Shown in pieces: positions 1 through 64,000 of a stretch of 64,000 nucleotides of DNA. The notes below the pieces were generated by a model that ran no database searches, was not told where the DNA came from, and saw only the letters and a list, made by a program, of their open reading frames with translations. Each line of letters begins with the position of its first letter. Within the stretch, counting starts at the first letter, position 1. The stretch comes from Acidobacteriota bacterium (lineage in GTDB: Bacteria > Acidobacteriota > Thermoanaerobaculia > Gp7-AA8): contig QHVT01000021.1 of assembly GCA_003223645.1 (NCBI GenBank), forward strand, positions 1 through 64,000, read 5' to 3'. Position numbers and translations under genes: made by a program.

Positions 1-482
1 TGATCGCACGGCTTGATCAGATGCCCGGTCTGGACCGCGATGCAGCGCTCGCGATCCTCGGTGAAATCGGCGATGACATGTTGCCATGGGCGGATGAACA
101 TCGGTTTGCTGCCTGGGCCGGGTTGTGTCCCGGCAATCACGAAAGTGCAGGCAAGCGAAAGAAGATCTCCGTGCGCAAAGGCAATCCGTTTCTGAAATCG
201 ATCATGGTGCAGGCGGCAACCGCCGCCGTGCGAACCAAGGGAAGCTACTACCAAGCGAAATTTCGTCGTCTCATGATGCGGCGTGGATACAAGCGAGCCA
301 TCGTCGCCATCGCCCATTCCATGCTCGTCGCGATCTACCACATGATTCGTGACAACAAGCCCTACCGTGAGCTCGGAGGGGACTGGCTCGACAAGCGTTC
401 CGCGGAATCAAAAAGCAAAGCGCTCGTGAACCAACTCGAGCGTCTTGGCTACCGTGTCGAGCTCCTTCCAGCGCAAGCGTAG
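1..482 (+). CDS. IS110-family transposase, C-terminal part (5' truncated by window edge)
   Basis: The reading frame is open from the left edge to a TAG at 480-482, so only the C-terminal ~159 residues are present. The sequence matches the Transposase_20 (IS116/IS110/IS902) domain: a Leu-Asp-x-x-Pro-Gly-Leu start, then WAGLCPGNHESAGKRKK, then RKGNPFLKSIMVQAA and the AIAHSMLVAIYHMI helix. In this family the domain belongs to a DEDD/serine transposase that moves a circular intermediate without classical terminal inverted repeats. I see no clear terminal repeat after the stop. Family assignment is firm; whether the element is intact cannot be seen. Confidence 0.9.
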   Translation, partial: IARLDQMPGLDRDAALAILGEIGDDMLPWADEHRFAAWAGLCPGNHESAGKRKKISVRKGNPFLKSIMVQAATAAVRTKGSYYQAKFRRLMMRRGYKRAIVAIAHSMLVAIYHMIRDNKPYRELGGDWLDKRSAESKSKALVNQLERLGYRVELLPAQA

Positions 483-859
483 TCGCATGCGCTGAACATT
501 CGCGTCGCGCTCGCCCCGCACGCATCTCTGCTGGCGGACCGACTTCGCGCCCGCCCGTTCGACGTGTATCTTTTCGCCCGGATGCTGTTTCGCAGCAGAA
601 TTCAGAAGTGAGAAACCCGCCCGAGGCCCACGGGCGGAAGTGCTTCTAAATTCTGCATTCTGCATTCTGCCTTCTGCATTCCGGACCGGTGCGCGTTCCA
701 GTTCGTTCAAGCGCCGCACACGCCATCCCACCGCACACGCTCGTCCCCCTTTCGGCGGCCGAGGGCGGCCGCCGCTCCACAGGTTCTGATTCGCATCGGA
801 GCGTTTCCGCGCAGACGAAGAGGGGCACGGGCGCGGGCCCGGATTTGCAACCGCGCAAC
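483..859. other. Gene-free stretch with a 7-nt repeat hairpin
   Basis: This 377-bp stretch separates the transposase from the DinB-like gene. The only structure I see is a hairpin at 593-682: a left arm GCAGAATTCAGAAGTGAGAA, an inner GC-rich inverted repeat (CCCGCCCG/CGGGCGG) and a right side with four tandem TTCTGCN heptamers. Around 758-775 there is a GGCGGCCGCCGCTCCAC segment matching the arm of the palindrome at 40964-41034. Short reading frames here have no protein-like composition. Confidence 0.6.
593..682. repeat. GCAGAAG/TTCTGCN heptamer hairpin, partial copy
   Basis: Tandem TTCTGCA/TTCTGCC heptamers at 651-680 face a short inverted GCAGAA-rich arm at 595-614. The unit is the same as in the three larger elements at 38874-38985, 42741-42848 and 58806-58916, but the left arm is eroded to about one unit. 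Confidence 0.6.
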
Positions 860-1375
860 CTACCCCACCAGATACCGCTCGCGCAGCACTTTCAGATGAT
901 GCCGCTCGTGTCCGGCAAGCACGAACGCGAGCGCGCGCACAGTGATCGGATTGTTGTTCGCGATCCCGCGCCGATTCCACGCTTCCTCGTCGAGGTTGCG
1001 GAACAGGACGATGTTCGAGCGGCGGACGAGCGCGTACGCTTCGGCGAGATCGCCGAGGCGCCAGGAGTCGAAGTTTGCGTACTTCATGTACGCGTTCTCG
1101 TCGAAGCCGGGCAGCGAATTCGTCTCGCCGCGCGCGATGCATGGCGCGCGGTAGCCGAACACGCGCTCCGCATCGGTCACGTGCCCGATCACTTCCTTCA
1201 CGCTCCACTTTCCCTCGGCGTAGCGATGCGCCGCGCGCTGTTCGTCGAGCGACGAGATCAGTTTCTGCGTCTCGGACGACTGCTGTTCGAGAACCGACAG
1301 CACGTCCTCCTCGGCGACGAGAGAGACGTAGCCGGCGAATGCGGGAGCGTAGTCGGATTCGGCAGGACGTTGCAT
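860..1375 (-). CDS. DinB-superfamily protein
   Basis: A 171-residue protein with the DinB/YfiT-like four-helix layout. The first metal-site region reads KWSVKEVIGHVTDAERVF (His in helix 2), and a C-terminal VLAGHERHHLKVLRER segment supplies the two further histidines (HxxxH-like spacing) expected of a three-His metal site. Family members are metal-dependent thiol transferases or simply uncharacterised damage-induced proteins, so the substrate cannot be named. It is followed after 9 bp on the same strand by nothing related; the SpoIIE gene lies upstream and may be co-transcribed. Start is the ATG at 1373-1375. Confidence 0.85.
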   Translation of the reverse strand: MQRPAESDYAPAFAGYVSLVAEEDVLSVLEQQSSETQKLISSLDEQRAAHRYAEGKWSVKEVIGHVTDAERVFGYRAPCIARGETNSLPGFDENAYMKYANFDSWRLGDLAEAYALVRRSNIVLFRNLDEEAWNRRGIANNNPITVRALAFVLAGHERHHLKVLRERYLVG

Positions 1376-1384
1376 CGCGCGAGT

Positions 1385-3580
1385 CTACGACACTCGCGCG
1401 ACGACGAACGTCACGTCGTCGTTCGGCGCCGCATTGCCGTGCCACCGTTCGACGACGCTCGCCAGCGACGCGATCACTTCGTTCGCGCTGGCCCCGCGCG
1501 CGGCGGACGCGAACGCGTCGTACGCGGCGGCATAGCCGAACTGCTGGCCGCTGTCGTTCATCAATTCCGGGAAGCCGTCGGTGAGGAAGAGCAGCGTGTC
1601 GCCGGGCGCGACTTCGATCGACGTCTCGCGATAGTCCGTTCCCAGCGTGCCGAGCGGCGTCGCCGAGAAGACGACCTCTTCGACCTCGCTCGTCGCCACA
1701 CGATGCACGAGCACGGGCGGCATTCCGGCCGAGGCGATCGTGAGCTTGTGTCCGTCGAGGCGCGCGAGCGAGAGGGCCATTGACATCCGTCCGAGCTCCA
1801 TCCGCTTGATCTTCTCCGCGGCGTCGCGCAGAAACGCCGACGGCGAGCTGCTGCCGTCGTATCCCGCGAAGAGCGTCTTGATCACCGTCACCATCGTGCC
1901 GGCTTTCGCGCCGTGTCCGGTGGCGTCGCCGATCGTGACGGAGAGCGACTCCGCCTCGCCGACGTGAAAGTCGTAGTAGTCGCCGCCGACTTCCGTCGCC
2001 GTGCGCGTGTACACCGCGATGTCGTAGTGGTCGTGCAGCGGCACGTGCTTCGGCAGCATCGACAGCTGGAAGCGCCGCGCGTCTTCGAGCTCGACCGACT
2101 TCCGGTCGTACTCGACCGTCATCACGCGCTGCTGCACTTCCTGTTCGATGATCTTCTGCTGCTGCAGACTCAAATCCTCGGCCATGCGATTGAACGCGCG
2201 CGCGAGCTGTCCGAGCTCGTTCTTCGTCTTCACCGGCAGGCGCGTCATGAGATCGCCCTGCGCGATGCGCTCCGCGCCCTCGGTCACCAGCTTCACGTCG
2301 CGGGTCAGATGATTCGACAGCGGCACGATGCCGATGAGCGCGAACGCGATGAGTCCGAGGCCGAGGCCGAAGTTGCGCGCGGCCGTGCGGCGAAGGATCT
2401 CCAGGGTCTCGCCGACCGGACGCGCGACGCCGATGCGCAGGCCGCTCTGCTTGTCCGTGCTCGTCGACACGACCCAGCCCGGAATGCCGCGCGTGCTCTG
2501 TCCGGCGCGCACGCGCTGCACGACGCCGATGCGATCGAGCATCGCGCGCTCGTCGGGGTTGCGCGTGTACACCGTTCCCTCGGAGTCGATCGCGAACGGG
2601 ATCTCGTCGCGGTCTTCGGCGCCGCCGAGGACGCGCTTGATCACGCGGTCGTAATTGATGCTCGGCGTCAGCTGGCCGACGACTTCGCCCTGCTTGCGCA
2701 CCGGCGCCTTGAATTTCCTTCCGAGGATCAACGCCGCTTTCTTCTCGGCGAGCTTGATCTTCTCGACTTCCTGCGTCGTGAGTCCGCGCACTTCGACTCT
2801 CGGCGCAGCCGCGACCGCGGCGACCGCAGCCACGGCGGGCACCGGCGCAGCCGCGGGCGCCGGCTGCGGCGCGGCGGTTTCCTGCGGATGCTGCGCGTGG
2901 CGGATGACTTGCCGGTAACGCCGCGCGTCGGCGACGACGATGGCGTTGAGTTGTTTCTGCATCGCGGCGAGCTCCTTGCGGAGATCTTCGCGCTGGTCCC
3001 GCGAGAGATTCGGATCGCCGAGCTGTCCGCCGAGCCGCCCGATCTCGCCGAGCAGCTCGCGCTGCTGTTCCGAGAGTCCGTAACGCGGCATCATCGGCGC
3101 CCGCGGCAGATCGATCATCATCGGCCCGCCAGGGATGAACGGCGCAGGCGGTGCCGCGTGCTCGCCGACGATGACGACTTTGGGTTCGCGTTCGGGCTCG
3201 GGCGGTTCGGGTGGCTCCGGTCTCTCGGGTTGCTCCCGCTTCTCCGTCTGCTCGCGCCGCTCCGGAACCGGGACCGGCTTGAACTCGAGCGACTCGACGA
3301 GACTCGTGACGTCTCCCATCGCCGCGGCGATGCTCGTGTCGATCTCGCCCGTTCCCGCGTCGGAGACCGGCAGCGCAGAGACGAGGGTGATGCTCTGATC
3401 GAGATCGGCGCGGATCGACGCGAGACGGTGATCCATCTGCTGCGTGAGCCGCTCCGTCTCGCGGCGATCGGCGGCTTCGAGCGCGCGCCGCGACGAGCGG
3501 TACGAATACGTCACGATCGCCGCGAGCGGCACGACCGCGAGGAGGAACGTCGCCAGGATCAGTTGAGTCCGGATGCGCAT
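1385..3580 (-). CDS. Membrane-bound SpoIIE/RsbU-type PP2C phosphatase with HAMP domain
   Basis: A 731-residue protein from the ATG at 3578-3580. The frame is open further upstream, but only through a repeat hairpin that encodes low-complexity sequence. Layout: TM segment ~7-27; extracytoplasmic part with a Pro/Glu tract (PERPEPPEPPEPEREP); second TM ~403-423; HAMP ~424-476; a coiled linker; SpoIIE phosphatase ~500-731. The phosphatase shows VGGDYYDF and GDATGHGAKAG, the aspartates that hold the metal ions in PP2C-type enzymes. Such proteins dephosphorylate STAS anti-anti-sigma factors. A free STAS protein is encoded at 41134-41487, but a link is only a guess. The periplasmic part may sense a signal of unknown type. 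Confidence 0.9.
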   Translation of the reverse strand: MRIRTQLILATFLLAVVPLAAIVTYSYRSSRRALEAADRRETERLTQQMDHRLASIRADLDQSITLVSALPVSDAGTGEIDTSIAAAMGDVTSLVESLEFKPVPVPERREQTEKREQPERPEPPEPPEPEREPKVVIVGEHAAPPAPFIPGGPMMIDLPRAPMMPRYGLSEQQRELLGEIGRLGGQLGDPNLSRDQREDLRKELAAMQKQLNAIVVADARRYRQVIRHAQHPQETAAPQPAPAAAPVPAVAAVAAVAAAPRVEVRGLTTQEVEKIKLAEKKAALILGRKFKAPVRKQGEVVGQLTPSINYDRVIKRVLGGAEDRDEIPFAIDSEGTVYTRNPDERAMLDRIGVVQRVRAGQSTRGIPGWVVSTSTDKQSGLRIGVARPVGETLEILRRTAARNFGLGLGLIAFALIGIVPLSNHLTRDVKLVTEGAERIAQGDLMTRLPVKTKNELGQLARAFNRMAEDLSLQQQKIIEQEVQQRVMTVEYDRKSVELEDARRFQLSMLPKHVPLHDHYDIAVYTRTATEVGGDYYDFHVGEAESLSVTIGDATGHGAKAGTMVTVIKTLFAGYDGSSSPSAFLRDAAEKIKRMELGRMSMALSLARLDGHKLTIASAGMPPVLVHRVATSEVEEVVFSATPLGTLGTDYRETSIEVAPGDTLLFLTDGFPELMNDSGQQFGYAAAYDAFASAARGASANEVIASLASVVERWHGNAAPNDDVTFVVARVS

Positions 3581-3614
3581 AAACGAGTCGTTGGAGTGTA
3601 AGACGAAGAAGCGC

Positions 3615-3776
3615 GGGGAAAGTTTAGTTGGTGGCGGTGATGGGTGCCGGGTGCGGGATGAGTGCTGGGTGCTGGGTGCTGGGTGCTGAGTGCCGGATGG
3701 GTGCTGGGTGCTGGGTGCTGAGTACCGGGTCGTGGTTACGCAGCACCCAGCACTCAGCACTCAGCACCCAGCACCT
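3615..3776. repeat. GTGCTGG/GTGCTGA heptamer hairpin, copy 1
   Basis: Tandem heptamers (GTGCTGG, GTGCTGA, GTGCCGG variants) run from about 3660 to 3723. After a short GGTTACGCA loop they are repeated inverted as CAGCACC/CAGCACT units up to 3776, right against the LRR gene stop. A flank of about 30 bp (GGGGAAAGTTTAGTTGGTG) and the loop are also conserved in the second copy at 41538-41658, so this is a dispersed element rather than chance slippage. Confidence 0.85.
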
Positions 3777-6700
3777 TCATTGCGTTCTGAAAACAGAATC
3801 GTTCGTGGCGTTGTCCGTGGCGATCACGAACGGCACGATCGAGCCGCTGCCGCTGAGGACTTCGATCTCCAGCGTGACGTCGTGGAGGTCGCCGTACAGC
3901 GAGTCGCGGGCGTCGCCGGCGAACGAGCGCAGGAGCTCGGGCAGCACGACCTGCTGGCGCGGCGCGAGGTCGAAGGTGCGCGACGTGACCGCGGTGACGA
4001 GCGCGTGTGCCTCGTCGATGAGGATCGTCGCGCGGACGCGCACCGACGCGCCGCTTGTTTCCGAGAAGCCGTAGCTGGTGCGATACGTGGCCGGCGTCGC
4101 GGCGTTGACGGTCGTGCTGGTCGAGTCCTCGAGTCCCGAGAATTTCTGCGACTGTCCGACGCGGAGACCGGCGGTCGCGGCGATGACCGGAATCGCCGCG
4201 CCGGCCGTGCCGCCGTTCGCGGCGACGAAGCTGCGCGCGGTGACGGCGACTTCTCCCTTCAACGGCTCGATGACGAGATGCGCGGTCGTCGTCGACGCAC
4301 TTCCGCCCGCGCTCGATACGACGATCGTCTTCCGCGCGGCGACCGTGACTTCCTTCTCGCTCGTCGATCCGGACGTGTCGATGAGCTGCAGTTTCACTTT
4401 CGCTTCCGACGTCGCGGGATTGAACAACACGAGATCGGTGCGCGGCGACGGCTTCGACGTCGCGTGATTTGCGGCGCGGCGTTTTCCTCCCGTCGTCGCC
4501 GAGCGTCCGTCGACGAACGGCACGCGCACGGCGTCGGTGCGGTTGAAGCGATTGGCCGCGCTCCAGTCGACGATGCTCCACGTGTCGCCGCTGGCGTCGT
4601 TCGCGCGCGCATATCCGAGGATGGTCGAGCCGCTGCGCAGATTCGTGAGGATCGCGGTGGTCGCGCCCGACGGAACGGCGTCGCGCAACTCGAGGAGGCC
4701 GCGCGCGGGGATGTCGTATTCGTTCGTGGTCCCGACGGCGTTGCCGTTCGCGTCGAGGAACTGCACCGACACGCGCGACAGCGCGTTGCTCGTCTCCTGC
4801 ACGACGAGATCGCCCGGACGGGTCAGGCCGGTGAGATAGATCTTCTGATCGACCGACGTCGCGCGATCGCCGCGGAACACCGGAATCGAGCCGCTCATCG
4901 TGCCGCCGCCCGGCAGGATCGCCGTGACTTTCGCGTCGGCGGCGATGCTCGGCAGCTTGCTGCTGCGGATCTGCAGCGTGCCCGACGCGTTCGTCGCGCC
5001 GAAAACGTTAACGACGTTAACCAAGTTGGTCGCTTGCGACAGGCCGAGGGGCAAGAGCGAGGCGATGCTCGTCGCGCTGCCGCTCGTGAAGTAGAGCTTG
5101 AGATCGTTGATGGCGCTGCCGCTCGAGGAGTTGAGGATGCCGATGTCGGATCGGACATTGTCGCGATTGGCCACGCCGAGAATGAACAACGGGATCTCGC
5201 CCGTACCGAGCGGCGGAATTGATCCGGAGGTGATCGGCGGCTTCGTGACGTCGACGACGCTCACTTTGCTGACCGACACGCCGGTCGACGTGTCGAGCTC
5301 GTGGAGACTCTGTGCACTCACCGCGCTTCCATCGACGTAGATGAGGCTGAGCTCCGCGACGAGCGCGCCTTCGGCGTCTTCGGCCGGACGCCGCGAACGG
5401 ATCACGCGGAAATTCACGGTGCCGACCGAGCCCGCCTCGATCGAGATCGGCTGCGGGCTCGGTACGATCCACGGCTGATCGGAGACGACGATGCCGGTGA
5501 GCGTGGCCGTGCCGCTGTTGCGGAACTGCACGCTGCCGACCGACTCCAGCCCGCGCTCGCCGAAGATCTCGACGCGCGTCGTGAGCGGCTGCGCGATCGC
5601 CGTTCCCGCCGGCCGCGACGCGACGAGCAGCGCGATGTCGAGCGGAATCTCCGCGCCGTCGCCGTGCACGTACACGTTGCCCCAGTACGAGCCGGCGGAC
5701 TGCGAGCGCGACTTCACCAGCACGGTGCGGCTCGCGCCGCCGGCGAGCTGGAACTGCTGCGGCTCGACGGTGAAAAAGTCGCCCGAGCGCTCCAGCGTGA
5801 GCGACGTCGTCGCGTCGCCGAAGTTCGTGAGCGTGAAGCTGTCTTCCACGACCGGCTTGTCGTCGACGCGCACCATTCCCGACGGCAGCGACGTCGCGAC
5901 GACGTCCGCCGGCGCGCTCACGCGCTGCGTCGTCAGTCCCTGCACCGCGGCCGATGCGTCGCTGATCACGAGATTCTTCTGCTGATCGTGCGGATGCGTG
6001 ACCGTGGAGACGGTGAAGAAATACGGCGTCGTCGCGTTCAGCCCGCGGACGGTGATCGTGTCGTCGCCTTTCGAGCTCGTCGTCGCGATGACGACCGGTG
6101 CCCCGCCGAACGTCGTCGACGCCGCGACCTGATATCCGCCGCCATCGTAGGAGTACGCGATCGGCGTCCACGCCAGCGTCGCGCTGCGGTCCGTCATCTG
6201 CGTAACGCGCACGTTCGTCGGCGTCACGGTCTGCGTCGCCGCAAAGTCCTCCCCCATTTTCTGATTCACGAACGCGCGCACGCTCGCGTCGCTCGTGAAG
6301 AGAGCGTTGTAGCCGAGCTGCAGTTGCGTATCGACCAGCGTCGTGAGGTTGCGAATCTCCGGCGGGATCGGGCCGCGCAGCGCGTTGGAGTGGAGGTAGA
6401 GCGCCTGCAGGCTCGGCAGCTGTGCGAGCTCGCGCGGGATCGTGCCGCTGAGGCGATTGCTGGAGAGAAACAGCGCGTACATCTCCGGGAGCGACGCCAG
6501 CTCCGGCGGGATCGAGCCGTCGAGGAAGTTGTCGGAAAAGTCGACGTACCACGCCTTCTTCCAGTTGCCGATCTCGCGCGGCAGCGGGCCCGTGAAGTTG
6601 TTGTCGCCGAAGAGCGCGTCGACGAGGCTCGTCATGCCGCCGATGCTCGTCGGGATCGAACCGCTGAGAAAGTTGTGCGTGACGCTGATGTACTGGAGCT

Positions 6701-7976
6701 TCGAGAGGCGCGAGAAATCGAACAGGCTTCCGGTGAGCTCGTTGTTGCCGAGGTCGAGGTACTGCAGGTTCTCGAGCGCGGACATGCCCGACGGCAGCGA
6801 GCCGTTGAGGCGATTCGAGCCGATGTCGAGCGACGTGAGATTTTTCAAGTCGCCGATGCCGCCCGGCAGCGGTCCCGCGAGCGCGTTGCCGTTGAGACCG
6901 ATGCTCACGAGGCTCGTCAGATTGCGCATCGCCGTGGGGATGCCGCCGGTGATGCGATTCGCGAAGAGATCGAGCACCGCGAGCTTCGTCAGCTTCGGTA
7001 GATCGTCGAGCGTGCCTTCGAGTTGATTGTCGGCGAGGCGCAGCTGCTCGAGATTCGCGAGGTCATAGATGTGCGAAGGAATCGTGCCGGTGAGCTGCGC
7101 GGTCGTGAGATCGAGAATCGTGAGCGACGAGAGATCGCCGAGCTCGCGCGGGATCGTGCCGCCGAGGACGTTGTTGCCCAGCTCCAGCTGCCGGAGATGC
7201 CGCAGCTTTCCGAGCTGTGGCGGGATGCCGCCGGTCAGCTTGTTGTAGTGCAGCTGCAGCACGGTGAGCGAGTCGATGTTTCCGAGCTCCGGTGGGATCG
7301 AGCCGGTGAGCTGATTGTCGGCGAGGCTGAGGATCTCGAGCTTGTGCAGCGACGCGAAGTCTTTCGGGACGGCTCCGCTGAGCCGATTGCCGGCGATGGC
7401 GATGCGCGTCGCATTCGCGAGATTGCCGATCGATAACGGAATCGCGCCGGTGATCAGGTTGCCGCCGAGGTCGATGTCGATGAGCGCGGACATCCCGCCG
7501 ATCGTCGATGGCAGCGGACCATCGAGCTTGTTCTCGTTGAGCCCGACATACTCGACTTTCTTCAGATTGCCGACCGCGTCGGGGATGCGGCCGGTCAGCT
7601 CGTTGCCGCCAAGATAAAGCGACTGCAACTCCGACAGCTGTCCGATCTCCGCCGGAATCGCGCCGCTCAGATGATTGTCGGAAAGATTGAGCGTGCGCAG
7701 TCCTTTGAGACTCCCGATCGCCGCCGGCAGCGTGCCGGTGAGATTGTTGAACGTCAGCTCGATCCCGGCGACGTTCTGCTCGCCGTCATCGCACGATACG
7801 CCGTACCACGTGCACTCCGTCCCCGGCGCCCCGAGCCAGTTCAGTTTCGCGACCCAGTTCTGGCCGTTCGTCGATTGATAGAGCGCGACGAGCGCGTCGC
7901 GTTGGGCGGCGGGAATGGCGGCGTGGGCGTTCGTGGCGGCAAACACGAGCGCGCATACGACGAGGGATTTGCGCAT
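3777..7976 (-). CDS. Secreted plant-type leucine-rich-repeat protein with FnIII-like region
   Basis: A 1399-residue protein. The start is taken at the ATG at 7974-7976 because it gives a clean signal peptide (MRKSLVVCALVFAATNAHA). Residues ~20-65 resemble the N-terminal cap of plant LRR receptors (AQRDALVALYQSTNG, WYGVSCDD). About 20 LRRs of the 24-residue plant-specific type (L..L..L.LS.N.L.G.IP..IG) follow to ~545. A fibronectin-III-like module lies at ~582-662, then several beta-rich Ig-like modules and a Ser/Thr-rich C-terminal half to the end. No membrane anchor or sorting signal is evident. Plant-type LRRs in bacteria are usually extracellular binding surfaces; the ligand is unknown. 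It ends on the repeat hairpin at 3615-3776. Confidence 0.88.
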   Translation of the reverse strand: MRKSLVVCALVFAATNAHAAIPAAQRDALVALYQSTNGQNWVAKLNWLGAPGTECTWYGVSCDDGEQNVAGIELTFNNLTGTLPAAIGSLKGLRTLNLSDNHLSGAIPAEIGQLSELQSLYLGGNELTGRIPDAVGNLKKVEYVGLNENKLDGPLPSTIGGMSALIDIDLGGNLITGAIPLSIGNLANATRIAIAGNRLSGAVPKDFASLHKLEILSLADNQLTGSIPPELGNIDSLTVLQLHYNKLTGGIPPQLGKLRHLRQLELGNNVLGGTIPRELGDLSSLTILDLTTAQLTGTIPSHIYDLANLEQLRLADNQLEGTLDDLPKLTKLAVLDLFANRITGGIPTAMRNLTSLVSIGLNGNALAGPLPGGIGDLKNLTSLDIGSNRLNGSLPSGMSALENLQYLDLGNNELTGSLFDFSRLSKLQYISVTHNFLSGSIPTSIGGMTSLVDALFGDNNFTGPLPREIGNWKKAWYVDFSDNFLDGSIPPELASLPEMYALFLSSNRLSGTIPRELAQLPSLQALYLHSNALRGPIPPEIRNLTTLVDTQLQLGYNALFTSDASVRAFVNQKMGEDFAATQTVTPTNVRVTQMTDRSATLAWTPIAYSYDGGGYQVAASTTFGGAPVVIATTSSKGDDTITVRGLNATTPYFFTVSTVTHPHDQQKNLVISDASAAVQGLTTQRVSAPADVVATSLPSGMVRVDDKPVVEDSFTLTNFGDATTSLTLERSGDFFTVEPQQFQLAGGASRTVLVKSRSQSAGSYWGNVYVHGDGAEIPLDIALLVASRPAGTAIAQPLTTRVEIFGERGLESVGSVQFRNSGTATLTGIVVSDQPWIVPSPQPISIEAGSVGTVNFRVIRSRRPAEDAEGALVAELSLIYVDGSAVSAQSLHELDTSTGVSVSKVSVVDVTKPPITSGSIPPLGTGEIPLFILGVANRDNVRSDIGILNSSSGSAINDLKLYFTSGSATSIASLLPLGLSQATNLVNVVNVFGATNASGTLQIRSSKLPSIAADAKVTAILPGGGTMSGSIPVFRGDRATSVDQKIYLTGLTRPGDLVVQETSNALSRVSVQFLDANGNAVGTTNEYDIPARGLLELRDAVPSGATTAILTNLRSGSTILGYARANDASGDTWSIVDWSAANRFNRTDAVRVPFVDGRSATTGGKRRAANHATSKPSPRTDLVLFNPATSEAKVKLQLIDTSGSTSEKEVTVAARKTIVVSSAGGSASTTTAHLVIEPLKGEVAVTARSFVAANGGTAGAAIPVIAATAGLRVGQSQKFSGLEDSTSTTVNAATPATYRTSYGFSETSGASVRVRATILIDEAHALVTAVTSRTFDLAPRQQVVLPELLRSFAGDARDSLYGDLHDVTLEIEVLSGSGSIVPFVIATDNATNDSVFRTQ

Positions 7977-7992
7977 GTGGGGGAACAGGGTA

Positions 7993-8023
7993 GCCTCCAA
8001 GCCTCCGGGCCTCCAAGCCTCCC
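7993..8023. repeat. GCCTCCAA/GGCCTCC short tandem repeat
   Basis: Four imperfect AGCCTCC-type units just upstream of the LRR gene, followed by a short partly complementary GGTGGGAG. Part of the same class of slippage-like intergenic repeats, with an 8-nt rather than 7-nt spacing. Confidence 0.45.
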
Positions 8024-8157
8024 AGGTGGGAGAGGGGTACAGGGCAAAAGGGTACCTCCACGGAGGATGACATTGATACCATACCCTCGGGTCCGCGCCC
8101 GAGAGAGCGATTCCTTTGCGCAGACGGATTGAGGCCGTCGCTGGCTACTACGACTCT

Positions 8158-8382
8158 ATGTCCAAGCTCGATCGTTCGGAGGAGACGACTCGTGCAGGCG
8201 AAGCCATCCTCAAACGCGCGGTGAATCGTCCGGAATGGGGAACACCCATTCGCGGCTACCGGATCCGGATGATGCAGACCACCCGGATCGGACCATTCCC
8301 ACCCCTTCGCCTGCTGTATGCCCTCGACGACGACACCATGTATTTACTTTGGATCGGTGTCGTCGAGGAGCTCGCGCTGTAA
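8158..8382 (+). CDS. Small hypothetical protein, possibly RelE/ParE-like
   Basis: A 74-residue frame from the ATG at 8158; the frame stays open back to a TTG at 8116. The C-terminal half (PPLRLLYALDDDTMYLLWIGVVEEL) has the look of the last two beta-strands of ParE/RelE-fold toxins, where RLxYxxxxxxxxVxxxxI is common. A basic stretch (RGYRIRMMQTTRIG) precedes it. There is no antitoxin gene next to it and no good ribosome site, so it may be a solitary or decayed toxin-like gene. Assignment is weak. Confidence 0.4.
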   Translation: MSKLDRSEETTRAGEAILKRAVNRPEWGTPIRGYRIRMMQTTRIGPFPPLRLLYALDDDTMYLLWIGVVEELAL

Positions 8383-8395
8383 GGATTCCGGGCAT

Positions 8396-8537
8396 TGGAT
8401 GGCAGATGGCGGATGGCAGATGGCGGATGGCAGATGGCGGATGGCAGATGGCGGATGGCAGATGGCGGATGGCAGATGGCGGATGGCGGATGGCGAAAAG
8501 GCGGCTTCGCTGTTGCCATCCGCCATCCGCCATCCAC
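8396..8537. repeat. GGCGGAT/GGCAGAT heptamer hairpin
   Basis: About fourteen heptamers alternating GGCAGAT and GGCGGAT run from 8396 to about 8494. After a short non-repeated loop (AAAAGGCGGCTTCGCTGTTG) they come back inverted as CCATCCGCCATCCGCCATCC at 8515-8534. The long left arm and short right arm differ in copy number. The element ends 2 bp before the stop codon of the TPR gene. Confidence 0.85.
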
Positions 8538-8539
8538 CC

Positions 8540-10075
8540 TCAAGCCGTCTCCGCGAACTCCATCTCCGGCCGCGTGCGCAGTGTGCGAATGAACTCCCGC
8601 ACGTTGTCGACCGTGACCGTCGATGCCTTCCGGGCGGCGATGGCCTCGCTCAGGTAGCGCAGCGCGGTGATGGCGCGCGCATTGAGCCGGGCGGCGGTGA
8701 ACTCGCGGATGATCTCCCGCGCCAGCGCCTCCGCTTCGATGGCCGCGCCACGCGCGAGATGCGCCTCGACGATATCGAGACCGGCCAGACCGGCCTCTTC
8801 GACGAGTTGCCCGCGCAGAAATTGATCGCGTACGGCGTGCAGTTGCGCGATGCCGCGTTCGACATCCCCTTTTCGCACCAGCATCCGCCCCCGCGCCAGC
8901 TCGGACCGGGCAATGTGAAGAGGCGCGTCCAGCCTGGTGAAAAGCGCGACCGCTTCCTCGAGGTGTTCCTCCGCAAGAGAGTAATCCCGCAGTTCGATCG
9001 CCGAGTGACCGATGTTGTTGTGAATGCTCGCCAGCGCATCGAGATCGCCCAGGGCGCGGGCGGCCTCGAGAAGCGGCACAGACGCGCCGATTGCTGCACG
9101 ATAATTACCCATGCGGTGAAGGAGAGCACCTTCCTGGATTCCGCAAAGCAGGAGTCTTCGCCGGTCACCATATTTCTCGAACAGTGGTTTGCATCGTGCG
9201 AGATCGGCTCTCGCGTCGTCGAACCGGTTCGCTTCCTGCAAAGTCGCCGCGCGCGCGAACTGCACGGCCGCGCGATCGGGAGCGAGCCCGGCATACGCTT
9301 CGAGGACCTCCTCGGCACGACCGTACGCAACGAGCGACTCGTCGTAACGGGCGACGTGGCGCAACGCGATGCCGAGGTCCTTCCACGCGCGCCCGCGAAG
9401 CTGCGCCTGCACGGCCGCCGGAACCATGTCCACCGGTAGCGCATCGGCGATCTTCACCGCGAGACCCGCGATGGCGAGCGACTCCAGCGGTGCCCGATGC
9501 ACGCGTGCTACGGCTTCCCGGCTCAGCTCCGCAAGGGCGCCCGGATGCTGCAATTCCGTCCGCCCCGCGAGCGCCGGCCACTCCGCGTACGCTGTTTCCG
9601 CCAACAGCCCCGCCGCGATTCCGGCAGACCTCCGAAGCATCGCCGCATCGTTCTCGACCTCCTGCAGTTCGTCCCGTGCAAGAGGCTCGGTCTGAAAGAT
9701 CGCCGACGCCATCTCGTACGCGCGCAGTGCTTCCTCCGCATCGCCTGCGTTCCGAAGCGCGCCCGCGTGCACTCTCCACATATCGCCGCGCAACAAGAGG
9801 AGAGCGATCTCCGTCCCCGGCGGCGTGTCGATCGAGCCGGCGTGCCTCAGCACGAAACGCGTCAGCGCGACGGACCGCGGCGGGTCATGCTCCGCGGCGT
9901 CCAGCACCCCCTCGAAGAACTGCACGCTCCGCGCATCCCGATTCGCGGCAAGCCAATCGTCCCAGGACGCCGGCGGAATCGTCAGAAACTCACGAAGAAG
10001 AGGCTCGGCCTGCTCCCGTCCGGCCACCATCCAGTCGACGAACGAACGAAGGCCCGTGGCGTCATTCTCGGGCAT
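8540..10075 (-). CDS. TPR-repeat protein (paralogue of 10723-11868)
   Basis: A 511-residue all-helical protein with TPR-like repeats, clearest at ~215-400 (ALASIHNNIGHSAIELRDYSLAEEHLEEAVALF). The last ~100 residues (EEAGLAGLDIVEAHLARG to RLNARAITALRYLSEAIAAR) line up with the C-terminus of the other TPR protein at 10723-11868, so they are paralogues. The N-terminal ~100 residues are unlike it. No signal peptide or membrane segment. Neighbouring small genes at 10100-10273 and 10418-10594 run in the same direction. By analogy with its paralogue, which overlaps a sigma gene, a regulatory partner role is possible but not shown. Confidence 0.75.
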   Translation of the reverse strand: MPENDATGLRSFVDWMVAGREQAEPLLREFLTIPPASWDDWLAANRDARSVQFFEGVLDAAEHDPPRSVALTRFVLRHAGSIDTPPGTEIALLLLRGDMWRVHAGALRNAGDAEEALRAYEMASAIFQTEPLARDELQEVENDAAMLRRSAGIAAGLLAETAYAEWPALAGRTELQHPGALAELSREAVARVHRAPLESLAIAGLAVKIADALPVDMVPAAVQAQLRGRAWKDLGIALRHVARYDESLVAYGRAEEVLEAYAGLAPDRAAVQFARAATLQEANRFDDARADLARCKPLFEKYGDRRRLLLCGIQEGALLHRMGNYRAAIGASVPLLEAARALGDLDALASIHNNIGHSAIELRDYSLAEEHLEEAVALFTRLDAPLHIARSELARGRMLVRKGDVERGIAQLHAVRDQFLRGQLVEEAGLAGLDIVEAHLARGAAIEAEALAREIIREFTAARLNARAITALRYLSEAIAARKASTVTVDNVREFIRTLRTRPEMEFAETA

Positions 10076-10099
10076 CGCCCATACGATACCACCACGCTT

Positions 10100-10273
10100 T
10101 CAGGGCTTCTCGCGGAAGCGCTCCCACCCGTACTTCCTGTCCAGCTCCTCGACGCGGCGAACATCCTCCTCCGTCGCCGGAGGACTCGTCACCACGATCT
10201 CGTGCCGCTCCCGCCGAGTCATCGTGTCGACGACCCGCCTCCAGAACGATCGCCGCTCTTCCTGCTGTGCCAT
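10100..10273 (-). CDS. 57-residue charged hypothetical protein
   Basis: An ATG at 10271-10273 opens a 57-residue frame ending in TGA at 10100-10102. The product starts MAQQEERRSFWRRVVD and is rich in Arg and Glu, with a helical pattern and EEDVRRVEELDRKYGWERF near the end. It sits 24 bp upstream of the TPR gene on the same strand, which suggests co-transcription. No family is recognised. The composition (amphipathic, low in rare residues) is protein-like, but size makes it uncertain. Confidence 0.5.
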   Translation of the reverse strand: MAQQEERRSFWRRVVDTMTRRERHEIVVTSPPATEEDVRRVEELDRKYGWERFREKP

Positions 10274-10417
10274 CACTTAGGAGTGACGCAGGAAACGATT
10301 TACCTACCCCCAAGGCGCGCGCACGAGCTCATTCGGCAGCACGGGTTGTGGCATTTGCAGACGAAGAACGACGACGAAAGCGCCGAATGATCGACCGGGC
10401 GTGAAACGCCGTTCGGA

Positions 10418-10594
10418 TCAGGGAATCGGTGGAATCAGGCCGTTGCCGTTTGGGGCGATGACACGAAGCACCACTCGCTGGAGGATCCGGGCGATTCGTT
10501 CGTACAGGTTAGGAGTGTCGCCATTGCGCGCGGCGAAGGCCGGCGTGGTCAGAGAAATCACGAGAATAACTGCTGCGATTTTGTGCAGACGCAT
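10418..10594 (-). CDS. 58-residue exported peptide
   Basis: The ATG at 10592-10594 has a GGAGAG ribosome site and opens a 58-residue frame. Residues 1-21 are a textbook signal peptide (MRLHKIAAVILVISLTTPAFA), leaving a mature peptide of about 37 residues (LYERIARILQRVVLRVIAP...) that can form an amphipathic basic helix ending in GLIPPIP. It lies between the two TPR genes, downstream of the sigma/TPR pair. Function unknown. The mature part looks membrane-active, but that is inference from composition alone. Confidence 0.6.
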   Translation of the reverse strand: MRLHKIAAVILVISLTTPAFAARNGDTPNLYERIARILQRVVLRVIAPNGNGLIPPIP

Positions 10595-10722
10595 CGAACT
10601 CTCCAGCGGGGCCGTACCGGCCACCGAACGCAGTGATGTGAGGAATCCCCGCGGAGTAGTGGTTGGGAAAGGCGAAGTAGGACCCTCGCCCTAAAAATAT
10701 TGGAGCAGCCTCGGCGGAGCCG

Positions 10723-11868
10723 CTATCGCTGCGGGCCGGGCTCGATGAAGAAAAGCGCCGGCTCCTCTTTCAGCCGCCGGAGGTACGCGCCGACGTGGTG
10801 TGCAACAGCGGGTGTCGCGACGTCCGCCGTCTCGCGCAGATACGACAGAGCCTGAAGCGCGCGCTCGTTCAATCCGGCGCGGCGGAACTCGTCGACGATC
10901 GTGCCCGCCAGATCGCGCGCGGCAGCTCGTGCGTTTGTCGCCAGAAGAGCTTCGATGAGATCCACGCCCGTGAGTCCCGCCTCCTCCGGCATGCCGAGCT
11001 TCAGAAATTGACGGCGAGCTTCCGTGAGAATGCTGATTGCCGAGCCGAAACGGGAGGCCGTCAGTTCGGCCACGCCGATACTCCAGGTCGCGCGAGACGT
11101 CTCAGTCGGCATGTCGAGCTCGCGGAAGATCGCTCTCGCCTGTTGCAGCGCATCCACCGAAGCATTCAGATCCCCGGCATCGGCCGCGGCACGTCCGAGA
11201 TTGTTGTAAGCGGCGGCCACGGTGTGGAGATCGCCGGCGGCGCGAGCGGACGGAATCACACGCATGTAGGCTTGCCGCGCCTCGACGACCCTGCCGAGGG
11301 TATGCAGCGTCATGCCGGTCACGAGATCGCATTGCGCGATTTGTCGCGCATCCTGGTACTCCGCGAAGATCTCACGCGCACCATCTGCCACCTGCAGCGC
11401 CTCGCCCAGCCGGTTCATTTCGCTCAGCGTGATTGCGCGTGCGACCGCGAGAATCGCGCGGTCGTATGCGAGCGCCGGCTCGTTTGCGATGCGTACGTCG
11501 GCGATATCCAGCGCGGACAGCGCCGCGTCATAGCGACTCGCGAATCGGTGAGCATTCGAGATCGCTTTCCAGGCATCCGCCGCCGATTGCAGGCGCAACA
11601 CTCGCGGGTACGCTTCCGGCAGCCCATCGGCGATCGCCGCGGCCAGCTGCGCGAGATACAGACTGCGGCGCGGCGACCGGACCAGTTGCGTACGGGCCGC
11701 ATCAGAGAGGCTGTTTACCATGCCGATGGTCCGCCATGCCGGAGCCAGCGGCTCATCGAGATAGCGCTCGGGATCGGCCAGGATCGTGATCACGATCGGA
11801 GCCGCCTCGATGCGTTCCGCTTCGAGCTGTCGTGCGAAGTGCCCGAACGTTCGCGCGCCGCCGATCAC
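10723..11868 (-). CDS. TPR-repeat protein coupled to ECF sigma gene
   Basis: A 381-residue protein. The start is taken as the GTG at 11866-11868, because it overlaps the sigma gene stop in a GTGA and because residues upstream are out-of-frame-like. TPR-type repeats occupy ~95-330 (TVAAAYNNLGRAAADAGDLNASVDALQQARAIF). The C-terminus matches the paralogue at 8540-10075. No anti-sigma zinc-finger, signal peptide or TM segment is visible. Translational coupling to a sigma factor suggests the TPR protein is its partner, in the place where an anti-sigma factor would normally be encoded. That role is inferred from position. Confidence 0.75.
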   Translation of the reverse strand: MIGGARTFGHFARQLEAERIEAAPIVITILADPERYLDEPLAPAWRTIGMVNSLSDAARTQLVRSPRRSLYLAQLAAAIADGLPEAYPRVLRLQSAADAWKAISNAHRFASRYDAALSALDIADVRIANEPALAYDRAILAVARAITLSEMNRLGEALQVADGAREIFAEYQDARQIAQCDLVTGMTLHTLGRVVEARQAYMRVIPSARAAGDLHTVAAAYNNLGRAAADAGDLNASVDALQQARAIFRELDMPTETSRATWSIGVAELTASRFGSAISILTEARRQFLKLGMPEEAGLTGVDLIEALLATNARAAARDLAGTIVDEFRRAGLNERALQALSYLRETADVATPAVAHHVGAYLRRLKEEPALFFIEPGPQR

Positions 11869-12386
11869 GACTCTTTCCTTCCACCGTAGCGGCGATGCGC
11901 CAGCTCGAGGCAGCGGCTGACCAGCTTTGCCGCATATTGCTTCGTGGTGTCCAGTATCTTCGCGATCGACGGGATGGTATGACCTTCGATGTAACGCAGC
12001 CGGAGCGCGAGCTGGCACCGGGGCGTGATACGTGCGAAGGCTTCGCGCGCCGCCAGTTCCGCCGGCCACTGCTCGGCGACCCGCGCATACCGGGGATCGA
12101 CCGTATCCGGACCGTGTTCCGGCAGCGGCTCGACCCGCTGCGCGCGCCGCAGATGATCTTTGCTCGCGTTGTAGACCGCGCCGATCAGCCAGGCCCGCCG
12201 ATCGCGAATTCGATCCACATGCACGAGAAAGTCGAAAAAGATCTCGTGCACGAGCGTCTCCGCATCCGCGTGCGAAATCCCGAACCGCTCCACGGCGATC
12301 CCAACGAGCAGGTCGTAATGCTCCTCGTAGGTAGCCGCAAATTCCTGTTCGGCATGACCCGGTTCGGACGGAAAGTGAACGGACAT
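11865..12386 (-). CDS. ECF-like RNA polymerase sigma factor
   Basis: A 173-residue protein from the ATG at 12384-12386. Region 2 is at ~15-80 (EEHYDLLVGIAVERFGI...ETLVHEIFFDFLVHVDRIRDRRAWLIGAVYNASKDHLRRA) and region 4 at ~115-165 (ITPRCQLALRLRYIEGHTIPSIAKILDTTKQYAAKLVSRCLELAHRR), the helix-turn-helix that reads the -35 element. Length is typical of ECF sigma factors. The frame remains open ~80 residues upstream, but without sigma-like content. It overlaps the downstream TPR gene by 4 bp and probably regulates that operon. Confidence 0.85.
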   Translation of the reverse strand: MSVHFPSEPGHAEQEFAATYEEHYDLLVGIAVERFGISHADAETLVHEIFFDFLVHVDRIRDRRAWLIGAVYNASKDHLRRAQRVEPLPEHGPDTVDPRYARVAEQWPAELAAREAFARITPRCQLALRLRYIEGHTIPSIAKILDTTKQYAAKLVSRCLELAHRRYGGRKES

Positions 12387-12767
12387 GGCTGGACGATTCC
12401 GGGAAACAGTGTACCGCGCCAAAATGGTCGATCGATCAACGGGGAAGCTGTGCGTGATCTGAATCCACCTATCCGAGAGCGCGTGAAAGCCGAGGATCGT
12501 CGACGCCAGCTCCGGCGCGTTTGCGCTGGCGACGCCCTCCCAGTCCTCCGTCAGAACACGGCTCACGATCGTCCAGTCCCGTTCCGCAAAGCATTCCCAG
12601 CATCGCCAGCTGATGCCTAGCGGCACGGCCGTTGCCGCGGATAACGTTCGCAGAACCGAGTCGCGAACTGCAACGGCGTGACGCCGTCACGTTGACGCTG
12701 AACGAGGGGGCTTCAGCCCCGGACCGAAGCCGGGCCGCGACAGCTTCAAGTTAGGCGCGGGCGACTA
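12387..12767. other. Gene-free stretch with palindromes
   Basis: Between the sigma gene and the DUF2971-type gene I see no convincing gene. The reading frame upstream of the sigma start remains open, with a WRCWECFAERDWTIVSRVL stretch that might be a decayed N-terminal or unrelated protein remnant. At 12686-12750 there are two nested palindromes (CGTGACGCCGTCACG and GGGGCTTCAGCCCC followed by GAAGCCGGGCC), which may act as a bidirectional terminator, although no T-run follows. Confidence 0.4.
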
Positions 12768-13642
12768 TCACTCGCATCGCATGCTCACGTTGGAGCGAGT
12801 TACGTTAAGGTTGCGTGCAGTTTGACTGCTGTACAGCGTGAAACTCGCCATGACCAAATTGTAGTCAAGGCACGGACCTATTTTTATGTGGCGGATAGGT
12901 TCCGCGGCCGACTGCGCGCTGGACTGCGTGAGGTCCGCGACCAGATAAGGTACAAGGGCACCGCCGGAGACACGAAACAGTAGGCCTTCGTTAGGTTCCT
13001 CCAGTTTATTTGGCAGAAGATCAAGCAATCGATACTCTTTTTCGCTCTCATATGCAGCGCTCTTCAACGCAGAGCGAATTATCGCAAGGTAACTCGCTAG
13101 TTTTCTTACCAAAGCATCAAGGCGTATTTCATCGAACCGGGCAGCAAGTAGTGCGGTGCGAAACACGTGAAGCATGTCTTGGATAAACTCTCGCTGCTCG
13201 CCTTCATCATATACAACGCGCATAGGATCATGCTCTGTCTTTGCCGAAGAGTGTCGAACTCGACGCCGACGGCGACGCCGCGGCCGTTACGGCAGTATGC
13301 TCGCCACTGTGGCAGTAGGTCTCCATCGGCAGAGAGTGAAACGGCGTACGTATCAAGTTCAGCTATGCCCTTCCTCAGGCCTTGAAGGCTGAGGTGACGA
13401 TCTTGATTGAGAACATCATCGAGTAGATGCTTACCGTATTCTGCTTCGGACGGATCGTTCGAGTAGCGTAGATTCGAACCCCACAGTTTCCCGGTTTCGA
13501 TGATTTTCAATGCGGCGGCAAGTGAAGTGTAGTGATACACAATCGGAGGCACTGGTGGTACGTCACGATAATTCGCTAGGACGGCATCGGCGGCAGCCTC
13601 AATAGTCATCAGCTCGTCATCTAGGGATGTAACGTCGCTCAT
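12768..13642 (-). pseudogene. DUF2971-type gene with a frameshift near 13225
   Basis: The first frame (start ATG at 13640-13642) gives ~140 good residues: YHYTSLAAALKIIETGKLWGSNLRYSNDPSEAEYGKHLL and LLPQWRAYCRNGRGVAVGVEF. This is the N-terminal signature of the DUF2971 family, seen in many bacterial accessory regions. At about 13225 the product turns to nonsense, while a second frame takes over with MRVVYDEGEQREFIQDMLHVF and runs to a stop at 12768. Together they make a normal-length ~290-residue protein. The break is either a real inactivation, a sequencing error or, less likely, programmed frameshifting. The gene has lower GC than its neighbours, which fits transfer. Confidence 0.75.
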
Positions 13643-13893
13643 ACGCGAAATTGTAGCCCAGACTGTTAACGTTCCTATCTGCTCGTCACAGCCGGAGAGG
13701 CGCAGCGAGGCTTACGGAACGCGCCGACTGGCGTAACGAGCGGTCTGTGCGAGAACTTACTCCGTTAACGGCGAACGGCGATTCATGTCACGCAGTCATG
13801 TTGGCCGGCGGAGCTGATGTAACAGGAGCCTGCGTCGTTCCTTCGCCCGCGATTCTGCGATATAAGTGCCGTTTCGCTCCGGCCAACTCGTCA

Positions 13894-14299
13894 TTAACCC
13901 GCTACCCTAGAGCGATTCCTTCTCCCTCCCTCCCCCCTCCCCGAAATCCCCTCCCCCACCGCCCGCACGCACTGCGCCTTTCGCCCCCCACGAATCAGGT
14001 GAGCGTTCGCCGGATCGCAGGCGAATTTCTCGGCGGCGTGACAGAGCTCCAAAGCTCGCTCGTGCATGTGCGCCATTTCCATCCTGGCCATCACCATCAC
14101 CAGGGCCCCGGCCGGTGGCAAGTGATTGCAGGCCGGAGATCACGGCGTAATCAGGATTATCCGCCGGAATGCCGCCGGGGGGCATCGAACGACCTTCGCT
14201 TTTGCCGTGTGCGCGGAGGTAGTTGTCGATTCGGGGGATCAACCTTTGCACAACCGCCACCGTCTCCAGAACGGCCTGTACATCGAGCTTCTGTTCCAT
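13894..14299 (-). pseudogene. Hypothetical protein, probable frameshift near 14115
   Basis: From the ATG at 14297-14299 the first frame gives ~60 plausible residues (MEQKLDVQAVLETVAVVQRLIPRIDNYLRAHGK). After about 14115 it becomes Gly/Arg-rich nonsense. A second frame in the same strand then reads like protein (MARMEMAHMHERALELCHAAEKFACDPANAHLIRGGRK) and ends at 13894. A one-base change in the GC-rich CCAGGGCCCCGGCC region would join them into a ~130-residue helical protein. It is the last gene of the leftward operon, 12 bp after the amidase gene. No family is recognised. Confidence 0.5.
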
Positions 14300-14311
14300 T
14301 GTGGCCCCCTT

Positions 14312-14869
14312 CTATGCCTCCGCGGTGGATAGAGTGCCGAAGGAGGACAACAGTACTTTGCGTACGTTCCGCGGCTGCCCCACCCTCCACGCGCACCGCC
14401 GCCCCGCCACCAGCCGGTCGCGCGCGATCCGTTGGATGCAGACCTGGTCGCTTTGATTGCCGCCGTAGACGTGGAAGGCGCGGAGGTCTTCGCCCACGTA
14501 CAAGCCGACGTGGCCGTAAAGGGCGGACTTGTGTGTCGCCGGATCGAGGACGTTGCGCCGGAACACGAGCACGTCGCCGAGCATCGGCTCCGGCGCGGCG
14601 GTTCCCCACGTCTTCCATGACAGGGCCCAGAGCGGGGTGGCGGGCGGCGGGTAGCCTGCGCGTTGGGCGCAGAGGGCCAGGAAGAGGCCGCACCATGCGG
14701 TCGCGTCGTGCCGGTAATCGCGTAGACCCAGCTCGCGCGCCCAGGCGAGGATCGTCGGGTTGTCGTGGTTGCCCGCCGCTTCGACGACGCCGAAGTGGCG
14801 CAGCGCTTCTTTGAGAAGGCGCGGGCCTGCTTCTCGTTCGAGCCAGGCGTAGGGGCCGAGGTTCTTCAT
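14312..14869 (-). CDS. CHAP/NlpC-P60-like peptidoglycan amidase (TIGR02594-type)
   Basis: A 185-residue protein if started at the ATG at 14867-14869, which has a GGAG site 5 nt upstream; an ATG at 14944 in the same frame would add 25 residues. The pattern LKEALRHFGVVEAAGNHDNPTILAWARELGL, then DATAWCGLFLALCAQRAGYPPP, then GDVLVFRR and GHVGLYVGED matches the TIGR02594/CHAP-like family. The cysteine in AWCG and the histidine in GHVG are the expected catalytic pair. Members cut peptide bonds in the cell wall and often occur in phage lysis modules or toxin sets. No signal peptide. It follows the patatin gene in the same operon. Confidence 0.8.
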   Translation of the reverse strand: MKNLGPYAWLEREAGPRLLKEALRHFGVVEAAGNHDNPTILAWARELGLRDYRHDATAWCGLFLALCAQRAGYPPPATPLWALSWKTWGTAAPEPMLGDVLVFRRNVLDPATHKSALYGHVGLYVGEDLRAFHVYGGNQSDQVCIQRIARDRLVAGRRCAWRVGQPRNVRKVLLSSFGTLSTAEA

Positions 14870-14987
14870 CTGTGCTCCGCAACAGCTGCGGCCCGGCGGG
14901 ATCGGACCATCGGGCCTTGCCAACCAACAGAAAGGACAGAGCATGACAACCGGCGCTACACCTCCAGTCGAATTCGCATCATGACGA

Positions 14988-16538
14988 TCACCTCCTCACC
15001 AGGTTGCAGCCGAACAGCGTGTTCGGCGGGACGTTCTCCCCTTTCCAGCCGAGGGTGAAAAACTTCGCCGGCGCGGCGTACGCCATCAGCTCCGGCGGCG
15101 ACATCGGCGCGCCCGCGGGGCCGGACGCCGCGGCGATCGACGTATCCGACAGCTCTTCCGGCAGGTGCACCACGATCTCGACGCGGGGCACCGGACGGTC
15201 GGCGCGCGTGGCGCACGTGAGCAGTTCGTCCTGGCCCTTCGAGACCAGGCATAAGACGCCGGCCACCGCGTCACGCACGCGAAGCGTCACCGGCGAGCGC
15301 CGGTCTCCCGCGACGATCGGATCGCGAAAGAACAGCAGGTATTCGCGGGCCTCGCCGGAGTCATCGGGGATCGGCACGAGGTCGAATTCGACCGCGGAAA
15401 CGTGACGGTCGAAGACCTCGCATTGGCTCTTCTGCAGCTCCGGCGCGGCGGCCGGCGTCAACTTGATGCGATAGCAGTGGATCGGCTGTTCGCTGGCGCG
15501 AAAGACGATCTCGTGGCGGATGTCGTCCGGCCCCCGCCTCCCGGCCCGGGCCTGCGATGCGCCGGTGACGATCATCCGCACGGACAGCACTTCGAACCGC
15601 ACCGGCTCGTGCTGGCGCTCGTACATCGTCCGCAGCACGCCGGTGACGTCGCTGAGGCGGCGCTGCGGAAACGCGGTCGTGCCGGCGGGACGGTTGGCGC
15701 GCTCGACGTAGTCGCGGAAGAACTTTTCGGCGAGCAGCCGCGTCTCGCGGTATTCGGCGCCGAGGCCCGCGTCGAACGCGCGGCGGAAGTCGAACGACCC
15801 TGCCTCGGTATGGATGACGAAGTTGTTGGCGCCGAGCTCCGACCGCGCGCGCATCACCGAGGCGTTCATCGCCGTTTCGAGCAACGCGCCGGTGAAGGCC
15901 GCGAAGCTGTTCAGCGGCGCGCGCGGGCGCGAGGCGCTGAAGGTGATGCCGACGATCTCGCCATCCGCGGGGGCATTCGTCAGCTCCTCGGCCGGGAGGT
16001 TCTCACAGATGCCGCCGTCGACGACGACGCGACTGTTGCCGTGCGCGGGCGAGGGCGCGGTGCGGAAGAAGAACGGGATCCCCGCCGAATCCATGATGCA
16101 GCTGACGAGCGGCTCGCCCGGCGCGTCGTAGACGCACGGCCGCATGTTCGTCAGATCGGAAGCGACGACGATCAGGGGGATGTCGAGATCGCCGATCGTC
16201 TCCCGTTCGCCGAGAAGCTTCGTCAGCCAGCGCCGCAGCGGAGCGGCGTTCCAGAACGGCCGGCGCGTGACGAGCTTCCAGGCCCAGCGCGCCACACCTG
16301 CCGCGGGGAAGGCGCGCAGCAACGCGTCACGATCGGATTCGAAGGCGTCGCGCGCGCGGCGCATGTCGACGCCGGCGGCGTAAAGCGCTCCGGCGATCGC
16401 ACCCGCCGAGGTGCCGGCGATGCGCGTCACGCGCAGCAGGCCCTCGCGCTCGAGCGACTGCACCGATTCCAGGGCAGCGAGGAGATAGGTGATCTTCGCG
16501 CCGCCGCCCTGAATTGCGAGTTGGATGGGAATGGTCAT
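14988..16538 (-). CDS. Patatin-like phospholipase
   Basis: A 516-residue protein starting at the ATG at 16536-16538 (MTIPIQLAIQGGGAK), which has a purine-rich ribosome site. Patatin motifs are all present: oxyanion loop QGGGAK at ~9-14, nucleophile elbow GTSAG at ~42-46, and the catalytic aspartate in VVDGGICEN at ~170. The patatin domain spans ~5-250. The remaining ~260 residues are beta-rich (VRFEVLSVRMIVTGASQ onward) and not recognised. The family hydrolyses membrane lipids. In operons like this one a lipase next to a wall amidase suggests attack on an envelope, or remodelling of the cell's own. No signal peptide is seen. Confidence 0.88.
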   Translation of the reverse strand: MTIPIQLAIQGGGAKITYLLAALESVQSLEREGLLRVTRIAGTSAGAIAGALYAAGVDMRRARDAFESDRDALLRAFPAAGVARWAWKLVTRRPFWNAAPLRRWLTKLLGERETIGDLDIPLIVVASDLTNMRPCVYDAPGEPLVSCIMDSAGIPFFFRTAPSPAHGNSRVVVDGGICENLPAEELTNAPADGEIVGITFSASRPRAPLNSFAAFTGALLETAMNASVMRARSELGANNFVIHTEAGSFDFRRAFDAGLGAEYRETRLLAEKFFRDYVERANRPAGTTAFPQRRLSDVTGVLRTMYERQHEPVRFEVLSVRMIVTGASQARAGRRGPDDIRHEIVFRASEQPIHCYRIKLTPAAAPELQKSQCEVFDRHVSAVEFDLVPIPDDSGEAREYLLFFRDPIVAGDRRSPVTLRVRDAVAGVLCLVSKGQDELLTCATRADRPVPRVEIVVHLPEELSDTSIAAASGPAGAPMSPPELMAYAAPAKFFTLGWKGENVPPNTLFGCNLVRR

Positions 16539-16588
16539 GATCGTCTCTCCCTCGGGAGGGGCGGCGCGCCGCCCCTCCCTCGGAAAAC

Positions 16589-16759
16589 TCACAGGTCCTT
16601 GCCTGCCTTGAACTGCGCCTTGACCGGACGCGACGCCGTTTTCGCCGGCGAAGCGGTGGGGACCTCTTTGGTGCGGCCGGTGGACGAGCTCTTCGCAGGT
16701 TCCTGCGAGATGGGTTGACCGGTGGACTTCTTCGGGACTTCCTGTTTTTTCGTAGACAT
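16589..16759 (-). CDS. 56-residue Lys/Ser/Pro-rich small protein
   Basis: ATG at 16757-16759 with a strong AAAGGAG site 6 nt upstream; stop TGA at 16589-16591. The product (MSTKKQEVPKKSTGQPISQE...) is almost wholly disordered, with four Thr/Ser-Pro-Lys type patches and a net charge of about +8. It lies between the 109-aa gene (15 bp upstream) and the patatin gene (50 bp downstream), clearly inside the operon. No family is recognised. Such tails can be nucleic-acid- or wall-binding, but nothing proves it here. Confidence 0.65.
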   Translation of the reverse strand: MSTKKQEVPKKSTGQPISQEPAKSSSTGRTKEVPTASPAKTASRPVKAQFKAGKDL

Positions 16760-16774
16760 ACGTTTCTCCTTTCT

Positions 16775-17104
16775 TCAGATCAGCTTGAATCCGACGAGAC
16801 GGTTGACGACGGTGCCGGCGGCATGCGCCGCGGCATCGACGGCTTCATGCGCGATGAGGACGCCGAGGCCTTCGACGGTGCGCACCACGCTCATGGCGGT
16901 GTTGCGCTGCATCTCGACGAACTGGAAGGCGCGGTCGGCGTCGATCACGCCGTCTGCGTGCAGCTGGCGCACGTCCTCGATCGTCTGGGCGAGCTTGCGC
17001 AGCTCCGGCTCCGCGACGGCGCGAATGGTGGACCAGCGCTCGCCGATGGCATGGCGGACGCCGTGAATCATGGTGTTGGTCAGGGAACTGACATCGATGT
17101 TCAT
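16775..17104 (-). CDS. 109-residue helical hypothetical protein
   Basis: The ATG at 17102-17104 follows an AAAGGAGAG ribosome site and lies 1 bp after the lipoprotein gene stop. The product (MNIDVSSLTNTMIHGVRHAIGERW...) is predicted all-helical, with PELRKLAQTIEDVRQLHADGVIDADRAFQFVEMQRNTAMSVVRTVEGLGV. It ends in an Ala/Val-rich helix (AVDAAAHAAGTVVNRLVGF) that might lie on or in a membrane. I do not recognise the family. The same helical style is seen in the two genes upstream, suggesting three interacting helical proteins. Confidence 0.7.
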   Translation of the reverse strand: MNIDVSSLTNTMIHGVRHAIGERWSTIRAVAEPELRKLAQTIEDVRQLHADGVIDADRAFQFVEMQRNTAMSVVRTVEGLGVLIAHEAVDAAAHAAGTVVNRLVGFKLI

Positions 17105-17105
17105 C

Positions 17106-17537
17106 TCAGCTCTCCTTTCGCTTCTTCGCGGTCTCGAGCTGCACGAGCATCCGGAACTGCGTGTCGAACAGCGTGCGGACGACGCCGAGCTCGTCACGCG
17201 AGATCCCTTTGGCGTGCATCGCCTCGAGTTTCTCGACGTTCTGCCCGATGAGATCGAGCGACTCGACGGTGAGACCGTTTCCTCGCTCCTGCGAAGCGGC
17301 ATCGCGCAACGTCCGGATGTCGCCGCGCACCTCCTCGTAGAAGGCGACGTTCTGGTCGTACTCGCCCGCCGGAGTGCCGACGGTCTGTTCGAGACCGGTC
17401 AGGAATCGATCGACCTTCTGCTGCAGCTCCGTCGCGCCGTGGTCGACCACCGGGTTGTACTCGGCGATGAAATAGCCCGAGCAACCGGCGATGGATGCGG
17501 CGGCGGCGAGGAGCAGGGCTTTGGCGCGCTTACGCAC
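17106..17537 (-). CDS. Helical lipoprotein
   Basis: A 143-residue protein from a GTG at 17535-17537 with a GGAGG site. The N-terminus MRKRAKALLLAAAASIAGC is a lipoprotein signal with the lipid-attached Cys at position 19. The rest is helical and coiled-coil-like (ATELQQKVDRFLTGLEQTV, DAASQERGNGLTVESLDLIGQNVEKLEAMH). The start overlaps the upstream gene by 8 bp. Anchoring on a membrane places at least part of the system in the envelope. No family recognised. Confidence 0.75.
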   Translation of the reverse strand: MRKRAKALLLAAAASIAGCSGYFIAEYNPVVDHGATELQQKVDRFLTGLEQTVGTPAGEYDQNVAFYEEVRGDIRTLRDAASQERGNGLTVESLDLIGQNVEKLEAMHAKGISRDELGVVRTLFDTQFRMLVQLETAKKRKES

Positions 17538-18087
17538 GGCCGCCTCCTTCCTTCGGAGGTGCCGTCGGGGAGACCGCCGGCGTCGGCGTCGGCGTCGGGG
17601 GTGCCGTCGTCGGCTGCGCGGCTTGAGTCTTGGGCCGGCCGCGTCCGAGCGCTTCCTTGATGTTGGCCAGGTGCGGCACGAGCAGTTCCCGGTCGCCGGG
17701 GCTGTTCATGCCGCGGCCAATCTTGTAGGCCTTGAGCGCCTGCGCGCCGGCTTCGGCGCGAGCGTTCTCCACGGCCTGGCGCGCTCCGCGCGACATCAGC
17801 TCTACGTTGTCCGCGAACGGACGGTAGGCATTGGTGAAGTTGATGGCGTCGCGAAGCTGTGCGCCCGTGACCTCGGCGGCCTTGCTCAACCGCTCCGAGG
17901 CATCGAGCGCCGCGGCGACCGCGTTCAGGAACCGGTCGGATAGCGCGGCGGCGATGCCGATCCGGCGGCGGTGCTTCAGGCCGGCAAAGCCGTAACCGCG
18001 AATGGACTCCATGACCGTGCGAATCGTCGCCAGGACGCCCTGCGCGGCCGTTTCATGGGAAATGGGGGTTTCTGTGACATTGGACAT
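17530..18087 (-). CDS. 185-residue helical protein with Pro/Thr tail, first gene of leftward operon
   Basis: The ATG at 18085-18087 has a GGAAGG ribosome site. Residues 1-150 are helical (IRTVMESIRGYGFAGLKHRRRIGIAAALSDRFLNAV, AAEVTGAQLRDAINFTNAYRPFADNVELMSRGARQAVENARAE). The last ~35 residues are a Pro/Thr linker (PTTAPPTPTPTPAVSPTAPP). No recognised family, signal peptide or clear TM segment. It is the promoter-proximal gene of the operon that ends at ~13894 and is driven from the control region with repeated palindromes. Confidence 0.7.
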   Translation of the reverse strand: MSNVTETPISHETAAQGVLATIRTVMESIRGYGFAGLKHRRRIGIAAALSDRFLNAVAAALDASERLSKAAEVTGAQLRDAINFTNAYRPFADNVELMSRGARQAVENARAEAGAQALKAYKIGRGMNSPGDRELLVPHLANIKEALGRGRPKTQAAQPTTAPPTPTPTPAVSPTAPPKEGGGRA

Positions 18088-18205
18088 TGGTTTACCTTCC
18101 TTTCTTTTTTTCTCTCGATCCTTTGGTTCTCTCGATCACCCCTGCGCAGAGATGCTTTCCTCACCGTCTCGCGGCCCACTCCGCAGTCACGGTGAGGATG
18201 GGAGC

Positions 18206-18234
18206 AATATGGCGAAGCTTGCTATAACAGTCAA
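18206..18234 (-). promoter_or_regulatory. Candidate sigma-70-type promoter for the leftward operon
   Basis: On the minus strand TTGACT (18229-18234) and CATATT (18206-18211) are spaced by 17 bp, matching 5/6 and 4/6 of the sigma-70 consensus. Transcription would start about 110 bp upstream of the ATG at 18087. Palindrome site 1 lies 18 bp upstream of the -35 element, a usual place for an activator or for a repressor acting by looping. Confidence 0.5.
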
Positions 18235-18251
18235 TAGCGAGCGCGACCGAA

Positions 18252-18271
18252 AAATGGTTGCCCTACCATTT
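18252..18271. promoter_or_regulatory. Operator-like palindrome, site 1
   Basis: AAATGGTTGCCCTACCATTT is a perfect 7+6+7 inverted repeat (AAATGGT-N6-ACCATTT). It lies directly upstream of the candidate -35 element of the leftward operon and is the best match to the consensus shared by the other sites. Confidence 0.7.
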
Positions 18272-18357
18272 CTTTCTGTTACATTCCTGTAAACACCGCA
18301 CACCGCCGTGCGCCTGACGGATCCAGTACCGATCGCAATGGTCGGGCGATCCCGTCG

Positions 18358-18377
18358 AAATGGTAGGGCTTCCATAA
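18358..18377. promoter_or_regulatory. Operator-like palindrome, site 2
   Basis: AAATGGTAGGGCTTCCATAA keeps the left half AAATGGT exactly and CCAT in the right half. A further half-site (CAATGGTC) is at 18336-18343. Confidence 0.55.
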
Positions 18378-18555
18378 AAAAGTGCTCTCCCGTTCGCACG
18401 CAAATGGATCGGAGTGCGCAGCGAAGTGGTCGATGCTTCGGGAGTAAATGCGGGAACCTCAAGAAATATATGGGTGTTACTGCTCGCGATCACGCACGTT
18501 CGATCAGGACTCGATGACGCGCACACGTGAGCGAAAAAGTCGTCGCACGGAGCCA

Positions 18556-18641
18556 AAATGGGGGTGGAACCGCCCGAAAATGGTCGAGGTTCCATTTAAA
18601 AATGGTCGGCCCACCATTGAGCTGTGGTGGGGCGACCATTT
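18556..18641. promoter_or_regulatory. Array of four operator-like palindromes at 22-bp spacing
   Basis: Sites start at 18556 (weak, AAATGGG...ACC), 18578 (AAATGGTCGAGGTTCCATTT), 18600 (AAATGGTCGGCCCACCATTG) and 18622 (CTGTGGTGGGGCGACCATTT). Each start is exactly 22 bp after the last, so the sites lie on nearly one face of the helix. This is the pattern expected for cooperative binding of a dimeric regulator. The HTH protein encoded at 18851-19303 is the obvious candidate binder. Confidence 0.7.
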
Positions 18642-18850
18642 CGGCCCGATCCGCGATCATTCAGGAGATGGAGACGCGATCACCTCGTCATGGACCAGCG
18701 ACCATTGGCGGGATGCGTATGCTCCGTATGCTGATTGACCCCAATCATTTGACTGATGCGAACGCCTCCATCGGCTGATGGGCTGCAATATTGGTCCAAA
18801 TTCAGACTGCGTCAGCAGTCCACAACGCTGAATCGTGCTATTCTTTGCAG

Positions 18851-19303
18851 GTGATCAGTCGACGGTTCCGCGACCTTCGAGAGAGTCAACGGAAGACCCA
18901 GCGTGAAGTAGCGGAGGGGGGCGGTTTCCCGCGCAGCCAGCTGCAGCTGCTCGAGCGCGGCGGAAATGTGACCCTGGCGACGATCCAGAAGGCGATCTCG
19001 CAACTCGACGGCATGCGGCTCGAGATCGTCCCCGCGGACCTCGACGTCGAGGAAGTGCAACACGCCGCCGTCCAACTGCGCGAAGTCGCGATGCAACTCC
19101 TGGCCGTCTCGGACCGTTTCCTTCAAGCAGTCGGAAGCGCGCCTCCCCCGCCCGCGCCCGCCGCCGCCGAGGGGCCGTCACCGGGCGGAGGCGGCGCGAC
19201 GCGCCACGAGCCCGGAGTCGATCCCGCGCTGCTCGACCGGCTGGAGAAGGAGCTGGACGAAGCCCAGCGCGCGCGGAAGGGGAAACCGGCAGACGAGCAC
19301 TGA
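18851..19303 (+). CDS. XRE/HipB-like helix-turn-helix regulator
   Basis: A 150-residue protein if started at the GTG at 18851; a TTG at 18791 in frame would add 20 residues. Residues ~3-60 form an XRE-type HTH: RRFRDLRESQRKTQREVAEGGG, then FPRSQLQLLERGGNVTLATIQKAISQLDGMRL. This is followed by a helix (EVQHAAVQLREVAMQLLAVSDRFL), a Pro/Ala/Gly linker and a charged C-terminal helix (ALLDRLEKELDEAQRARKGK). A TATTCT -10-like hexamer ends 6 nt before the GTG, so the mRNA may be leaderless. It faces the palindrome array and probably controls both operons. Confidence 0.8.
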   Translation: MISRRFRDLRESQRKTQREVAEGGGFPRSQLQLLERGGNVTLATIQKAISQLDGMRLEIVPADLDVEEVQHAAVQLREVAMQLLAVSDRFLQAVGSAPPPPAPAAAEGPSPGGGGATRHEPGVDPALLDRLEKELDEAQRARKGKPADEH

Positions 19304-19425
19304 GGGATCAACAGCTGGAAAACCGGGAGCCGAATGGCCCCAAACGTCGAGCCCACGACCAAGACGTTCCCGGGAAAGTTAGCTCGAGAAGGTAGGGGAA
19401 TCCTGCTTCGCGTCACTCCATAGGT

Positions 19426-19506
19426 ATGGATGATTACGTTGCCGAAGAAGGCTACGTATGTCGATTCGACCTAACAACGCGAACTTTCAGCATTCACTTC
19501 AACTGA
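19426..19506 (+). CDS. Possible 26-residue upstream peptide
   Basis: An ATG at 19426 opens a 26-codon frame (MDDYVAEEGYVCRFDLTTRT...) that stops at 19504-19506, 18 bp before the ATG of the giant gene. The ribosome site is poor (TAGGT). It could be a translated leader coupled to the downstream gene or a chance frame. Confidence 0.25.
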   Translation: MDDYVAEEGYVCRFDLTTRTFSIHFN

Positions 19507-19524
19507 GTTCATCCGGAGGAGCTG

Positions 19525-22500
19525 ATGGCGCTCCAGGATCGAGATTATCTGGCTCTGGATGGATTGAGCATCCTCGGCGACCCGCGTCCGTCGCCGTTGC
19601 AGCCAGTGATCGAGGACGGTATTCATCTCCGCTGGGCGTTCGGCGCGAAGAGAGCGTTCCCGCTGCATGGCTACCACCTCTTTCGCCGCGGATACGGCGA
19701 GCCGGGGGAGCACTGCCTCTCGCGGTACTTCGCCAATCTCCCGATCGGAGGATCGGGCAGGCAGACGCTCGATACACCGTTCGGTCAGTTTTCAACGGCG
19801 GAAATCGTCGCCACCGACGACTTCGAGCCGCGTGCCTGTTCGGAGCTCAGTCTCACGAACGGGGCGTTGCGTTTCGACCTTCCCCTCGGGATGGCGGCCT
19901 CGCGCGTCGTGGCAAAGATCGGAATCCTGCCGTCGACACCGTCCGAAACGGTGGACCAGATCAACTTCCGCACATGGCCTCCAGGCGACGTTCCGAATCC
20001 GCTCGATGCGCAGGGATTCCGGTTCCAGGAGTTTCGTCCCGGTGCCGGGTTACCGTCGATTCGTGTCCTGTCCACCTTTCTAGGAGTCGGCCTCGAGTGC
20101 AACCTGCAACTGGTCATCACGCTGCCGCGGCCGGCATTCGACGGGGTCGTGGCCATGTCGCAAACCGGCGGCTTGACGGTGGCGATGACGTTTCATCGCG
20201 AGGACAACTCGGTCATTTCCTCGATAGCTTTTGGCGGTCCAGCAGGTGGCTTCGCGAGCGACATCAGTAATGGCACCACCCGCATCGTCATCGACGCCTC
20301 CGGCGCCGGAGCGCTGCTCCACCAGATCGTAGCCAAGAGCCGGGAAACCGAGGCCACGATCTTCTTTTCCGCGATTCATGGTGACAAGACCAGCACGCCG
20401 GTCGTCGTACACGGCGCCTTCGGCAGCATCGCCACCGCTGATGTGACAGCGAACGAGATCACTGCGGTCGCGATCGACTCCGGCGATAGTGGCGCGGCGC
20501 TGGTGGACCTCTGCTTCTGGCCGGCCGCGATTCCGATCCTTCCCGTCGAGAGTGACGACATTCCCCTCATACGGCGACGTCCATCCGGCTCCCCTCCCGT
20601 CCGCGAGCCGGGGCCGTGGACGATGGTGCAGAACTTCCCCTATCCGCTGCGGTTGCCGATCACGCACCCGCGCTATCCCGCCGCGACGGGGAGTGAATCG
20701 CTCGCCGCCAACCGCACGCAGGCGGCGCAGCGCATTCGTTACGGCACGGTCAATGATGCACTGTCGGCACAGCCGGCCACGCCGGGCAGCGGCACGCTCA
20801 CTCTCCTTCCCGGTTCCGCGTTGGCGAAGGGAAGCGGAACGGCCTGGGACGAATCGCTCGTGGGACGAGTCCTCTATCCGGCATCGACCGACACCGCCTT
20901 CGCGATCATGGCCGTGACCGCGCCCGATCGCATGATCCTCAGCCGTCCTTACACAGGCGGGACGCAGCTTTCAAACGTCGCCTACGCCTTCTCCGCCGAG
21001 GACTTCTTCGGGCAACTGCACGACCAGCTGGGAGCGCTGCTGAGCGAACCGCTCGGCATGCGCGCCGCGACGATGCCGCCCGCGCTCGAGTCCGACCCGG
21101 CCCGGAAAGTGATTCTCACCAATGGCAGCGCCGTGGTGCAGGGACAGGGGACGGCCTGGAGCCGTGACCTCGAGGGATTGCTCCTCGAGGTCGGCACCAA
21201 CCGCGATCTCTACCGCATCAACTCCATCAATCCCGCCAATCAGCAGCTGACGCTCCACGCGCCGTACGCTGGAACGAGCGCGACCACCGTCTATCGCATC
21301 GTCTCGCGCAGTCCGAACAATCGCATCGAATCGGAGCCGGCCTTGAGCATCCCGCCGCTCGATCTCCTCGAGCTGGCCTCGCTCTCTCCGGCGTACGCCC
21401 AGATCCTTGGCCTCTACTGGAACGACCGCTCCGCGGAGGCGAAGGCGACGTACGACTACATCGTCATCGCCGACCACGACGGTCGTTTCCACGGCGATGG
21501 CCAGACGGCGCTGCGCTGGCTCAACGGATCCCCCGATTTCGCCGGTGACGGCGTCGACGGCGCGCAATTGGCCGCTTCCATCACGCACACCGGGTCGGGC
21601 GCCCTGCCGCCACCGGCTGCGCTGCGCGTGTTCGCGCTGCCGGCGGGGCGTCCCCGGCAAACCCTCGATCGCTCCGATCTGGCCGACAGCGAGGCGGGCC
21701 TCTCCATCACCGATCTCACGAGCTGGCCGTCGCTCCCGGCGGCGCAGCAGCCGCTGCTCCTCGATGTGTGGCGGCTCAGTCACGGCACGCAGACGCCGGC
21801 CGCATCGCCGCCGGCTCCCGCGGCGTACACGCAGCCGATCGACCGCTTCGCCCCGAGCGGCCGCCCTGCCGCGTCGCTCGCTCCTCGGCCGCAGGGCTGG
21901 CCCGATCCCGCATCGATCCACTACCTCGATCCCGGCAACGACGGCCTGGATATCGGCTGGTACTCGTACCGCCTCAGCGCCATCGATCTGTGGGGACGTT
22001 TCAGCGCCTTGTCGCCGCCGATTCCTTGGGTCGCCGCCTCCGGCGCACAGCTCCACTCCTACGCCGTTCACCTCGAAGACACCACACCGCCCCCGCCGCC
22101 CACCGACGTCCTGGCCTGGGTGCTCGAGCCGGAGACGGTCAAGGATCCGGCGCGGATTCGCGACGCTGCCTATCTGCAGTGGCGCCAGAACATCGGTCCC
22201 AACACGCTCGGACTTCGCCTGCGCTGGCGATGGCCGTGGTCGCATGCACTGCGTGCCCCCGACCTCGCCGAGTTCCGTATCTACGCGCAGTCGACGCCGC
22301 TGAACGCGCGCTTTCACCACATCGTCTCCGTTTCGCCGGCAACGAGCGATCCGACGCGCAGCGACGTCGTCTTCGGCGCGGCCGACAACGCGCCGAACGA
22401 CGCTTACGTCCAAGCGCTGCTGCAGGTCGACGACCGCGCCTATCCGATCGAGGCCAGCAGCGGCAGCAGCGCCTTGCACCTGCGGGTGCGGAACGGCGGC

Positions 22501-24780
22501 CCACTTCACAATGAAGCACCGGCGGCCGATCGCGACGCAACCATCGTCCTGCCGGTCGGGCATCCGTTGCATCGCGATCTCTTCGATCCGCTCCTGTGGG
22601 AGCGCTGGCTCGCCGCCGTGCAACAGACGTCGCCGCCGAACGCCTCCGTCACCTACGGCGTCGACGGGCTCGAAGACCCGAGCATCGTCACGTACGAAGA
22701 TCAGAACAATCCCCTTCAGGGGCAGTCGGCTGCGTGGAATCAGTCGGCCGTCACGATCCACGATCTGCCGTCCGGCTCCGTCCTGATTGACGTCCGTCCT
22801 GGCATCGACGTGATCGCCCTGGCGTCGGACGTGCCGCCGCTGTACGCGGTACTGGAGATCGATTCGGTCGATGCGACGGCCGGCGCGGTCCGTCCGGTGA
22901 TGCCGGCGCCGAGCTGGCTGGCCTCGGGGACCTATCGCTGGTCGATCGGCCCGGCGGAGCGGCTGTTGTGGGGAACGGCCGGGCGATGGAACGCGGCCGC
23001 GCGTGCCATCGATCTGCCGCGCCAGCCCGATCTCAGCCGCGTGCGCCCGAACATCGACCGGATCTACCTGCGCGTCGGTGCCGCGTCGACACCGGAGATC
23101 CTCGATCACTTCTTCGACATCGCCGCCGTCGACGCCGTCACCCGCCGCCTCGTTCTCAACGGGAAGCTCGCCCTGCTCACCGACGGCGCGCTCTACGAAT
23201 GGCGCGTCGGCACGCCGTCGCGCGTGTACGAGATCTTTCTCCCGGCGTCGGCGTCGGATGACGACCCCAAGGTCGGCACCTGGCTGGCGCCGTCGCTCGC
23301 TGAACCGGTCGTCTACGCCACGCTCGGCGTCAGCGCGGCCGACAAGCGAACGGAGCGCCCCGACCGGCGCCCGAACCGCACACCCGCACGCCCCGGCAAC
23401 GAGGGCGTGCTCGCATCGCCGGCGACGATCTTCCGCGTGCAGCGCGAGATCCCCGACCCGCCGGCCGAAGTGAGCTGGGCCACGTCGAGACTGACGGCGA
23501 CGCGCGCCGGGTACGCCGGCAAGTCGCGCTTCACGGTGCGCTGGACGAAGCCGCCCGCCGCCATGCGTCCGCATTACAGGGCCGTCATCTTCCGGGCCAT
23601 GGACCAGACGCTGTTCCTCACCGATTGGGAGGGTCAGCGCCCGCCGTTGGCGCTGACCACGGCCGACCCCGCCTTCCCGGCAGCCTGGCCCGGCGCGCGG
23701 AAGACGCAGACGGCAAACGAGCTCGCCGCCGCGCAGGCGCTGTGGACGGCGGCGGCAACGTTCGCCGATGCCGAGCCGCACTACGCCGCGCTGAGCGACG
23801 ACGCCGTCTCGGTGCTCGCGAACCTTCCCGGCAACGGGGAGGCGTTCGCGCAGATCACAATCGACGCGCTGAGCCTCGCCGACCCAGCGCAGGACGACCG
23901 CCTCGGTCCCGACGACGACCCGGCCACGTTTCCCGGTCCCAGTGCGAATCTCAATGCGTGGCTTGATACGCTCGACGGCCTTTCCCGGAACCGTTACCTC
24001 TACAAGGTCGCCTTCGTCGACTCCGCGCACAATCGCGGGCCGCTGGGCAACTCGACACCGCCGGTCTATCTGCCGAGAGTCGTTCCGCCTCGGACGCCGG
24101 TGATTACGAAGGTCGTGGGTGGGGAGCGGGAGGTCACCATTCAGTTCGCCCTGAACCGCGAGCCGGACCTTGCGGAGTACCGCATCTATGCCACCGACGA
24201 CGAAGTCAAGTCGCGTGACGTTCGACTGATGCAGAAAGTCGGGACGTTGCTTCAATCGAGCATTGCGCCGAACGCGGCGTCTGCGGAATTCGCCGACGAC
24301 GGAAATCTGATTGGCCGCCGTCGCTACTTCTATCGGCTCACGGCCGTAGACCTGTCAGGCAATGAATCGGAGCCGACTGCCGCACATGTCGGCGTGGCGG
24401 TAGACACGACGGTGCCCAGAGCGGAATGGACGGTCCAGACGTGGCTCCTGCGCCGGGTGTCAGATGGTGCGCTGATCGAGTGGCCGGCGGACGGAATCAT
24501 TCCTCAAGGTCATCAGTCGGTTGTCCTCCTCGGCTGGGAATCCGAGGTGGCATCACCTCTCTTCGTCATCAGCCGCCGCTCGCTCAATGAACCAGCTTGG
24601 ACGGAACAGATACGGGGCGAGGCCGCTGCGTTCACCGGAGACAATTCGGGCCAGTTTCGCTGGCTGGACTCGGACGTCGACCCCTCGCGAGTCGACCAAT
24701 ACCTCATGCGCGTGCGATCCCCGGCCGGCGTCTGGTCCATCACCTCGTATGTCATGGAGATCGCACCGCCGCCGTCATGA
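19525..24780 (+). CDS. Giant beta-rich protein with FnIII-like and phage-tail-like modules
   Basis: A 1751-residue protein; the ATG at 19525 has a strong GGAGGAG site. No signal peptide, TM segment or sorting motif. Residues ~422-488 and ~529-592 are two copies of a module with VxGxGTxW...YxIxxV...LxLxxPYxG, a pattern common in phage tail and baseplate-associated proteins. FnIII-like modules occur at several places, clearest at ~1523-1620 (ITKVVGGEREVTIQFALNREPDLAEYRIY ... RRYFYRLTAVDLSGNESEP) and ~640-700. The final ~130 residues carry further Trp-rich beta segments. It is the first of four overlapping genes, so it is probably made in proportion to the others. A structural, surface-binding or particle role is likely. 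The family is not recognised. Confidence 0.75.
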   Translation: MALQDRDYLALDGLSILGDPRPSPLQPVIEDGIHLRWAFGAKRAFPLHGYHLFRRGYGEPGEHCLSRYFANLPIGGSGRQTLDTPFGQFSTAEIVATDDFEPRACSELSLTNGALRFDLPLGMAASRVVAKIGILPSTPSETVDQINFRTWPPGDVPNPLDAQGFRFQEFRPGAGLPSIRVLSTFLGVGLECNLQLVITLPRPAFDGVVAMSQTGGLTVAMTFHREDNSVISSIAFGGPAGGFASDISNGTTRIVIDASGAGALLHQIVAKSRETEATIFFSAIHGDKTSTPVVVHGAFGSIATADVTANEITAVAIDSGDSGAALVDLCFWPAAIPILPVESDDIPLIRRRPSGSPPVREPGPWTMVQNFPYPLRLPITHPRYPAATGSESLAANRTQAAQRIRYGTVNDALSAQPATPGSGTLTLLPGSALAKGSGTAWDESLVGRVLYPASTDTAFAIMAVTAPDRMILSRPYTGGTQLSNVAYAFSAEDFFGQLHDQLGALLSEPLGMRAATMPPALESDPARKVILTNGSAVVQGQGTAWSRDLEGLLLEVGTNRDLYRINSINPANQQLTLHAPYAGTSATTVYRIVSRSPNNRIESEPALSIPPLDLLELASLSPAYAQILGLYWNDRSAEAKATYDYIVIADHDGRFHGDGQTALRWLNGSPDFAGDGVDGAQLAASITHTGSGALPPPAALRVFALPAGRPRQTLDRSDLADSEAGLSITDLTSWPSLPAAQQPLLLDVWRLSHGTQTPAASPPAPAAYTQPIDRFAPSGRPAASLAPRPQGWPDPASIHYLDPGNDGLDIGWYSYRLSAIDLWGRFSALSPPIPWVAASGAQLHSYAVHLEDTTPPPPPTDVLAWVLEPETVKDPARIRDAAYLQWRQNIGPNTLGLRLRWRWPWSHALRAPDLAEFRIYAQSTPLNARFHHIVSVSPATSDPTRSDVVFGAADNAPNDAYVQALLQVDDRAYPIEASSGSSALHLRVRNGGPLHNEAPAADRDATIVLPVGHPLHRDLFDPLLWERWLAAVQQTSPPNASVTYGVDGLEDPSIVTYEDQNNPLQGQSAAWNQSAVTIHDLPSGSVLIDVRPGIDVIALASDVPPLYAVLEIDSVDATAGAVRPVMPAPSWLASGTYRWSIGPAERLLWGTAGRWNAAARAIDLPRQPDLSRVRPNIDRIYLRVGAASTPEILDHFFDIAAVDAVTRRLVLNGKLALLTDGALYEWRVGTPSRVYEIFLPASASDDDPKVGTWLAPSLAEPVVYATLGVSAADKRTERPDRRPNRTPARPGNEGVLASPATIFRVQREIPDPPAEVSWATSRLTATRAGYAGKSRFTVRWTKPPAAMRPHYRAVIFRAMDQTLFLTDWEGQRPPLALTTADPAFPAAWPGARKTQTANELAAAQALWTAAATFADAEPHYAALSDDAVSVLANLPGNGEAFAQITIDALSLADPAQDDRLGPDDDPATFPGPSANLNAWLDTLDGLSRNRYLYKVAFVDSAHNRGPLGNSTPPVYLPRVVPPRTPVITKVVGGEREVTIQFALNREPDLAEYRIYATDDEVKSRDVRLMQKVGTLLQSSIAPNAASAEFADDGNLIGRRRYFYRLTAVDLSGNESEPTAAHVGVAVDTTVPRAEWTVQTWLLRRVSDGALIEWPADGIIPQGHQSVVLLGWESEVASPLFVISRRSLNEPAWTEQIRGEAAAFTGDNSGQFRWLDSDVDPSRVDQYLMRVRSPAGVWSITSYVMEIAPPPS

Positions 24781-25556
24781 CGATAGGAGTCATTGTGCCA
24801 TCGAGCCATCCAGGTTGTTACAAGACAAACTTCTACCTGCCGATCATTGCGGCGGCGCCGCCCGGCGATGCGGAGACCTGGTATGCGGGGCTGCCCGTCA
24901 CCATCGCGGCGGCACCAGAGACGGCACCGGATGGTCTGCGCATCACGGCCACATATCCGTCAAACATGCCAGTCATACAAATGGCGGGCGATCCGCCCGC
25001 GGCCGTGCCCTTCTCGACCGTCTTCGCCATGACCGGCGGTTTCGTGAGTTTCTACAGCGACTCGACTCCGTTCACGCTGCCCGGAGGACAAGTGCTGCCC
25101 GCGTCATCGTCATCAGGCGATCTCGGTGCGATCGTGCTCACGATTTGGGGCGCCGACTTCGGGCAGTTGAACAAAGGCCTGGCGCCTGAGCTGGGACGCC
25201 CGGTCGCAATTCTCTATCGCGGCCTCGACAAGAACGCCGTGAGCAAGGCATTGGAAGGTGAAGTCGGGAAAATGCCGAAGCGCGCACTCGTCCAGTCGTG
25301 GAAGGACGGCGGCGGGCAGGGCACGGAGCCGGATCAGGCGACGCTGAAGCAACTGCACCTGGCGCGGATCCTCGCTGGGAGCGGATCGGTCTTCGTCAAT
25401 GGGGGCACCCCGCTCGGAGAGGCGGTGACAGCGCTGTCGGGAAGCGACACGAATGCCGAGTTCGTGCTTCATTCGTACGAAGTCGATGCGGCGGGCAACG
25501 CGGTATTCGTTCCGCCATCGTCGCTCATCGTCGCCGTGGGAGGTGGACATGTCTGA
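24777..25556 (+). CDS. 259-residue hypothetical protein of the giant-gene operon
   Basis: The start ATG overlaps the previous stop as ATGA, so translation is coupled. The product starts MTIGVIVPSSHPGCYKTNFYLPIIAAAPPGDAETWYAGLPVTI and is beta-rich in its first half (TVFAMTGGFVSFYSDSTPFTLPGG). The middle is helical and charged (KNAVSKALEGEVGKMPKRALVQSWKDG) and the end hydrophobic (VFVPPSSLIVAVGGGHV). No recognised domain. Given its place between the giant gene and the SGNH hydrolase, it may be an adaptor or chaperone, but this is only inference. Confidence 0.7.
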   Translation: MTIGVIVPSSHPGCYKTNFYLPIIAAAPPGDAETWYAGLPVTIAAAPETAPDGLRITATYPSNMPVIQMAGDPPAAVPFSTVFAMTGGFVSFYSDSTPFTLPGGQVLPASSSSGDLGAIVLTIWGADFGQLNKGLAPELGRPVAILYRGLDKNAVSKALEGEVGKMPKRALVQSWKDGGGQGTEPDQATLKQLHLARILAGSGSVFVNGGTPLGEAVTALSGSDTNAEFVLHSYEVDAAGNAVFVPPSSLIVAVGGGHV

Positions 25557-27336
25557 CGGCGAACGCTGGAAGGGCCATCCACTCCAGACGCTGCTGAATG
25601 CACCGCGAAATGTGCAGTTCAACGTTGGTTTCCGCGTTTATCAAACATCCTATCCGTCCGCTCCTCTCTACGACAGCGTCAAAAATATCGGCGTGGGCGT
25701 CACCGCATATCTGCAGAATCCGGGCGAAGCGCGCGTGCTGGCCTTCACGGCAGTGACCGACCAGAACGGCAAGCTCCCCGTTACCACCGTTTCTATCGCT
25801 CCGGCATCGGCCGTCATCTTTGTTTGTCACGTCAAAGACAAGACTCTGGCAAACATCGCGTTTGAAGAGGATATCGATACCGACGCCGCGTCGATGCTCG
25901 AAGCGGCATCGAGCGGCACATTCAATCGGTCTTATGAGCTGAGAAGTCGCATCTACCCCAAATACGCCGATTTCTTTCGTTTTCTGCAGATTTACGACAA
26001 AGAGAGCATTCTGGGCAATTCGTCGATCGGTATAGCCGCGTACGTAACAGACGACAACACGCTCGTGAAGACGCTGAGCGAATTCGAGTTGTCGTATCGC
26101 GACGCGAACTTCAACGTCATGTTCGAAGGCGATTCGTGGTTTCACTACCCACCCAACGATAAGATCGATCAGGATCTGTACGCCAGTCTCAAGGCGAAGC
26201 TGCAGGAGACTTTCAAGCCCGGCGATTCAACACCAAAGCGTCGGTGTCAGAGTGTAGCTTTCCAGCATTTCGGCGACACGTCAGACCAGATGTTCAGCCT
26301 CGATCCCGGGCCTGGCGGCGATGCCGATGAGCACACTCAGTTTCACTATACGAAGCGATGTCTCAACTCTTATCAATTCGAGCTCATCGTCTTGAGCTCT
26401 GGCGGAAATGACATCGGAGAGCCGGGGATCTCGGCTCATAAGAAGAAAGATGACGATGTGGCGACGTACCGAAAGTACATCGTCCCGGATCCTGCTGTCG
26501 CCCAGGATCATTACTATGACTTCCGCTATTTCGACCCTTATGAGGCCGTCAAGGAGAGCAGTTCGACAGCAACGGACCGGGCCGAAAGACTTCAGGGCAA
26601 CGCAGGTTATTGGCTGAAGCGGTCATTCCCGATTCTTTTGAAGAATCACCTGTGGTCGTTGTATCTGGACGGCAAGGAGAAATCCGATCAACAGACACAG
26701 GTCGACCTCGAGCCCGAGCTCACCACCCTGTTGGGCCTGTCCCCGACGGACTACAACGACCTCGGTAAATCACTGGCGAAAGCCGCCGATAAGGCATTGG
26801 CGTTCCCCGACCCCGCCACGGATCCGAGTGTCGATTTTCCGAACATGGCGCTCACCAATAGTCTAGCCAACCAGGTTCTCGATAAGATTTTCGTCAAAGA
26901 GCGCTTCAAGGAGCGATTCGACGACATCCGTGCCAACATGGTCCGATTCCTGGACCACGTGGCGCAGACGCAGGACACGACCAAACTCCTCGTACTGTGT
27001 CACACGTATTGCTACGCGATCTTTACGGACGGCCCGACCGATTACTTCAAACAGCGCGGGCCGTGGTTCCACAACCGGCTGCGCCAGGCCAGAATCGCCC
27101 ATCCACTCGCTCAGTCCGTGGCGATCAAGTACCTGATCGACTATTTTCGCTGGAACGTGCTCGAGGATTTGAAAAACACCTATGGGCCCTGGTTCGATTA
27201 CTACGATGCGAGGCAACTCAATAGAAAGTCGGGGGATTGGATGGACGAGATTCACCTGACGACTACCGGTTTCGAGAGAGTCGCCTCCGGTCTGATGCAG
27301 ACAATCAAAACCAAGTTCGGCGCAGATTTCCAATGA
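25549..27336 (+). CDS. SGNH/GDSL-type hydrolase with N-terminal beta domain
   Basis: A 595-residue protein from the ATG at 25549 (GGAGG site), overlapping the previous gene by 8 bp. Residues 1-180 form a separate, probably beta-rich domain. The hydrolase domain then shows block I as FEGDSWF at ~192-198 (Ser196 nucleophile), block III as SGGNDIGEP at ~284-292, and block V as DEIHLTTTG at ~566-574 (catalytic Asp and His). SGNH enzymes cleave esters such as acetyl groups on polysaccharides or peptidoglycan, or lipids. The insert between blocks III and V is unusually long. No signal peptide. Confidence 0.85.
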   Translation: MSDGERWKGHPLQTLLNAPRNVQFNVGFRVYQTSYPSAPLYDSVKNIGVGVTAYLQNPGEARVLAFTAVTDQNGKLPVTTVSIAPASAVIFVCHVKDKTLANIAFEEDIDTDAASMLEAASSGTFNRSYELRSRIYPKYADFFRFLQIYDKESILGNSSIGIAAYVTDDNTLVKTLSEFELSYRDANFNVMFEGDSWFHYPPNDKIDQDLYASLKAKLQETFKPGDSTPKRRCQSVAFQHFGDTSDQMFSLDPGPGGDADEHTQFHYTKRCLNSYQFELIVLSSGGNDIGEPGISAHKKKDDDVATYRKYIVPDPAVAQDHYYDFRYFDPYEAVKESSSTATDRAERLQGNAGYWLKRSFPILLKNHLWSLYLDGKEKSDQQTQVDLEPELTTLLGLSPTDYNDLGKSLAKAADKALAFPDPATDPSVDFPNMALTNSLANQVLDKIFVKERFKERFDDIRANMVRFLDHVAQTQDTTKLLVLCHTYCYAIFTDGPTDYFKQRGPWFHNRLRQARIAHPLAQSVAIKYLIDYFRWNVLEDLKNTYGPWFDYYDARQLNRKSGDWMDEIHLTTTGFERVASGLMQTIKTKFGADFQ

Positions 27337-30300
27337 GTACCTTCGCCTTTGCGCCGTTGCGACGAACCCTGCCCTGCTGGGCAGTGGGTGCCTTTGGCGA
27401 TCAGGCCGCGCTGCTCGACGAGATCGGCGTCATTGACTTCCATGTTCTGCACGACGAGCCGCGGCTCGCGTTCACCGGAACCCTCGCCTGGCTCAGAGAG
27501 CTCGAGTTTCCGCTTCCCGCGTTGGACGCCGTGCACGTAGCGCTCCTGAGCGCGAATGGCTTTACACAGATTCCATTCGAGGTGAAGGTCAGCCCCAACG
27601 TCGAGGTCCGTCTCGCCGGTCTCGATGCGAGTCTTCGTATCAGCTCACCATTTCTGAGGGCGATGAAGAAGGTCGGAGCGGATTGGGTGCCGCTCCTCGA
27701 TTCGCTCGGCAATCCCGCACCGGTGACGATTGAGTTGGTCGGAGTCGCGGTCACCGTCGACGCCAGTCTGAATGTCAGTTTGGATTGGGGCCCGTCCGGC
27801 GCGCCGACGCTTTCAGTCACGCCGGTCGCGATCGGCGACACGGGCATCGTCCTCGAGATGAGCGATGTCCACCTCTATCTCTCCGACCAGCAGACCCCGC
27901 CCCCCGGTGCTGGGGTCGGTTTCAAAGGCGTCGCGATCCAATCTGCAATCTTGCACTTGTCAGGAGGGATCGGCGTCAACCACGCACCCGACTCCTTCAC
28001 GTTCACGGATCTCCTCATCGGCTCTTCGGGCTTCAATGGCCGGATCGAGGCATCCTGGACGTCCACGTACGACACGGGCTCCGGGGCATTCTCCGGAAGC
28101 GGTGCTGGCACGATCTTCGGTCTCGAGTTCGGGCTCCAATCCCTCGATTTCACCTTTCAGCAGAACGTGCCGACCAGCGCCTCACTGAAGGGCGCGATCA
28201 AGCTTCCTTTCTTCGACGAGGTCGTCGACGTCGACATCTCCTTCGACGCCAGCGGCAAAATCCACGTCGGCCTCGACTCGCCGGACGGCCTCAAGACCGT
28301 CACCAAGCCCGGCGTCGTGACGATGGCCCTCGACAGCATCGCCTTCGACTTCGCCGACGGCGTCTTTACCGCCAAACTCGCCGGCAAGATCACCCCCCTC
28401 GCCGGTGCCGCCAGCGGTCTCAAATGGCCCACCTTCGATGTCCAGGAGCTCTCCATCAACTCCAAAGGGGAGGCGACGATCAAGGGGGGGTGGATCAACC
28501 TCCCGAAGGCGCAGACGCTCAACCTCTTTCTCTTCAAGCTCGAGATCACGAAGTTCGGGCTCGGGCGGACGGAGGCGGGCGAGAAATACCTCGCTTTCAG
28601 CGGGGGACTCGACCTCGTCAAGGGCATTCCCGCCGGCGCCAGTGTGGATGGCCTGCGCATCACGTGGAAAGAGGGAGACGCGCCGCGCATCAGCATGAAG
28701 GGCGTCGGCGTCGAGTACCACATCCCCGGCACGCTCGACTTCAAGGGCGAGGTCAGCTACGAGGAGCCGCCGGGCGGCAGCAACCTGCACGCCTTCACCG
28801 GCAGCCTCACCCTCAACCTCCCGAAGCTCAACAAGCTCGCCGTCGACGGGAAAGTCGTCTTCGGCTCCGATCTCGATGCGGCCGGGAAGCGCTTCAAATA
28901 CTTCGCCATCTATCTCGAAGGAGAATTCGGCAAAGGCATTCCTCTCTGGAGCACGGGAATGTCCCTCTATGGCATCGCCGGCCTCTTCGCCGTCAATTAC
29001 GCACCCGACAAGCCGGACGAGTGGATGTGGTACTCCATCGACCATAGCAAGAGCTGGTTCCACAAGCCGCAGATCGGCGTGACGGATCTCCTGCACAAAT
29101 GGGCCCCGGAGCCGGGCGCGCTTGCTCTCGGCGCGGGAGCGCTCATCGCCACGAACAGTGACAACGGGTATCTCTTCAACGGCAAATTCCTCCTGCTGCT
29201 CCTCTTTCCCGGCCCGGTCTTCATGCTGGACGGCCGCTGCAACTTCCTCAAGACGCGCGCGAAGCAGAAGGACTCCGAAGAGCCCGATTTTCACGCCCTC
29301 ATCGTCCTCGACGCGAAAGCGGGCTACTTCCTCATCGGCCTCGATGCGAAGTGGAAGTACAACAAGGAAACGGGAAAGCTTGCGGAGATCGCCGGCAGCG
29401 CCGAGGCGTTCTTCGACCTAAACCATCCGCTGAACTGGCACCTCTACATCGGCAAGAGGGATCCTCTCGAGCAGCGCATCCGAGCCACGTTCGCCGGCCT
29501 CTTTACGGCCAACGGCTACTTCATGCTCGATCCTCACCGGCTCGCCGTCGGCGTCTGGATCGGGAAGAAGGATCACTACGGCTTCGGCCCCGTCAGCGCC
29601 GACCTCGAGGCGTGGCTCGACGCGAACGCCGCGTTGAGCTTCCAACCCGCGCAGTTCCACGCGGACCTCTGGCTGCACGGTCTTCTGGCCGTCAAGGTCT
29701 TCAAGTTCCGGCTCGGCATCGGCCTCGACGCCCGTCTCGACGCCGACATCTTCAAGCCATTCCACATCCTCGGCACGCTGAGCATCGTCATCTCGACGAG
29801 GTTCAAGGACTTCAAATTCGACGTGCGCCTGGAGTGGGGCCCGCAGCCGGTGCGCCCGGAGATACCGGGTGCCTACAAGGACGCCGGGATCGGACATCTC
29901 AAGTCGACGGTGGAGTGGGCGCTGCTCGAGGGAGCCGCGGCGCCAACGGTGCCGGTCGACTGCCGTCCCTACATCACCTTCGAGAATCCCGTGCACGATC
30001 TCGCCGGCGTCGGTGTCAACCCGGCACCCGACCCCGGGTGGGTCATCATCGGCGATCCTTCCAGCGGCCAGGGCTCGGCGAAAGTGCACTACAAGCTCCA
30101 GGAGATCGCGCTCTATCGCGGCACGCAGCCGGTGGCCGGCAAGTCGACGCTGGGACACAGCTTCCCACGCCCGCTGTACGGTTCCTGGGCAGCGGCTCCG
30201 TCGAATGCCGGCGCCGGCGGTGCCGCGGCCGGCCAGAACCGCCTCATGATCTGGGCGAAGACGCCGTTCGATCTGACGGACGACAGCGCGAGCTGGAATC

Positions 30301-33300
30301 CGTGGATCGGGGACAACGTGCCGGATTACCCGTGCCCCATCGTCGCCGAGGAGAAGGTCTGCATCGACTGGGAGCGGTTCAATGTGGACACGCCGGTGGC
30401 ATCGCCGTGGAGCGATCCGAACGAGCCGAGGATCGTGGTGAGCTGGGACGACGGACGGCATCCCGTCGCCGCCCTCCCGCGCCCCGTCGGCGGGCTGCAC
30501 AAAGGCATCCACTTTCCCGGACCGCAAAAAACTCCGACGGCCTCCGTCTATGTCGCGGATCAGTCGAGCAACGACATTTCCACCATCGACGCGACCACGA
30601 ACCAGGTCCGTGGGCCGGCGCTCCCCGTCGGAAGATGGCCGTTTCGCATCGCCATCACGCCTGACGGCTCGACGATCGTGGTTCTGAATCGCGGCGACGC
30701 AACGCTGGTCACGATTGACGCGGCCACGCACGCGATCGTCGGCGCCCCGATTCCCGTACGGCCCGAGCCGGCCGGTCTTGCGATCCATCCGAACGGCACC
30801 AGGATTTACGTGACCAGCTACGGCTCGAAATTCGTCTGTGTCGTCGACCTCGGCCTTCGCAGAGTGATCCGGGAAATCGCCATGCCCGACCGCCCGTACG
30901 CGATTGCGATCCTACCGAACGGCACCAAGGCCTATGCCTCCATTCCGCCGATCGTGTCGTTGTCCGTCATTGATCTCGCGACGGATACCGTCTCCGGTGC
31001 GCCGATTCCCACCGTTCAGGCGATGGAAAATCTCCTCGTCTCACCGAATGGATTGCTTCTGTACGTGCCGGGCTCGCGACGTGTGGCCGTTCTCGACACC
31101 GTTAGGGACCATTTCCTCGACCTGACCTTCTCCGTCGGCGAGTACCCGGCCGCGCTGGCCATCACTCCGGACGGCTCCCAGCTTTACGTGGCCAATGCCT
31201 TCGACGACACGGTTTCGGTCATTGGTTTGGCCGCCAGTTCCGGCATTTCCACGGCGCGTGCCGACATCACCACGATTCCGGTCGGCAAGCGCCCGCTCGC
31301 CCTGGCGGTTGCCCCGAATGGCACCAGCGTCTACGTTGCGAACAACGACAGCAACGACATCTCGATCATTGACGTCGCCACGAACCGGGTGACCGGATCG
31401 AGCATCGCAGTGGGCGTAAACCCGGGGGCGATCGCGGTTTGGCCGAGGCCAACCGCATCCGTGATCGCGGCGCTGACTTTTGGAGTCGGCGGCCCAGAGG
31501 TCGGGGGTGGGGTCGTCAACGAGGTCGTCATCGAGGTGCCGCCTGGCACGGCCACCGTCTCCGTTACCGTCCATGAGGTCACCGCGCACCTGAAGGGCGA
31601 AGTCATCGATCCGCCGTCGACGTCGTCTACGATCGCGGAGCCATTCGAGCTCCGTTTCGACGCGGCCGCCCTCGGCCTTCAGAAGGGCATCCGCCGCGTC
31701 CGTATCCGCGGCGACGGCGAGTGGTATCTGCTGCGCGTCTGTTTCACCCGGCCGGCGACGCCGGGCGGATACGACGACCTCGTGAGTGTTCACGATCAAC
31801 TCGACCACAGCCTCAGCGTCTGGGGCGAGCCGGGCGCAGTGCTGGAGCCGTTCACCGACTATCGTCTGAGCGCGACCGTCTCGCGCGAGACCGTCGGGCT
31901 CGGCGCACTCGGGGGCTGGCACGACACCGACCCGCTCGTCCTTAAGGATCGCTACTTCCGCACTGGCGGACCGCCGGGCCTGGCGGGCTTCAGCGTCCCC
32001 GAGGGCCTCGATCCCGGCAAAAGCGCCACCGGCCTCGAAGACCTGACGCGCTACGTGGCCCAGACCGTGCCGTCGACGCTCACCCCTCCGGGGAAACTGC
32101 CGGAGCTCACCCGCCCGGTGTTCCGCGCCTACGACATCGGGGCCACGTTCGATGAAGACTACGTCGATCGCATGTACGAACTGGCCGGCCGCGATCTGGC
32201 GGTACAGATCTATGACAGCCGAAACCTGCCGGAGCGCGACATTGACGGCCGGCTCGCGGTTCTCGCCAATCCGTGGGGCAATGCCGCGGAAGTGACTCTG
32301 AGCGAGACGCACCAGCGCTGGGTCGAGATGGTCAACGCCGCGAGCTGCATCCCACGCGATCTCGACGTTACGGCATTCCCGAAGAACAAGACGCTCACCG
32401 CGCCCGACCACATACTGGCTGGGAACACGTTGTACGAAGCGCGCCTCGTGCCGCTGCTGCTGCGCGCGCCCGTCGTCGGCGGCGCCGGCTGGACTACCGG
32501 GACAACGCCGGCCGGCGTGCCGATGCTGCAACCAGTACCCAGGAATTCGGACTCGCCGGAGACATGGACCGACGTCCTAATCGTGCTCCGCATCCAGCCC
32601 GCCGCCACGGCTCCGGCCGGAATCCAATTCCGCCTCGGCGCCGGCGGTCACTACGAGCTCGTGGTCGACGCGCAGAACGGCTTGCTCACACTGACCGGCG
32701 GATCCGTTGCGGCCTTGAGTCCGTTTACCTACGACGTCAACCAGTCGTATCGCTTTGCAATCGAAGCCATCGGGTCGCGGCTGCGCGTCGAGCAGGACGA
32801 AGCGGTGATCTTCGATGTCGAGGATGCCTCGTTCACGACCGGTGGTCTGGCACTGTTTCCCTGGTCCGGCGCCGCCAACTCGCATTTCCTCGACCTCGCG
32901 GTGTACGACTTCCGCAACGGCGCCCCAGTCGCCTACCGCTTCTCCTTCACCACTTCGGATTACGTCGACTTCTTCCACCAGATCCAGAGCTTCCAGGATG
33001 AGACATGGTCCGCCGCGCTGGGCGCGGGCGCGAGCCTTCCGTCGCTGATGGTGCGCGCGACGGATCTCTCCGCACCGGCCTCGCAGGAGGAGGCGCGAGC
33101 CTACGATGCGCTCGCTGAAACGCTTCTCGGTGCGGCGGCGAGACAGCTCCCCTCGCGTCTCGAGGTGACGAAGGTGACGCAGGCCGACGTGGTCCCGGCG
33201 CTGCTGTTCCGCGGGTCGGAGCCGATCGACTGGCGGAGGACGACGCTGGCATTGTTGCAGGCTGCGTCGTCGTCTTTGCCTGCCGCAGTGCCACGCGGCA

Positions 33301-34760
33301 ATCTCAAGCTGACGAGCGTCGCGTTCGGCGATCTGCAGCTTGGTGGAGACGTCGTCGCCGTTCTCCTTCGGGACGCGGCTGATCTCACGGGTTACCGCAT
33401 CGAGACTCTCCTCGCCGCGGCGTGGGTGCCGTGGTATGTGTTCGACCAGGAGCGCAAGCGGCCTGCCGGCACGCGGTTCGAAGTCCATGGCGGCACGTCG
33501 CCGCTCCCACTCGCCGAGCCGGGCGTGATTCCAAAGGCCGCCAATGCCGCCGGGCACGGCCAGCGTCTGCCGGTCGATGCCGCGGAGCTGCGCCTCGTCG
33601 CGCCGGACGGTACGATCGAGCACGCGCGACGTTTTCTGCCGTTCGAGGCGTATACGCCGATTGCGGTCGACGTCATGCGTAGCGCCGACGGCACCGGTTT
33701 CTTTCTCATCCCCTCTTCCGGATCAGCATTCGGCGCCGGCACGTACCGCGCGGCGTTGAAGTACGAGCGCGACAAGATGGGCGTCGAGCCGATCCTCAGC
33801 CGCGCCGGATCGAAGGCCGCGGAGAGCGTGATCATCGATATCCCGTCGTGGGCGGACACTGTTCCGGCCATCGGCCAGCCTTCGTTCCTTCAAAGCACGT
33901 TCGGCACGAGGGGCAACTTCGAGGTGGTCGCGCCGTTCGGCGCTAAAGGCGTTGCGTACTATTCACGCGACAACGATGACCCCGCGCTGCCCTGGCGCGG
34001 TCCGACGCTCTTCGGGATCGATGCCGGCGCGGTCGACGCCGTCTCGCTGATTCTAAGCAGCTTCGGAAATCTCGAGGTCGTGGCACGGATTGGTGACCGG
34101 CTCGCGCATTTCTGGCGTGACTCCGCCACCCACGTATGGCACGGCCCTGACTTCTTCGCCGCCGGCACATCCGGCACACCTTCGCTCATTCAAGGGCGCG
34201 TTGGCACGCTCCCCAACTTCGAGCTCGTCACACCGCTTGCCGCGGGAGGGATGGCGCACTTATGGCGCAACAACCAGACGCTCGAGTGGACGCAATCGAC
34301 AACGTTCGCGGAGAGCGTCGGCACGGTGTCCGACGTTTCCCTCATCCAGGGAAGCTTCGGCAATCTGGAGGTCGTGGCACGGATCGGCGACCAGCTCGCG
34401 CACTTCTGGCGCAACGCCGCCACGCTGGATTGGAGCGCCGCCGAATTCTTCGCCGCAGGCGTCTCAGGCACGCCGTCGTTCATTCAGGGCCGCTTCGGCA
34501 CTCCCGGTAATTTCGAGGTCGTGGCGCCGCTCGCCATCGGTGGCATGGCTCATTTCTATCGCAACAACGCCGACCCGCTCCTGCCCTGGTCCGGCCCCAA
34601 CACCTTCGGCAGCGGCACCGTACAATCGGTCGCTCTCATTCAGAGCAATTTCGATCGGAACCTGGAGGTCATTGCGCGCGTCGAGAACCGCCTGTTTGCT
34701 TACTGGCGCGAATCAGCCGGTCCATTCAACTGGTACGGGCCAACGATCATCGGCCACTGA
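27333..34760 (+). CDS. 2475-residue protein with beta-rich N-terminus, YVTN propeller and lectin-like C-terminal repeats
   Basis: The start ATG overlaps the previous stop as ATGA. Residues ~1-900 are long amphipathic beta-strand repeats (FSGGLDLVKGIPAG, TGMSLYGIAGLFAVNYAP, GYFLIGLDAKWKYN) resembling the uncharacterised DUF6603-type region; that name is offered with low confidence. Residues ~1069-1369 hold about seven YVTN-type propeller blades (TPDGSTIVVLNRGDATLVTID, APNGTSVYVANNDSNDISIID). A LamG-like sandwich is at ~1742-1890. Residues ~2180-2475 hold six ~50-residue repeats (GNLEVVARIGDRLAHFWRD) like a lectin-type beta-propeller. No signal peptide or TM segments. The C-terminus looks built for surface or glycan binding. 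Confidence 0.78.
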   Translation: MSTFAFAPLRRTLPCWAVGAFGDQAALLDEIGVIDFHVLHDEPRLAFTGTLAWLRELEFPLPALDAVHVALLSANGFTQIPFEVKVSPNVEVRLAGLDASLRISSPFLRAMKKVGADWVPLLDSLGNPAPVTIELVGVAVTVDASLNVSLDWGPSGAPTLSVTPVAIGDTGIVLEMSDVHLYLSDQQTPPPGAGVGFKGVAIQSAILHLSGGIGVNHAPDSFTFTDLLIGSSGFNGRIEASWTSTYDTGSGAFSGSGAGTIFGLEFGLQSLDFTFQQNVPTSASLKGAIKLPFFDEVVDVDISFDASGKIHVGLDSPDGLKTVTKPGVVTMALDSIAFDFADGVFTAKLAGKITPLAGAASGLKWPTFDVQELSINSKGEATIKGGWINLPKAQTLNLFLFKLEITKFGLGRTEAGEKYLAFSGGLDLVKGIPAGASVDGLRITWKEGDAPRISMKGVGVEYHIPGTLDFKGEVSYEEPPGGSNLHAFTGSLTLNLPKLNKLAVDGKVVFGSDLDAAGKRFKYFAIYLEGEFGKGIPLWSTGMSLYGIAGLFAVNYAPDKPDEWMWYSIDHSKSWFHKPQIGVTDLLHKWAPEPGALALGAGALIATNSDNGYLFNGKFLLLLLFPGPVFMLDGRCNFLKTRAKQKDSEEPDFHALIVLDAKAGYFLIGLDAKWKYNKETGKLAEIAGSAEAFFDLNHPLNWHLYIGKRDPLEQRIRATFAGLFTANGYFMLDPHRLAVGVWIGKKDHYGFGPVSADLEAWLDANAALSFQPAQFHADLWLHGLLAVKVFKFRLGIGLDARLDADIFKPFHILGTLSIVISTRFKDFKFDVRLEWGPQPVRPEIPGAYKDAGIGHLKSTVEWALLEGAAAPTVPVDCRPYITFENPVHDLAGVGVNPAPDPGWVIIGDPSSGQGSAKVHYKLQEIALYRGTQPVAGKSTLGHSFPRPLYGSWAAAPSNAGAGGAAAGQNRLMIWAKTPFDLTDDSASWNPWIGDNVPDYPCPIVAEEKVCIDWERFNVDTPVASPWSDPNEPRIVVSWDDGRHPVAALPRPVGGLHKGIHFPGPQKTPTASVYVADQSSNDISTIDATTNQVRGPALPVGRWPFRIAITPDGSTIVVLNRGDATLVTIDAATHAIVGAPIPVRPEPAGLAIHPNGTRIYVTSYGSKFVCVVDLGLRRVIREIAMPDRPYAIAILPNGTKAYASIPPIVSLSVIDLATDTVSGAPIPTVQAMENLLVSPNGLLLYVPGSRRVAVLDTVRDHFLDLTFSVGEYPAALAITPDGSQLYVANAFDDTVSVIGLAASSGISTARADITTIPVGKRPLALAVAPNGTSVYVANNDSNDISIIDVATNRVTGSSIAVGVNPGAIAVWPRPTASVIAALTFGVGGPEVGGGVVNEVVIEVPPGTATVSVTVHEVTAHLKGEVIDPPSTSSTIAEPFELRFDAAALGLQKGIRRVRIRGDGEWYLLRVCFTRPATPGGYDDLVSVHDQLDHSLSVWGEPGAVLEPFTDYRLSATVSRETVGLGALGGWHDTDPLVLKDRYFRTGGPPGLAGFSVPEGLDPGKSATGLEDLTRYVAQTVPSTLTPPGKLPELTRPVFRAYDIGATFDEDYVDRMYELAGRDLAVQIYDSRNLPERDIDGRLAVLANPWGNAAEVTLSETHQRWVEMVNAASCIPRDLDVTAFPKNKTLTAPDHILAGNTLYEARLVPLLLRAPVVGGAGWTTGTTPAGVPMLQPVPRNSDSPETWTDVLIVLRIQPAATAPAGIQFRLGAGGHYELVVDAQNGLLTLTGGSVAALSPFTYDVNQSYRFAIEAIGSRLRVEQDEAVIFDVEDASFTTGGLALFPWSGAANSHFLDLAVYDFRNGAPVAYRFSFTTSDYVDFFHQIQSFQDETWSAALGAGASLPSLMVRATDLSAPASQEEARAYDALAETLLGAAARQLPSRLEVTKVTQADVVPALLFRGSEPIDWRRTTLALLQAASSSLPAAVPRGNLKLTSVAFGDLQLGGDVVAVLLRDAADLTGYRIETLLAAAWVPWYVFDQERKRPAGTRFEVHGGTSPLPLAEPGVIPKAANAAGHGQRLPVDAAELRLVAPDGTIEHARRFLPFEAYTPIAVDVMRSADGTGFFLIPSSGSAFGAGTYRAALKYERDKMGVEPILSRAGSKAAESVIIDIPSWADTVPAIGQPSFLQSTFGTRGNFEVVAPFGAKGVAYYSRDNDDPALPWRGPTLFGIDAGAVDAVSLILSSFGNLEVVARIGDRLAHFWRDSATHVWHGPDFFAAGTSGTPSLIQGRVGTLPNFELVTPLAAGGMAHLWRNNQTLEWTQSTTFAESVGTVSDVSLIQGSFGNLEVVARIGDQLAHFWRNAATLDWSAAEFFAAGVSGTPSFIQGRFGTPGNFEVVAPLAIGGMAHFYRNNADPLLPWSGPNTFGSGTVQSVALIQSNFDRNLEVIARVENRLFAYWRESAGPFNWYGPTIIGH

Positions 34761-34923
34761 AGCAGTGCGACGGCCACTCGGCCGCCGAAGTTGGCGGTCC
34801 GCAGGAGTGGCTGTTGGCCGACTAATACAACCGATCAGCGCGTCGCGCTGCGACTGGGGGACGGGCAGCGTGGCTGCAACGAGCAACACGCCGGCGAAAA
34901 TGCGTGCGCATTTGACACGCGAT

Positions 34924-36069
34924 TTACGTCCACTCCTCCCGCCCCGTTCGCGGTTTGCGCGGGTTGTGGCGGCGGTCGATTTCGGGGACGACTACTTCGC
35001 GGTGAGGGCGGGTGCGCTCGAAGACTTCGAGGAAGCGCGAGAGCTCGTCCACGACTTGACCAAACGACTCGGGCCGACGTGAGGCGGCGCGGAGGCGCTC
35101 GCAATGGGCGCGATAAATCTCGCAGCGCGCTCTCGCTTCCTCGAAGCGCGCGCGGACGTTCGCGTCCTCGTTGACGCGGCGGCGAAGGAAGCGCTGCAGG
35201 TCGGGGACGCGCTCGATGTGGCTGCAGAAGAGGATGACGTCGTTGCCGGCCATGAGGGCTTGCTCGGAGATGGTTTCGTAGGAGCCGAGGTCGGAGACGG
35301 CGTGCATTTCCATGTCGTCGCTGACGGCGAGGCCGCGGAAGTCGATGGCGTTGCGCAGGAGGTCCGTGGTCATGCGCCAGCTGAGCGTCGTCGGGCGCTC
35401 GGGCTCTTCGTCGATCTGCGGGTACGAGCCGTGGCCGATCATGATCGCGCCGGCTTCGTTGCCGAGGCGGTCGAAGGGGACGATGTCGTGCTTGAGGAGA
35501 TCGTCGATCGGGACGTCGATCACCGTGAGACCGTAATGCGGATCGGCGGAGCCGCGGCCGATGCCGGGCCAGTGTTTGAGACACGTCGCCGTGCCGGTGG
35601 CGTGCATGCCGCGCATGAACGCGCCGGCGAGGGTGGTCACGGTCTCGGGATCGCCGCCGAACATGCGGCGCTCCAACCCCTTCGTCGGCACCTCGGCGCG
35701 GATATCGACGACCGGCGCGAGGTCAATCTCGACGTCGAAGTAGCGCAGCGCCATGCCGATCACGCGGCCGTGCCACTCGGCGAGCTGCTCGGCGTCTTCG
35801 CCTTCGCCGAACGCTTCCGCGCTCGGGAATCCCGGCAGGATGTGGCGCAAACGATCGACGCGCCCTCCTTCCTGATCGATCATGAACACCGGCGGCTTCG
35901 CCTTGGCGAGGCTCTTCACTTCTTTCACCAGCTCCACGAATTCATCCGCCGTCCCGATGTTGCGGCCGAAGAGGACGATGGCGTACGGCGTGTTCTCGCT
36001 GAGGATGCGCCGCTCGAGGTTTGTCAGGTGCTTGCCGGTGAGTCCGATGCCGAGAACTTCAGTGCCCAT
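34924..36069 (-). CDS. nagZ: Glycoside hydrolase family 3, NagZ-like beta-N-acetylhexosaminidase
   Basis: A 381-residue single-domain GH3 protein from the ATG at 36067-36069. The fold motifs are FMIDQEGGRVDRLRH at ~62-76, KHWPGIGRGSADPHYGL at ~164-180 (the His-containing loop that distinguishes NagZ from other GH3 enzymes) and SDDMEMHAV at ~250, which has the nucleophile aspartate. NagZ removes N-acetylglucosamine from muropeptides during wall recycling in the cytosol. No signal peptide, as expected. The last ~40 residues are basic and probably disordered. A GxG-I change in place of the usual KHFPGHG is within family variation. Confidence 0.88.
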   Translation of the reverse strand: MGTEVLGIGLTGKHLTNLERRILSENTPYAIVLFGRNIGTADEFVELVKEVKSLAKAKPPVFMIDQEGGRVDRLRHILPGFPSAEAFGEGEDAEQLAEWHGRVIGMALRYFDVEIDLAPVVDIRAEVPTKGLERRMFGGDPETVTTLAGAFMRGMHATGTATCLKHWPGIGRGSADPHYGLTVIDVPIDDLLKHDIVPFDRLGNEAGAIMIGHGSYPQIDEEPERPTTLSWRMTTDLLRNAIDFRGLAVSDDMEMHAVSDLGSYETISEQALMAGNDVILFCSHIERVPDLQRFLRRRVNEDANVRARFEEARARCEIYRAHCERLRAASRRPESFGQVVDELSRFLEVFERTRPHREVVVPEIDRRHNPRKPRTGREEWT

Positions 36070-36126
36070 TCGCGTGGCATCGTAGCAATGCAGTCTCCAA
36101 GTCGCCTAGTCTCCTGGTCTTCTAGA

Positions 36127-36262
36127 CCCGCGCCCGGGCCCGCGCCCGCTTCCGCGCCCGGGGTGGGGGCACGAAGTCGCTGTCGCTCGCCGCCCACCCG
36201 GGCTCGGAAGCGGGCACGGGCTCGGGCGCGGGTTAATCGGCGCGGCGTGGGCTGGGGCTCGG
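36127..36262. repeat. GC-rich CGCGCCCG hairpin
   Basis: CCCGCGCCCG-type units at 36127-36163 are matched in inverted order by GGGCTCGGAAGCGGGCACGG-type units at 36208-36237. This is another tandem-plus-inverted intergenic element, between nagZ and mutS; the spacing is about 6 nt rather than 7. Confidence 0.55.
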
Positions 36263-36274
36263 GTCAGGCGGAGT

Positions 36275-38863
36275 TTAGGACTCCAGCTTTTGCTTCAACT
36301 CGTACAGCGCGTTCAGCGCTTCGCGCGGCGCGAGGGTGTCGAGGTCGAGCGTGCGCAGCGCGTCGATGACGCTCTGCTCTTTCGAGTTGAAGAGGCCGAG
36401 CTGGGAGGTCGCCGGACGCGGACCGCGGCGGCGCGTTTCTTCGACGACGTCGCGTTCCTTGCGCTCCAGCGTGTCGAGGATCTCCCGCGCGCGCTCGATC
36501 ACGGTCGTCGGAATGCCGGCGAGCTTCGCGACCTGGATGCCGTAGCTCTTGTCGGCCGCGCCTTCGACGACTTTGCGCAGGAAGATGATCTGCTCGTTCC
36601 ACTCTTTCACCGCGACGTTGGCGTTGGCGACGCGCGGTTTGGTCTTCGCGAGGTCGGTCACCTCGTGGTAGTGCGTGGCGAAGAGCGTGATGCCGCTGCG
36701 CGCGGGATTGTCGTGGAGAAACTCGATGATGGCCCAGGCCAGCGAGAGGCCGTCGAACGTCGCGGTGCCGCGTCCGACTTCGTCGAGGATGATGAGCGAG
36801 CGGTCGGTGGCGTTGTTGAGGATGTTCGCGGTCTCGTGCATCTCGACCATGAACGTCGACTCGCCGCGCGCGAGCTGATCGGACGCTCCCACGCGCGTGA
36901 AGATGCGGTCGCAAATGCCGAGGCGCGCTTTGGCGGCGGGAACGAACGAGCCGGCCTGATTGAGAAGGACGATGAGCGCTACCTGGCGGAGATACGTTGA
37001 CTTTCCGCCCATGTTCGGGCCGGTGATGATCTGGATGCCGTTGCGGTCGCGCTGGATGTTCGTGTGGTTGGGGATGAAGCGTTCGGTGGTCAGCTGCTCG
37101 ATGACCGGATGGCGTCCGTCTTCGATGCAGATCTCGGCGTCCTCGGAGAGCGTCGCGCGGACGTAGCGGTTGCGCGCGGCGATCGTCGCCAGCGACGCGA
37201 TCGCGTCGACGTCGCCGACGGCGCGCGCGGTCGCGAGGATCGCCGGACTCGCGGCCGCGATTTTCCCGAGGAGCTCGTCGTACAGGCGGAGCTCGATCGC
37301 GATCGCCTTCTCCTCGGCGCCGACGATTTTTTCTTCGAGCTCTTTGAGATCGGGCGTGATGAAGCGCTCCGCGTTGGTGAGCGTCTGCTTGCGGATGTAG
37401 TCGGACGGCGCCTTGGAGAGGTTCGACTTCGAGATCTCGATGTAGTAGCCGAAGACGGAGTTGTAGCGGACTTTCAGCGACGAGATGCCGGTGCGCTCGC
37501 GCTCGCGCGTCTCGATGTCGACGAGGATCGACTTCGAGTCGCGCGCGACTCTTCGCAGCTGGTCGAGCTCGTGATCGACGCCGGCGAGAATGACGTTGCC
37601 GTCGCGGAGCGACATCGACGGCTCGGGTTGAATGGTCTGCGCGACAAGCGCTACGACATCGGCGCACGGATCGAGCGCGGCGCGCATCGATTTCAGCAGC
37701 GGTCCCTGCAGCGGCTGCATCACGGCGCGCAGCTCGTCGGTCACAAGGAGCGACTCGGCGAGGGCGAGGCATTCGCGCGGCGTCGCGGTGCGCAGCGTGA
37801 TGCGTGACGCGAGCCGCTCGAGGTCGGCGATTTTCTGGAGGCGCGCCGTCATCTGCTCGAGGATCACGCGCGAGCGCGTCAGCTCGTCGACGGCGTCGTG
37901 GCGCTCGAAGATCGCCTCGCGCGATTTGAGCGGCCGCGTGATCCAGCGGCGCAGCGTGCGCGTCCCCATCGCCGATTTTGTGGCGTTGACGACGCTCCAG
38001 AGCGTCGCGCGCGGGTGCGATGCGTCGCGCGAGTCGAGCACTTCGAGATTGCCGAGCGTGGCCGCGTCGAGCTGGAGATAGTCGGCGTCGTTATCGACGC
38101 GCAGTGCCGTGACGTGGTCGAGCGGCTTCTTGTGGCTCGCGCTGGCGTAGCGCAGCGCGCCGCCGGCCGCGCCGACGCGGATGTCGTCGTCCTCGAGGCC
38201 GAAGCCGCGCAGCGACTGCGTGCCGAAATGTTTGGCGAGGTAGTCGTGCTGCGACTCGAAGAGCGACGGCTCGACCGACGTCGTCGGGATGGGGACAGGG
38301 AGGATTGCCTGTCCTCCACTCGGGATCACGGCTTCGCGGGGGGCGAAGCGGGCGACGTCGTCGAAGAGGCGCGCGTCATCGAAGGAGCGATAGCTGGTGA
38401 CGAAGAAGTCGCCGGTCGAGACGTCGAGATAGGCCGCGCCCACCTTCGATCCGTTGGGAACGAGGGCGAGGAGATAGCAGCTCTCGCGCTCGACGATCGA
38501 GCTCTCGGTCGCCGTGCCGGGCGTCACGACGCGCACGACCTCGCGCTTCACGAGTCCTTTCGCCAGCGCCGCGTCCTCGACCTGCTCGCAGATCGCGACG
38601 CGCAGCCCCATGCGAATCAGCTTGGCGATGTACGAGTCGGCCGAGTGATACGGCACGCCGCACATCGGCGCCTCGTGCTCCTGCCCCTTGTTGCGCGCGG
38701 TGAGCACGAGATCGAGGAGCGGCGCGGCCTTCTCCGCGTCCTCGAAGAACATCTCGTAGAAATCGCCGAGGCGGTAGAAAAGGATGGCGTCGGGAACCGT
38801 GCGCTTGATCTCGAAATACTGCTCGAGCATCGGGGTGAGCTTGGTGATGGGGCGGGACACCAT
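36275..38863 (-). CDS. mutS: DNA mismatch repair protein MutS
   Basis: An 862-residue MutS1 protein from the ATG at 38861-38863. The mismatch-reading motif FYRLGDFYEMF lies at ~29-39 (the Phe-x-Glu that stacks on the mispair). A connector follows at ~130-260, then core and clamp, then the ATPase with TGPNMGGKSTYLRQVA (Walker A, ~616) and DEVGRGTATFDG (Walker B, ~695). It binds mismatches and recruits MutL; no mutL is seen here. One oddity: residues ~183-191 (SGGQAILPV) are encoded by a palindromic repeat also found between genes at 45622-45647. They lie in the connector region and do not break the frame. Confidence 0.97.
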   Translation of the reverse strand: MVSRPITKLTPMLEQYFEIKRTVPDAILFYRLGDFYEMFFEDAEKAAPLLDLVLTARNKGQEHEAPMCGVPYHSADSYIAKLIRMGLRVAICEQVEDAALAKGLVKREVVRVVTPGTATESSIVERESCYLLALVPNGSKVGAAYLDVSTGDFFVTSYRSFDDARLFDDVARFAPREAVIPSGGQAILPVPIPTTSVEPSLFESQHDYLAKHFGTQSLRGFGLEDDDIRVGAAGGALRYASASHKKPLDHVTALRVDNDADYLQLDAATLGNLEVLDSRDASHPRATLWSVVNATKSAMGTRTLRRWITRPLKSREAIFERHDAVDELTRSRVILEQMTARLQKIADLERLASRITLRTATPRECLALAESLLVTDELRAVMQPLQGPLLKSMRAALDPCADVVALVAQTIQPEPSMSLRDGNVILAGVDHELDQLRRVARDSKSILVDIETRERERTGISSLKVRYNSVFGYYIEISKSNLSKAPSDYIRKQTLTNAERFITPDLKELEEKIVGAEEKAIAIELRLYDELLGKIAAASPAILATARAVGDVDAIASLATIAARNRYVRATLSEDAEICIEDGRHPVIEQLTTERFIPNHTNIQRDRNGIQIITGPNMGGKSTYLRQVALIVLLNQAGSFVPAAKARLGICDRIFTRVGASDQLARGESTFMVEMHETANILNNATDRSLIILDEVGRGTATFDGLSLAWAIIEFLHDNPARSGITLFATHYHEVTDLAKTKPRVANANVAVKEWNEQIIFLRKVVEGAADKSYGIQVAKLAGIPTTVIERAREILDTLERKERDVVEETRRRGPRPATSQLGLFNSKEQSVIDALRTLDLDTLAPREALNALYELKQKLES
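38292..38317. repeat. Palindromic repeat inside mutS
   Basis: The 26-bp segment GGACAGGGAGGATTGCCTGT+CCTCCA differs at one position from the intergenic copy at 45622-45647. It is a short hairpin (GGACAGGCA/TGCCTGTCC type) lying in frame within the mutS connector domain. Confidence 0.8.
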
Positions 38864-38873
38864 TGCATTTTAG

Positions 38874-38985
38874 ATGAACGCAGAACGCAGAAGGCAGAAG
38901 GCAGAAGGCAGAAATGAGAAACGAATCGTGACGCGAGTCTCAGTTCTTACTTCTGCCTTCTGCTTTCTGCCTTCTGCCTTCATCC
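38874..38985. repeat. GCAGAAG heptamer hairpin, copy A
   Basis: Five GCAGAAN-type heptamers (38881-38912) are followed by a ~35-nt loop and by about five inverted TTCTGCC/TTCTGCT heptamers (38950-38984). A TTCTTAC/ATGAGAA pair extends the stem, as in copies B and C. Its right arm also codes for the C-terminal tail of the gene at 38940-39311. Confidence 0.85.
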
Positions 38986-39311
38986 GCCGCGCGAATCGCC
39001 AGCAACTCGCCATCCCTCGCCCGCAACTCGATGATCACGGCATTTTTCAGACTCGTATGTGGCACTCGATCCATCAGCACCACCCACCTCTCCCCCTTCC
39101 CACCCTCCCCCGCCCGCGCCCTTGCCACGTGCACGACTTCGTAGTCGCGCAGGCCTCTTGCACGTGCGATCGTCAGCGCTCGTGCTCCGGCGTCGATCGA
39201 TAGGATCCGTCCTTTCGGCCGCGCCGGATCCTCGGCGTTGCGGAGCGCGACGAACAGGATCGCGCAGACGGCGATCCACCCGATGTAGAGCGGCCAGGGA
39301 CGGCGTAGCAC
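38940..39311 (-). CDS. Single-pass membrane hypothetical protein with repeat-encoded tail
   Basis: A 123-residue protein from a GTG at 39309-39311. Residues ~2-22 are one TM segment (LRRPWPLYIGWIAVCAILFVALR). A small beta-rich domain follows (GRILSIDAGARALTIARARGLRDYEVVHV, RWVVLMDRVPHTSLKNAVIIEL). The last ~16 residues (EGRRQKAEGRSKN) are the translated GCAGAAG repeat, so the natural end has been replaced or extended. A TATCAT -10-like element ends 6 nt before the GTG, pointing to a leaderless mRNA. Function unknown. It is divergent from the acyl carrier protein gene. Confidence 0.6.
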   Translation of the reverse strand: MLRRPWPLYIGWIAVCAILFVALRNAEDPARPKGRILSIDAGARALTIARARGLRDYEVVHVARARAGEGGKGERWVVLMDRVPHTSLKNAVIIELRARDGELLAIRAADEGRRQKAEGRSKN

Positions 39312-39316
39312 GTTGA

Positions 39317-39323
39317 TATGATA
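39317..39323. promoter_or_regulatory. Overlapping divergent -10 elements
   Basis: The 7-bp TATGATA reads as TATGAT on the plus strand and TATCAT on the minus strand. Each is 6-7 nt from a GTG codon (39330 rightward, 39311 leftward), so a single palindromic AT patch could serve two divergent, leaderless transcripts. The rightward gene may alternatively use the ATG at 39318, which lies in the element itself. Confidence 0.4.
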
Positions 39324-39584
39324 CGGACCGTGACGCGCGGCGAGATCGAAGAGAAGCTGGTGGCGATCGTCCAGCAGGAGAAAAACCTCTCCGCGGACCT
39401 CATCAAGCCCGAGACGCCGCTGGCCGAGGCGGGGATCGACTCGCTCGACTCGCTGACGATCCTGTTTGCCATCGAAGAGCAGTTCCACATCTCCATTCCC
39501 GACGATCGCGCGCGCGCCATCACCACGTTCGGGGACCTCATCGACATCGTTCAGGAGCTCGCGCCGCCTGCGGCGGCGGATTGA
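39318..39584 (+). CDS. Acyl carrier protein
   Basis: An 88-residue protein if begun at the ATG at 39318; the GTG at 39330 gives 84 residues. The motif EAGIDSLDSLTILFAIEEQFHISIPD holds the DSL serine to which phosphopantetheine is attached. The acidic helix II (TILFAIEEQFHI) is the usual enzyme-docking surface. It is followed by a ketosynthase gene, so the pair probably extends a fatty-acid or related acyl chain separate from the main fatty-acid gene set. The last residues APPAAAD are encoded in a 76-bp duplicated segment. Confidence 0.9.
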   Translation: MIRTVTRGEIEEKLVAIVQQEKNLSADLIKPETPLAEAGIDSLDSLTILFAIEEQFHISIPDDRARAITTFGDLIDIVQELAPPAAAD

Positions 39585-39740
39585 GGATTGAGAATTGAGG
39601 ATTGAGGAAAAAGACACGAGGTCAGCCCCTTCGCTTGCGCCGCCTGCGGCGGCGGATTGAGGATTGAGAATTGAGGATTGAGGAAAAAGACACGAGGTCA
39701 GCCCCTTCCTCAATCCTCAATCCTCAATCCTCAATCCACG
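39561..39740. repeat. GGATTGA heptamer hairpin with a 76-bp tandem duplication
   Basis: GCGCCGCCTGCGGCGGCGGA and the following GGATTGA/GAATTGA heptamers occur twice, at 39561-39636 and from 39637, a direct repeat with a 76-bp period. The first copy includes the end of the acyl carrier protein gene. After a CACGAGGTCAGCCCCTTC spacer, inverted CAATCCT heptamers (39710-39737) complete the hairpin, immediately before the ketosynthase core. Confidence 0.85.
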
Positions 39741-40951
39741 CGCCGCAGCGCGTCGTGATCACCGGACTCGGACTCATTTCTCCGTTCGGACGCGGAAAAG
39801 CGGCCGCGCTGGATGCGCTGCGCAACGCCAAGAGCGGCATCAAGTCGATCACCTCGATCGACGCGTCGGCGCTCAACTGCCGCATGGCCGGGGAAGTGCC
39901 GGCCGAGGCGCATGAAGGACAGCATCGCGGGCACGATCGCTTCACGCGCTTCGCGCTCATCGCCGCGGAAGAAGCGGCGCAGCAGGCGGGGAATCTCGGC
40001 GCCGATCCCGATCGCGTCGGCGTGATCCTCGGCACGGGACTCGGCGGATGCGAGACGCTCGACGGGAGCTATCGCCGCATGTACGCGGAAGGCGGACGCA
40101 TTCCGCCGATGGGCATCCCGATGTCGATGTACAACGCCGCCGGCGCGGCGGTGTCGGCGAAGCTGAACGCGCGGGGCGTCGGCTATTCGGTCGTCTCCGC
40201 GTGCGCGTCGAGCGCGCACGCGATCGGTCTGGCGATGCAGGCCATTCGCGCGGGCAGCGCCGACGCGATGATCACCGGCGGCGCGGACGCGCCGCTGACG
40301 ATGGGCGTGATTCGCGGATGGGAAGCGCTGCGCGTGCTGGCGATCGACAACGAGCATCCCGAAGCGGCGTGCCGTCCGTTCGCCGCGGACCGCAAGGGAC
40401 TCGTCCTCGCCGAAGGCGCGGCACTCTTCGTCCTCGAGTCGCTCGAGCGCGCGCAGTCGCGCGGCGCGGAGATCCTCGGCGAGATCGCTGGTTTCGGCGC
40501 GACGTCCGACGCGGGTCACATCACCGATCCCGATGCCGGCGGCGCCGCGCGCGCGATCACGCTGGCGCTGCGCGACGCGCGGCTGAACGTCGCCGACATC
40601 GGCTACATCAACGCCCACGGCACCGCGACGCGCGCAAACGATCCGACCGAGACCGCGGCGATCAAACAGGCGCTCGGCGAAGCAGCGAAGTCGATTCCCG
40701 TCAGCTCGACGAAGTCGCTGCACGGCCACGCCATGGGCGCGTCGGGTGCGATCGAGATCGCATCGTCGCTTCTCGCGCTGCGTGCAGGATTTCTCCCGCC
40801 GACGATCAACCTCCACACGCCCGACCCCGCCTGCGACCTCGACTACGTTCCGAACGCGCCGCGCGAGGCAAAAGTGGATGCGTTTCTCTCCAATTCGTTC
40901 GGTTTCGGGGGAATGAACGCGGTTGTGGCCGTGCGGACGCTAGTCTCCTAG
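39671..40951 (+). CDS. fabF: Beta-ketoacyl-ACP synthase II-like (KAS)
   Basis: The enzyme core begins at RVVITGLGLISPFG. The catalytic residues are all present: Cys in VSACASSAHAIG, His in INAHGTATRANDPTE, the STKS lysine, and His in HGHAMGASGA, as in condensing enzymes that extend acyl-ACP with malonyl-ACP. The start is unclear. A TTG at 39671 with a GAGG upstream would give 426 residues, with a 27-residue N-terminus read from the GGATTGA repeat. A GTG at 39755 would give 398 residues and trim the first strand. It lies 86 bp after the acyl carrier protein stop, in the same direction. Confidence 0.9.
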   Translation: MRIEEKDTRSAPSSILNPQSSIHAPQRVVITGLGLISPFGRGKAAALDALRNAKSGIKSITSIDASALNCRMAGEVPAEAHEGQHRGHDRFTRFALIAAEEAAQQAGNLGADPDRVGVILGTGLGGCETLDGSYRRMYAEGGRIPPMGIPMSMYNAAGAAVSAKLNARGVGYSVVSACASSAHAIGLAMQAIRAGSADAMITGGADAPLTMGVIRGWEALRVLAIDNEHPEAACRPFAADRKGLVLAEGAALFVLESLERAQSRGAEILGEIAGFGATSDAGHITDPDAGGAARAITLALRDARLNVADIGYINAHGTATRANDPTETAAIKQALGEAAKSIPVSSTKSLHGHAMGASGAIEIASSLLALRAGFLPPTINLHTPDPACDLDYVPNAPREAKVDAFLSNSFGFGGMNAVVAVRTLVS

Positions 40952-40963
40952 CCGCCACAATCT

Positions 40964-41034
40964 GTGGAGCGGCGGCCGCTCTCGGCTGCCGAATTCTCGC
41001 GAGAGGTCGGCGGCCGAAGCGGCCGCCGCTCCAC
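40964..41034. repeat. GTGGAGCGGCGGCC palindrome
   Basis: GTGGAGCGGCGGCCGCT at 40964-40980 is matched by AGCGGCCGCCGCTCCAC at 41018-41034, with a loop holding a second palindrome (GAATTCTCGCGAGAG). It lies downstream of the ketosynthase and may serve as a terminator-like stem. A related element is at 44305-44366. Confidence 0.7.
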
Positions 41035-41133
41035 CAAAGTCTGCGGGTGGGCGGTCAAGCTATGAGACCAGGAGACTCCTCCATGGCAATGCCTTTGCTA
41101 GACATTCTATGATTCGGCTCGGAGGCTGCACCG

Positions 41134-41487
41134 GTGATCGTAGAAAAGAAGCACGTCGAGAACTTCACGATTCTCTATGTCGAAGGCCTGATCAAGCTCG
41201 GGGAGAGCGCGGAGTTCTTCTCCTCCGCCCTCGAGAACGTGCTCAAGAACGAGAGCACGAACGTGATCATCGACTTCACGAAGATCGACTACATCGACTC
41301 CACCGGCATCGGTGAGCTGGTCGGCTACCTCGGCAAGTTCACGAACCAGAATCGCAAGCTGATCCTCGTCAACCCCTCGGAGCGCATCCAAAAGCTCCTC
41401 AAGCTCGCCAAGCTCGACGCGGTCTTCAAGATCTACAACACCGAGGAAGAAGCCGTGTCGGCGGAGAGCTCGCCCGCGCACGCGTAG
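41134..41487 (+). CDS. STAS-domain protein (anti-anti-sigma-type)
   Basis: A 117-residue protein from the GTG at 41134, which has a GGAGG site. The fold matches SpoIIAA/RsbV: VEKKHVENFTILYVEGLIKLGESAEFF, then NVIIDFTKIDYIDSTGIGELVGYL. In this family the serine in IDST is phosphorylated by an anti-sigma kinase and dephosphorylated by a SpoIIE-type phosphatase. No kinase gene is adjacent. The C-terminal ~15 residues are Ala/Ser/Glu-rich. The phosphatase encoded at 1385-3580 is a possible partner, though far away. Confidence 0.9.
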   Translation: MIVEKKHVENFTILYVEGLIKLGESAEFFSSALENVLKNESTNVIIDFTKIDYIDSTGIGELVGYLGKFTNQNRKLILVNPSERIQKLLKLAKLDAVFKIYNTEEEAVSAESSPAHA

Positions 41488-41537
41488 CGCGCCTTCGGCG
41501 CGCGGGGCTTCGCCCGATGGCAGATGGCGCTTCGCCC

Positions 41538-41658
41538 GAGGGGAAAGTTTAGTCGGTGCCGGTGATGAGTGCTGAGTGAGTGCTGGGTGCTGAGTGCTGA
41601 GTGGCGGGTCTTGGTTACGCAGCACCCAGCACCCAGCACCCAGCACTCAGCACTGTCA
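41538..41658. repeat. GTGCTGG/GTGCTGA heptamer hairpin, copy 2
   Basis: This copy shares the left flank (GGGGAAAGTTTAGTCGGTGC), the direct GTGCTGA/GTGCTGG heptamers, the loop (CTTGGTTACGCAGCACCC) and the inverted CAGCACC units with copy 1 at 3615-3776. It lies between the STAS gene and the asparaginase gene. A GCCATCCGC-type stretch follows at 41669-41702, akin to the unit of the hairpin at 8396-8537. Confidence 0.85.
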
Positions 41659-41718
41659 TGCGCAGCCGCCATCCGCGAAGCTGCCATCCGCGCAGCCGCC
41701 CTCTATACTCGCGCGTGA

Positions 41719-42744
41719 ATGTCCGTTCGTCTCACGAACGTCTATCGCGGGTCGCGCGTGGAGTCGTTTCACTCCGGATCGATTGCGGTCGTCGACTCGC
41801 GCGGGCGTTTGCTCGCGTGCGCGGGGGATCCGGCGACAGTCGCGTGTCTGCGTTCGTCGGCGAAGCCGTTTCAGGCGATTCCGCTTCTCGAATACGGCGG
41901 CGCGGAGGAGTTCGAGCTGACGGGAGAAGAGATCGCGCTGACGTGCGCGTCGCACGGCGGGGAGCCGGTGCACATCGCGACGGCGGCGGCGCTCCTGCGC
42001 AAGGGCGAGTTCGATGAAGAGGATCTCCTCTGCGGCGCGCACATGCCGTACGACGAGAAGTCGGCCGCGGAGCTGCGCGCGAGCGGCGAGGCGCCGTCGC
42101 CGCTGCACAACAACTGCTCGGGCAAACATGCCGGCATGCTCCTGGCGTCGCAGGTGATGGATGTGACGTCGGTGCGCTACATCGATCCCGCACATCCGCT
42201 GCAGGTGCTGATGCGCTCAACGCTCGCCGACTTCGCGGGCGTGGACGCGGACGAGATCCCGATCGCCATCGACGGATGCGGCGTTCCGGCGTTCTACCTC
42301 TCCCTCTATCGCGCCGCCCTCGCCTACGCGCGACTCCTCTCGCCGGCCGAGCGTTACGCGGAGAGCGCCTCGACCGTCGTAGAAGCGATGACGTCGTTTC
42401 CGTACTACGTCGCCGGCAGCTGGAGCATGACCACGCCGCTCCTCGCCGCGTTCAACGGCGAGCTTGTCGCCAAAGAAGGCGCCGAGGGCTTTTATGCGAT
42501 GGCGTTGAACAGCGCGTTGACCCCGCGCCTCGCCGTCGATGATGATTGCACCGTCGGCATCGCGCTGAAGATCGACGACGGATCGATGGACCGCGGACGC
42601 AATCCCGTGGTGCTTCGATTGTTGGAGATGCTGGGAGTCGAGCTGGATGAGACGCTGTTGCCGTACAAGCAGTGGGAACTTCGGAATCACAGCGGAACCG
42701 TAGTCGGAGAGGTGCAGGCGCAGTTTTCTTTGGAGGTCTTATGA
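41719..42744 (+). CDS. L-asparaginase II (AnsA/ReAII family)
   Basis: A 341-residue protein from the ATG at 41719. Family signatures are RSSAKPFQAIPLLEYGG at ~49, CASHGGEPVH at ~79 and NNCSGKHAGML at ~133, the thermolabile Rhizobium-type asparaginase unrelated to E. coli AnsB. It turns asparagine into aspartate and ammonia, as a cytosolic nitrogen-scavenging step. No signal peptide. Its stop overlaps the start of the rhodanese gene (ATGA at 42741-42744), so the two are translated together. Confidence 0.9.
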   Translation: MSVRLTNVYRGSRVESFHSGSIAVVDSRGRLLACAGDPATVACLRSSAKPFQAIPLLEYGGAEEFELTGEEIALTCASHGGEPVHIATAAALLRKGEFDEEDLLCGAHMPYDEKSAAELRASGEAPSPLHNNCSGKHAGMLLASQVMDVTSVRYIDPAHPLQVLMRSTLADFAGVDADEIPIAIDGCGVPAFYLSLYRAALAYARLLSPAERYAESASTVVEAMTSFPYYVAGSWSMTTPLLAAFNGELVAKEGAEGFYAMALNSALTPRLAVDDDCTVGIALKIDDGSMDRGRNPVVLRLLEMLGVELDETLLPYKQWELRNHSGTVVGEVQAQFSLEVL

Positions 42745-42848
42745 AGGCAGAAGGCAGAAGGCAGAAGGCAGAAGTAAGAAAGCGCACGTGGCGAGAGGCA
42801 GCTTCTTACTTCTGCCTTCTGCCTTCTGCCTTCTGCCTTCTGCTTTTC
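42741..42848. repeat. GCAGAAG heptamer hairpin, copy B (translated)
   Basis: Four direct GCAGAAG units (42745-42773), an AGTAAGAA/TTCTTACTT extension, a ~30-nt loop and five inverted TTCTGCC units (42812-42846). The whole element lies in frame at the 5' end of the rhodanese gene. Confidence 0.88.
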
Positions 42849-43217
42849 GGATGTAAGACCGTCGGCGTCTCCACCACCGCCGGCGGCTTCGCCGAGGTGT
42901 CGCCGACGATCGCGAATGAAATGATCCTCGACTCGCGGCAGGTCGTCATCCTCGACGTCCGTGCCCCGGGGGGGTATCGCGGGGCGGAGGGGCACATCGC
43001 GGGAGCGTTGTCGGTCCCGTTCGAGTCGATCGAGCGGCAGCTGCCGGAGCTCCTGCCGTATCAGAACCAGACCGTGCTCGTGTATGGCGACGGCGATGCC
43101 GACGGCGCGCTGGCGGCGAAGCTGCTTCAGCTCGCCGGCTTCCGCAACGTCGTCCACATCGCCGGCGGAATTCAGGCCTGGATTGAACGGGGATATCGGA
43201 CTGTTAATGCGCAGTGA
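42741..43217 (+). CDS. Rhodanese-domain lipoprotein whose signal peptide is repeat-encoded
   Basis: A 158-residue protein from the ATG at 42741 (GGAGG site, ATGA overlap with the asparaginase stop). The N-terminus MKAEGRRQKAEVRKR is the first arm of the GCAGAAG hairpin, and YFCLLPSAFCLLLFGC is the second arm. Together they form a basic n-region, a hydrophobic core and an LFGC lipobox, so the repeat works as a lipoprotein signal. The rhodanese domain is at ~55-155 (VVILDVRAPGGYRGAEGHIAGALSVP). The usual active-site Cys is replaced: the loop reads LVYGDGDADG, so this is probably a non-catalytic, sulfur- or protein-binding rhodanese. The DsbA-like gene follows after 1 bp. Confidence 0.85.
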   Translation: MKAEGRRQKAEVRKRTWREAASYFCLLPSAFCLLLFGCKTVGVSTTAGGFAEVSPTIANEMILDSRQVVILDVRAPGGYRGAEGHIAGALSVPFESIERQLPELLPYQNQTVLVYGDGDADGALAAKLLQLAGFRNVVHIAGGIQAWIERGYRTVNAQ

Positions 43218-43218
43218 T

Positions 43219-44301
43219 ATGAAACGCACGCTTCTTTTTCTCGCCACGCTCCTGGTCTGCACTGCCTCGCAGGCGCAGATGAAAGATCCGCTCGCGCCGC
43301 TCAAGTCATACGCGGCGAAGAGCATGTCCCGCTGCGCCGACGCGATCATGACGCTCGATCAGCTCGAGACCGGGCCGGCCAACTTCGAGTTCTACAAGAT
43401 CACGCTGCGCTCGTCCGATCAGTACTGCGGCGGCGTGAAGTTCATGTGGTACTCGCCGAAGTCGCAGCAGATCGTCATCGGTCCGGTGGTCAAGCTCAGC
43501 GACAGCCCCAAGCCGCTCGCCGCGCGCATCACGGACGACGTCACGAAGGCGATGGGCAACGGCGTCGCGGCGGCGGTCGCACCGTTCCCGCTGCCCGACG
43601 GACTCCGCGCCGTCAATCTCACGAAGGACACGCCGTTCGGTCCCTTCACCTATCACGCCTTCGTCGATGCCGGCGAGCAGTTCGTGATCCTCGGCATGCG
43701 CGGCAATCTGCGCACCGATCCCGCGCAGACGCTGCGCGAGACGATCGGCGTCGCCAACGCGGTGCGCAAGGGCAATCCGAAGGCGAAGATCGAGATCCTC
43801 GAGCTCTCCGACCTTCAGTGTCCGAGCTGCGCGCGGGCACACGTGAAAGTCGATCCGATCATCGAGAAGAACCTGTCGAAGGTGAACTACGGCCGCCTCG
43901 ACCTGCCGCTCTTCGAGCATCACCAGTGGGCGCTGCAGGGCGCGCTGGCGGCGCGCGCGATCAACCACGTCGCGCCGAAAAAGTACTGGGCCTATCTCGA
44001 CTACGTCTTCAAGAACCAGGAAGAGATCAGCAAGCGTCCGTTCGACACGTTCCTGCAGGAGTACCTGTCGGACAACGACATCGACAAGGCCGCGGTGCAG
44101 AAGATCTACGGCTCGAAGGCCGAGCGCGCCGCGCTGCTCGACCAGGTGAGCCGCGCGTTCTCCGTCGGTATCGCCTCGACGCCGACGTACATCGTGAACG
44201 GCCAGATGGTCGGCTTCGGCCCCGAAGGCAATTTCACGGTCGACGCGATCAAGAGCGCGATCGGCTTGCCGGCCGGAACGGCCGCGTCCAAGGGGAAATG
44301 A
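43219..44301 (+). CDS. Exported DsbA-like thioredoxin-fold protein
   Basis: A 360-residue protein from the ATG at 43219. Signal peptide MKRTLLFLATLLVCTASQAQ. Residues ~25-185 form an unrecognised N-terminal domain. The DsbA/DSBA-like domain follows at ~190-345, with the redox motif CPSC in LSDLQCPSCARAHVK, and the cis-Pro loop as IASTPTYIVNG. Such proteins form or shuffle disulfides outside the cytoplasm. It probably shares an mRNA with the rhodanese lipoprotein, which suggests a joint thiol or sulfur role in the envelope. No DsbB-like gene is near. Confidence 0.88.
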   Translation: MKRTLLFLATLLVCTASQAQMKDPLAPLKSYAAKSMSRCADAIMTLDQLETGPANFEFYKITLRSSDQYCGGVKFMWYSPKSQQIVIGPVVKLSDSPKPLAARITDDVTKAMGNGVAAAVAPFPLPDGLRAVNLTKDTPFGPFTYHAFVDAGEQFVILGMRGNLRTDPAQTLRETIGVANAVRKGNPKAKIEILELSDLQCPSCARAHVKVDPIIEKNLSKVNYGRLDLPLFEHHQWALQGALAARAINHVAPKKYWAYLDYVFKNQEEISKRPFDTFLQEYLSDNDIDKAAVQKIYGSKAERAALLDQVSRAFSVGIASTPTYIVNGQMVGFGPEGNFTVDAIKSAIGLPAGTAASKGK

Positions 44302-44304
44302 ACT

Positions 44305-44366
44305 GTGGAGCGGCGGGCTCTTAGCCCGCCGATACGATTCGGGCGGCTAAGAGCCGCCCGCTCCAC
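44305..44366. repeat. GTGGAGCGG palindrome
   Basis: GTGGAGCGGCGGGCTCTTAG (44305-44324) pairs with CTAAGAGCCGCCCGCTCCAC (44347-44366), a near-perfect stem of about 20 bp and a 22-nt loop. It sits between the convergent DsbA-like and rsgA genes, where it may end transcription from either side. Confidence 0.75.
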
Positions 44367-44402
44367 TGCGCGGCGCTAACCGCCGCGCGGTGGATTGCGT
44401 GC

Positions 44403-45569
44403 TCACGTCAGAAGATCACCCCACAACCGCACATACGTCTCGTACCGCGCGGCATTCAACTCCCCTCTCTCCACCCGCTCCTTGACCTCGCAGTCCGGCT
44501 CGTGCACGTGGGTGCAGTCGGTAAAGCGGCAGGATTCGGCGGGCTCGGTGAATTCGGGGAAGTAGTCGCGCAGGGACTCGCGGTCGAGGTCCCAGAGGCC
44601 GAACTCGCGGATGCCGGGGGTGTCGATGAGGTACGTGCCGTCGCCGAAGTCGTAGAGGGTGGAGGCGGTCGTGGTGTGGCGGCCGGTGGCGCGTTTGTGG
44701 TGGAGGTCGTTGGTGGCGAGTTGGAGGGATGCGTCGAGGGCGTTGAGGATCGAGGATTTGCCGACGCCGCTGTGGCCGACGAGGGCGGCCAATTTTCCTT
44801 GCACGAGATCGCGTAGCGCGTCGAGTCCTTCGCCGGTTTTTGTCGAGGCGCCGATGATCGGGACCTTGAGGTCGAGGTAGGGCGTGAGTTTCTCGAGCTC
44901 CGCTTCGCGCTCCTCGGCATCGAGGAGGTCGATCTTGTTGACGCAGAGCACCGGCTGCGCGCCGCCGCGCTGGATGGCGATGAGAAATCGATCGATGAGG
45001 CGCGGACGCAGCGGCGGCGCTTTGACCGAGACGACGTGGATGACAACGTCGACGTTCGCGGCGATGAGGCGCTGACGGTGCGCGTGCAGCGGGTCGGGAC
45101 GCGCGAGCACGGTCGTGCGCGGCATGACCGCGCGCACGCGCCACGCTTCGCCTTCGCGTACGACGTCGACGCGGTCGCCTACGGCGAGCGCGCTCTTTTG
45201 CCTCACGGCAATCTCTGGCGGCACGAATGCATCCAGTTCCTCTCCGTCGCGGAAGACCCGGCAGCGGCCGCTGGCGACGCTCATCACGAGGCCGGGATTT
45301 TCGATCTCCCCCGTTTCGCTCTCGAATCCGTCGCGCGCCTGCGCGACCAATTCGTCGATCGACGGCCGCTTGCGCGACCTTCCGTGCTGGTCGAGCAGCT
45401 CTTCCCAGTTGTCCTCGGTGACGCGTTGCTCGCGCACCTCGCCCTTCCCTCTTCGCAGCGCGCGCCGCGCCTTTGCTGCCTGTTTCCGCGCTTTCATCTC
45501 TTCATGCGGGGCCTGCTTCCGCAGGTCCATCTGATGACGCTTGATCTGCCGTTTCGATAAACGATCCAT
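44403..45569 (-). CDS. rsgA: Ribosome small-subunit GTPase RsgA
   Basis: A 388-residue circularly permuted GTPase from the ATG at 45567-45569 (AGAGG site). The G motifs come in the permuted order: VNKIDLL (G4) at ~208, ASTKTGEG (G5), GHSGVGKSS (G1) at ~260, then IDTPGIREF (G3). The C-terminal zinc knuckle CRFTDCTHVHEPDC is at ~341-354. An OB-fold is at ~100-165. RsgA helps mature the 30S subunit. The first ~70 residues are an unusual Arg/Lys-rich extension (SKRQIKRHQMDLRKQAPHEE...), longer than in most members and possibly RNA-binding. Confidence 0.95.
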   Translation of the reverse strand: MDRLSKRQIKRHQMDLRKQAPHEEMKARKQAAKARRALRRGKGEVREQRVTEDNWEELLDQHGRSRKRPSIDELVAQARDGFESETGEIENPGLVMSVASGRCRVFRDGEELDAFVPPEIAVRQKSALAVGDRVDVVREGEAWRVRAVMPRTTVLARPDPLHAHRQRLIAANVDVVIHVVSVKAPPLRPRLIDRFLIAIQRGGAQPVLCVNKIDLLDAEEREAELEKLTPYLDLKVPIIGASTKTGEGLDALRDLVQGKLAALVGHSGVGKSSILNALDASLQLATNDLHHKRATGRHTTTASTLYDFGDGTYLIDTPGIREFGLWDLDRESLRDYFPEFTEPAESCRFTDCTHVHEPDCEVKERVERGELNAARYETYVRLWGDLLT

Positions 45570-45591
45570 TCCCGTTCCTCTCAGGTGGAGG

Positions 45592-45647
45592 ACAGACAAT
45601 CTTGTCTGTCCTTCCGATCGCGGACAGGCAGGATTGCCTGTCCTCCA
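45592..45647. repeat. Double palindrome GGACAGACAATCTTGTCTGTCC / GGACAGGCA-TGCCTGTCC
   Basis: Two related hairpins in tandem: GGACAGACAA/TTGTCTGTCC (45593-45613) and GGACAGGCA/TGCCTGTCC (45622-45643). The whole also pairs as one large stem. The right half (45622-45647) is the same 26-bp unit found inside mutS at 38292-38317, with one mismatch. Confidence 0.8.
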
Positions 45648-45813
45648 AGTGGATGGATCGCGCGCGGACGACTACACGAAAGCCGCTCGCGGCGCGTTCC
45701 GTCGCGCGGAGTCGGTAGCGGCTTTCATAGGCGGGCACTCCTTGAATTCGTGTAGTCCGTGAACATCGAAAGTATACAATCGAAAAAAGAGCTCAGTTCT
45801 AGGAGTCCGACGA

Positions 45814-46263
45814 GTGGACAAGCCGTTCGTGCTGTTGGCCGAAGACAATGAAGGCACATGCACTCTCATCAAGGCGTTGTTGCAGCCGGAGTTCCAGGTC
45901 GAGGTCGCCGGTGACGGCGCGGAGACGATCGAGAAGCTGAAGGCGCGGCAATACGCCGTGATCCTCCTCGACCTTCTGATGCCGGTGACGGATGGCTACG
46001 CCGTCCTCGAGTTTCTGAAACGCGATCATCCCGAACTGCTGCCGCGCGTCATCGTCATGACGGCTTCCATCTCAAGGCGCGCGATGGAAGGCGTCCGCGA
46101 GTACGCCGTCGGCGGCGTGATCACGAAGCCGTTCGAGATCGAGGAAGTGCTCGCGACCGTGCGCGAGATGACGGGGATCGATCCGCGTCCGCCACGCGGG
46201 TCACTGCTATCGAGCGGGATGCTGTTGCTGCTCGCGGATTTTCTGCGGCAGCGCTGGATGTGA
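45814..46263 (+). CDS. Single-domain response regulator
   Basis: A 149-residue protein from a GTG at 45814 with an AGGAG site. CheY-type receiver: acidic pair LLAEDNEG at ~8-15, phosphorylated Asp in VILLDLLMPVTDG at ~53, Thr in VIVMTAS and Lys in ITKPFE. A ~25-residue tail (LLSSGMLLLLADFLRQRW) is hydrophobic. No output domain, so it acts on a partner protein. Convergent with a second receiver gene, with a shared DL(F/L)MPVTDG-AVL core; the two may be paralogues. Confidence 0.9.
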   Translation: MDKPFVLLAEDNEGTCTLIKALLQPEFQVEVAGDGAETIEKLKARQYAVILLDLLMPVTDGYAVLEFLKRDHPELLPRVIVMTASISRRAMEGVREYAVGGVITKPFEIEEVLATVREMTGIDPRPPRGSLLSSGMLLLLADFLRQRWM

Positions 46264-46267
46264 CGCG

Positions 46268-46708
46268 CTACATCCTCGACGACAGCAGCGCGAGGATCGG
46301 CAGCGCGATCGCCATCGTCTCGAAGCCGCGCATGCCGCGTACGTCGGCGCAGGCGGCGACGACGTTGGCCAGCTCTTCCACGTCGAACGGCTTCTTCACG
46401 ATGCCGTGAATGCGCCGCGCGTCGAGTTTCTCGATCGTCTTGCGGTCGGCGCCGGTGACGACGAGCACGACCGGCTGCATCCCGTCGTGTTCGATCATGT
46501 CGAGCACGGCGAAGCCGTCGGTGACAGGCATGAACAGATCGAGGATGACGACGCTGTATGCATGCTGGCGCAACAGGTCGATCGCTTCCTGTCCGTCGGT
46601 CGCGGTATCGACGTGGAGGTTCTTCATCCGGAAGGCGGTGACGAGAAGCCCGCGGATGTCGACGTCGTCGTCTACAACGAGAACGCGGCGATGATGCTCG
46701 CTGGTCAT
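46268..46708 (-). CDS. Single-domain response regulator
   Basis: A 146-residue receiver protein. The start is taken at the ATG at 46706-46708 (MTSEHHRRVLVVDDDVDIRG); the frame is open to an ATG at 46750. The acid pair is VVDDDVD, the phosphoacceptor lies in VVILDLFMPVTDG, and the conserved Lys in VKKPFD. The C-terminal helix (FETMAIALPILALLSSRM) is hydrophobic, as in the neighbour. It lies just downstream of the GGDEF/EAL protein gene (56 bp), so it may belong to its pathway. Confidence 0.88.
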   Translation of the reverse strand: MTSEHHRRVLVVDDDVDIRGLLVTAFRMKNLHVDTATDGQEAIDLLRQHAYSVVILDLFMPVTDGFAVLDMIEHDGMQPVVLVVTGADRKTIEKLDARRIHGIVKKPFDVEELANVVAACADVRGMRGFETMAIALPILALLSSRM

Positions 46709-46764
46709 GATGTCGGTCTCTTGCGGGGCGCGCGATGTTGCATCGGCCACGGGCCCAAGTCAAT

Positions 46765-49700
46765 TCAAACAAATGGGTGAAGCCGCGGTCCCAGCGGTGC
46801 CGTCTGCACTTCGCGCCGCAGGGTCTTCTCGAACTCGACCGCGGAGAGCGGCTGACTGAACAGAAATCCCTGCATCTCCGCGCACTGCTCGCGGCGCAGA
46901 AACGCGAGCTGCTCTTCCGTTTCCACGCCTTCTGCAATGACTCGTAGATTCAACGCGCGCGCCATCGAGATCACCGCGGAGATGATCGCCGCGTCATCGG
47001 CCGTCAGATCGCGCACGAAATCCTGGTCGATCTTCACCGTGTCGATCGGAAAACGTTTGAGATAGCTGAGCGACGAATAGCCGGTGCCGAAGTCATCGAT
47101 CGAGATGTGGATGCCCATTTCCTTCAGCCGCTTCAAAATCGAGAGCGACAGCTCCGCGTTCTGCATCGCCGTCGACTCCGTGATCTCCAGATCGAGAAAC
47201 GTCGGCGGAAAGCCGGTGTCGGTGAGAATGCCCTCGACCGTCGTCGTCAGCTGTTCGTGTTGAAACTGTCGCGGCGAGAGATTGACCGCGACGCGCAGCC
47301 ACGCGTGTCCCACGTCGTGCCACGCTTTCATCTGCGCGCACGCGGTGCGCAAAACCCACGCGCCGAGCGGGACGATGAGTTGCGTCTCCTCGGCGATCGG
47401 GATGAATTCTTCGGGCTGCATCAATCCATGCTCCGGATGCCGCCAGCGCACGAGCGCCTCGGCGCCGACGACGCGGCCGCTCGCGATCTCGACCATCGGC
47501 TGGTAGTGCACTTCGAACTCTTCGCGGTCGATCGCGTGATGCAGACTGCGCTCGAGCGCGAGACGCGAGTCGCCGATGCCGGAGTGAGCCGGCGTCGCGT
47601 ATTGATAGTTGTCGCGGCCGAGCTCTTTCGCGCGATACATCGCGCGGTCCGCATTCTTGAGCAGCGTCTCCGCATCGCTGCCGTCGTCGGGAAAAATCGC
47701 GATGCCGATCGACGTCGTGACATAGAGCTCGTGCTGATCGACCTGCACGGGATGCCGCACTGCTTCGAGCACTTTCGTCGCAACGTTGACCGCGCCGCGG
47801 CGATCGATGAGGTCGGAGAGGAGGATCGTGAACTCGTCCCCGCCCATGCGTGCGACCGTGTCTTCCGCGCGAATGCAGTGCACGAGACGCGAGCCGATCG
47901 CCTGCAGCAGGCGGTCGCCGACGGTGTGGCCGAGGGTGTCGTTGACGAGCTTGAACTGATCGAGATCGAGGAACATCACCGCGGACACGCGCCCGCTCCG
48001 CTTTGCGTGCGCGAGCGCGACGGTGATGCGGTCGCGGAACAGCAGGCGATTCGGCAGGCCGGTCAGCGAGTCGTGATAGGCCTGATACTCCATCTGCTCC
48101 TGTGCGTGCTTGCGATCGGTGATGTCGATGATCGTGCCTTCGAGAATCTCGTTGTTGAGCAGGCTGATGTTCTCGAGGACCCACACCGTCGATCCGTCGC
48201 GCCTGCGCAGCCGCACTTCGCTGTTGCTGAGCGAGCCATGGATTCGCAGCTGTTGCACGAGGCGCTCGCGCTCGGAGCGGTCGTTGTAGAAGTCGGTCGC
48301 CGCCGCGCCGAGGAAATCCTCGCGTGAGCTGAAGCCGAAAATGCGTGCACACGCTTCATTGCAGTCCAGGATGCGGCCCTCCGTCGTCGTGCGATAGACG
48401 CCGGCGAGGTTGCGCTCGAACAGGACGCGATAGCGCGCTTCGTTCGCCTTCCGGTCCGTCATGTCGCGGCCGATGCCCTGCACGCCGGCCGGCTGTCCGT
48501 CGCGGGAGACGAGGCGCGAGCTGAGCTCGAGCGGCACGCGATGGCCGTCCTTCGCGACGACCTCGAGCTCGTAGAACGTCGACTCGCTTTCGCCGCGCAG
48601 CTTCTTCCGCATCTGATCGAGTCCGTAGTCGAGCTGCTCGGGAGCGACGAGCTGCTGGATCGGCATGCCGATCAACTCGTCGCGCGAGTAGCCGAGGATG
48701 CGCTCGGCCGCCGCGTTCATCGAGGTGATGCGGCCGTCGAGGTCGTGCGTGTAGACGAGGTCGTGCGCGGTCTCGAACAATCCGCGGAACCGTTCTTCGC
48801 TGGCCCGCAGTGCGTCCTCGGCGCGCATGCGCTCGGTGATGTCCTGCGCGATCGCGAGCCGCGCGCGCCTGCTCGCACTGACGAACTCGAACGACGTGAC
48901 CTCGACGTCGAACACCGTGCCGTCTTTTTTCTTGTGGCGATAGTGATGCGGCCCGCGGCGCGCCTCGAGACTGCCGAGCGCGGCGAGCATCAGCGGCACG
49001 TCTTCGTGCGGGCGGACGTCGGCGAGCGTGAGCTTGAGAAATTCCTCGCGCGTGTAGCCGTAGTGGCGCACGGCGGCCTGGTTGACGGCGGTGAAGCGCA
49101 GCGTCTGCAGGTCATAGACCCACATCGGCAGCGGGTTCATCTCGAAGAGCGCGCGATAGCGCTGCTCGCTTTCGCGCAGCGCCTCCTCGGCGCGTTTGCG
49201 CTCGGTGTAATCGCTGGCGACGTACACCGCGCCGACCGGATCGCCGTCCGCGCTGCGCAAAAACGACGACGCGGCCAGAACGTCGATCGTCGAGCCGTCC
49301 GACGCGCGCCACACCATCGCGTGCTCGAGCACGCCGAGGCTGTGCAGCAGCTGGCCGGTCGTCAGATTCTGATCGCGATACAGAATCTTGCGGATGTGCG
49401 AGCCGAGGAGCTCGGACGCGCGATAGCCGAGCATTCCCTCGGCGGCGCGATTGACGACGCGAATCGTGCCGTGCATGTCGGCGACGATTACCGCGCCTTT
49501 CATAGTGTCAAGAATTTGACCGGCGGCGTACTCGGGGGTGATGTCGGCGAGCTCGAATCGCCACAACGCCGTCGCGGCGACGACGGTGAAGGCCAGCGCG
49601 GCGACGAAGCCGACCGGTTGCAGGTCGACGCCGACGGATGGGACGTAGTCGAACATCGCCAGCGATCCGAGGATGAATGCGAGCAGCAGCGCGCCGGTGC

Positions 49701-50244
49701 GCTCTTTCGTTTTTCCGTCGGTCGCGCGATACGCGCGCCACAACAGATACATGCTGGCGCCGTAGGCGACAGCGAAGCCGAGGACGACCAGACCGCCGCG
49801 CGCGCGTCCGTGTCCGTAATAGCCCCACGCGTATTTGAAAACGGAAGGGATGAACTGATTGCTGAAGAGGCTCACGAGCGCGATGGCGATCGAGACGAGC
49901 CACAGCGGAATGGTGATGATGCGATGCGCGCGGCGGCGTCCGACGTATTCGACCGCGAATTGATACGTCGCCGCCACGATGATCGCGCCGAACGCGAACG
50001 TCGCGCGCGCCCAGATCAGCGCGACATCGGAGCTGCGCGCCGCGAACGTTGCGGCGTCGGCCGCGAGCCAGCCGGCAGCGAAGAGCGTGACCAGAAAAAA
50101 GCACATGCTCGCGGCGACGCCGCGTCCGCGCATGAGGATCGCGCTGCCGAGAACGAGAATCGCCGCCGACGCGAGCGCCGTCACGAGAGACAGCGCGTTC
50201 GCGTCATAACTGGACGCCGAGAACAGAAGTTGCGGATCTGGCAC
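46765..50244 (-). CDS. 7TM-PAS(x4)-GGDEF-EAL cyclic-di-GMP enzyme
   Basis: A 1159-residue protein if begun at the GTG at 50242-50244. An ATG at 50316 would add 24 residues and overlap the glucosidase gene. Layout: seven TM segments (~17-235, resembling the histidine-kinase 7TM sensor), four PAS domains (~245-735; for example NPLPMWVYDLQTLRFTAVN and AHDLVYTHDLDGRITSMNAAAERILGY), GGDEF (~740-905, intact MGGDEF) and EAL (~910-1150, intact AEALVRWRHPEHG). Both catalytic signatures look active, so the protein could make and degrade cyclic-di-GMP, with the balance set by the sensors. Confidence 0.92.
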   Translation of the reverse strand: MPDPQLLFSASSYDANALSLVTALASAAILVLGSAILMRGRGVAASMCFFLVTLFAAGWLAADAATFAARSSDVALIWARATFAFGAIIVAATYQFAVEYVGRRRAHRIITIPLWLVSIAIALVSLFSNQFIPSVFKYAWGYYGHGRARGGLVVLGFAVAYGASMYLLWRAYRATDGKTKERTGALLLAFILGSLAMFDYVPSVGVDLQPVGFVAALAFTVVAATALWRFELADITPEYAAGQILDTMKGAVIVADMHGTIRVVNRAAEGMLGYRASELLGSHIRKILYRDQNLTTGQLLHSLGVLEHAMVWRASDGSTIDVLAASSFLRSADGDPVGAVYVASDYTERKRAEEALRESEQRYRALFEMNPLPMWVYDLQTLRFTAVNQAAVRHYGYTREEFLKLTLADVRPHEDVPLMLAALGSLEARRGPHHYRHKKKDGTVFDVEVTSFEFVSASRRARLAIAQDITERMRAEDALRASEERFRGLFETAHDLVYTHDLDGRITSMNAAAERILGYSRDELIGMPIQQLVAPEQLDYGLDQMRKKLRGESESTFYELEVVAKDGHRVPLELSSRLVSRDGQPAGVQGIGRDMTDRKANEARYRVLFERNLAGVYRTTTEGRILDCNEACARIFGFSSREDFLGAAATDFYNDRSERERLVQQLRIHGSLSNSEVRLRRRDGSTVWVLENISLLNNEILEGTIIDITDRKHAQEQMEYQAYHDSLTGLPNRLLFRDRITVALAHAKRSGRVSAVMFLDLDQFKLVNDTLGHTVGDRLLQAIGSRLVHCIRAEDTVARMGGDEFTILLSDLIDRRGAVNVATKVLEAVRHPVQVDQHELYVTTSIGIAIFPDDGSDAETLLKNADRAMYRAKELGRDNYQYATPAHSGIGDSRLALERSLHHAIDREEFEVHYQPMVEIASGRVVGAEALVRWRHPEHGLMQPEEFIPIAEETQLIVPLGAWVLRTACAQMKAWHDVGHAWLRVAVNLSPRQFQHEQLTTTVEGILTDTGFPPTFLDLEITESTAMQNAELSLSILKRLKEMGIHISIDDFGTGYSSLSYLKRFPIDTVKIDQDFVRDLTADDAAIISAVISMARALNLRVIAEGVETEEQLAFLRREQCAEMQGFLFSQPLSAVEFEKTLRREVQTAPLGPRLHPFV

Positions 50245-50269
50245 GCTGGTCAGAGTGATAGTAACCGGT

Positions 50270-52273
50270 TTATCGATCGTGGAGCGCGTGCAGGCACCGC
50301 AGTACTTCCGCCACACTCCACGCCTGCGCCGCGCAGCCGCGCGGCGTGAACGGCTCCTCGGCGTCGAAGACTTCGCTGATCGTGCCGATGCAGGCTTCGT
50401 GGAGATGCGGCTGGAAGCCGTCGAGGAAGTGCAGCGCGCGCTCGCGGTCGTCGGGATAGACGCGCAGCCACGCGTCGATGAACGGGCCGATCAGCCACCC
50501 CCACACCGTCCCCTGATGATACGCGGCGTCGCGCGCGCGGAGGTCGCCGTCATAGCGCTGCTTGTAGTCGGGATGGTTGCGCGCGAGCGAGCGCAGTCCG
50601 ACCGGTGTGAGGAGCTCGCGCTCGACCGTGTGCAGCACCGCTTCCCATCGCGAGCGATCGAGCACGGGATGATCGAGCGACAGCGCGAAGATCTGATTCG
50701 GACGCAGCGCCGCGTCGTTCTCGTCCATTTCGTCGCAAAGGACGTCGTAAAGATATTGACCTTCGTCGTACCAGAAGCGCTCGTTGAATGATTTCTGCGC
50801 GCGCTCCGCGAGCTCGTTCATGCGCGCGGCGTTCGCGGCGTCGCCTTCTTCGTCGAGAAACGTCTGCAGGATGCGCAAGGCGTTGTAGTACAGCGCGTTG
50901 ATCTCGACCGCTTTGCCGCGACGCGGCGTCACCACCCACCCGTCGACCTTCGCATCCATCCACGTCAGCTGGTAACTCTCTTCTCCCTGCGACAAGAGTC
51001 CGTCTTTCGGATCGACGTGGATGTTGAAGCGCGTGCCGCGGACGTGGTGGTCGATGATGTCGACGAGCTTCGGCAGCAGCTCGCGCAGCGTGCCGCGGTC
51101 GTCCGTCCATTTCACGTAGCGCGCAACCGCGTGGAAGAACCACATCGTCGCATCCGCGGTGTGATACAGCCCCCCATGTTCTCCTTCGGGGAACATGTTC
51201 GGAATCAGCCCGTCTCTGACGTACGACGCGAACGTGCGCAGGATGCTCCCCGCTTCGCGGAAGCGATGCGTCACGAGCGTCAGTCCTTCGAGGCTGATCA
51301 TCGTGTCACGGCCCCAGTCGGTGAACCAGTGATAGCCGGCGATCACCGTTCGCGGCGTGTCACCCATCGCTGCGATGCGTGCTTCGTCGGAGGGACGCGT
51401 GTGCGGACGGACGAGGAACTGATCGGCGGCGACGATCAGCGGCGACGGATCGTTCGCAATGTCGAAGAGCTTGTGCCGCCTCGCCTGCTCCGATTCGATC
51501 GCGCGCGCCATCGGCAGCGCGTGAATCACGTCCCACGCTTCCGTCGACGCGACGATGCCGGCGTCCTCGCCGCGCGCGAGCGCGATGTGAATCGTGCCGG
51601 GGCTCCACAGCGGTCCCTCGTGCTCGTAGCCGCGGCCCTTTTCGATGCGGTAGACGACGTGCTCGATTTTCTCGGGACGGTGCTCGAACTGCGTGTCTTC
51701 ACCGATGAACGCGAGACGCAGCGGCGGAAACGCATCGCTCTCGCAGATCTCGACGTCGCGGCCTTTGATGTCGATCTTCCACGTGTCGCTCCACTCTGCG
51801 AGCAGCCCTTCGTGCGGACGGAAGTTGAGCGACGGACGAAGACGCAGCGTGACGCCCTCGCCTTCGATAAGCCGGTAGATGGTGTACGTGGTGTTCTGTC
51901 CGTACGGCATCACGACGCGTTTCTCGAGCCGAAGGCCGTCGCTCGCGAAGCGCCACAGCGGAATGCCGCAGTCGAGGACGAACTCCTCGAGAAAATCAGG
52001 GTCGGGATAGACGATCGCGCCCGACGCACGCTCGTCGCCGCTCAGCAACCGCGAGCGGCCGTCGCGCGTGGTGACCGACTCGGCGAGATGATTGAGCATC
52101 ATCGTGCGGCCGAGGGGCGCCGGCAGCGCGGCAACGAGCTTGCCGTGAAAGCGGCGTGTGGCGGCGCCGCCGATCGTGCCGCTCGCATATCCGCCGAGTC
52201 CGTTGGTGACGAGCCATTCGCGCGAGACGAGCTCTTCGAGCGGCTCCCCGCGCGTCCATCCGCGTTGCATCAT
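50270..52273 (-). CDS. Glycogen-debranching enzyme type amylo-alpha-1,6-glucosidase
   Basis: A 667-residue protein from the ATG at 52271-52273. The N-terminal GDE_N domain begins REWLVTNGLGGYASGTI with TRRFHGKLVAAL. The (alpha/alpha)6 barrel (~280-660) has YHWFTDWGRDTMISLEGL and VDGWVVTPRRGKAVEINALYYNAL, which hold the catalytic acids of the GH133-type family. It cuts alpha-1,6 branch points in glycogen-like glucans in the cytosol. No other glycogen gene is adjacent. The PAS/GGDEF/EAL gene starts downstream on the same strand. Confidence 0.9.
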   Translation of the reverse strand: MMQRGWTRGEPLEELVSREWLVTNGLGGYASGTIGGAATRRFHGKLVAALPAPLGRTMMLNHLAESVTTRDGRSRLLSGDERASGAIVYPDPDFLEEFVLDCGIPLWRFASDGLRLEKRVVMPYGQNTTYTIYRLIEGEGVTLRLRPSLNFRPHEGLLAEWSDTWKIDIKGRDVEICESDAFPPLRLAFIGEDTQFEHRPEKIEHVVYRIEKGRGYEHEGPLWSPGTIHIALARGEDAGIVASTEAWDVIHALPMARAIESEQARRHKLFDIANDPSPLIVAADQFLVRPHTRPSDEARIAAMGDTPRTVIAGYHWFTDWGRDTMISLEGLTLVTHRFREAGSILRTFASYVRDGLIPNMFPEGEHGGLYHTADATMWFFHAVARYVKWTDDRGTLRELLPKLVDIIDHHVRGTRFNIHVDPKDGLLSQGEESYQLTWMDAKVDGWVVTPRRGKAVEINALYYNALRILQTFLDEEGDAANAARMNELAERAQKSFNERFWYDEGQYLYDVLCDEMDENDAALRPNQIFALSLDHPVLDRSRWEAVLHTVERELLTPVGLRSLARNHPDYKQRYDGDLRARDAAYHQGTVWGWLIGPFIDAWLRVYPDDRERALHFLDGFQPHLHEACIGTISEVFDAEEPFTPRGCAAQAWSVAEVLRCLHALHDR

Positions 52274-52309
52274 CGCGTCCGCATGACGTGCTGAACGCGT
52301 GCCCGCGCG

Positions 52310-52630
52310 TCAGCGCCCCGCGTAGCGCTTCATCGCCGCCGCCAGCTTCGCGCCGGAAAGGAACGCCTCCTTCACGTACTTGCCGTTCGCGAAGCGATAG
52401 ACCGTCACACCGGCAGCCTCCTCGAAAAAGAACCGCGTGCCGATCGCGCTGGCCTTGAACGTCACCTGCCGCTTGCCGGCATTCGAGATCTGGCTGAGGA
52501 ATAGCGCGATCGGATGCTCGACCTCGGCCGGTGCGATCGCCGCGGATTTCTTCGGGGCCGCGGAGAGCGAAAGTGCGAACGAGCACACCAGGAGAATGAG
52601 CAATTTATTTCGTAGGTAGGGAAATATCAT
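52310..52630 (-). CDS. Small exported hypothetical protein
   Basis: A 106-residue protein; ATG at 52628-52630 with an AAGGAG site. Residues 1-24 are a signal peptide (MIFPYLRNKLLILLVCSFALSLSA). The mature part (~80 residues) looks like a small beta/alpha domain (VTFKASAIGTRFFFEEAAGVTVYRF, AFLSGAKLAAAMKRYAGR). Family not recognised. It is divergent from the gene at 52690, with only 59 bp between start codons, so they may share a control region. Confidence 0.7.
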   Translation of the reverse strand: MIFPYLRNKLLILLVCSFALSLSAAPKKSAAIAPAEVEHPIALFLSQISNAGKRQVTFKASAIGTRFFFEEAAGVTVYRFANGKYVKEAFLSGAKLAAAMKRYAGR

Positions 52631-52689
52631 TAGCCGTCACTCCTTACGTAGGTACGCAAGTACCAACATCGAAAAAGGAGAGGTTACCC

Positions 52690-53049
52690 ATGGCAATCAC
52701 CGAAGCAAAACAGGATGCACTGGCCTACATCAAGGAAGGACAACTCGACGAAGCATCGTTCCAGCAATTCTGCAACAGTTTCTCGGTCTCCGCTCTGACG
52801 ATCAAGTACTGCATCGATCTCGCGATTCCGCAGGTCTCGGTCGAGGTGTATCTCTTCGGCGCGAGGATCGGCGGCGGCGTGATCAACCCGTCGAATCCGT
52901 CGATCACCATCGGCGGCTCAGTCGCGGGCTTCAAGGCCGAGGTCAAGCTGACGGCGGACTTCACCAAGAACCAGGTGACGTACAACATCACCCTCTGCGC
53001 GCCGATCGTCGGCTGCAAGAACTACAGTGGAGTGTTGTTCTCCTGGTAA
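52690..53049 (+). CDS. 119-residue unrecognised protein
   Basis: An ATG at 52690 with a strong AAGGAG site. The N-terminal ~27 residues (MAITEAKQDALAYIKEGQLD) are helical and acidic. The remainder is beta-rich and hydrophobic (PQVSVEVYLFGARIGGGVI, TYNITLCAPIVGCKNYSGVLFSW) with four cysteines. There is no signal peptide. The helical start followed by a GG-containing turn recalls leader/core layouts of secreted peptides, but no exporter or maturase is near. Function unknown. Confidence 0.65.
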   Translation: MAITEAKQDALAYIKEGQLDEASFQQFCNSFSVSALTIKYCIDLAIPQVSVEVYLFGARIGGGVINPSNPSITIGGSVAGFKAEVKLTADFTKNQVTYNITLCAPIVGCKNYSGVLFSW

Positions 53050-53090
53050 GAGCGGGCGTGCCGGACGGCGGGTATCTGCCGTCCGGCATC

Positions 53091-53726
53091 TCATCGATAG
53101 ACGACGAAATCCTTTGCCGCGAGCTGCGCAAGCACTTCTTCGACTGCAGGCGTCAGATCCACCCAGCGCAAATCCACTTTTTCCAGTCGCGGCAGATCCA
53201 GCATTGTGCGCGGAAGCGTCTCCACCGGATTCCCGCGCAAATCAATTTGCCGCAGCTCGCGTAATTCGCCGATTACGTCCGGCAACGTCCGCAGCTTGTT
53301 GTTGCGGAGGTGCAATTCGCGTAATCGCGTCAACGACGCGATGCAAGCGGGCAGGGACTGCAGTTGATTGTCCGTCACGCGCAGCTCGATCAATCCGGTC
53401 ATCGAGCAGATCGCAGTCGGGAAATCGGTGAAGCGATTCTCGCTGACGTTCAGGTAGCGGATTTGAGGCAAGTCCAGCGCCGGCAGCGAGGTCAGTTGAT
53501 TGTCGTGGAGGTAGAGAAAATCGGTGACGTGAATCGTGCCGGGGATGGACGTCAGAGCATTGTGGCCGAGGTCCAGCATGCGCAGGTTGCGCAGCTCGCC
53601 GATTCGCGGCGGCAATTCTGTCAGGCCGTTGTCGGCGAGGACGAGCGTTTCGGCGTCGGAATGTGCCCAGACTTCGTCGGGCACGCGGCCGAGTTGCTGC
53701 TTCCAGTAATTGAGCTGTCGCGTCAA
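53091..53726 (-). CDS. Leucine-rich-repeat protein
   Basis: A 211-residue protein. The start is taken as TTG at 53724-53726 because it overlaps the amidohydrolase stop as TTGA and no ATG or GTG fits. Eight or nine bacterial-type LRRs of 23 residues follow (LRNLRMLDLGHNALTSIPG, LRELHLRNNKLRTLPDVIG), with a short C-terminal cap. Unlike the exported LRR protein at 3777-7976, it has no signal peptide and so is probably cytosolic. LRRs serve as protein-binding surfaces; the partner is unknown. Confidence 0.8.
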   Translation of the reverse strand: MTRQLNYWKQQLGRVPDEVWAHSDAETLVLADNGLTELPPRIGELRNLRMLDLGHNALTSIPGTIHVTDFLYLHDNQLTSLPALDLPQIRYLNVSENRFTDFPTAICSMTGLIELRVTDNQLQSLPACIASLTRLRELHLRNNKLRTLPDVIGELRELRQIDLRGNPVETLPRTMLDLPRLEKVDLRWVDLTPAVEEVLAQLAAKDFVVYR

Positions 53727-55006
53727 CGTTTGAGCACGTCCAGGACGCCGCTGACGAGCGCGCGGATGCCGGTTTTCAGCGTCAGTGCGGGATCGGCCGG
53801 TGAGAATCTGCTGGAGTGCAATCCCGGCTGGGTACCGGCGGCGAGCTTCGCCGGGTCGGCGGCGCCGACGACGAGCAGCGCCGTCGGAATCGTGCGATTG
53901 AGGCCGAACAGTCCGAAGTCTTCGCTCACCATCGCCGGATCGACTTCCACGACGCGCTCTTTTCCGAGCTCGCGCGTCATCGCCGCGGCAACACGCGACG
54001 TCAATGCCGGATCGTTGTACGTCGCGGCGACCGACTCGTGATCGACGTGCTCGTACACCGGCGCGCGATCGTCGGGAACGCCGGCCGCGATCGCGAGTCC
54101 TCTCGGAATGCGTTGAATCGAGTCGAGCGTCTGCTGCCGCACCGCGGGATCGAACGTGCGCACCGTCAAATACAGCTTCACTTCGTCGGGGATGATGTTG
54201 CGCTTCGTGCCGCCTTCGATTTTTCCGACCGTCACGACCGCCGGCTTCAGCGGCGGACGCTCGCGGCTGACGATCGTCTGCAGCGCGAGGATCGTCTCCG
54301 CCGCGAGCACGACCGGATCCTTCGTCGTCTGCGGCGCGGCGCCGTGTCCGCCGAGTCCGCGAATGGTGAGGTTGACGGAATCGGTCGCGGCCATGAACTC
54401 GCCGGCGCGATAGCCCATCTTCCCCGACTCGAGCGCGGCCCAGTCGTGCAATGCGATCGCGAAGTCGGGCTTGCCGAAGCGCTCGTACAAGCGATCGTTC
54501 AGCATTCCCTCCGCGCCCTTCACGACTTCCTCGGCCGGCTGACCGATGAGGATCAGCGTGCCTTTCCACTGCGACTTGAGATCGGCGAGGATCTTCGCCG
54601 AGCCGAGGAGCGTCGTCATGTGGACGTCGTGTCCGCACGCGTGCATCACTCCTGCGTTCTGGCTCGCGTATTCGAGGCCCGTCGATTCGGTGACCGGCAG
54701 CGCGTCCATGTCCGTGCGCACGAGCAGCGTCGGGCCCGCGCCGTTCTTCATCACCGCGACGACGCCGTAGCACGTCGCATTCGGATCGGCGTACTTGCCG
54801 ACGCGCTCCGTGACTTCGTACCCGTGGTCGCGCAGATGCGACGCGAGAAACGCGGACGTCTTCACTTCCTGCGTCGACAACTCCGGCATCGTGTGCAGCG
54901 TCTTGTACGTTTCGAGGAGGCCGTTGATCTCGCGCGACACGCGCTCATCGAGCGACTGCGCAGACAGAGGAACGGCGAGAAGAAGTGCGAGGACGATTCG
55001 CTTCAT
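53723..55006 (-). CDS. Exported M20-family amidohydrolase
   Basis: A 427-residue protein from the ATG at 55004-55006. Signal peptide MKRIVLALLLAVPLSAQS. Metal-site motifs: HTMPELS near the start, DMDALPVTE, HACGHDVHM at ~120, GQPAEE at ~155 and a late LHSSRFSP His. The dimerisation domain is at ~205-310 (GLGGHGAAPQTTKDPV). The closest types are amidohydrolases that cleave N-acyl amino acids (hippurate/IAA-amino-acid hydrolase group). Export suggests it works on peptides or acyl amino acids outside the cytoplasm. Stop overlaps the LRR gene start. Confidence 0.9.
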   Translation of the reverse strand: MKRIVLALLLAVPLSAQSLDERVSREINGLLETYKTLHTMPELSTQEVKTSAFLASHLRDHGYEVTERVGKYADPNATCYGVVAVMKNGAGPTLLVRTDMDALPVTESTGLEYASQNAGVMHACGHDVHMTTLLGSAKILADLKSQWKGTLILIGQPAEEVVKGAEGMLNDRLYERFGKPDFAIALHDWAALESGKMGYRAGEFMAATDSVNLTIRGLGGHGAAPQTTKDPVVLAAETILALQTIVSRERPPLKPAVVTVGKIEGGTKRNIIPDEVKLYLTVRTFDPAVRQQTLDSIQRIPRGLAIAAGVPDDRAPVYEHVDHESVAATYNDPALTSRVAAAMTRELGKERVVEVDPAMVSEDFGLFGLNRTIPTALLVVGAADPAKLAAGTQPGLHSSRFSPADPALTLKTGIRALVSGVLDVLKR

Positions 55007-55015
55007 ACCGGGAGC

Positions 55016-57289
55016 TTACATCGCTTCCGCGCTCGTCACGTCCTCGGCCATCGCCACCTGGTTCTTGCCGTGCTTCTTGGCGAAATAAAGCGCGGCGTCG
55101 GCGCGCGAGATCAGCTCCGCGGGATTCGCGCCGTCGTGCGGGTAGACGGCCACGCCGATGCTGACGGTGATGTGCAGCGTGCGGTCGAGTGCGGGCAGCG
55201 GGAAGTCGCGGCGCTCGATCAGCTCGCGCATGCGGTTCGCGGCGTCGTGCGCGGACGACGCCGGCGTGTCGGGAAAGATGATCGCGAACTCTTCGCCGCC
55301 GTAGCGCGCGACGACGTCGCTGTCGCGCGCGTTCTGCATCAGCTCTTCGACGAGGCCTTTCAGAATTTCGTCGCCGACCGGATGTCCGAACGAGTCGTTG
55401 ACGCGCTTGAAGTTGTCGATGTCGAGCATTGCCAGCGCGAGACTGTGGCGCGTGCGGCCGTGACGATGGATTTCTTTCGACAGCGCGTCCTGGAAGAAGC
55501 GATGGTTGTATGCCGGCGTCAGCGCGTCGATGAACGTGAGTCGCTTGATCTCTTCGTACTGCCGCGCCGACTGCAGCGCCGTCACGGCCTGCGTCGCGAA
55601 GATCTCGAGCGTCTTCACCTTGTCGATCGACGGAATGCGGCGGTCGTGCGGATCGCGCACCGACAGGTAACCCATCATTTCGTCGCCGGACATCAGCGGC
55701 ACGAGCAGGATGTCGTTCGGATGCCATTCGTCCGGCTTCAGATATTGATCGTCGCCATGCTCGGGGTGCACGAAGAAATCGTGCTCGCTCTGCCGCAGCA
55801 CGGAATGCGAGATGAAATACGAGTTCGACACGTGAAACTCGGGATTGAAGAACGCCTGCATCGACTCCGACGACACGTGCTTCTTGCGCACTTCCTCCCA
55901 CACGTCATCGAGGCCGGCCTGCGCGCGGCGCACGAAGTCGTCGCGGCGCGGCTCGTGGAGCGAGAACACGACGACCTCGAAGCCGAGGGCCTTGCGGATC
56001 GACTGCGCGATGTGCGTGAGCGCGGTGTCGACGTCGAACTGTCCGATGAGACTGTTCGACACGTCGAGAATCGTCGTCATCGTCGCGGCATTGCTCTCGA
56101 GCAGGATCGTCTTCTCGCGCATCTCGCGGCGCAGCAGCTGGTCCTGCAGCGACAGCGCGGTCTGATTCACGAGGAGTGTGAGCAGGTTGAGACTCCCCGC
56201 CTGCAGAATCGAACGATCTTCCGTCTCGAAGATCAAAACCCCGTAGATGACTTCCGGTGTCTGAACGCCGATCAGCAGCTGAATCGCGTCGCCGCCCGAC
56301 AGCGGGAACTTGCGCATGTCGCTTTGCAGCACGATCGCGCGGCTCGGCGCGGACTGCGCGAAACCGGTCGAGTCGACCCAGCGCAGCACTTCCTGATCGG
56401 TCGGCAGGCACTCGCCGAAGCGATAGACCGTGCCGGCGGCCTCGAGGTTTGCCTCCCACGTCACCACCGTCGCTGCTTTCAGCTTCGCGAGCTTCGTCGC
56501 CAGCGACATGAGGCGCCGCAGCGTTTCGTGATCCGTTTCGGCGGAGAGAATCTGCGTCGAGCTCTCCATCACGATCGCCAGCTCGCGATTGCGCCGCAGC
56601 AGCTCGCTGTTCTGCTGCCACGACTCCTCCATCTCGCGGTTGCGTTGCAGCAGCTCGTTGTTCCGTTTCGCCGCATCCTCTTCGTTGCGCATCGAATGCG
56701 CGACGAGCAGGACCGGCACGAACGCGATCGCGAAACTGGTGATGCCCCATCGCTCGAAGAGCATCACTTCGATCGCGACGACCGGCGTGACGAGGAGCAG
56801 CATCTGCCCCTGCACGAACAGCACGCGGCGGAAGTCGATCGGCGACGCGTCTCCTTCGAAGTAGCGCCGCACCGACGCGAAGACGAGCTGCGCGACGACG
56901 TAGCCGACGAGGAGCAGGACGAAGCCGGCCATCTTCGCCGACGGTCTCGCGTCGCGCTCGACGGCGAGCGTGTACAGCAAGCCGACGACGCCGTACGACA
57001 GCGCGAGCTGGGCGGCGTTGTAGAGGCGATCGAGCCGCGGCCATGCAGCGCCGAGAAACACGGCGACGAATGCGACCGACGGACTGTGGAAGATGATCAG
57101 CGCGCCGAACGCGATCGCGGCCTCGAAACCGACCGACGTGTCGCCGCGCTCGATGCGCAGGAACGACGCCACGAACACGAGCGCGGCGAAGAAGAGCGAA
57201 GCGAGACGCTGTTCGGGAGTCTGCTCGATGAGCACGAGTACGCACAGCGCGGCTGCGACGGCGACGACGCCGATCTTCCAGCGATTCAT
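55016..57289 (-). CDS. Membrane GAF-GGDEF diguanylate cyclase
   Basis: A 757-residue protein from the ATG at 57287-57289 (MNRWKIGVVAVAAALCVLVLI). Six to eight TM segments fill ~5-210. A coiled coil (NNELLQRNREMEESWQQNSELL) follows, then two GAF-like domains (~240-370 and ~415-580), then GGDEF (~590-750) with an active-site RYGGEEFAIIFPD at ~660. The RxxD inhibitory site ahead of GGEEF is not obvious. It makes cyclic-di-GMP in response to an unknown membrane or ligand cue. It is only 9 bp upstream of the amidohydrolase gene. Confidence 0.92.
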   Translation of the reverse strand: MNRWKIGVVAVAAALCVLVLIEQTPEQRLASLFFAALVFVASFLRIERGDTSVGFEAAIAFGALIIFHSPSVAFVAVFLGAAWPRLDRLYNAAQLALSYGVVGLLYTLAVERDARPSAKMAGFVLLLVGYVVAQLVFASVRRYFEGDASPIDFRRVLFVQGQMLLLVTPVVAIEVMLFERWGITSFAIAFVPVLLVAHSMRNEEDAAKRNNELLQRNREMEESWQQNSELLRRNRELAIVMESSTQILSAETDHETLRRLMSLATKLAKLKAATVVTWEANLEAAGTVYRFGECLPTDQEVLRWVDSTGFAQSAPSRAIVLQSDMRKFPLSGGDAIQLLIGVQTPEVIYGVLIFETEDRSILQAGSLNLLTLLVNQTALSLQDQLLRREMREKTILLESNAATMTTILDVSNSLIGQFDVDTALTHIAQSIRKALGFEVVVFSLHEPRRDDFVRRAQAGLDDVWEEVRKKHVSSESMQAFFNPEFHVSNSYFISHSVLRQSEHDFFVHPEHGDDQYLKPDEWHPNDILLVPLMSGDEMMGYLSVRDPHDRRIPSIDKVKTLEIFATQAVTALQSARQYEEIKRLTFIDALTPAYNHRFFQDALSKEIHRHGRTRHSLALAMLDIDNFKRVNDSFGHPVGDEILKGLVEELMQNARDSDVVARYGGEEFAIIFPDTPASSAHDAANRMRELIERRDFPLPALDRTLHITVSIGVAVYPHDGANPAELISRADAALYFAKKHGKNQVAMAEDVTSAEAM

Positions 57290-57593
57290 AGCCGCGCCTC
57301 TCCCGTCATCCTGAGCAGAGGCACTGCGCGATGCGCATTTGTCGAGCAAAATGACAGCCCCTCACCCGGCGCTTCGCGCCACCCTCTCCCCGCATGCGGG
57401 GCGAGGGGCAACATGTACGAGTATCGAGATTTGTTGCCCTTCTCCCCGCATGCGGGGAGAAGGTGCCCGAAGGGCGGATGAGGGGCTGTCATTAGAAGAA
57501 GCCGCGAAGACGGCGAAGGATCTCTAAATAGGAGGCGTTTTCGCAGTTCGAGATCCTTCGTCGTGCTTCGCCGGCTCAGGATGACGGCTCGAT
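57290..57593. other. Gene-free stretch made of BIME-like repeats
   Basis: The 304 bp between the cyclase and the HEAT-repeat gene is filled by a large inverted repeat (57358-57492) and by GATCCTTC-containing segments either side (57515-57585), also partly inverted (GGATCTC at 57519 and GAGATCC at 57549). I see no gene. Confidence 0.6.
57358..57492. repeat. REP/BIME-like CTCCCCGCATGCGGGGAG element, copy 1
   Basis: CCCTCACCCGGCGCTTCGCG...CTCTCCCCGCATGCGGGG on the left is answered by CTTCTCCCCGCATGCGGGGAGAAGG...CCGAAGGGCGGATGAGGGG on the right, with a ~25-nt loop. The second copy is at 60896-61030. Confidence 0.8.
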
Positions 57594-58352
57594 TCATAGC
57601 CGCGCCCTGCATCGATTGATCAACGTCTTGAGTCCGTGCACGTCTCCGAGGGCGTCGCGTGCTTTGAGGAGCTCGGTCAGCATATCGGGGGCGGTGATCT
57701 CGTCGGCCGCCTCCTCGATCTCGCCGTCCGCGCTTTCGACCGCTCCGGCGATGTAGGGAATCGCGCGCGCGTCGTGGCGTCGCGCGAGCCCGAGGGCGGC
57801 TTCGTTGGCGACGCAACGATCATCGTCGCGGAGGCGCTCGAACAATGCGGCGCGAATGCGCGGCGTGTCGTGATCGGACAAACTGCCGACCGCGAACGTC
57901 GCGCGATCGCGCACCGACGTGTCGCCGTCGCGCATGAGCGAGAGCATCACGCGCTCGGCGCGCTCGTCGCCGATCAAATCTTCGAGTGCCGTCGCCACCG
58001 CCCAGCGCACGTTCGACGCGTCGTGAATCGCGGCGCGCGCGAGCGCCTCGATCGTGCGCACGTCCTGCTGCTGTCCGAGCGCGTGCACCACGCATTCGAC
58101 GACGCCGGGATCGCCGTCCTCGAGCATCGAGGTGAGGATCGAGGTCGCCTCGTCGGCGTACGCCGACAGCTGTCCGAGGATGTCCGCGCCGGCGATGCGG
58201 GCGGACGCGTCGCTGCTGCGGCAGAGTTGCGCGGCGCGCTCGAACACTTCGCGCGTTCCGAGCGCGTGCAGTTCGCGGATCGCGACCCACCGCGCGTCGT
58301 CATCGTCCGCTTCCCGAACGACGACCGCAAACAGCTCATCGACGGAATGCAC
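57594..58352 (-). CDS. HEAT-repeat protein
   Basis: A 252-residue all-helical protein from the ATG at 58350-58352. About six HEAT-type repeats of ~31 residues (DASARIAGADILGQLSAYADEATSILTSMLEDG; DTSVRDRATFAVGSLSDHDTPRIRAALFERL). The Asp-x-x-Val-Arg pattern is typical of PBS-lyase-like HEAT repeats in bacteria. No signal peptide or other domain. Likely a protein-binding scaffold; partner unknown. Confidence 0.88.
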   Translation of the reverse strand: MHSVDELFAVVVREADDDDARWVAIRELHALGTREVFERAAQLCRSSDASARIAGADILGQLSAYADEATSILTSMLEDGDPGVVECVVHALGQQQDVRTIEALARAAIHDASNVRWAVATALEDLIGDERAERVMLSLMRDGDTSVRDRATFAVGSLSDHDTPRIRAALFERLRDDDRCVANEAALGLARRHDARAIPYIAGAVESADGEIEEAADEITAPDMLTELLKARDALGDVHGLKTLINRCRARL

Positions 58353-58378
58353 GATCCGATGCTACCTTACCTCCGCCA

Positions 58379-58801
58379 ATGCGTTCACGTCTGACCGTCA
58401 CACTTTTCCTGCTCCTCACCGCATGCGGCAAGCTCGAGACGCCGACCGATCCCGGCGTCAGCGGCGAGCCGATCGATCCGACCGCGACGTTCACGCGCGT
58501 CCAAAATGAAGTCTTCACGCCGACGTGCGGCATCGTCGCGTGTCACCATCCGATCGGACAGCAGTCGCAGATGGTGCTGACCGCCGGCCGCGCGTACAAC
58601 GAGACCGTGAACGTCACCAGCGTCGAGATGCCCTCGCTCAAACGCGTCACGCCGGGCGACGTCGCGAACTCGTATCTCTATCGAAAGATCACCGGCGCGG
58701 GAATCACCGGCGACCGCATGCCGCAGACCCTGCCGCCGCTGAGCGACGCGCAGATCGCGCTGATTCGCAATTGGATTCGCCGAGGAGCGCCGAATGATTA
58801 G
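58379..58801 (+). CDS. Cytochrome-c-like lipoprotein
   Basis: A 140-residue protein from the ATG at 58379. Lipoprotein signal MRSRLTVTLFLLLTAC with the lipid Cys at 16. A cytochrome-like domain of the type found in Planctomycete/Acidobacteria proteins follows. The heme-binding motif is CGIVACH, a CX4CH form rather than CXXCH, in VFTPTCGIVACHHPIG. A late GDRMPQTLPPLSDAQIALIRNWIRRGA provides the axial Met and the helix typical of this family. It probably carries electrons at the membrane. The next gene overlaps by 8 bp or starts 5 bp later. Confidence 0.85.
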   Translation: MRSRLTVTLFLLLTACGKLETPTDPGVSGEPIDPTATFTRVQNEVFTPTCGIVACHHPIGQQSQMVLTAGRAYNETVNVTSVEMPSLKRVTPGDVANSYLYRKITGAGITGDRMPQTLPPLSDAQIALIRNWIRRGAPND

Positions 58802-58805
58802 AAAG

Positions 58806-58916
58806 ATGAAGGCAGAAGGCAGAAGGCAGAAGGCAGAAGTAAGAAGTCGCCAACGCGACGGACGCCGCAATCGCTTTCTCACTTCTGCCTTCTGCCTTCT
58901 GCCTTCTGCCTTCGTC
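58806..58916. repeat. GCAGAAG heptamer hairpin, copy C (translated)
   Basis: Four direct GCAGAAG units (58810-58838), a ~35-nt loop and inverted TTCTGCC heptamers (58882-58914). As in copy B the element begins with ATGAAG and is read in frame by the following gene. Confidence 0.88.
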
Positions 58917-59747
58917 TTTTTTCTCACGACAACCTCCGCTCTCGCGCAAAACGCGGATCCCTACAAACCCCTCAATCCTCTCCCCACCGGCGATTGGTTC
59001 CTCTCCCTTCCGAGCGCGACGATGCCCGCGCGCGGAACGTGGGAAGTGAAGTTCACGCATCGTTTCAATCAGTCGCTCGATCAGGGCGGCATCAGCGATC
59101 AGATCCATTCGCTGTTCGGTCTCGATACCAATGCGGACGTCGTCTTCGGTTTGTCGTACGCACTGCGCCGCGATCTGCAACTCTCGCTGATGCGCAGCAA
59201 TACGAACGACACGCTCGAAGGCGCGGCGAAATTCATCCTGTTGCAGCAGGCCGCAACTGTTCCGCTCAGCATTTCGCTGCGCGGCGGCGCCGACTGGCGC
59301 ACGGAAAAGGATCTCGGCGACCGCACGTCGTTGTTCGCGCAGGCGATCCTCACGCATCAGTTCGGACGCAAGGCGGAGCTCTTCGCGATCCCGACGATCG
59401 CCACGAAAGCGGGACGCGCGGTCAGCGGCAATTCGTCGGGCGCGCTGTTCAAGAACGCGTTCAACGTCCCGGTCGGCATCGTCTGGATGTTGAAGCCGGC
59501 GCTGAGCGTTGTCGCGGAGATCACTCCTCCGAATCGCGATCTCCCCGACTCGATGCACGCCGACCTCGGCTGGGCCGTCGGCATCAAGCGACAGATCGGC
59601 GGTCACTGGTTCGAGATTCTCGTGACAAACAGCCAGGCATCGACCGCCGATCAGTACGTCACGTCGACGTTCCAGGGCACGGCGCTCGACTCCGGCGACC
59701 TCCACCTCGGCTTCAACATCGAGAGGCGTTTCGGGCGAAGGAGGTAA
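58806..59747 (+). CDS. DUF5777-like beta-barrel protein with repeat-encoded signal peptide
   Basis: A 313-residue protein from the ATG at 58806; an ATG at 58794 overlapping the previous stop would add four residues. Residues 1-~42 are MKAEGRRQKAEVRSR, then FLTSAFCLLPSAFVFFLTT, ending TSALAQ: a complete signal peptide written by the GCAGAAG hairpin. The mature part is beta-rich (GTWEVKFTHRFNQSL, DVVFGLSYALRRDLQLSLMRS, SGDLHLGFNIERRF) and ends in Phe-x-x-x-x, in line with an outer-membrane barrel of the DUF5777 type. Probably co-expressed with the cytochrome-like lipoprotein. Confidence 0.82.
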   Translation: MKAEGRRQKAEVRSRQRDGRRNRFLTSAFCLLPSAFVFFLTTTSALAQNADPYKPLNPLPTGDWFLSLPSATMPARGTWEVKFTHRFNQSLDQGGISDQIHSLFGLDTNADVVFGLSYALRRDLQLSLMRSNTNDTLEGAAKFILLQQAATVPLSISLRGGADWRTEKDLGDRTSLFAQAILTHQFGRKAELFAIPTIATKAGRAVSGNSSGALFKNAFNVPVGIVWMLKPALSVVAEITPPNRDLPDSMHADLGWAVGIKRQIGGHWFEILVTNSQASTADQYVTSTFQGTALDSGDLHLGFNIERRFGRRR

Positions 59748-59750
59748 ACC

Positions 59751-59825
59751 GTTGCTTGGTTTCTCAGTTACGCGGTTGCGCGGCAGAAGCCCTGCGTAAC
59801 CGCGCGACCGAGCAACGAGCAACCG
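59751..59825. repeat. GGTTGC/CAACC imperfect palindrome
   Basis: GTTGCTTGGTTTCTCAGTTACGCGGTTGCGCGG at 59751-59783 pairs with GCGTAACCGCGCGACCGAGC plus AACGAGCAACC at 59794-59825. It lies between the beta-barrel and zinc-ribbon genes and may act as a stem-loop terminator. Confidence 0.6.
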
Positions 59826-59863
59826 AGGTAATGGCAGCGCCGTTGCAGTGAAGGGACATCGTC

Positions 59864-60859
59864 ATGCGATGCCCCGAATGCAACGCGTTGAATGAGACGG
59901 ACGCGAGTGCCTGCGGGACGTGCGGACTGCTTCTCCTCAATGTGTTACCGAAACGTCGCGCCGAGGATCTGGCGGTGCAGCGACGGCGCGCGTCGGACCA
60001 CGACAGCGCGGAATGCCAGTTCTGCGGCGGCGCGATCTCGCCGAAAGCGGTGCGTTGCAGACACTGCTCGGAAGTCGTCGACGAAGAGTTCTATCGCCAG
60101 CGCGCGCAGCGGCTGCGATCGCGCGTCAACTACGCGAGCTGGGTGCTGTATTTATTCGGACTCGGCGCGCTGCTGCTGTTCCGTCCCGTCGGCGTGCTTT
60201 CGATCGCGGCCGGTTTGCTGCTCTCGATCGCGTACTACGCCATTCCCGTCGAACCGCCCGCATCGCCGCGCAACAAAAAACGCACGCGCCTCGGCGCACT
60301 GATTCGCAGACAGCTGAAGCTGGAGCGCGTCTCGATTCCGCTCCCCGCGCTGCGCAACAAGAAACTCGTCTTCGTCGGCACGCCGCTCATCGCCGCGCTC
60401 ATCGGATATTCCGCGAATTTGTTTCTGCTGCAGGAGCCCGTCAACGACATCCTCAAGCAGAGCGACGCGTTCCGCGGCATGAAAGTGTCGGCGCACTACG
60501 AGTACTACGTCGTGCCCGGCGTCGTCGAATACAACCTGCAGACGCTCACCTTCCGCCAAACGCCGATCGACGTGCACAAAGCGTTTCTCGAGTTCGCGAA
60601 GAAGCTGAAAGAGAAACGCTACAAACGCGTCGACCTCTCGTACAAAGGCAACAGAAAGTTCTCGATCGACGGCGCGTCGTTCGCGCAGCTCGGACGCGAG
60701 TACGCGAAAGAGAACTTCAAATTCGCGCTGTACGACTTCCCGCGGCTCTTCCAGCCCACCGTGTCGACGAGCTCGAATCGCGACGCGCTCCTCGAGTTTC
60801 ATCGCCGCTGGTACGGCGATGATCCTCTCACGAAGACGGTCGAGAACGGGTTACGCTGA
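59864..60859 (+). CDS. Double zinc-ribbon membrane protein
   Basis: A 331-residue protein from the ATG at 59864. Two zinc ribbons lie at the N-terminus: CPECNALNETDASACGTC (3-20) and CQFCGGAISPKAVRCRHC (~51-68). Two TM segments are at ~92-127 (WVLYLFGLGALLLF, VLSIAAGLLLSIAYYAI) and a third at ~167-189 (VFVGTPLIAALIGYSANLFLL). The ~140-residue C-terminal domain (VSAHYEYYVVPGVVEYNLQTLTFRQTPIDVHKAFLEFAKKLKEKRY) is unrecognised and probably outside. Role unknown; zinc ribbons on the cytosolic side suggest a sensing or docking function. Confidence 0.78.
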   Translation: MRCPECNALNETDASACGTCGLLLLNVLPKRRAEDLAVQRRRASDHDSAECQFCGGAISPKAVRCRHCSEVVDEEFYRQRAQRLRSRVNYASWVLYLFGLGALLLFRPVGVLSIAAGLLLSIAYYAIPVEPPASPRNKKRTRLGALIRRQLKLERVSIPLPALRNKKLVFVGTPLIAALIGYSANLFLLQEPVNDILKQSDAFRGMKVSAHYEYYVVPGVVEYNLQTLTFRQTPIDVHKAFLEFAKKLKEKRYKRVDLSYKGNRKFSIDGASFAQLGREYAKENFKFALYDFPRLFQPTVSTSSNRDALLEFHRRWYGDDPLTKTVENGLR

Positions 60860-60895
60860 TTCTCGTCTGCCGCATTGCGCAGTGTCGATTGCAAT

Positions 60896-61030
60896 GACGG
60901 GCCTCCTCACCCGGCGCTTCGCGCCACACTCTCCCCGCAAGCGGGGCGAGGGGAAAACTCGGCAAGGTCGTCGTTTGTGGCCCTTCTCCCCGCGCGTGCG
61001 GGGAGAAGGTGCCCGAAGGGCGGATGAGAG
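60896..61030. repeat. REP/BIME-like CTCCCCGC element, copy 2
   Basis: CCTCACCCGGCGCTTCGCGCCA...CTCCCCGCAAGCGGGGCGAGG on the left and CTTCTCCCCGCGCGTGCGGGGAGAAGG...CCGAAGGGCGGATGAGAGG on the right. Same layout as 57358-57492, with changed loops. The minus-strand gene at 61037-61975 ends just beyond it. Confidence 0.8.
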
Positions 61031-61036
61031 GATGTG

Positions 61037-61975
61037 TTACTGCATGCTGAGGAGAACGAGAATCTCCCCCTCACCTTTGTCGAGCGGCTCGAGTGCTTTT
61101 CCGATCAGCGTGCCGGGGCGGTGAATCTTCGCGCCGCCGAGATCGAGCGGCTCGGAGCGCATCGCCATCCCGGCCTTGTTGCTCGTCACCAGCAAATCGC
61201 CGACATGAATCGCGCCGTTCTCCGCGGTCACGTGAACCTTGACGCGACCGGTCGTCGCGATCATTTCCTTCGACGGAGCTTCTACGCCCAGGACGACACC
61301 CGGCTGCGCGGAAACGACTCCGGCGACGGTCGTGTCGTACGGGTTGATCGAGGCCATGACTTCGTTCGTACGCGATGCGTTGAGCACGACCACCGTTCCC
61401 GGAGCCAGGTCGGCAGTCGCCGGAACCCATTCCGCGAAATCCTGGTAGGCCGCGCCGAGGACGGTCGTGGCTTTGATCGTGCCGTTCACTTCCAGCGTTG
61501 CGGTCGGCGTCGCAGTCCCGATTCCGACCTTGCCGTCGGTGAGAATCGTGATCCGCGCCAGGCTGTTCGTTCCCAGGATCAGCGGACCGCCAAATGGCGT
61601 CGTTCCGATCGCCATACCGTTCCCCTCGACACCGAGGAACTCGTTCCACCCTGCCAGCGTCACGCCGAAACGCGAGATGGTGCGTCCGCTGCCGTGCGAT
61701 TCGAAGTTGACCGTAGCCGCGTTTGACTTCGCGCGCAACACACCCACCGCATTCACACCCGCGTTGCTGTTCTCGATCTGCACGATGCTGATCGCGTCCG
61801 TGTTATCGAACACGTGAAGCTTCGACGACGGCGTTGTGGTTCCCACTCCGACCTTCGGACACTGCGTCGTGTACACGCCGTTCGTGTTGTCCGAAGTCCA
61901 GGGCGTCGTGAGGCAGTCGGCGAAAGCGTTCGCGCCGACGAAAATGCAAATCACCGCAAAAACGAGTCTCTTCAT
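61037..61975 (-). CDS. Exported protein with VGIGT-type repeats
   Basis: A 312-residue protein from the ATG at 61973-61975. Signal peptide MKRLVFAVICIFVGANAFA. The motif VGVGTTTPSSKLHV and VGIGTATPTATLEVNGTIKATT marks repeats seen in bacterial surface and phage tail-fibre-like proteins. The C-terminal ~120 residues (YQDFAEWVPATADLAPGTVVVLNAS, HVGDLLVTSNKAGMAMRS) resemble the C-terminal domains of such fibres. It is probably a cell-surface or secreted fibre-like protein. No protease-type self-cleavage site is certain. Confidence 0.75.
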   Translation of the reverse strand: MKRLVFAVICIFVGANAFADCLTTPWTSDNTNGVYTTQCPKVGVGTTTPSSKLHVFDNTDAISIVQIENSNAGVNAVGVLRAKSNAATVNFESHGSGRTISRFGVTLAGWNEFLGVEGNGMAIGTTPFGGPLILGTNSLARITILTDGKVGIGTATPTATLEVNGTIKATTVLGAAYQDFAEWVPATADLAPGTVVVLNASRTNEVMASINPYDTTVAGVVSAQPGVVLGVEAPSKEMIATTGRVKVHVTAENGAIHVGDLLVTSNKAGMAMRSEPLDLGGAKIHRPGTLIGKALEPLDKGEGEILVLLSMQ

Positions 61976-62329
61976 GTTGTTCTCCCTCGGAGTTATCGGA
62001 ACCAGCACGGCAGATGATACCCGCAATGCGACCGTTTGGGGGAGTTCGCGGCCGGTTCAGATCGCTGTCGAGCTCGCACAGGATACTGAGAGAAACGCGC
62101 CGCAGACGTGTCGATCGTCACAGCGGGCCCGTCGCCGTGTTCAGTTTTTGCCGCCCTGACGGTATTCAGGTTCCCCGTCAGAGCGTTCCGTTAGACGCGG
62201 CCGACGGAGAACGAGCGCGTTGTCACGCTATTGCGCGTCGCGTTCCATCGTTCACTTCTTCGTCGCGCGATCGTAACGAACCTCATCGCATTTCTTTCGT
62301 TCCTAAGTGCAACACAAGGAGGAAGTGCG
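61976..62329. other. Divergent intergenic region
   Basis: The 354 bp between two divergent exported-protein genes holds no convincing gene. The only structure I see is a short inverted pair CTGACGGTATTCAG/CCCCGTCAG near 62156-62184. Promoters for both genes must lie here, but I cannot pick out a confident pair of elements. Confidence 0.4.
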
Positions 62330-62725
62330 ATGAAAAAAATCATGACAGCAGTGAGTTTGGCGTGCGTGCTGGCGGCCGGTTGCGCGTCGATGGGCAATAC
62401 CGATGCGGTGCGGGCGGCGGCGTATTCGGCGTTAGGCACGGCACAGATCACGAACGACACGAGCAATCGTCCGAGTGAGCTGGTGGAGTTGACGAAGCTC
62501 TCGACGCATGTCGACAGCATTGCGCTCAATTCGCCGACCGAGGCGACCGTGCTGACGACGTACAAGTACAAAGGACGCTTCAATACCGACGGCGGCGAGA
62601 AGAACGGCGTGCTGACGATTCAGCGCAAGTCGCAGTTCACGAAGAACGGCGACGTCTGGTCGCAGAACGGCAGCGGCGAAGAAGTCGCGCGCAGCTCGAG
62701 CTGGTCGGGCGCGAAGCAGTCGTAA
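62330..62725 (+). CDS. Small lipoprotein
   Basis: A 131-residue protein from the ATG at 62330, with a clear AGGAGG site. Signal MKKIMTAVSLACVLAAGC with LAAGC lipobox (Cys18). The mature part is polar and Thr/Ser/Asn-rich, with beta segments (STHVDSIALNSPTEATVLTTYKYKGRF, NGVLTIQRKSQFTKNGDVWSQNGS). No recognised domain. Confidence 0.75.
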   Translation: MKKIMTAVSLACVLAAGCASMGNTDAVRAAAYSALGTAQITNDTSNRPSELVELTKLSTHVDSIALNSPTEATVLTTYKYKGRFNTDGGEKNGVLTIQRKSQFTKNGDVWSQNGSGEEVARSSSWSGAKQS

Positions 62726-62737
62726 TCGTTCGGCCGG

Positions 62738-63343
62738 CTACAACAGCGACTCGCTCGCGAGTTGTCTCGCGAGCGAGTCCGCGTCGACAAACTGAAACGC
62801 GCGCATGCCGACCGTCCGCGCGGCGAGGACGTTTTCGATCATGTCGTCGATGAAGACGACGTGATGCGGCTGGGTGCCGAGGACTTCGACGGCGCGGCGG
62901 AAGATCTCCTGGTCGGGTTTCGCGACGCGGAAACGGTGGGAGAGGATGAAGCGGTCGTCTTTCTGAAAGAGCGCGGCGAAGCGGCGCGGGATGATCTCGG
63001 CGTGGACTTCGTTCGAGTTGGAGAGAAACGCGACGCGGTAGCGCTCGCGCACGCGCGCCAGCAACTCCTCCATCCCCGGCATGGTGCCGTCGAAGAAATC
63101 GCTCCAGACGGACCGCAGCTCGTTGATCGATCCGCGGAATCCGGCGGCGTCGACAACGAAGTGGTAGAACTCGACGAACGTCACCGCGCCGCGCTCCATG
63201 TCGCGATAGCCGCCGGGACGCTCGAGGATGTCGATCAACTGATCGCGCGTCGCGGTCGTGTTGCGGCGAATGTTCTCCAGCACACGCTCGTAACCGAGCT
63301 TGATCAGCGTGTTGCCGAGGTCGAAGAGGAACCAGATAGGCAT
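62738..63343 (-). CDS. HAD-superfamily hydrolase
   Basis: A 201-residue protein from the ATG at 63341-63343. HAD motif I is FDLGNTL (Asp8 is the nucleophile; the second Asp of DxDGT is replaced by Gly-Asn, as in some HAD-like subfamily I members), motif II is AFLSNSNEV, motif III KPDQEIF and motif IV VVFIDDMIENV. A helical cap is inserted after motif I (residues ~15-85). Likely a phosphatase or dehalogenase-like enzyme; substrate unknown. Changes in motif I leave its activity open. Confidence 0.88.
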   Translation of the reverse strand: MPIWFLFDLGNTLIKLGYERVLENIRRNTTATRDQLIDILERPGGYRDMERGAVTFVEFYHFVVDAAGFRGSINELRSVWSDFFDGTMPGMEELLARVRERYRVAFLSNSNEVHAEIIPRRFAALFQKDDRFILSHRFRVAKPDQEIFRRAVEVLGTQPHHVVFIDDMIENVLAARTVGMRAFQFVDADSLARQLASESLL

Positions 63344-63356
63344 GTGGTTTTTTTAG

Positions 63357-63470
63357 TTTATCCCGCGCGTAGACGCGGGATCTCCGGTGGCACCGCGCGG
63401 TCCGCGTCGTTGGGAGTGCTCGTGCCGGTGTAACCAGAGATCCCGCGTCTGCGCGCGGGATAAACTGAAA
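63357..63470. repeat. Inverted repeat TTTATCCCGCG...CGCGGGATAAA
   Basis: Arms at 63357-63388 (TTTATCCCGCGCGTAGACGC...) and 63437-63470 (...GCGTCTGCGCGCGGGATAAA) pair over about 30 bp, around a ~48-nt loop. The element fills the space between the HAD gene and mccB. Confidence 0.75.
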
Positions 63471-63480
63471 ACAGCCCAAC

Positions 63481-64000
63481 CTACATTCGAAACACCCCGA
63501 ACCGCGGCGCGGCGATGGCCGCGTTGTAGGCGACCGACAACCCGAGTCCGAGAAACACGCGTGTGTCGGCGGGATCGATCACGCCGTCGTCCCACAGGCG
63601 CGCGGTCGAGTAGTACGGACTCCCCTCCTCTTCATACTTCGCGAGCACGGGATCGGCGATCGCACGCTCTTCCTCGATTGACAATTCTTTTCCCTGCCGC
63701 GCGAGCTGATCGCGCTTGACGGTCGTCAACACGCCCGCGGCCTGCTCGCCGCCCATCACCGAGATGCGCGCGTTCGGCCACATCCACAAGAATCGCGGCG
63801 AGTAGGCGCGGCCGCACATGCCGTAGTTTCCGGCGCCGAACGAGCCGCCGATAATGACGGTGAACTTCGGCACGGTCGAATTCGCGACGGCGTGCACCAT
63901 CTTCGCGCCGTCTTTCGCGATGCCGCCGCGCTCGTACTGCTTGCCGACCATGAAGCCGGTGATGTTCTGCAGGAAGACGAGCGGGATGCGCCGCTGATTG
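63481..64000 (-). CDS. mccB: Methylcrotonoyl-CoA carboxylase beta subunit (3' part; cut by window edge)
   Basis: The reading frame enters at the right edge and ends at 63481, giving the last ~173 residues of an acyl-CoA carboxyltransferase. The sequence [41 protein letters not shown] matches the C-terminal half of MccB and not the propionyl- or acetyl-CoA types. The ending [20 protein letters not shown] is also typical. The enzyme carries carboxyl groups from biotin to 3-methylcrotonyl-CoA in leucine breakdown. The alpha subunit must lie outside the window. Confidence 0.93.

Follow-up and report, generated by a model that had tools for sequence, protein, structure and literature searches.

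A dispersed heptad palindrome with its own start codon, predicted to be translated as a lipoprotein signal peptide or coupled leader in an Acidobacteriota genome

Results

Hairpin copy B and the start of a rhodanese lipoprotein gene

The window is the whole 64,000-nucleotide stretch of DNA that was analyzed, from an Acidobacteriota genome designated G000. Within it, an L-asparaginase II gene (41719–42744, plus strand; Pfam PF06089, 5.8e-104) is followed by a gene for a rhodanese-domain lipoprotein of 158 amino acids plus stop (42741–43217, plus strand), which was assigned from its translation, Pfam PF00581 and orthologues. The ATG at 42741–42743 and the asparaginase TGA at 42742–42744 overlap as ATGA, and a GGAGG at 42732–42736 (plus strand), inside the 3′ end of the asparaginase gene, is the candidate Shine-Dalgarno (SD) sequence of this ATG. 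The N-terminus of the protein reads MKAEGRRQKAEVRKRTWREAASYFCLLPSAFCLLLFG/CKTVG... (slashes mark predicted cleavage sites) and continues in frame into a Rhodanese domain at residues 58–149 (PF00581, 9.5e-16). The hairpin sequence, its frame, the overlap with the asparaginase stop and the domain behind it had all been described in the original prediction, and each was found as described.

The ATG opens a hairpin, copy B, that consists of a direct arm of GCAGAAG heptads (42743–42780), a loop (42781–42802) and an inverted arm of CTTCTGC heptads (42803–42843), all on the plus strand. Its stem arms (42743–42780 and 42803–42840) are 38 nt each, 100% complementary and separated by 22 nt. The RNA fold of 42725–42860 was calculated at −87.7 kcal/mol (z = −9.8), and 0 of 200 shuffled sequences were equally stable. 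When translated, the direct arm gives a basic n-region (MKAEGRRQKAEVRKRTWREAAS) and the inverted arm the hydrophobic core FCLLPSAFCLL within the h-region (YFCLLPSAFCLLLFG), followed by the lipobox LLFG/C38. The predicted signal peptide (residues 1–37; 42741–42851, plus strand) is thus almost wholly encoded by the hairpin. The lipobox Cys follows the repeat after only two complete codons and a fraction of a third. No in-frame start codon was found between the repeat and Cys38; the next one is 53 nt past the repeat, within the mature part.

This signal shares with an ordinary Sec/SPII lipoprotein signal the basic start, the hydrophobic core and the lipobox (LLFG/C), and differs from it in that both arms of a palindromic repeat encode it. 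Its n-region is long (22 amino acids), its Cys38 lies slightly past the usual range for lipoproteins, its h-region contains Pro and Ser, and the mean Kyte-Doolittle value of LLPSAFC is 1.76. A stem of −87.7 kcal/mol at the start codon could hinder initiation. At the level of sequence, the reading is supported that copy B, translated from its own ATG, is the predicted 37-residue lipoprotein signal of the rhodanese.

Rhodanese genes were searched in 119 genomes, including G000, and matches were obtained in 32. The 15 closest orthologues (14 from the same family and G018 from the same order) were read together with the window protein as 16 aligned rows. The lipobox Cys is invariant in all 16, and the signals of all 15 orthologues end at this same Cys; an orthologue starting past the repeat with a signal of its own, the outcome that the original prediction had set against itself, was not found among them. 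Ordinary lipoprotein signals occupy the place in 11 of the 15 (for example, MRKLLLVLMILVLAGC and MKRMIAVALIAMAAAGC). The G014 signal contains a hairpin of the same family (MKAEGRRQKAEVTTRNHARFGGALLLSAFCFLPSC), that of G001, which belongs to the same genus, contains the inverted arm only (VTRILKFCLLPSALCLLLSAC), and that of G011 may contain another heptad, an apparent GGCAGCA-type repeat (one arm by the detector). G017 has a diverged, heptad-like LLISAICLLPSC that fits LLPSAFCLLPS with two changes; it is unscored by the repeat detector, and a strict count makes it the twelfth ordinary signal. In the rhodanese tree, G000 pairs with G001 (93/91) and G014 groups with G017 and G005 (100/98), with the groups left unordered; the pyrC tree resolves little. 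The rhodanese insertions of G000 and G014 are likely independent.

Heptad properties and element architecture

The 7-nt unit yields one 7-residue cycle per strand, AEGRRQK or LLPSAFC, and does so in all three frames. Because 7 leaves a remainder of 1 on division by 3 and the heptad is free of stop codons on both strands, every frame of each arm is open whatever the orientation, and the palindrome therefore always reads basic-then-hydrophobic. It had been proposed that the palindrome creates a charged-then-hydrophobic peptide by symmetry, and this is what the two strands encode. The proposed 7-residue period with open arms also stands, with the correction that the cycle is the same in all three frames of each strand, whichever the orientation.

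The consensus of the element, drawn by eye, is ATGAAG(GCAGAAG)n T[A/G]AGAA-loop-TTCT[T/C]A(CTTCTGC)nCTTCAT. When one mismatch or fewer was allowed, GCAGAAGGCAGAAG matched 21 times in the 64-kb window (0.02 expected). Both canonical ends, ATGAAGG...CCTTCAT, are present in 33 of the 74 full hairpins examined in G000, and such an element consequently carries a start codon at either end. Using cut-offs set so that GCAGAAG passes, 29 of 590 stop-free heptad classes encode a basic and a hydrophobic cycle. GCAGAAG, 28th of these 29 by hydrophobicity, is not the optimal heptad in this respect.

Some related structures were also seen. A looser second class of GCAGAAG-like hairpins (L038, L049, L093, L118 and window positions 595–680) has ends near CCGGGAATGCAGAAGG, an inner GAAGC[AC]CGCCC-like stretch, no ATGAAG end and another context. 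At L079, L094 and L037, a longer middle resembling another dispersed repeat (CGTCATCCTGAG...CTCAGGATGACG) lies between or beside the arms. Hairpins built from other heptads occur in the window at 3636–3775 (GGTGCTG), 8397–8535 (GGATGGC), 39557–39737 (GGATTGA) and 41562–41653 (GTGCTGA); the GGATTGA hairpin adjoins the start of a beta-ketoacyl synthase gene and contains a 76-nt direct duplication.

Copies A and C in the window

Read from its ATG, copy A (38870–38983, minus strand) is a 37-amino-acid leader ORF whose stop lies 6 nt before the assigned start of mutS (36278–38863, minus strand; Pfam MutS_I to MutS_V). Copy C (58806–58913, plus strand; ATGAAGG...CTTC) belongs to the same family and lies inside the predicted signal peptide of a DUF5777 beta-barrel protein (58794–59747, plus strand; Pfam PF19089, 1.3e-34). 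This signal reads MIRK, then MKAEGRRQ...FLTSAFCLLPSAF from the element, then VFFLTTTSALA/QNAD; the original prediction had not included the translation of copy C within a signal peptide. Most DUF5777 orthologues in the family begin with MI (for example, MIRR, MIK or MIE), and the window gene keeps ATG ATT AGA AAG (MIRK) before the element and VFFLTTTSALA/Q after it. Since the native start and c-region are kept, the element is here an insertion into an existing signal, and copy C shows how use of the element as a signal can begin.

Census of the element in G000

Elements in G000 were searched with three patterns (one set of matches covered 100 of 271 places), and 93 stretches were fetched. These stretches and the window contain at least 105 repeat features, at least 74 of them full hairpins, a census from which elements on later contigs with neither a TGAAG end nor a TAAGAAG-like motif may be missing. 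Genes were called by a codon-usage score trained on 25 ORFs of the window, in place of a gene finder, and lipobox and SPI-like (AxA-like) cleavage sites were judged by eye.

At least 71 coding-scored ORFs pass through a repeat, and at least 18 start in an element. Among the matches listed, a lipobox or AxA-like site was recognized by eye directly behind the element in 14 of these 18. They encode a DsbH-like thioredoxin, a solute-binding protein, an unnamed secreted protein, a phosphodiesterase, a DUF547 protein, a sulfatase, a 5′-nucleotidase, a TPR protein, an ABC auxiliary lipoprotein (single arm only), BatD, the DUF5777 protein, the rhodanese and two neighboring proteins, one of them a PQQ dehydrogenase. 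The remaining four have no clear export signal: a membrane protein (L046), a RecQ-like helicase (L068), and an M16 peptidase and a deoxynucleoside kinase (L089), the last three having possible downstream starts. A fifteenth candidate is a cytochrome c lipoprotein whose start is 15 nt upstream of its element. At L121:462–3199, an unnamed lipoprotein-like protein and a PQQ dehydrogenase are neighbors, and each starts with its own GCAGAAG element, with similar flanks before the ATG.

As in MITE- or RPE-type elements, the inverted-repeat copies are many and dispersed. A directly flanking target-site duplication of at least 3 nt was found in 0 of 33 elements with canonical ends, which rules out classical transposition with target duplication. 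Y1_Tnp matches number one in G000, none in G001 and many in genomes with few GCAGAAG copies. Mobilization of the RAYT type is not favored, as transposase numbers do not track element numbers.

Frame matching, start signals and putative coupling

Of 146 evaluable element-directions in G000, 62 face a gene; 47 of these 62 have the terminal ATG, and its frame is open in 41. Frames open through the element are thus more frequent in gene-facing directions (41/47) than in other directions (30/46; Fisher p = 0.015), and in six of the 47 gene-facing cases the ORF stops inside the element. Fourteen of the 41 open ORFs are fused in frame to the gene, 25 stop within −8 to +11 nt of the gene start (a range chosen after the distances were seen) and two do neither. 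An exact ATGA overlap with the gene start is present in 11 of the 25 coupled cases. Of the two unmatched ORFs, one belongs to the cytochrome c lipoprotein gene named above (L102), whose own start was set to unknown by hand, and the other is at L088. When elements and flanks were re-paired by shuffling, the mean was 12.9 fused, 9.2 coupled and 19.0 neither; two or fewer unmatched ORFs were reached in 0 of 5000 shuffles, the lowest number being 7. For genes with a start of their own, 25 of 27 leader ORFs stop within the same range (9.5 expected; 0 of 5000 shuffles), which places these stops at or close to the downstream start. Element ORFs are distributed over frames f0/f1/f2 as 15/5/21 (p = 0.008).

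Median SD pairing energies were −4.3 kcal/mol for gene-facing ATGs, −1.9 for antisense-facing ATGs and −2.1 for background (p = 2.6e-4, gene- versus antisense-facing, and p = 4e-7). Energies of −4 or lower were obtained for 56% of gene-facing, 24% of antisense-facing and 19% of background positions, the antisense-facing ends being equal to background. In 21 of 37 co-directional pairs (p = 0.003), the TGA within the ATGA of the element serves as the upstream gene's stop codon, and in 33 of 37 that stop lies within −4 to +5 nt.

Fused genes belong mostly to exported families, with a cleavage motif, by eye, in 12 of 14. A scan of 24 coupled genes matched 21 to a family and three to none; the 25th is mutS, identified separately. 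By name, the coupled families are of cytoplasmic or integral-membrane types, or M16 peptidase; no typical lipoprotein or secreted-type name occurs among the 21, unless M16 peptidase is counted. Frame matching, gene-facing SD pairing and the near-absence of mismatches in G000 together suggest that the host gene benefits from, or depends on, the element being translated through.

Relatives: the same junctions with other heptads

Among 60 genomes searched, the exact pattern was found at 98 places in G000, 17 in G014, 14 in G007 and three or fewer in each of the others. For the comparisons below, orthologues were counted as genomes with a match and a readable upstream region, and for the exported proteins period-7 hairpins were counted within 220 nt before the mature part.

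For pyrB-pyrC, 11 of 19 loci were used (L263 is without upstream DNA; L269 and L271–L276 were left out). Seven of the 11 junctions have period-7 hairpins, with units including GCAGAAG, ATGTTGA, GAACGCA, AATGCAG, GTGCTGA and GGGGAGT; G003 has one arm, and no heptad repeat was found at this junction in G004. At L261, L259, L262, L265, L266 and L267, the position is kept and the repeat sequence looks as if exchanged between genomes. An ORF that passes through the hairpin and ends on the pyrC ATGA starts at or before the hairpin in G000, G001, G002 and G005; in G008 and G012 such an ORF exists only from starts inside pyrB or inside an arm, and in G009 none reaches the pyrC ATGA. Because several starts were tried per junction, these ORFs are weak evidence either way.

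Among 17 BatD orthologues, a hairpin precedes the mature part in seven and a single arm in two more, and no heptad repeat was found there in the other eight. Examples of these signals, with cleavage sites judged by eye, are MQNAERRMKKWARVVAFFILHSAFCVLHSAFA/SEL in G001 and MVRQKSEGRRQKYVAQILLLSAFCLLPLRA/NDI in G007; that of G014 is built from GCAGAAG without the element ATG. Period-7 hairpins also precede the unnamed secreted protein in 5 of 14, the solute-binding protein in 3 of 10 (plus one arm) and DUF5777 in 2 of 13 (plus two arms), and were found in 0 of 216 interior control pieces. In some of these cases, among them the solute-binding protein of G012 and BatD of G009, heptads are confined to the n-region or to the DNA upstream, and the hydrophobic core is of other sequence.

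Nine gene-facing elements with an ATGA end were found in relatives by pattern. Four are fused (the G014 rhodanese, the G014 solute-binding protein, and the unnamed secreted protein of G007 and G015), one (G016) is a single arm that is in frame yet does not resemble a signal, one is coupled (G014, L281) and three stop well before the gene. The ATG end is absent from many G007 and G014 copies, and the element-frame rule is less strict in relatives than in G000. Signals or starts that are built from or contain heptads occur at one gene or more in each of G001, G003, G005, G007, G008, G009, G012, G014 and G015, which rules out an oddity of a single lineage.

A search of related genomes for repeat-built N-termini found, for the rhodanese, the solute-binding protein, DUF5777 and BatD, some orthologues with heptads and others in which none was detected. 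Of the mobility ascribed to the repeat in the original prediction, the dispersed copies and the filled and empty orthologous sites stand; no target-site duplication and no mobilizing enzyme were identified to go with them.

Discussion

The sequence, frames and copy number of the element are observed directly, as are frame matching beyond chance, SD enrichment and orthologues with and without the element. We consider it probable (roughly 0.8) that the element is a dispersed, translated palindrome at start codons, where it acts as signal peptide or coupled leader. In operons it often lies at the junction of one stop codon and the next start codon. It brings its own ATG, which would be served by an SD sequence a few nucleotides before it; for copy B this falls within the last codons of the asparaginase gene. 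Its purine-rich 5′ arm always reads as basic and its pyrimidine-rich 3′ arm as hydrophobic, in either orientation. Where the downstream gene needs export and the frame matches, the element would become its signal peptide, as in the rhodanese lipoprotein; elsewhere its ORF would end at the downstream start, as a translated leader to which expression of the gene is coupled. That the element is translated, that its products are exported and lipidated and that leaders are coupled to genes is what we infer from these patterns.

There is about an even chance that elements lie at junctions for reasons of their own (a site preference or an RNA-level role of the hairpin) and that signals and leaders are merely tolerant contexts, working yet never selected. 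Signal peptides are sequence-permissive, copy C was inserted into an existing signal (MIRK...SALAQ), and in relatives these junctions carry hairpins built from different heptads, in G009 at least without an ORF reaching the gene start. Such tolerance is harder to reconcile with frame matching, gene-facing SD sequences and the few mismatched cases in G000, which suggest that translation matters, and with copy B, where almost nothing else could be the signal. It separates origin from use and does not contradict use. A different objection would be that the hairpin is intergenic and untranslated, its in-frame N-terminus being an annotation-like artefact and the true start lying downstream. We regard this as very improbable, even though 25 of the 41 genes behind open element ORFs have a start codon of their own and the fold is very stable. 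It is rejected for copy B, where no in-frame start precedes the lipobox Cys and the mature Cys is invariant in orthologues, and it is rejected statistically by frame matching at a level reached in 0 of 5000 shuffles and by SD enrichment at gene-facing ATGs only.

Another account concerns how the copies arise. Heptads may be amplified locally and replaced in place, by slippage and gene conversion and not by a transposing insertion, with each genome homogenizing its heptad at conserved junctions. The different heptads at the same junctions across genomes (pyrB-pyrC, BatD), the absence of target-site duplications from the 33 elements and the Y1 transposase copies that do not track element number (G000, 1; G001, 0) all fit it. 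It has to contend with the fixed ends and architecture at unrelated sites of G000 (33 of 74 hairpins with both canonical ends) and with several relatives in which no heptad was detected at the orthologous sites, and we consider it possible, on balance rather doubtful.

The original prediction named no described case of an intergenic repeat acting as a mobile signal peptide. A partial precedent is the Yersinia RU-2/YPAL repeat, which contributes to the predicted signal of YPO1552, a putative exported protein (Delihas 2007, PMC2759123; PMC2229807). It resembles the present element in its small size, intergenic position, inverted repeats and open frame, and in that related proteins have unrelated signals; it differs in being a 168-bp, non-heptad element for which one putative protein is singled out (PMC2759123, PMC2229807). 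The accessible text is silent on a start codon in the repeat, on frame statistics, on SD enrichment and on coupled leaders. In the present case, by comparison, one genome has at least 14 element-started ORFs with a cleavage motif, and relatives show repeated use. Rickettsia palindromic elements (RPE) are described as in-frame insertions in conserved genes, the gmk product being enzymatically active (PMC2229807). They resemble the present element as dispersed palindromic repeats in frame within conserved proteins and differ in not being built from heptads; the accessible text describes nothing on RPE-derived signal peptides (PMC2229807). In Xanthomonas and Nostoc, heptameric repeats form tandem arrays, some inverted, that lie preferably between aligned ORFs. 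Their closeness to start or stop codons is shared with the present element, from which they differ in being of the G-quadruplex type GGGAATC/GGGGAYT, under-represented in coding regions and, in the accessible text, not described as translated (PMC4692102). Heptameric repeats are also described as satellites (PMC6749651). No heptad palindromes acting as signal peptides were recognized in the literature searched, a scope outside which most subscription papers fall. The building or replacing of signal peptides from dispersed repeats has barely been described.

The origin and free evolution of signal peptides is an open question, and here a repeat would supply complete signals, since a palindrome with one purine and one pyrimidine arm is bound by its symmetry to encode a charged peptide followed by a hydrophobic one. 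For repeats regarded as intergenic, being translated would be a concrete route of survival at start codons. More tentatively, and at somewhat less than an even chance, heptad palindromes may form an N-terminus module that renews itself across the lineage, carries its own start codon and has replaced the signals of conserved exported proteins again and again. If so, the cassette would be independent of frame and orientation. The gain or loss of one 7-nt unit would shift the exit frame by one while the cassette stays open, so that slippage could switch a gene from one to another of the states fused, coupled and off, and the signals at fixed genes (BatD, the solute-binding protein and the rhodanese) would turn over by swaps of heptad families.
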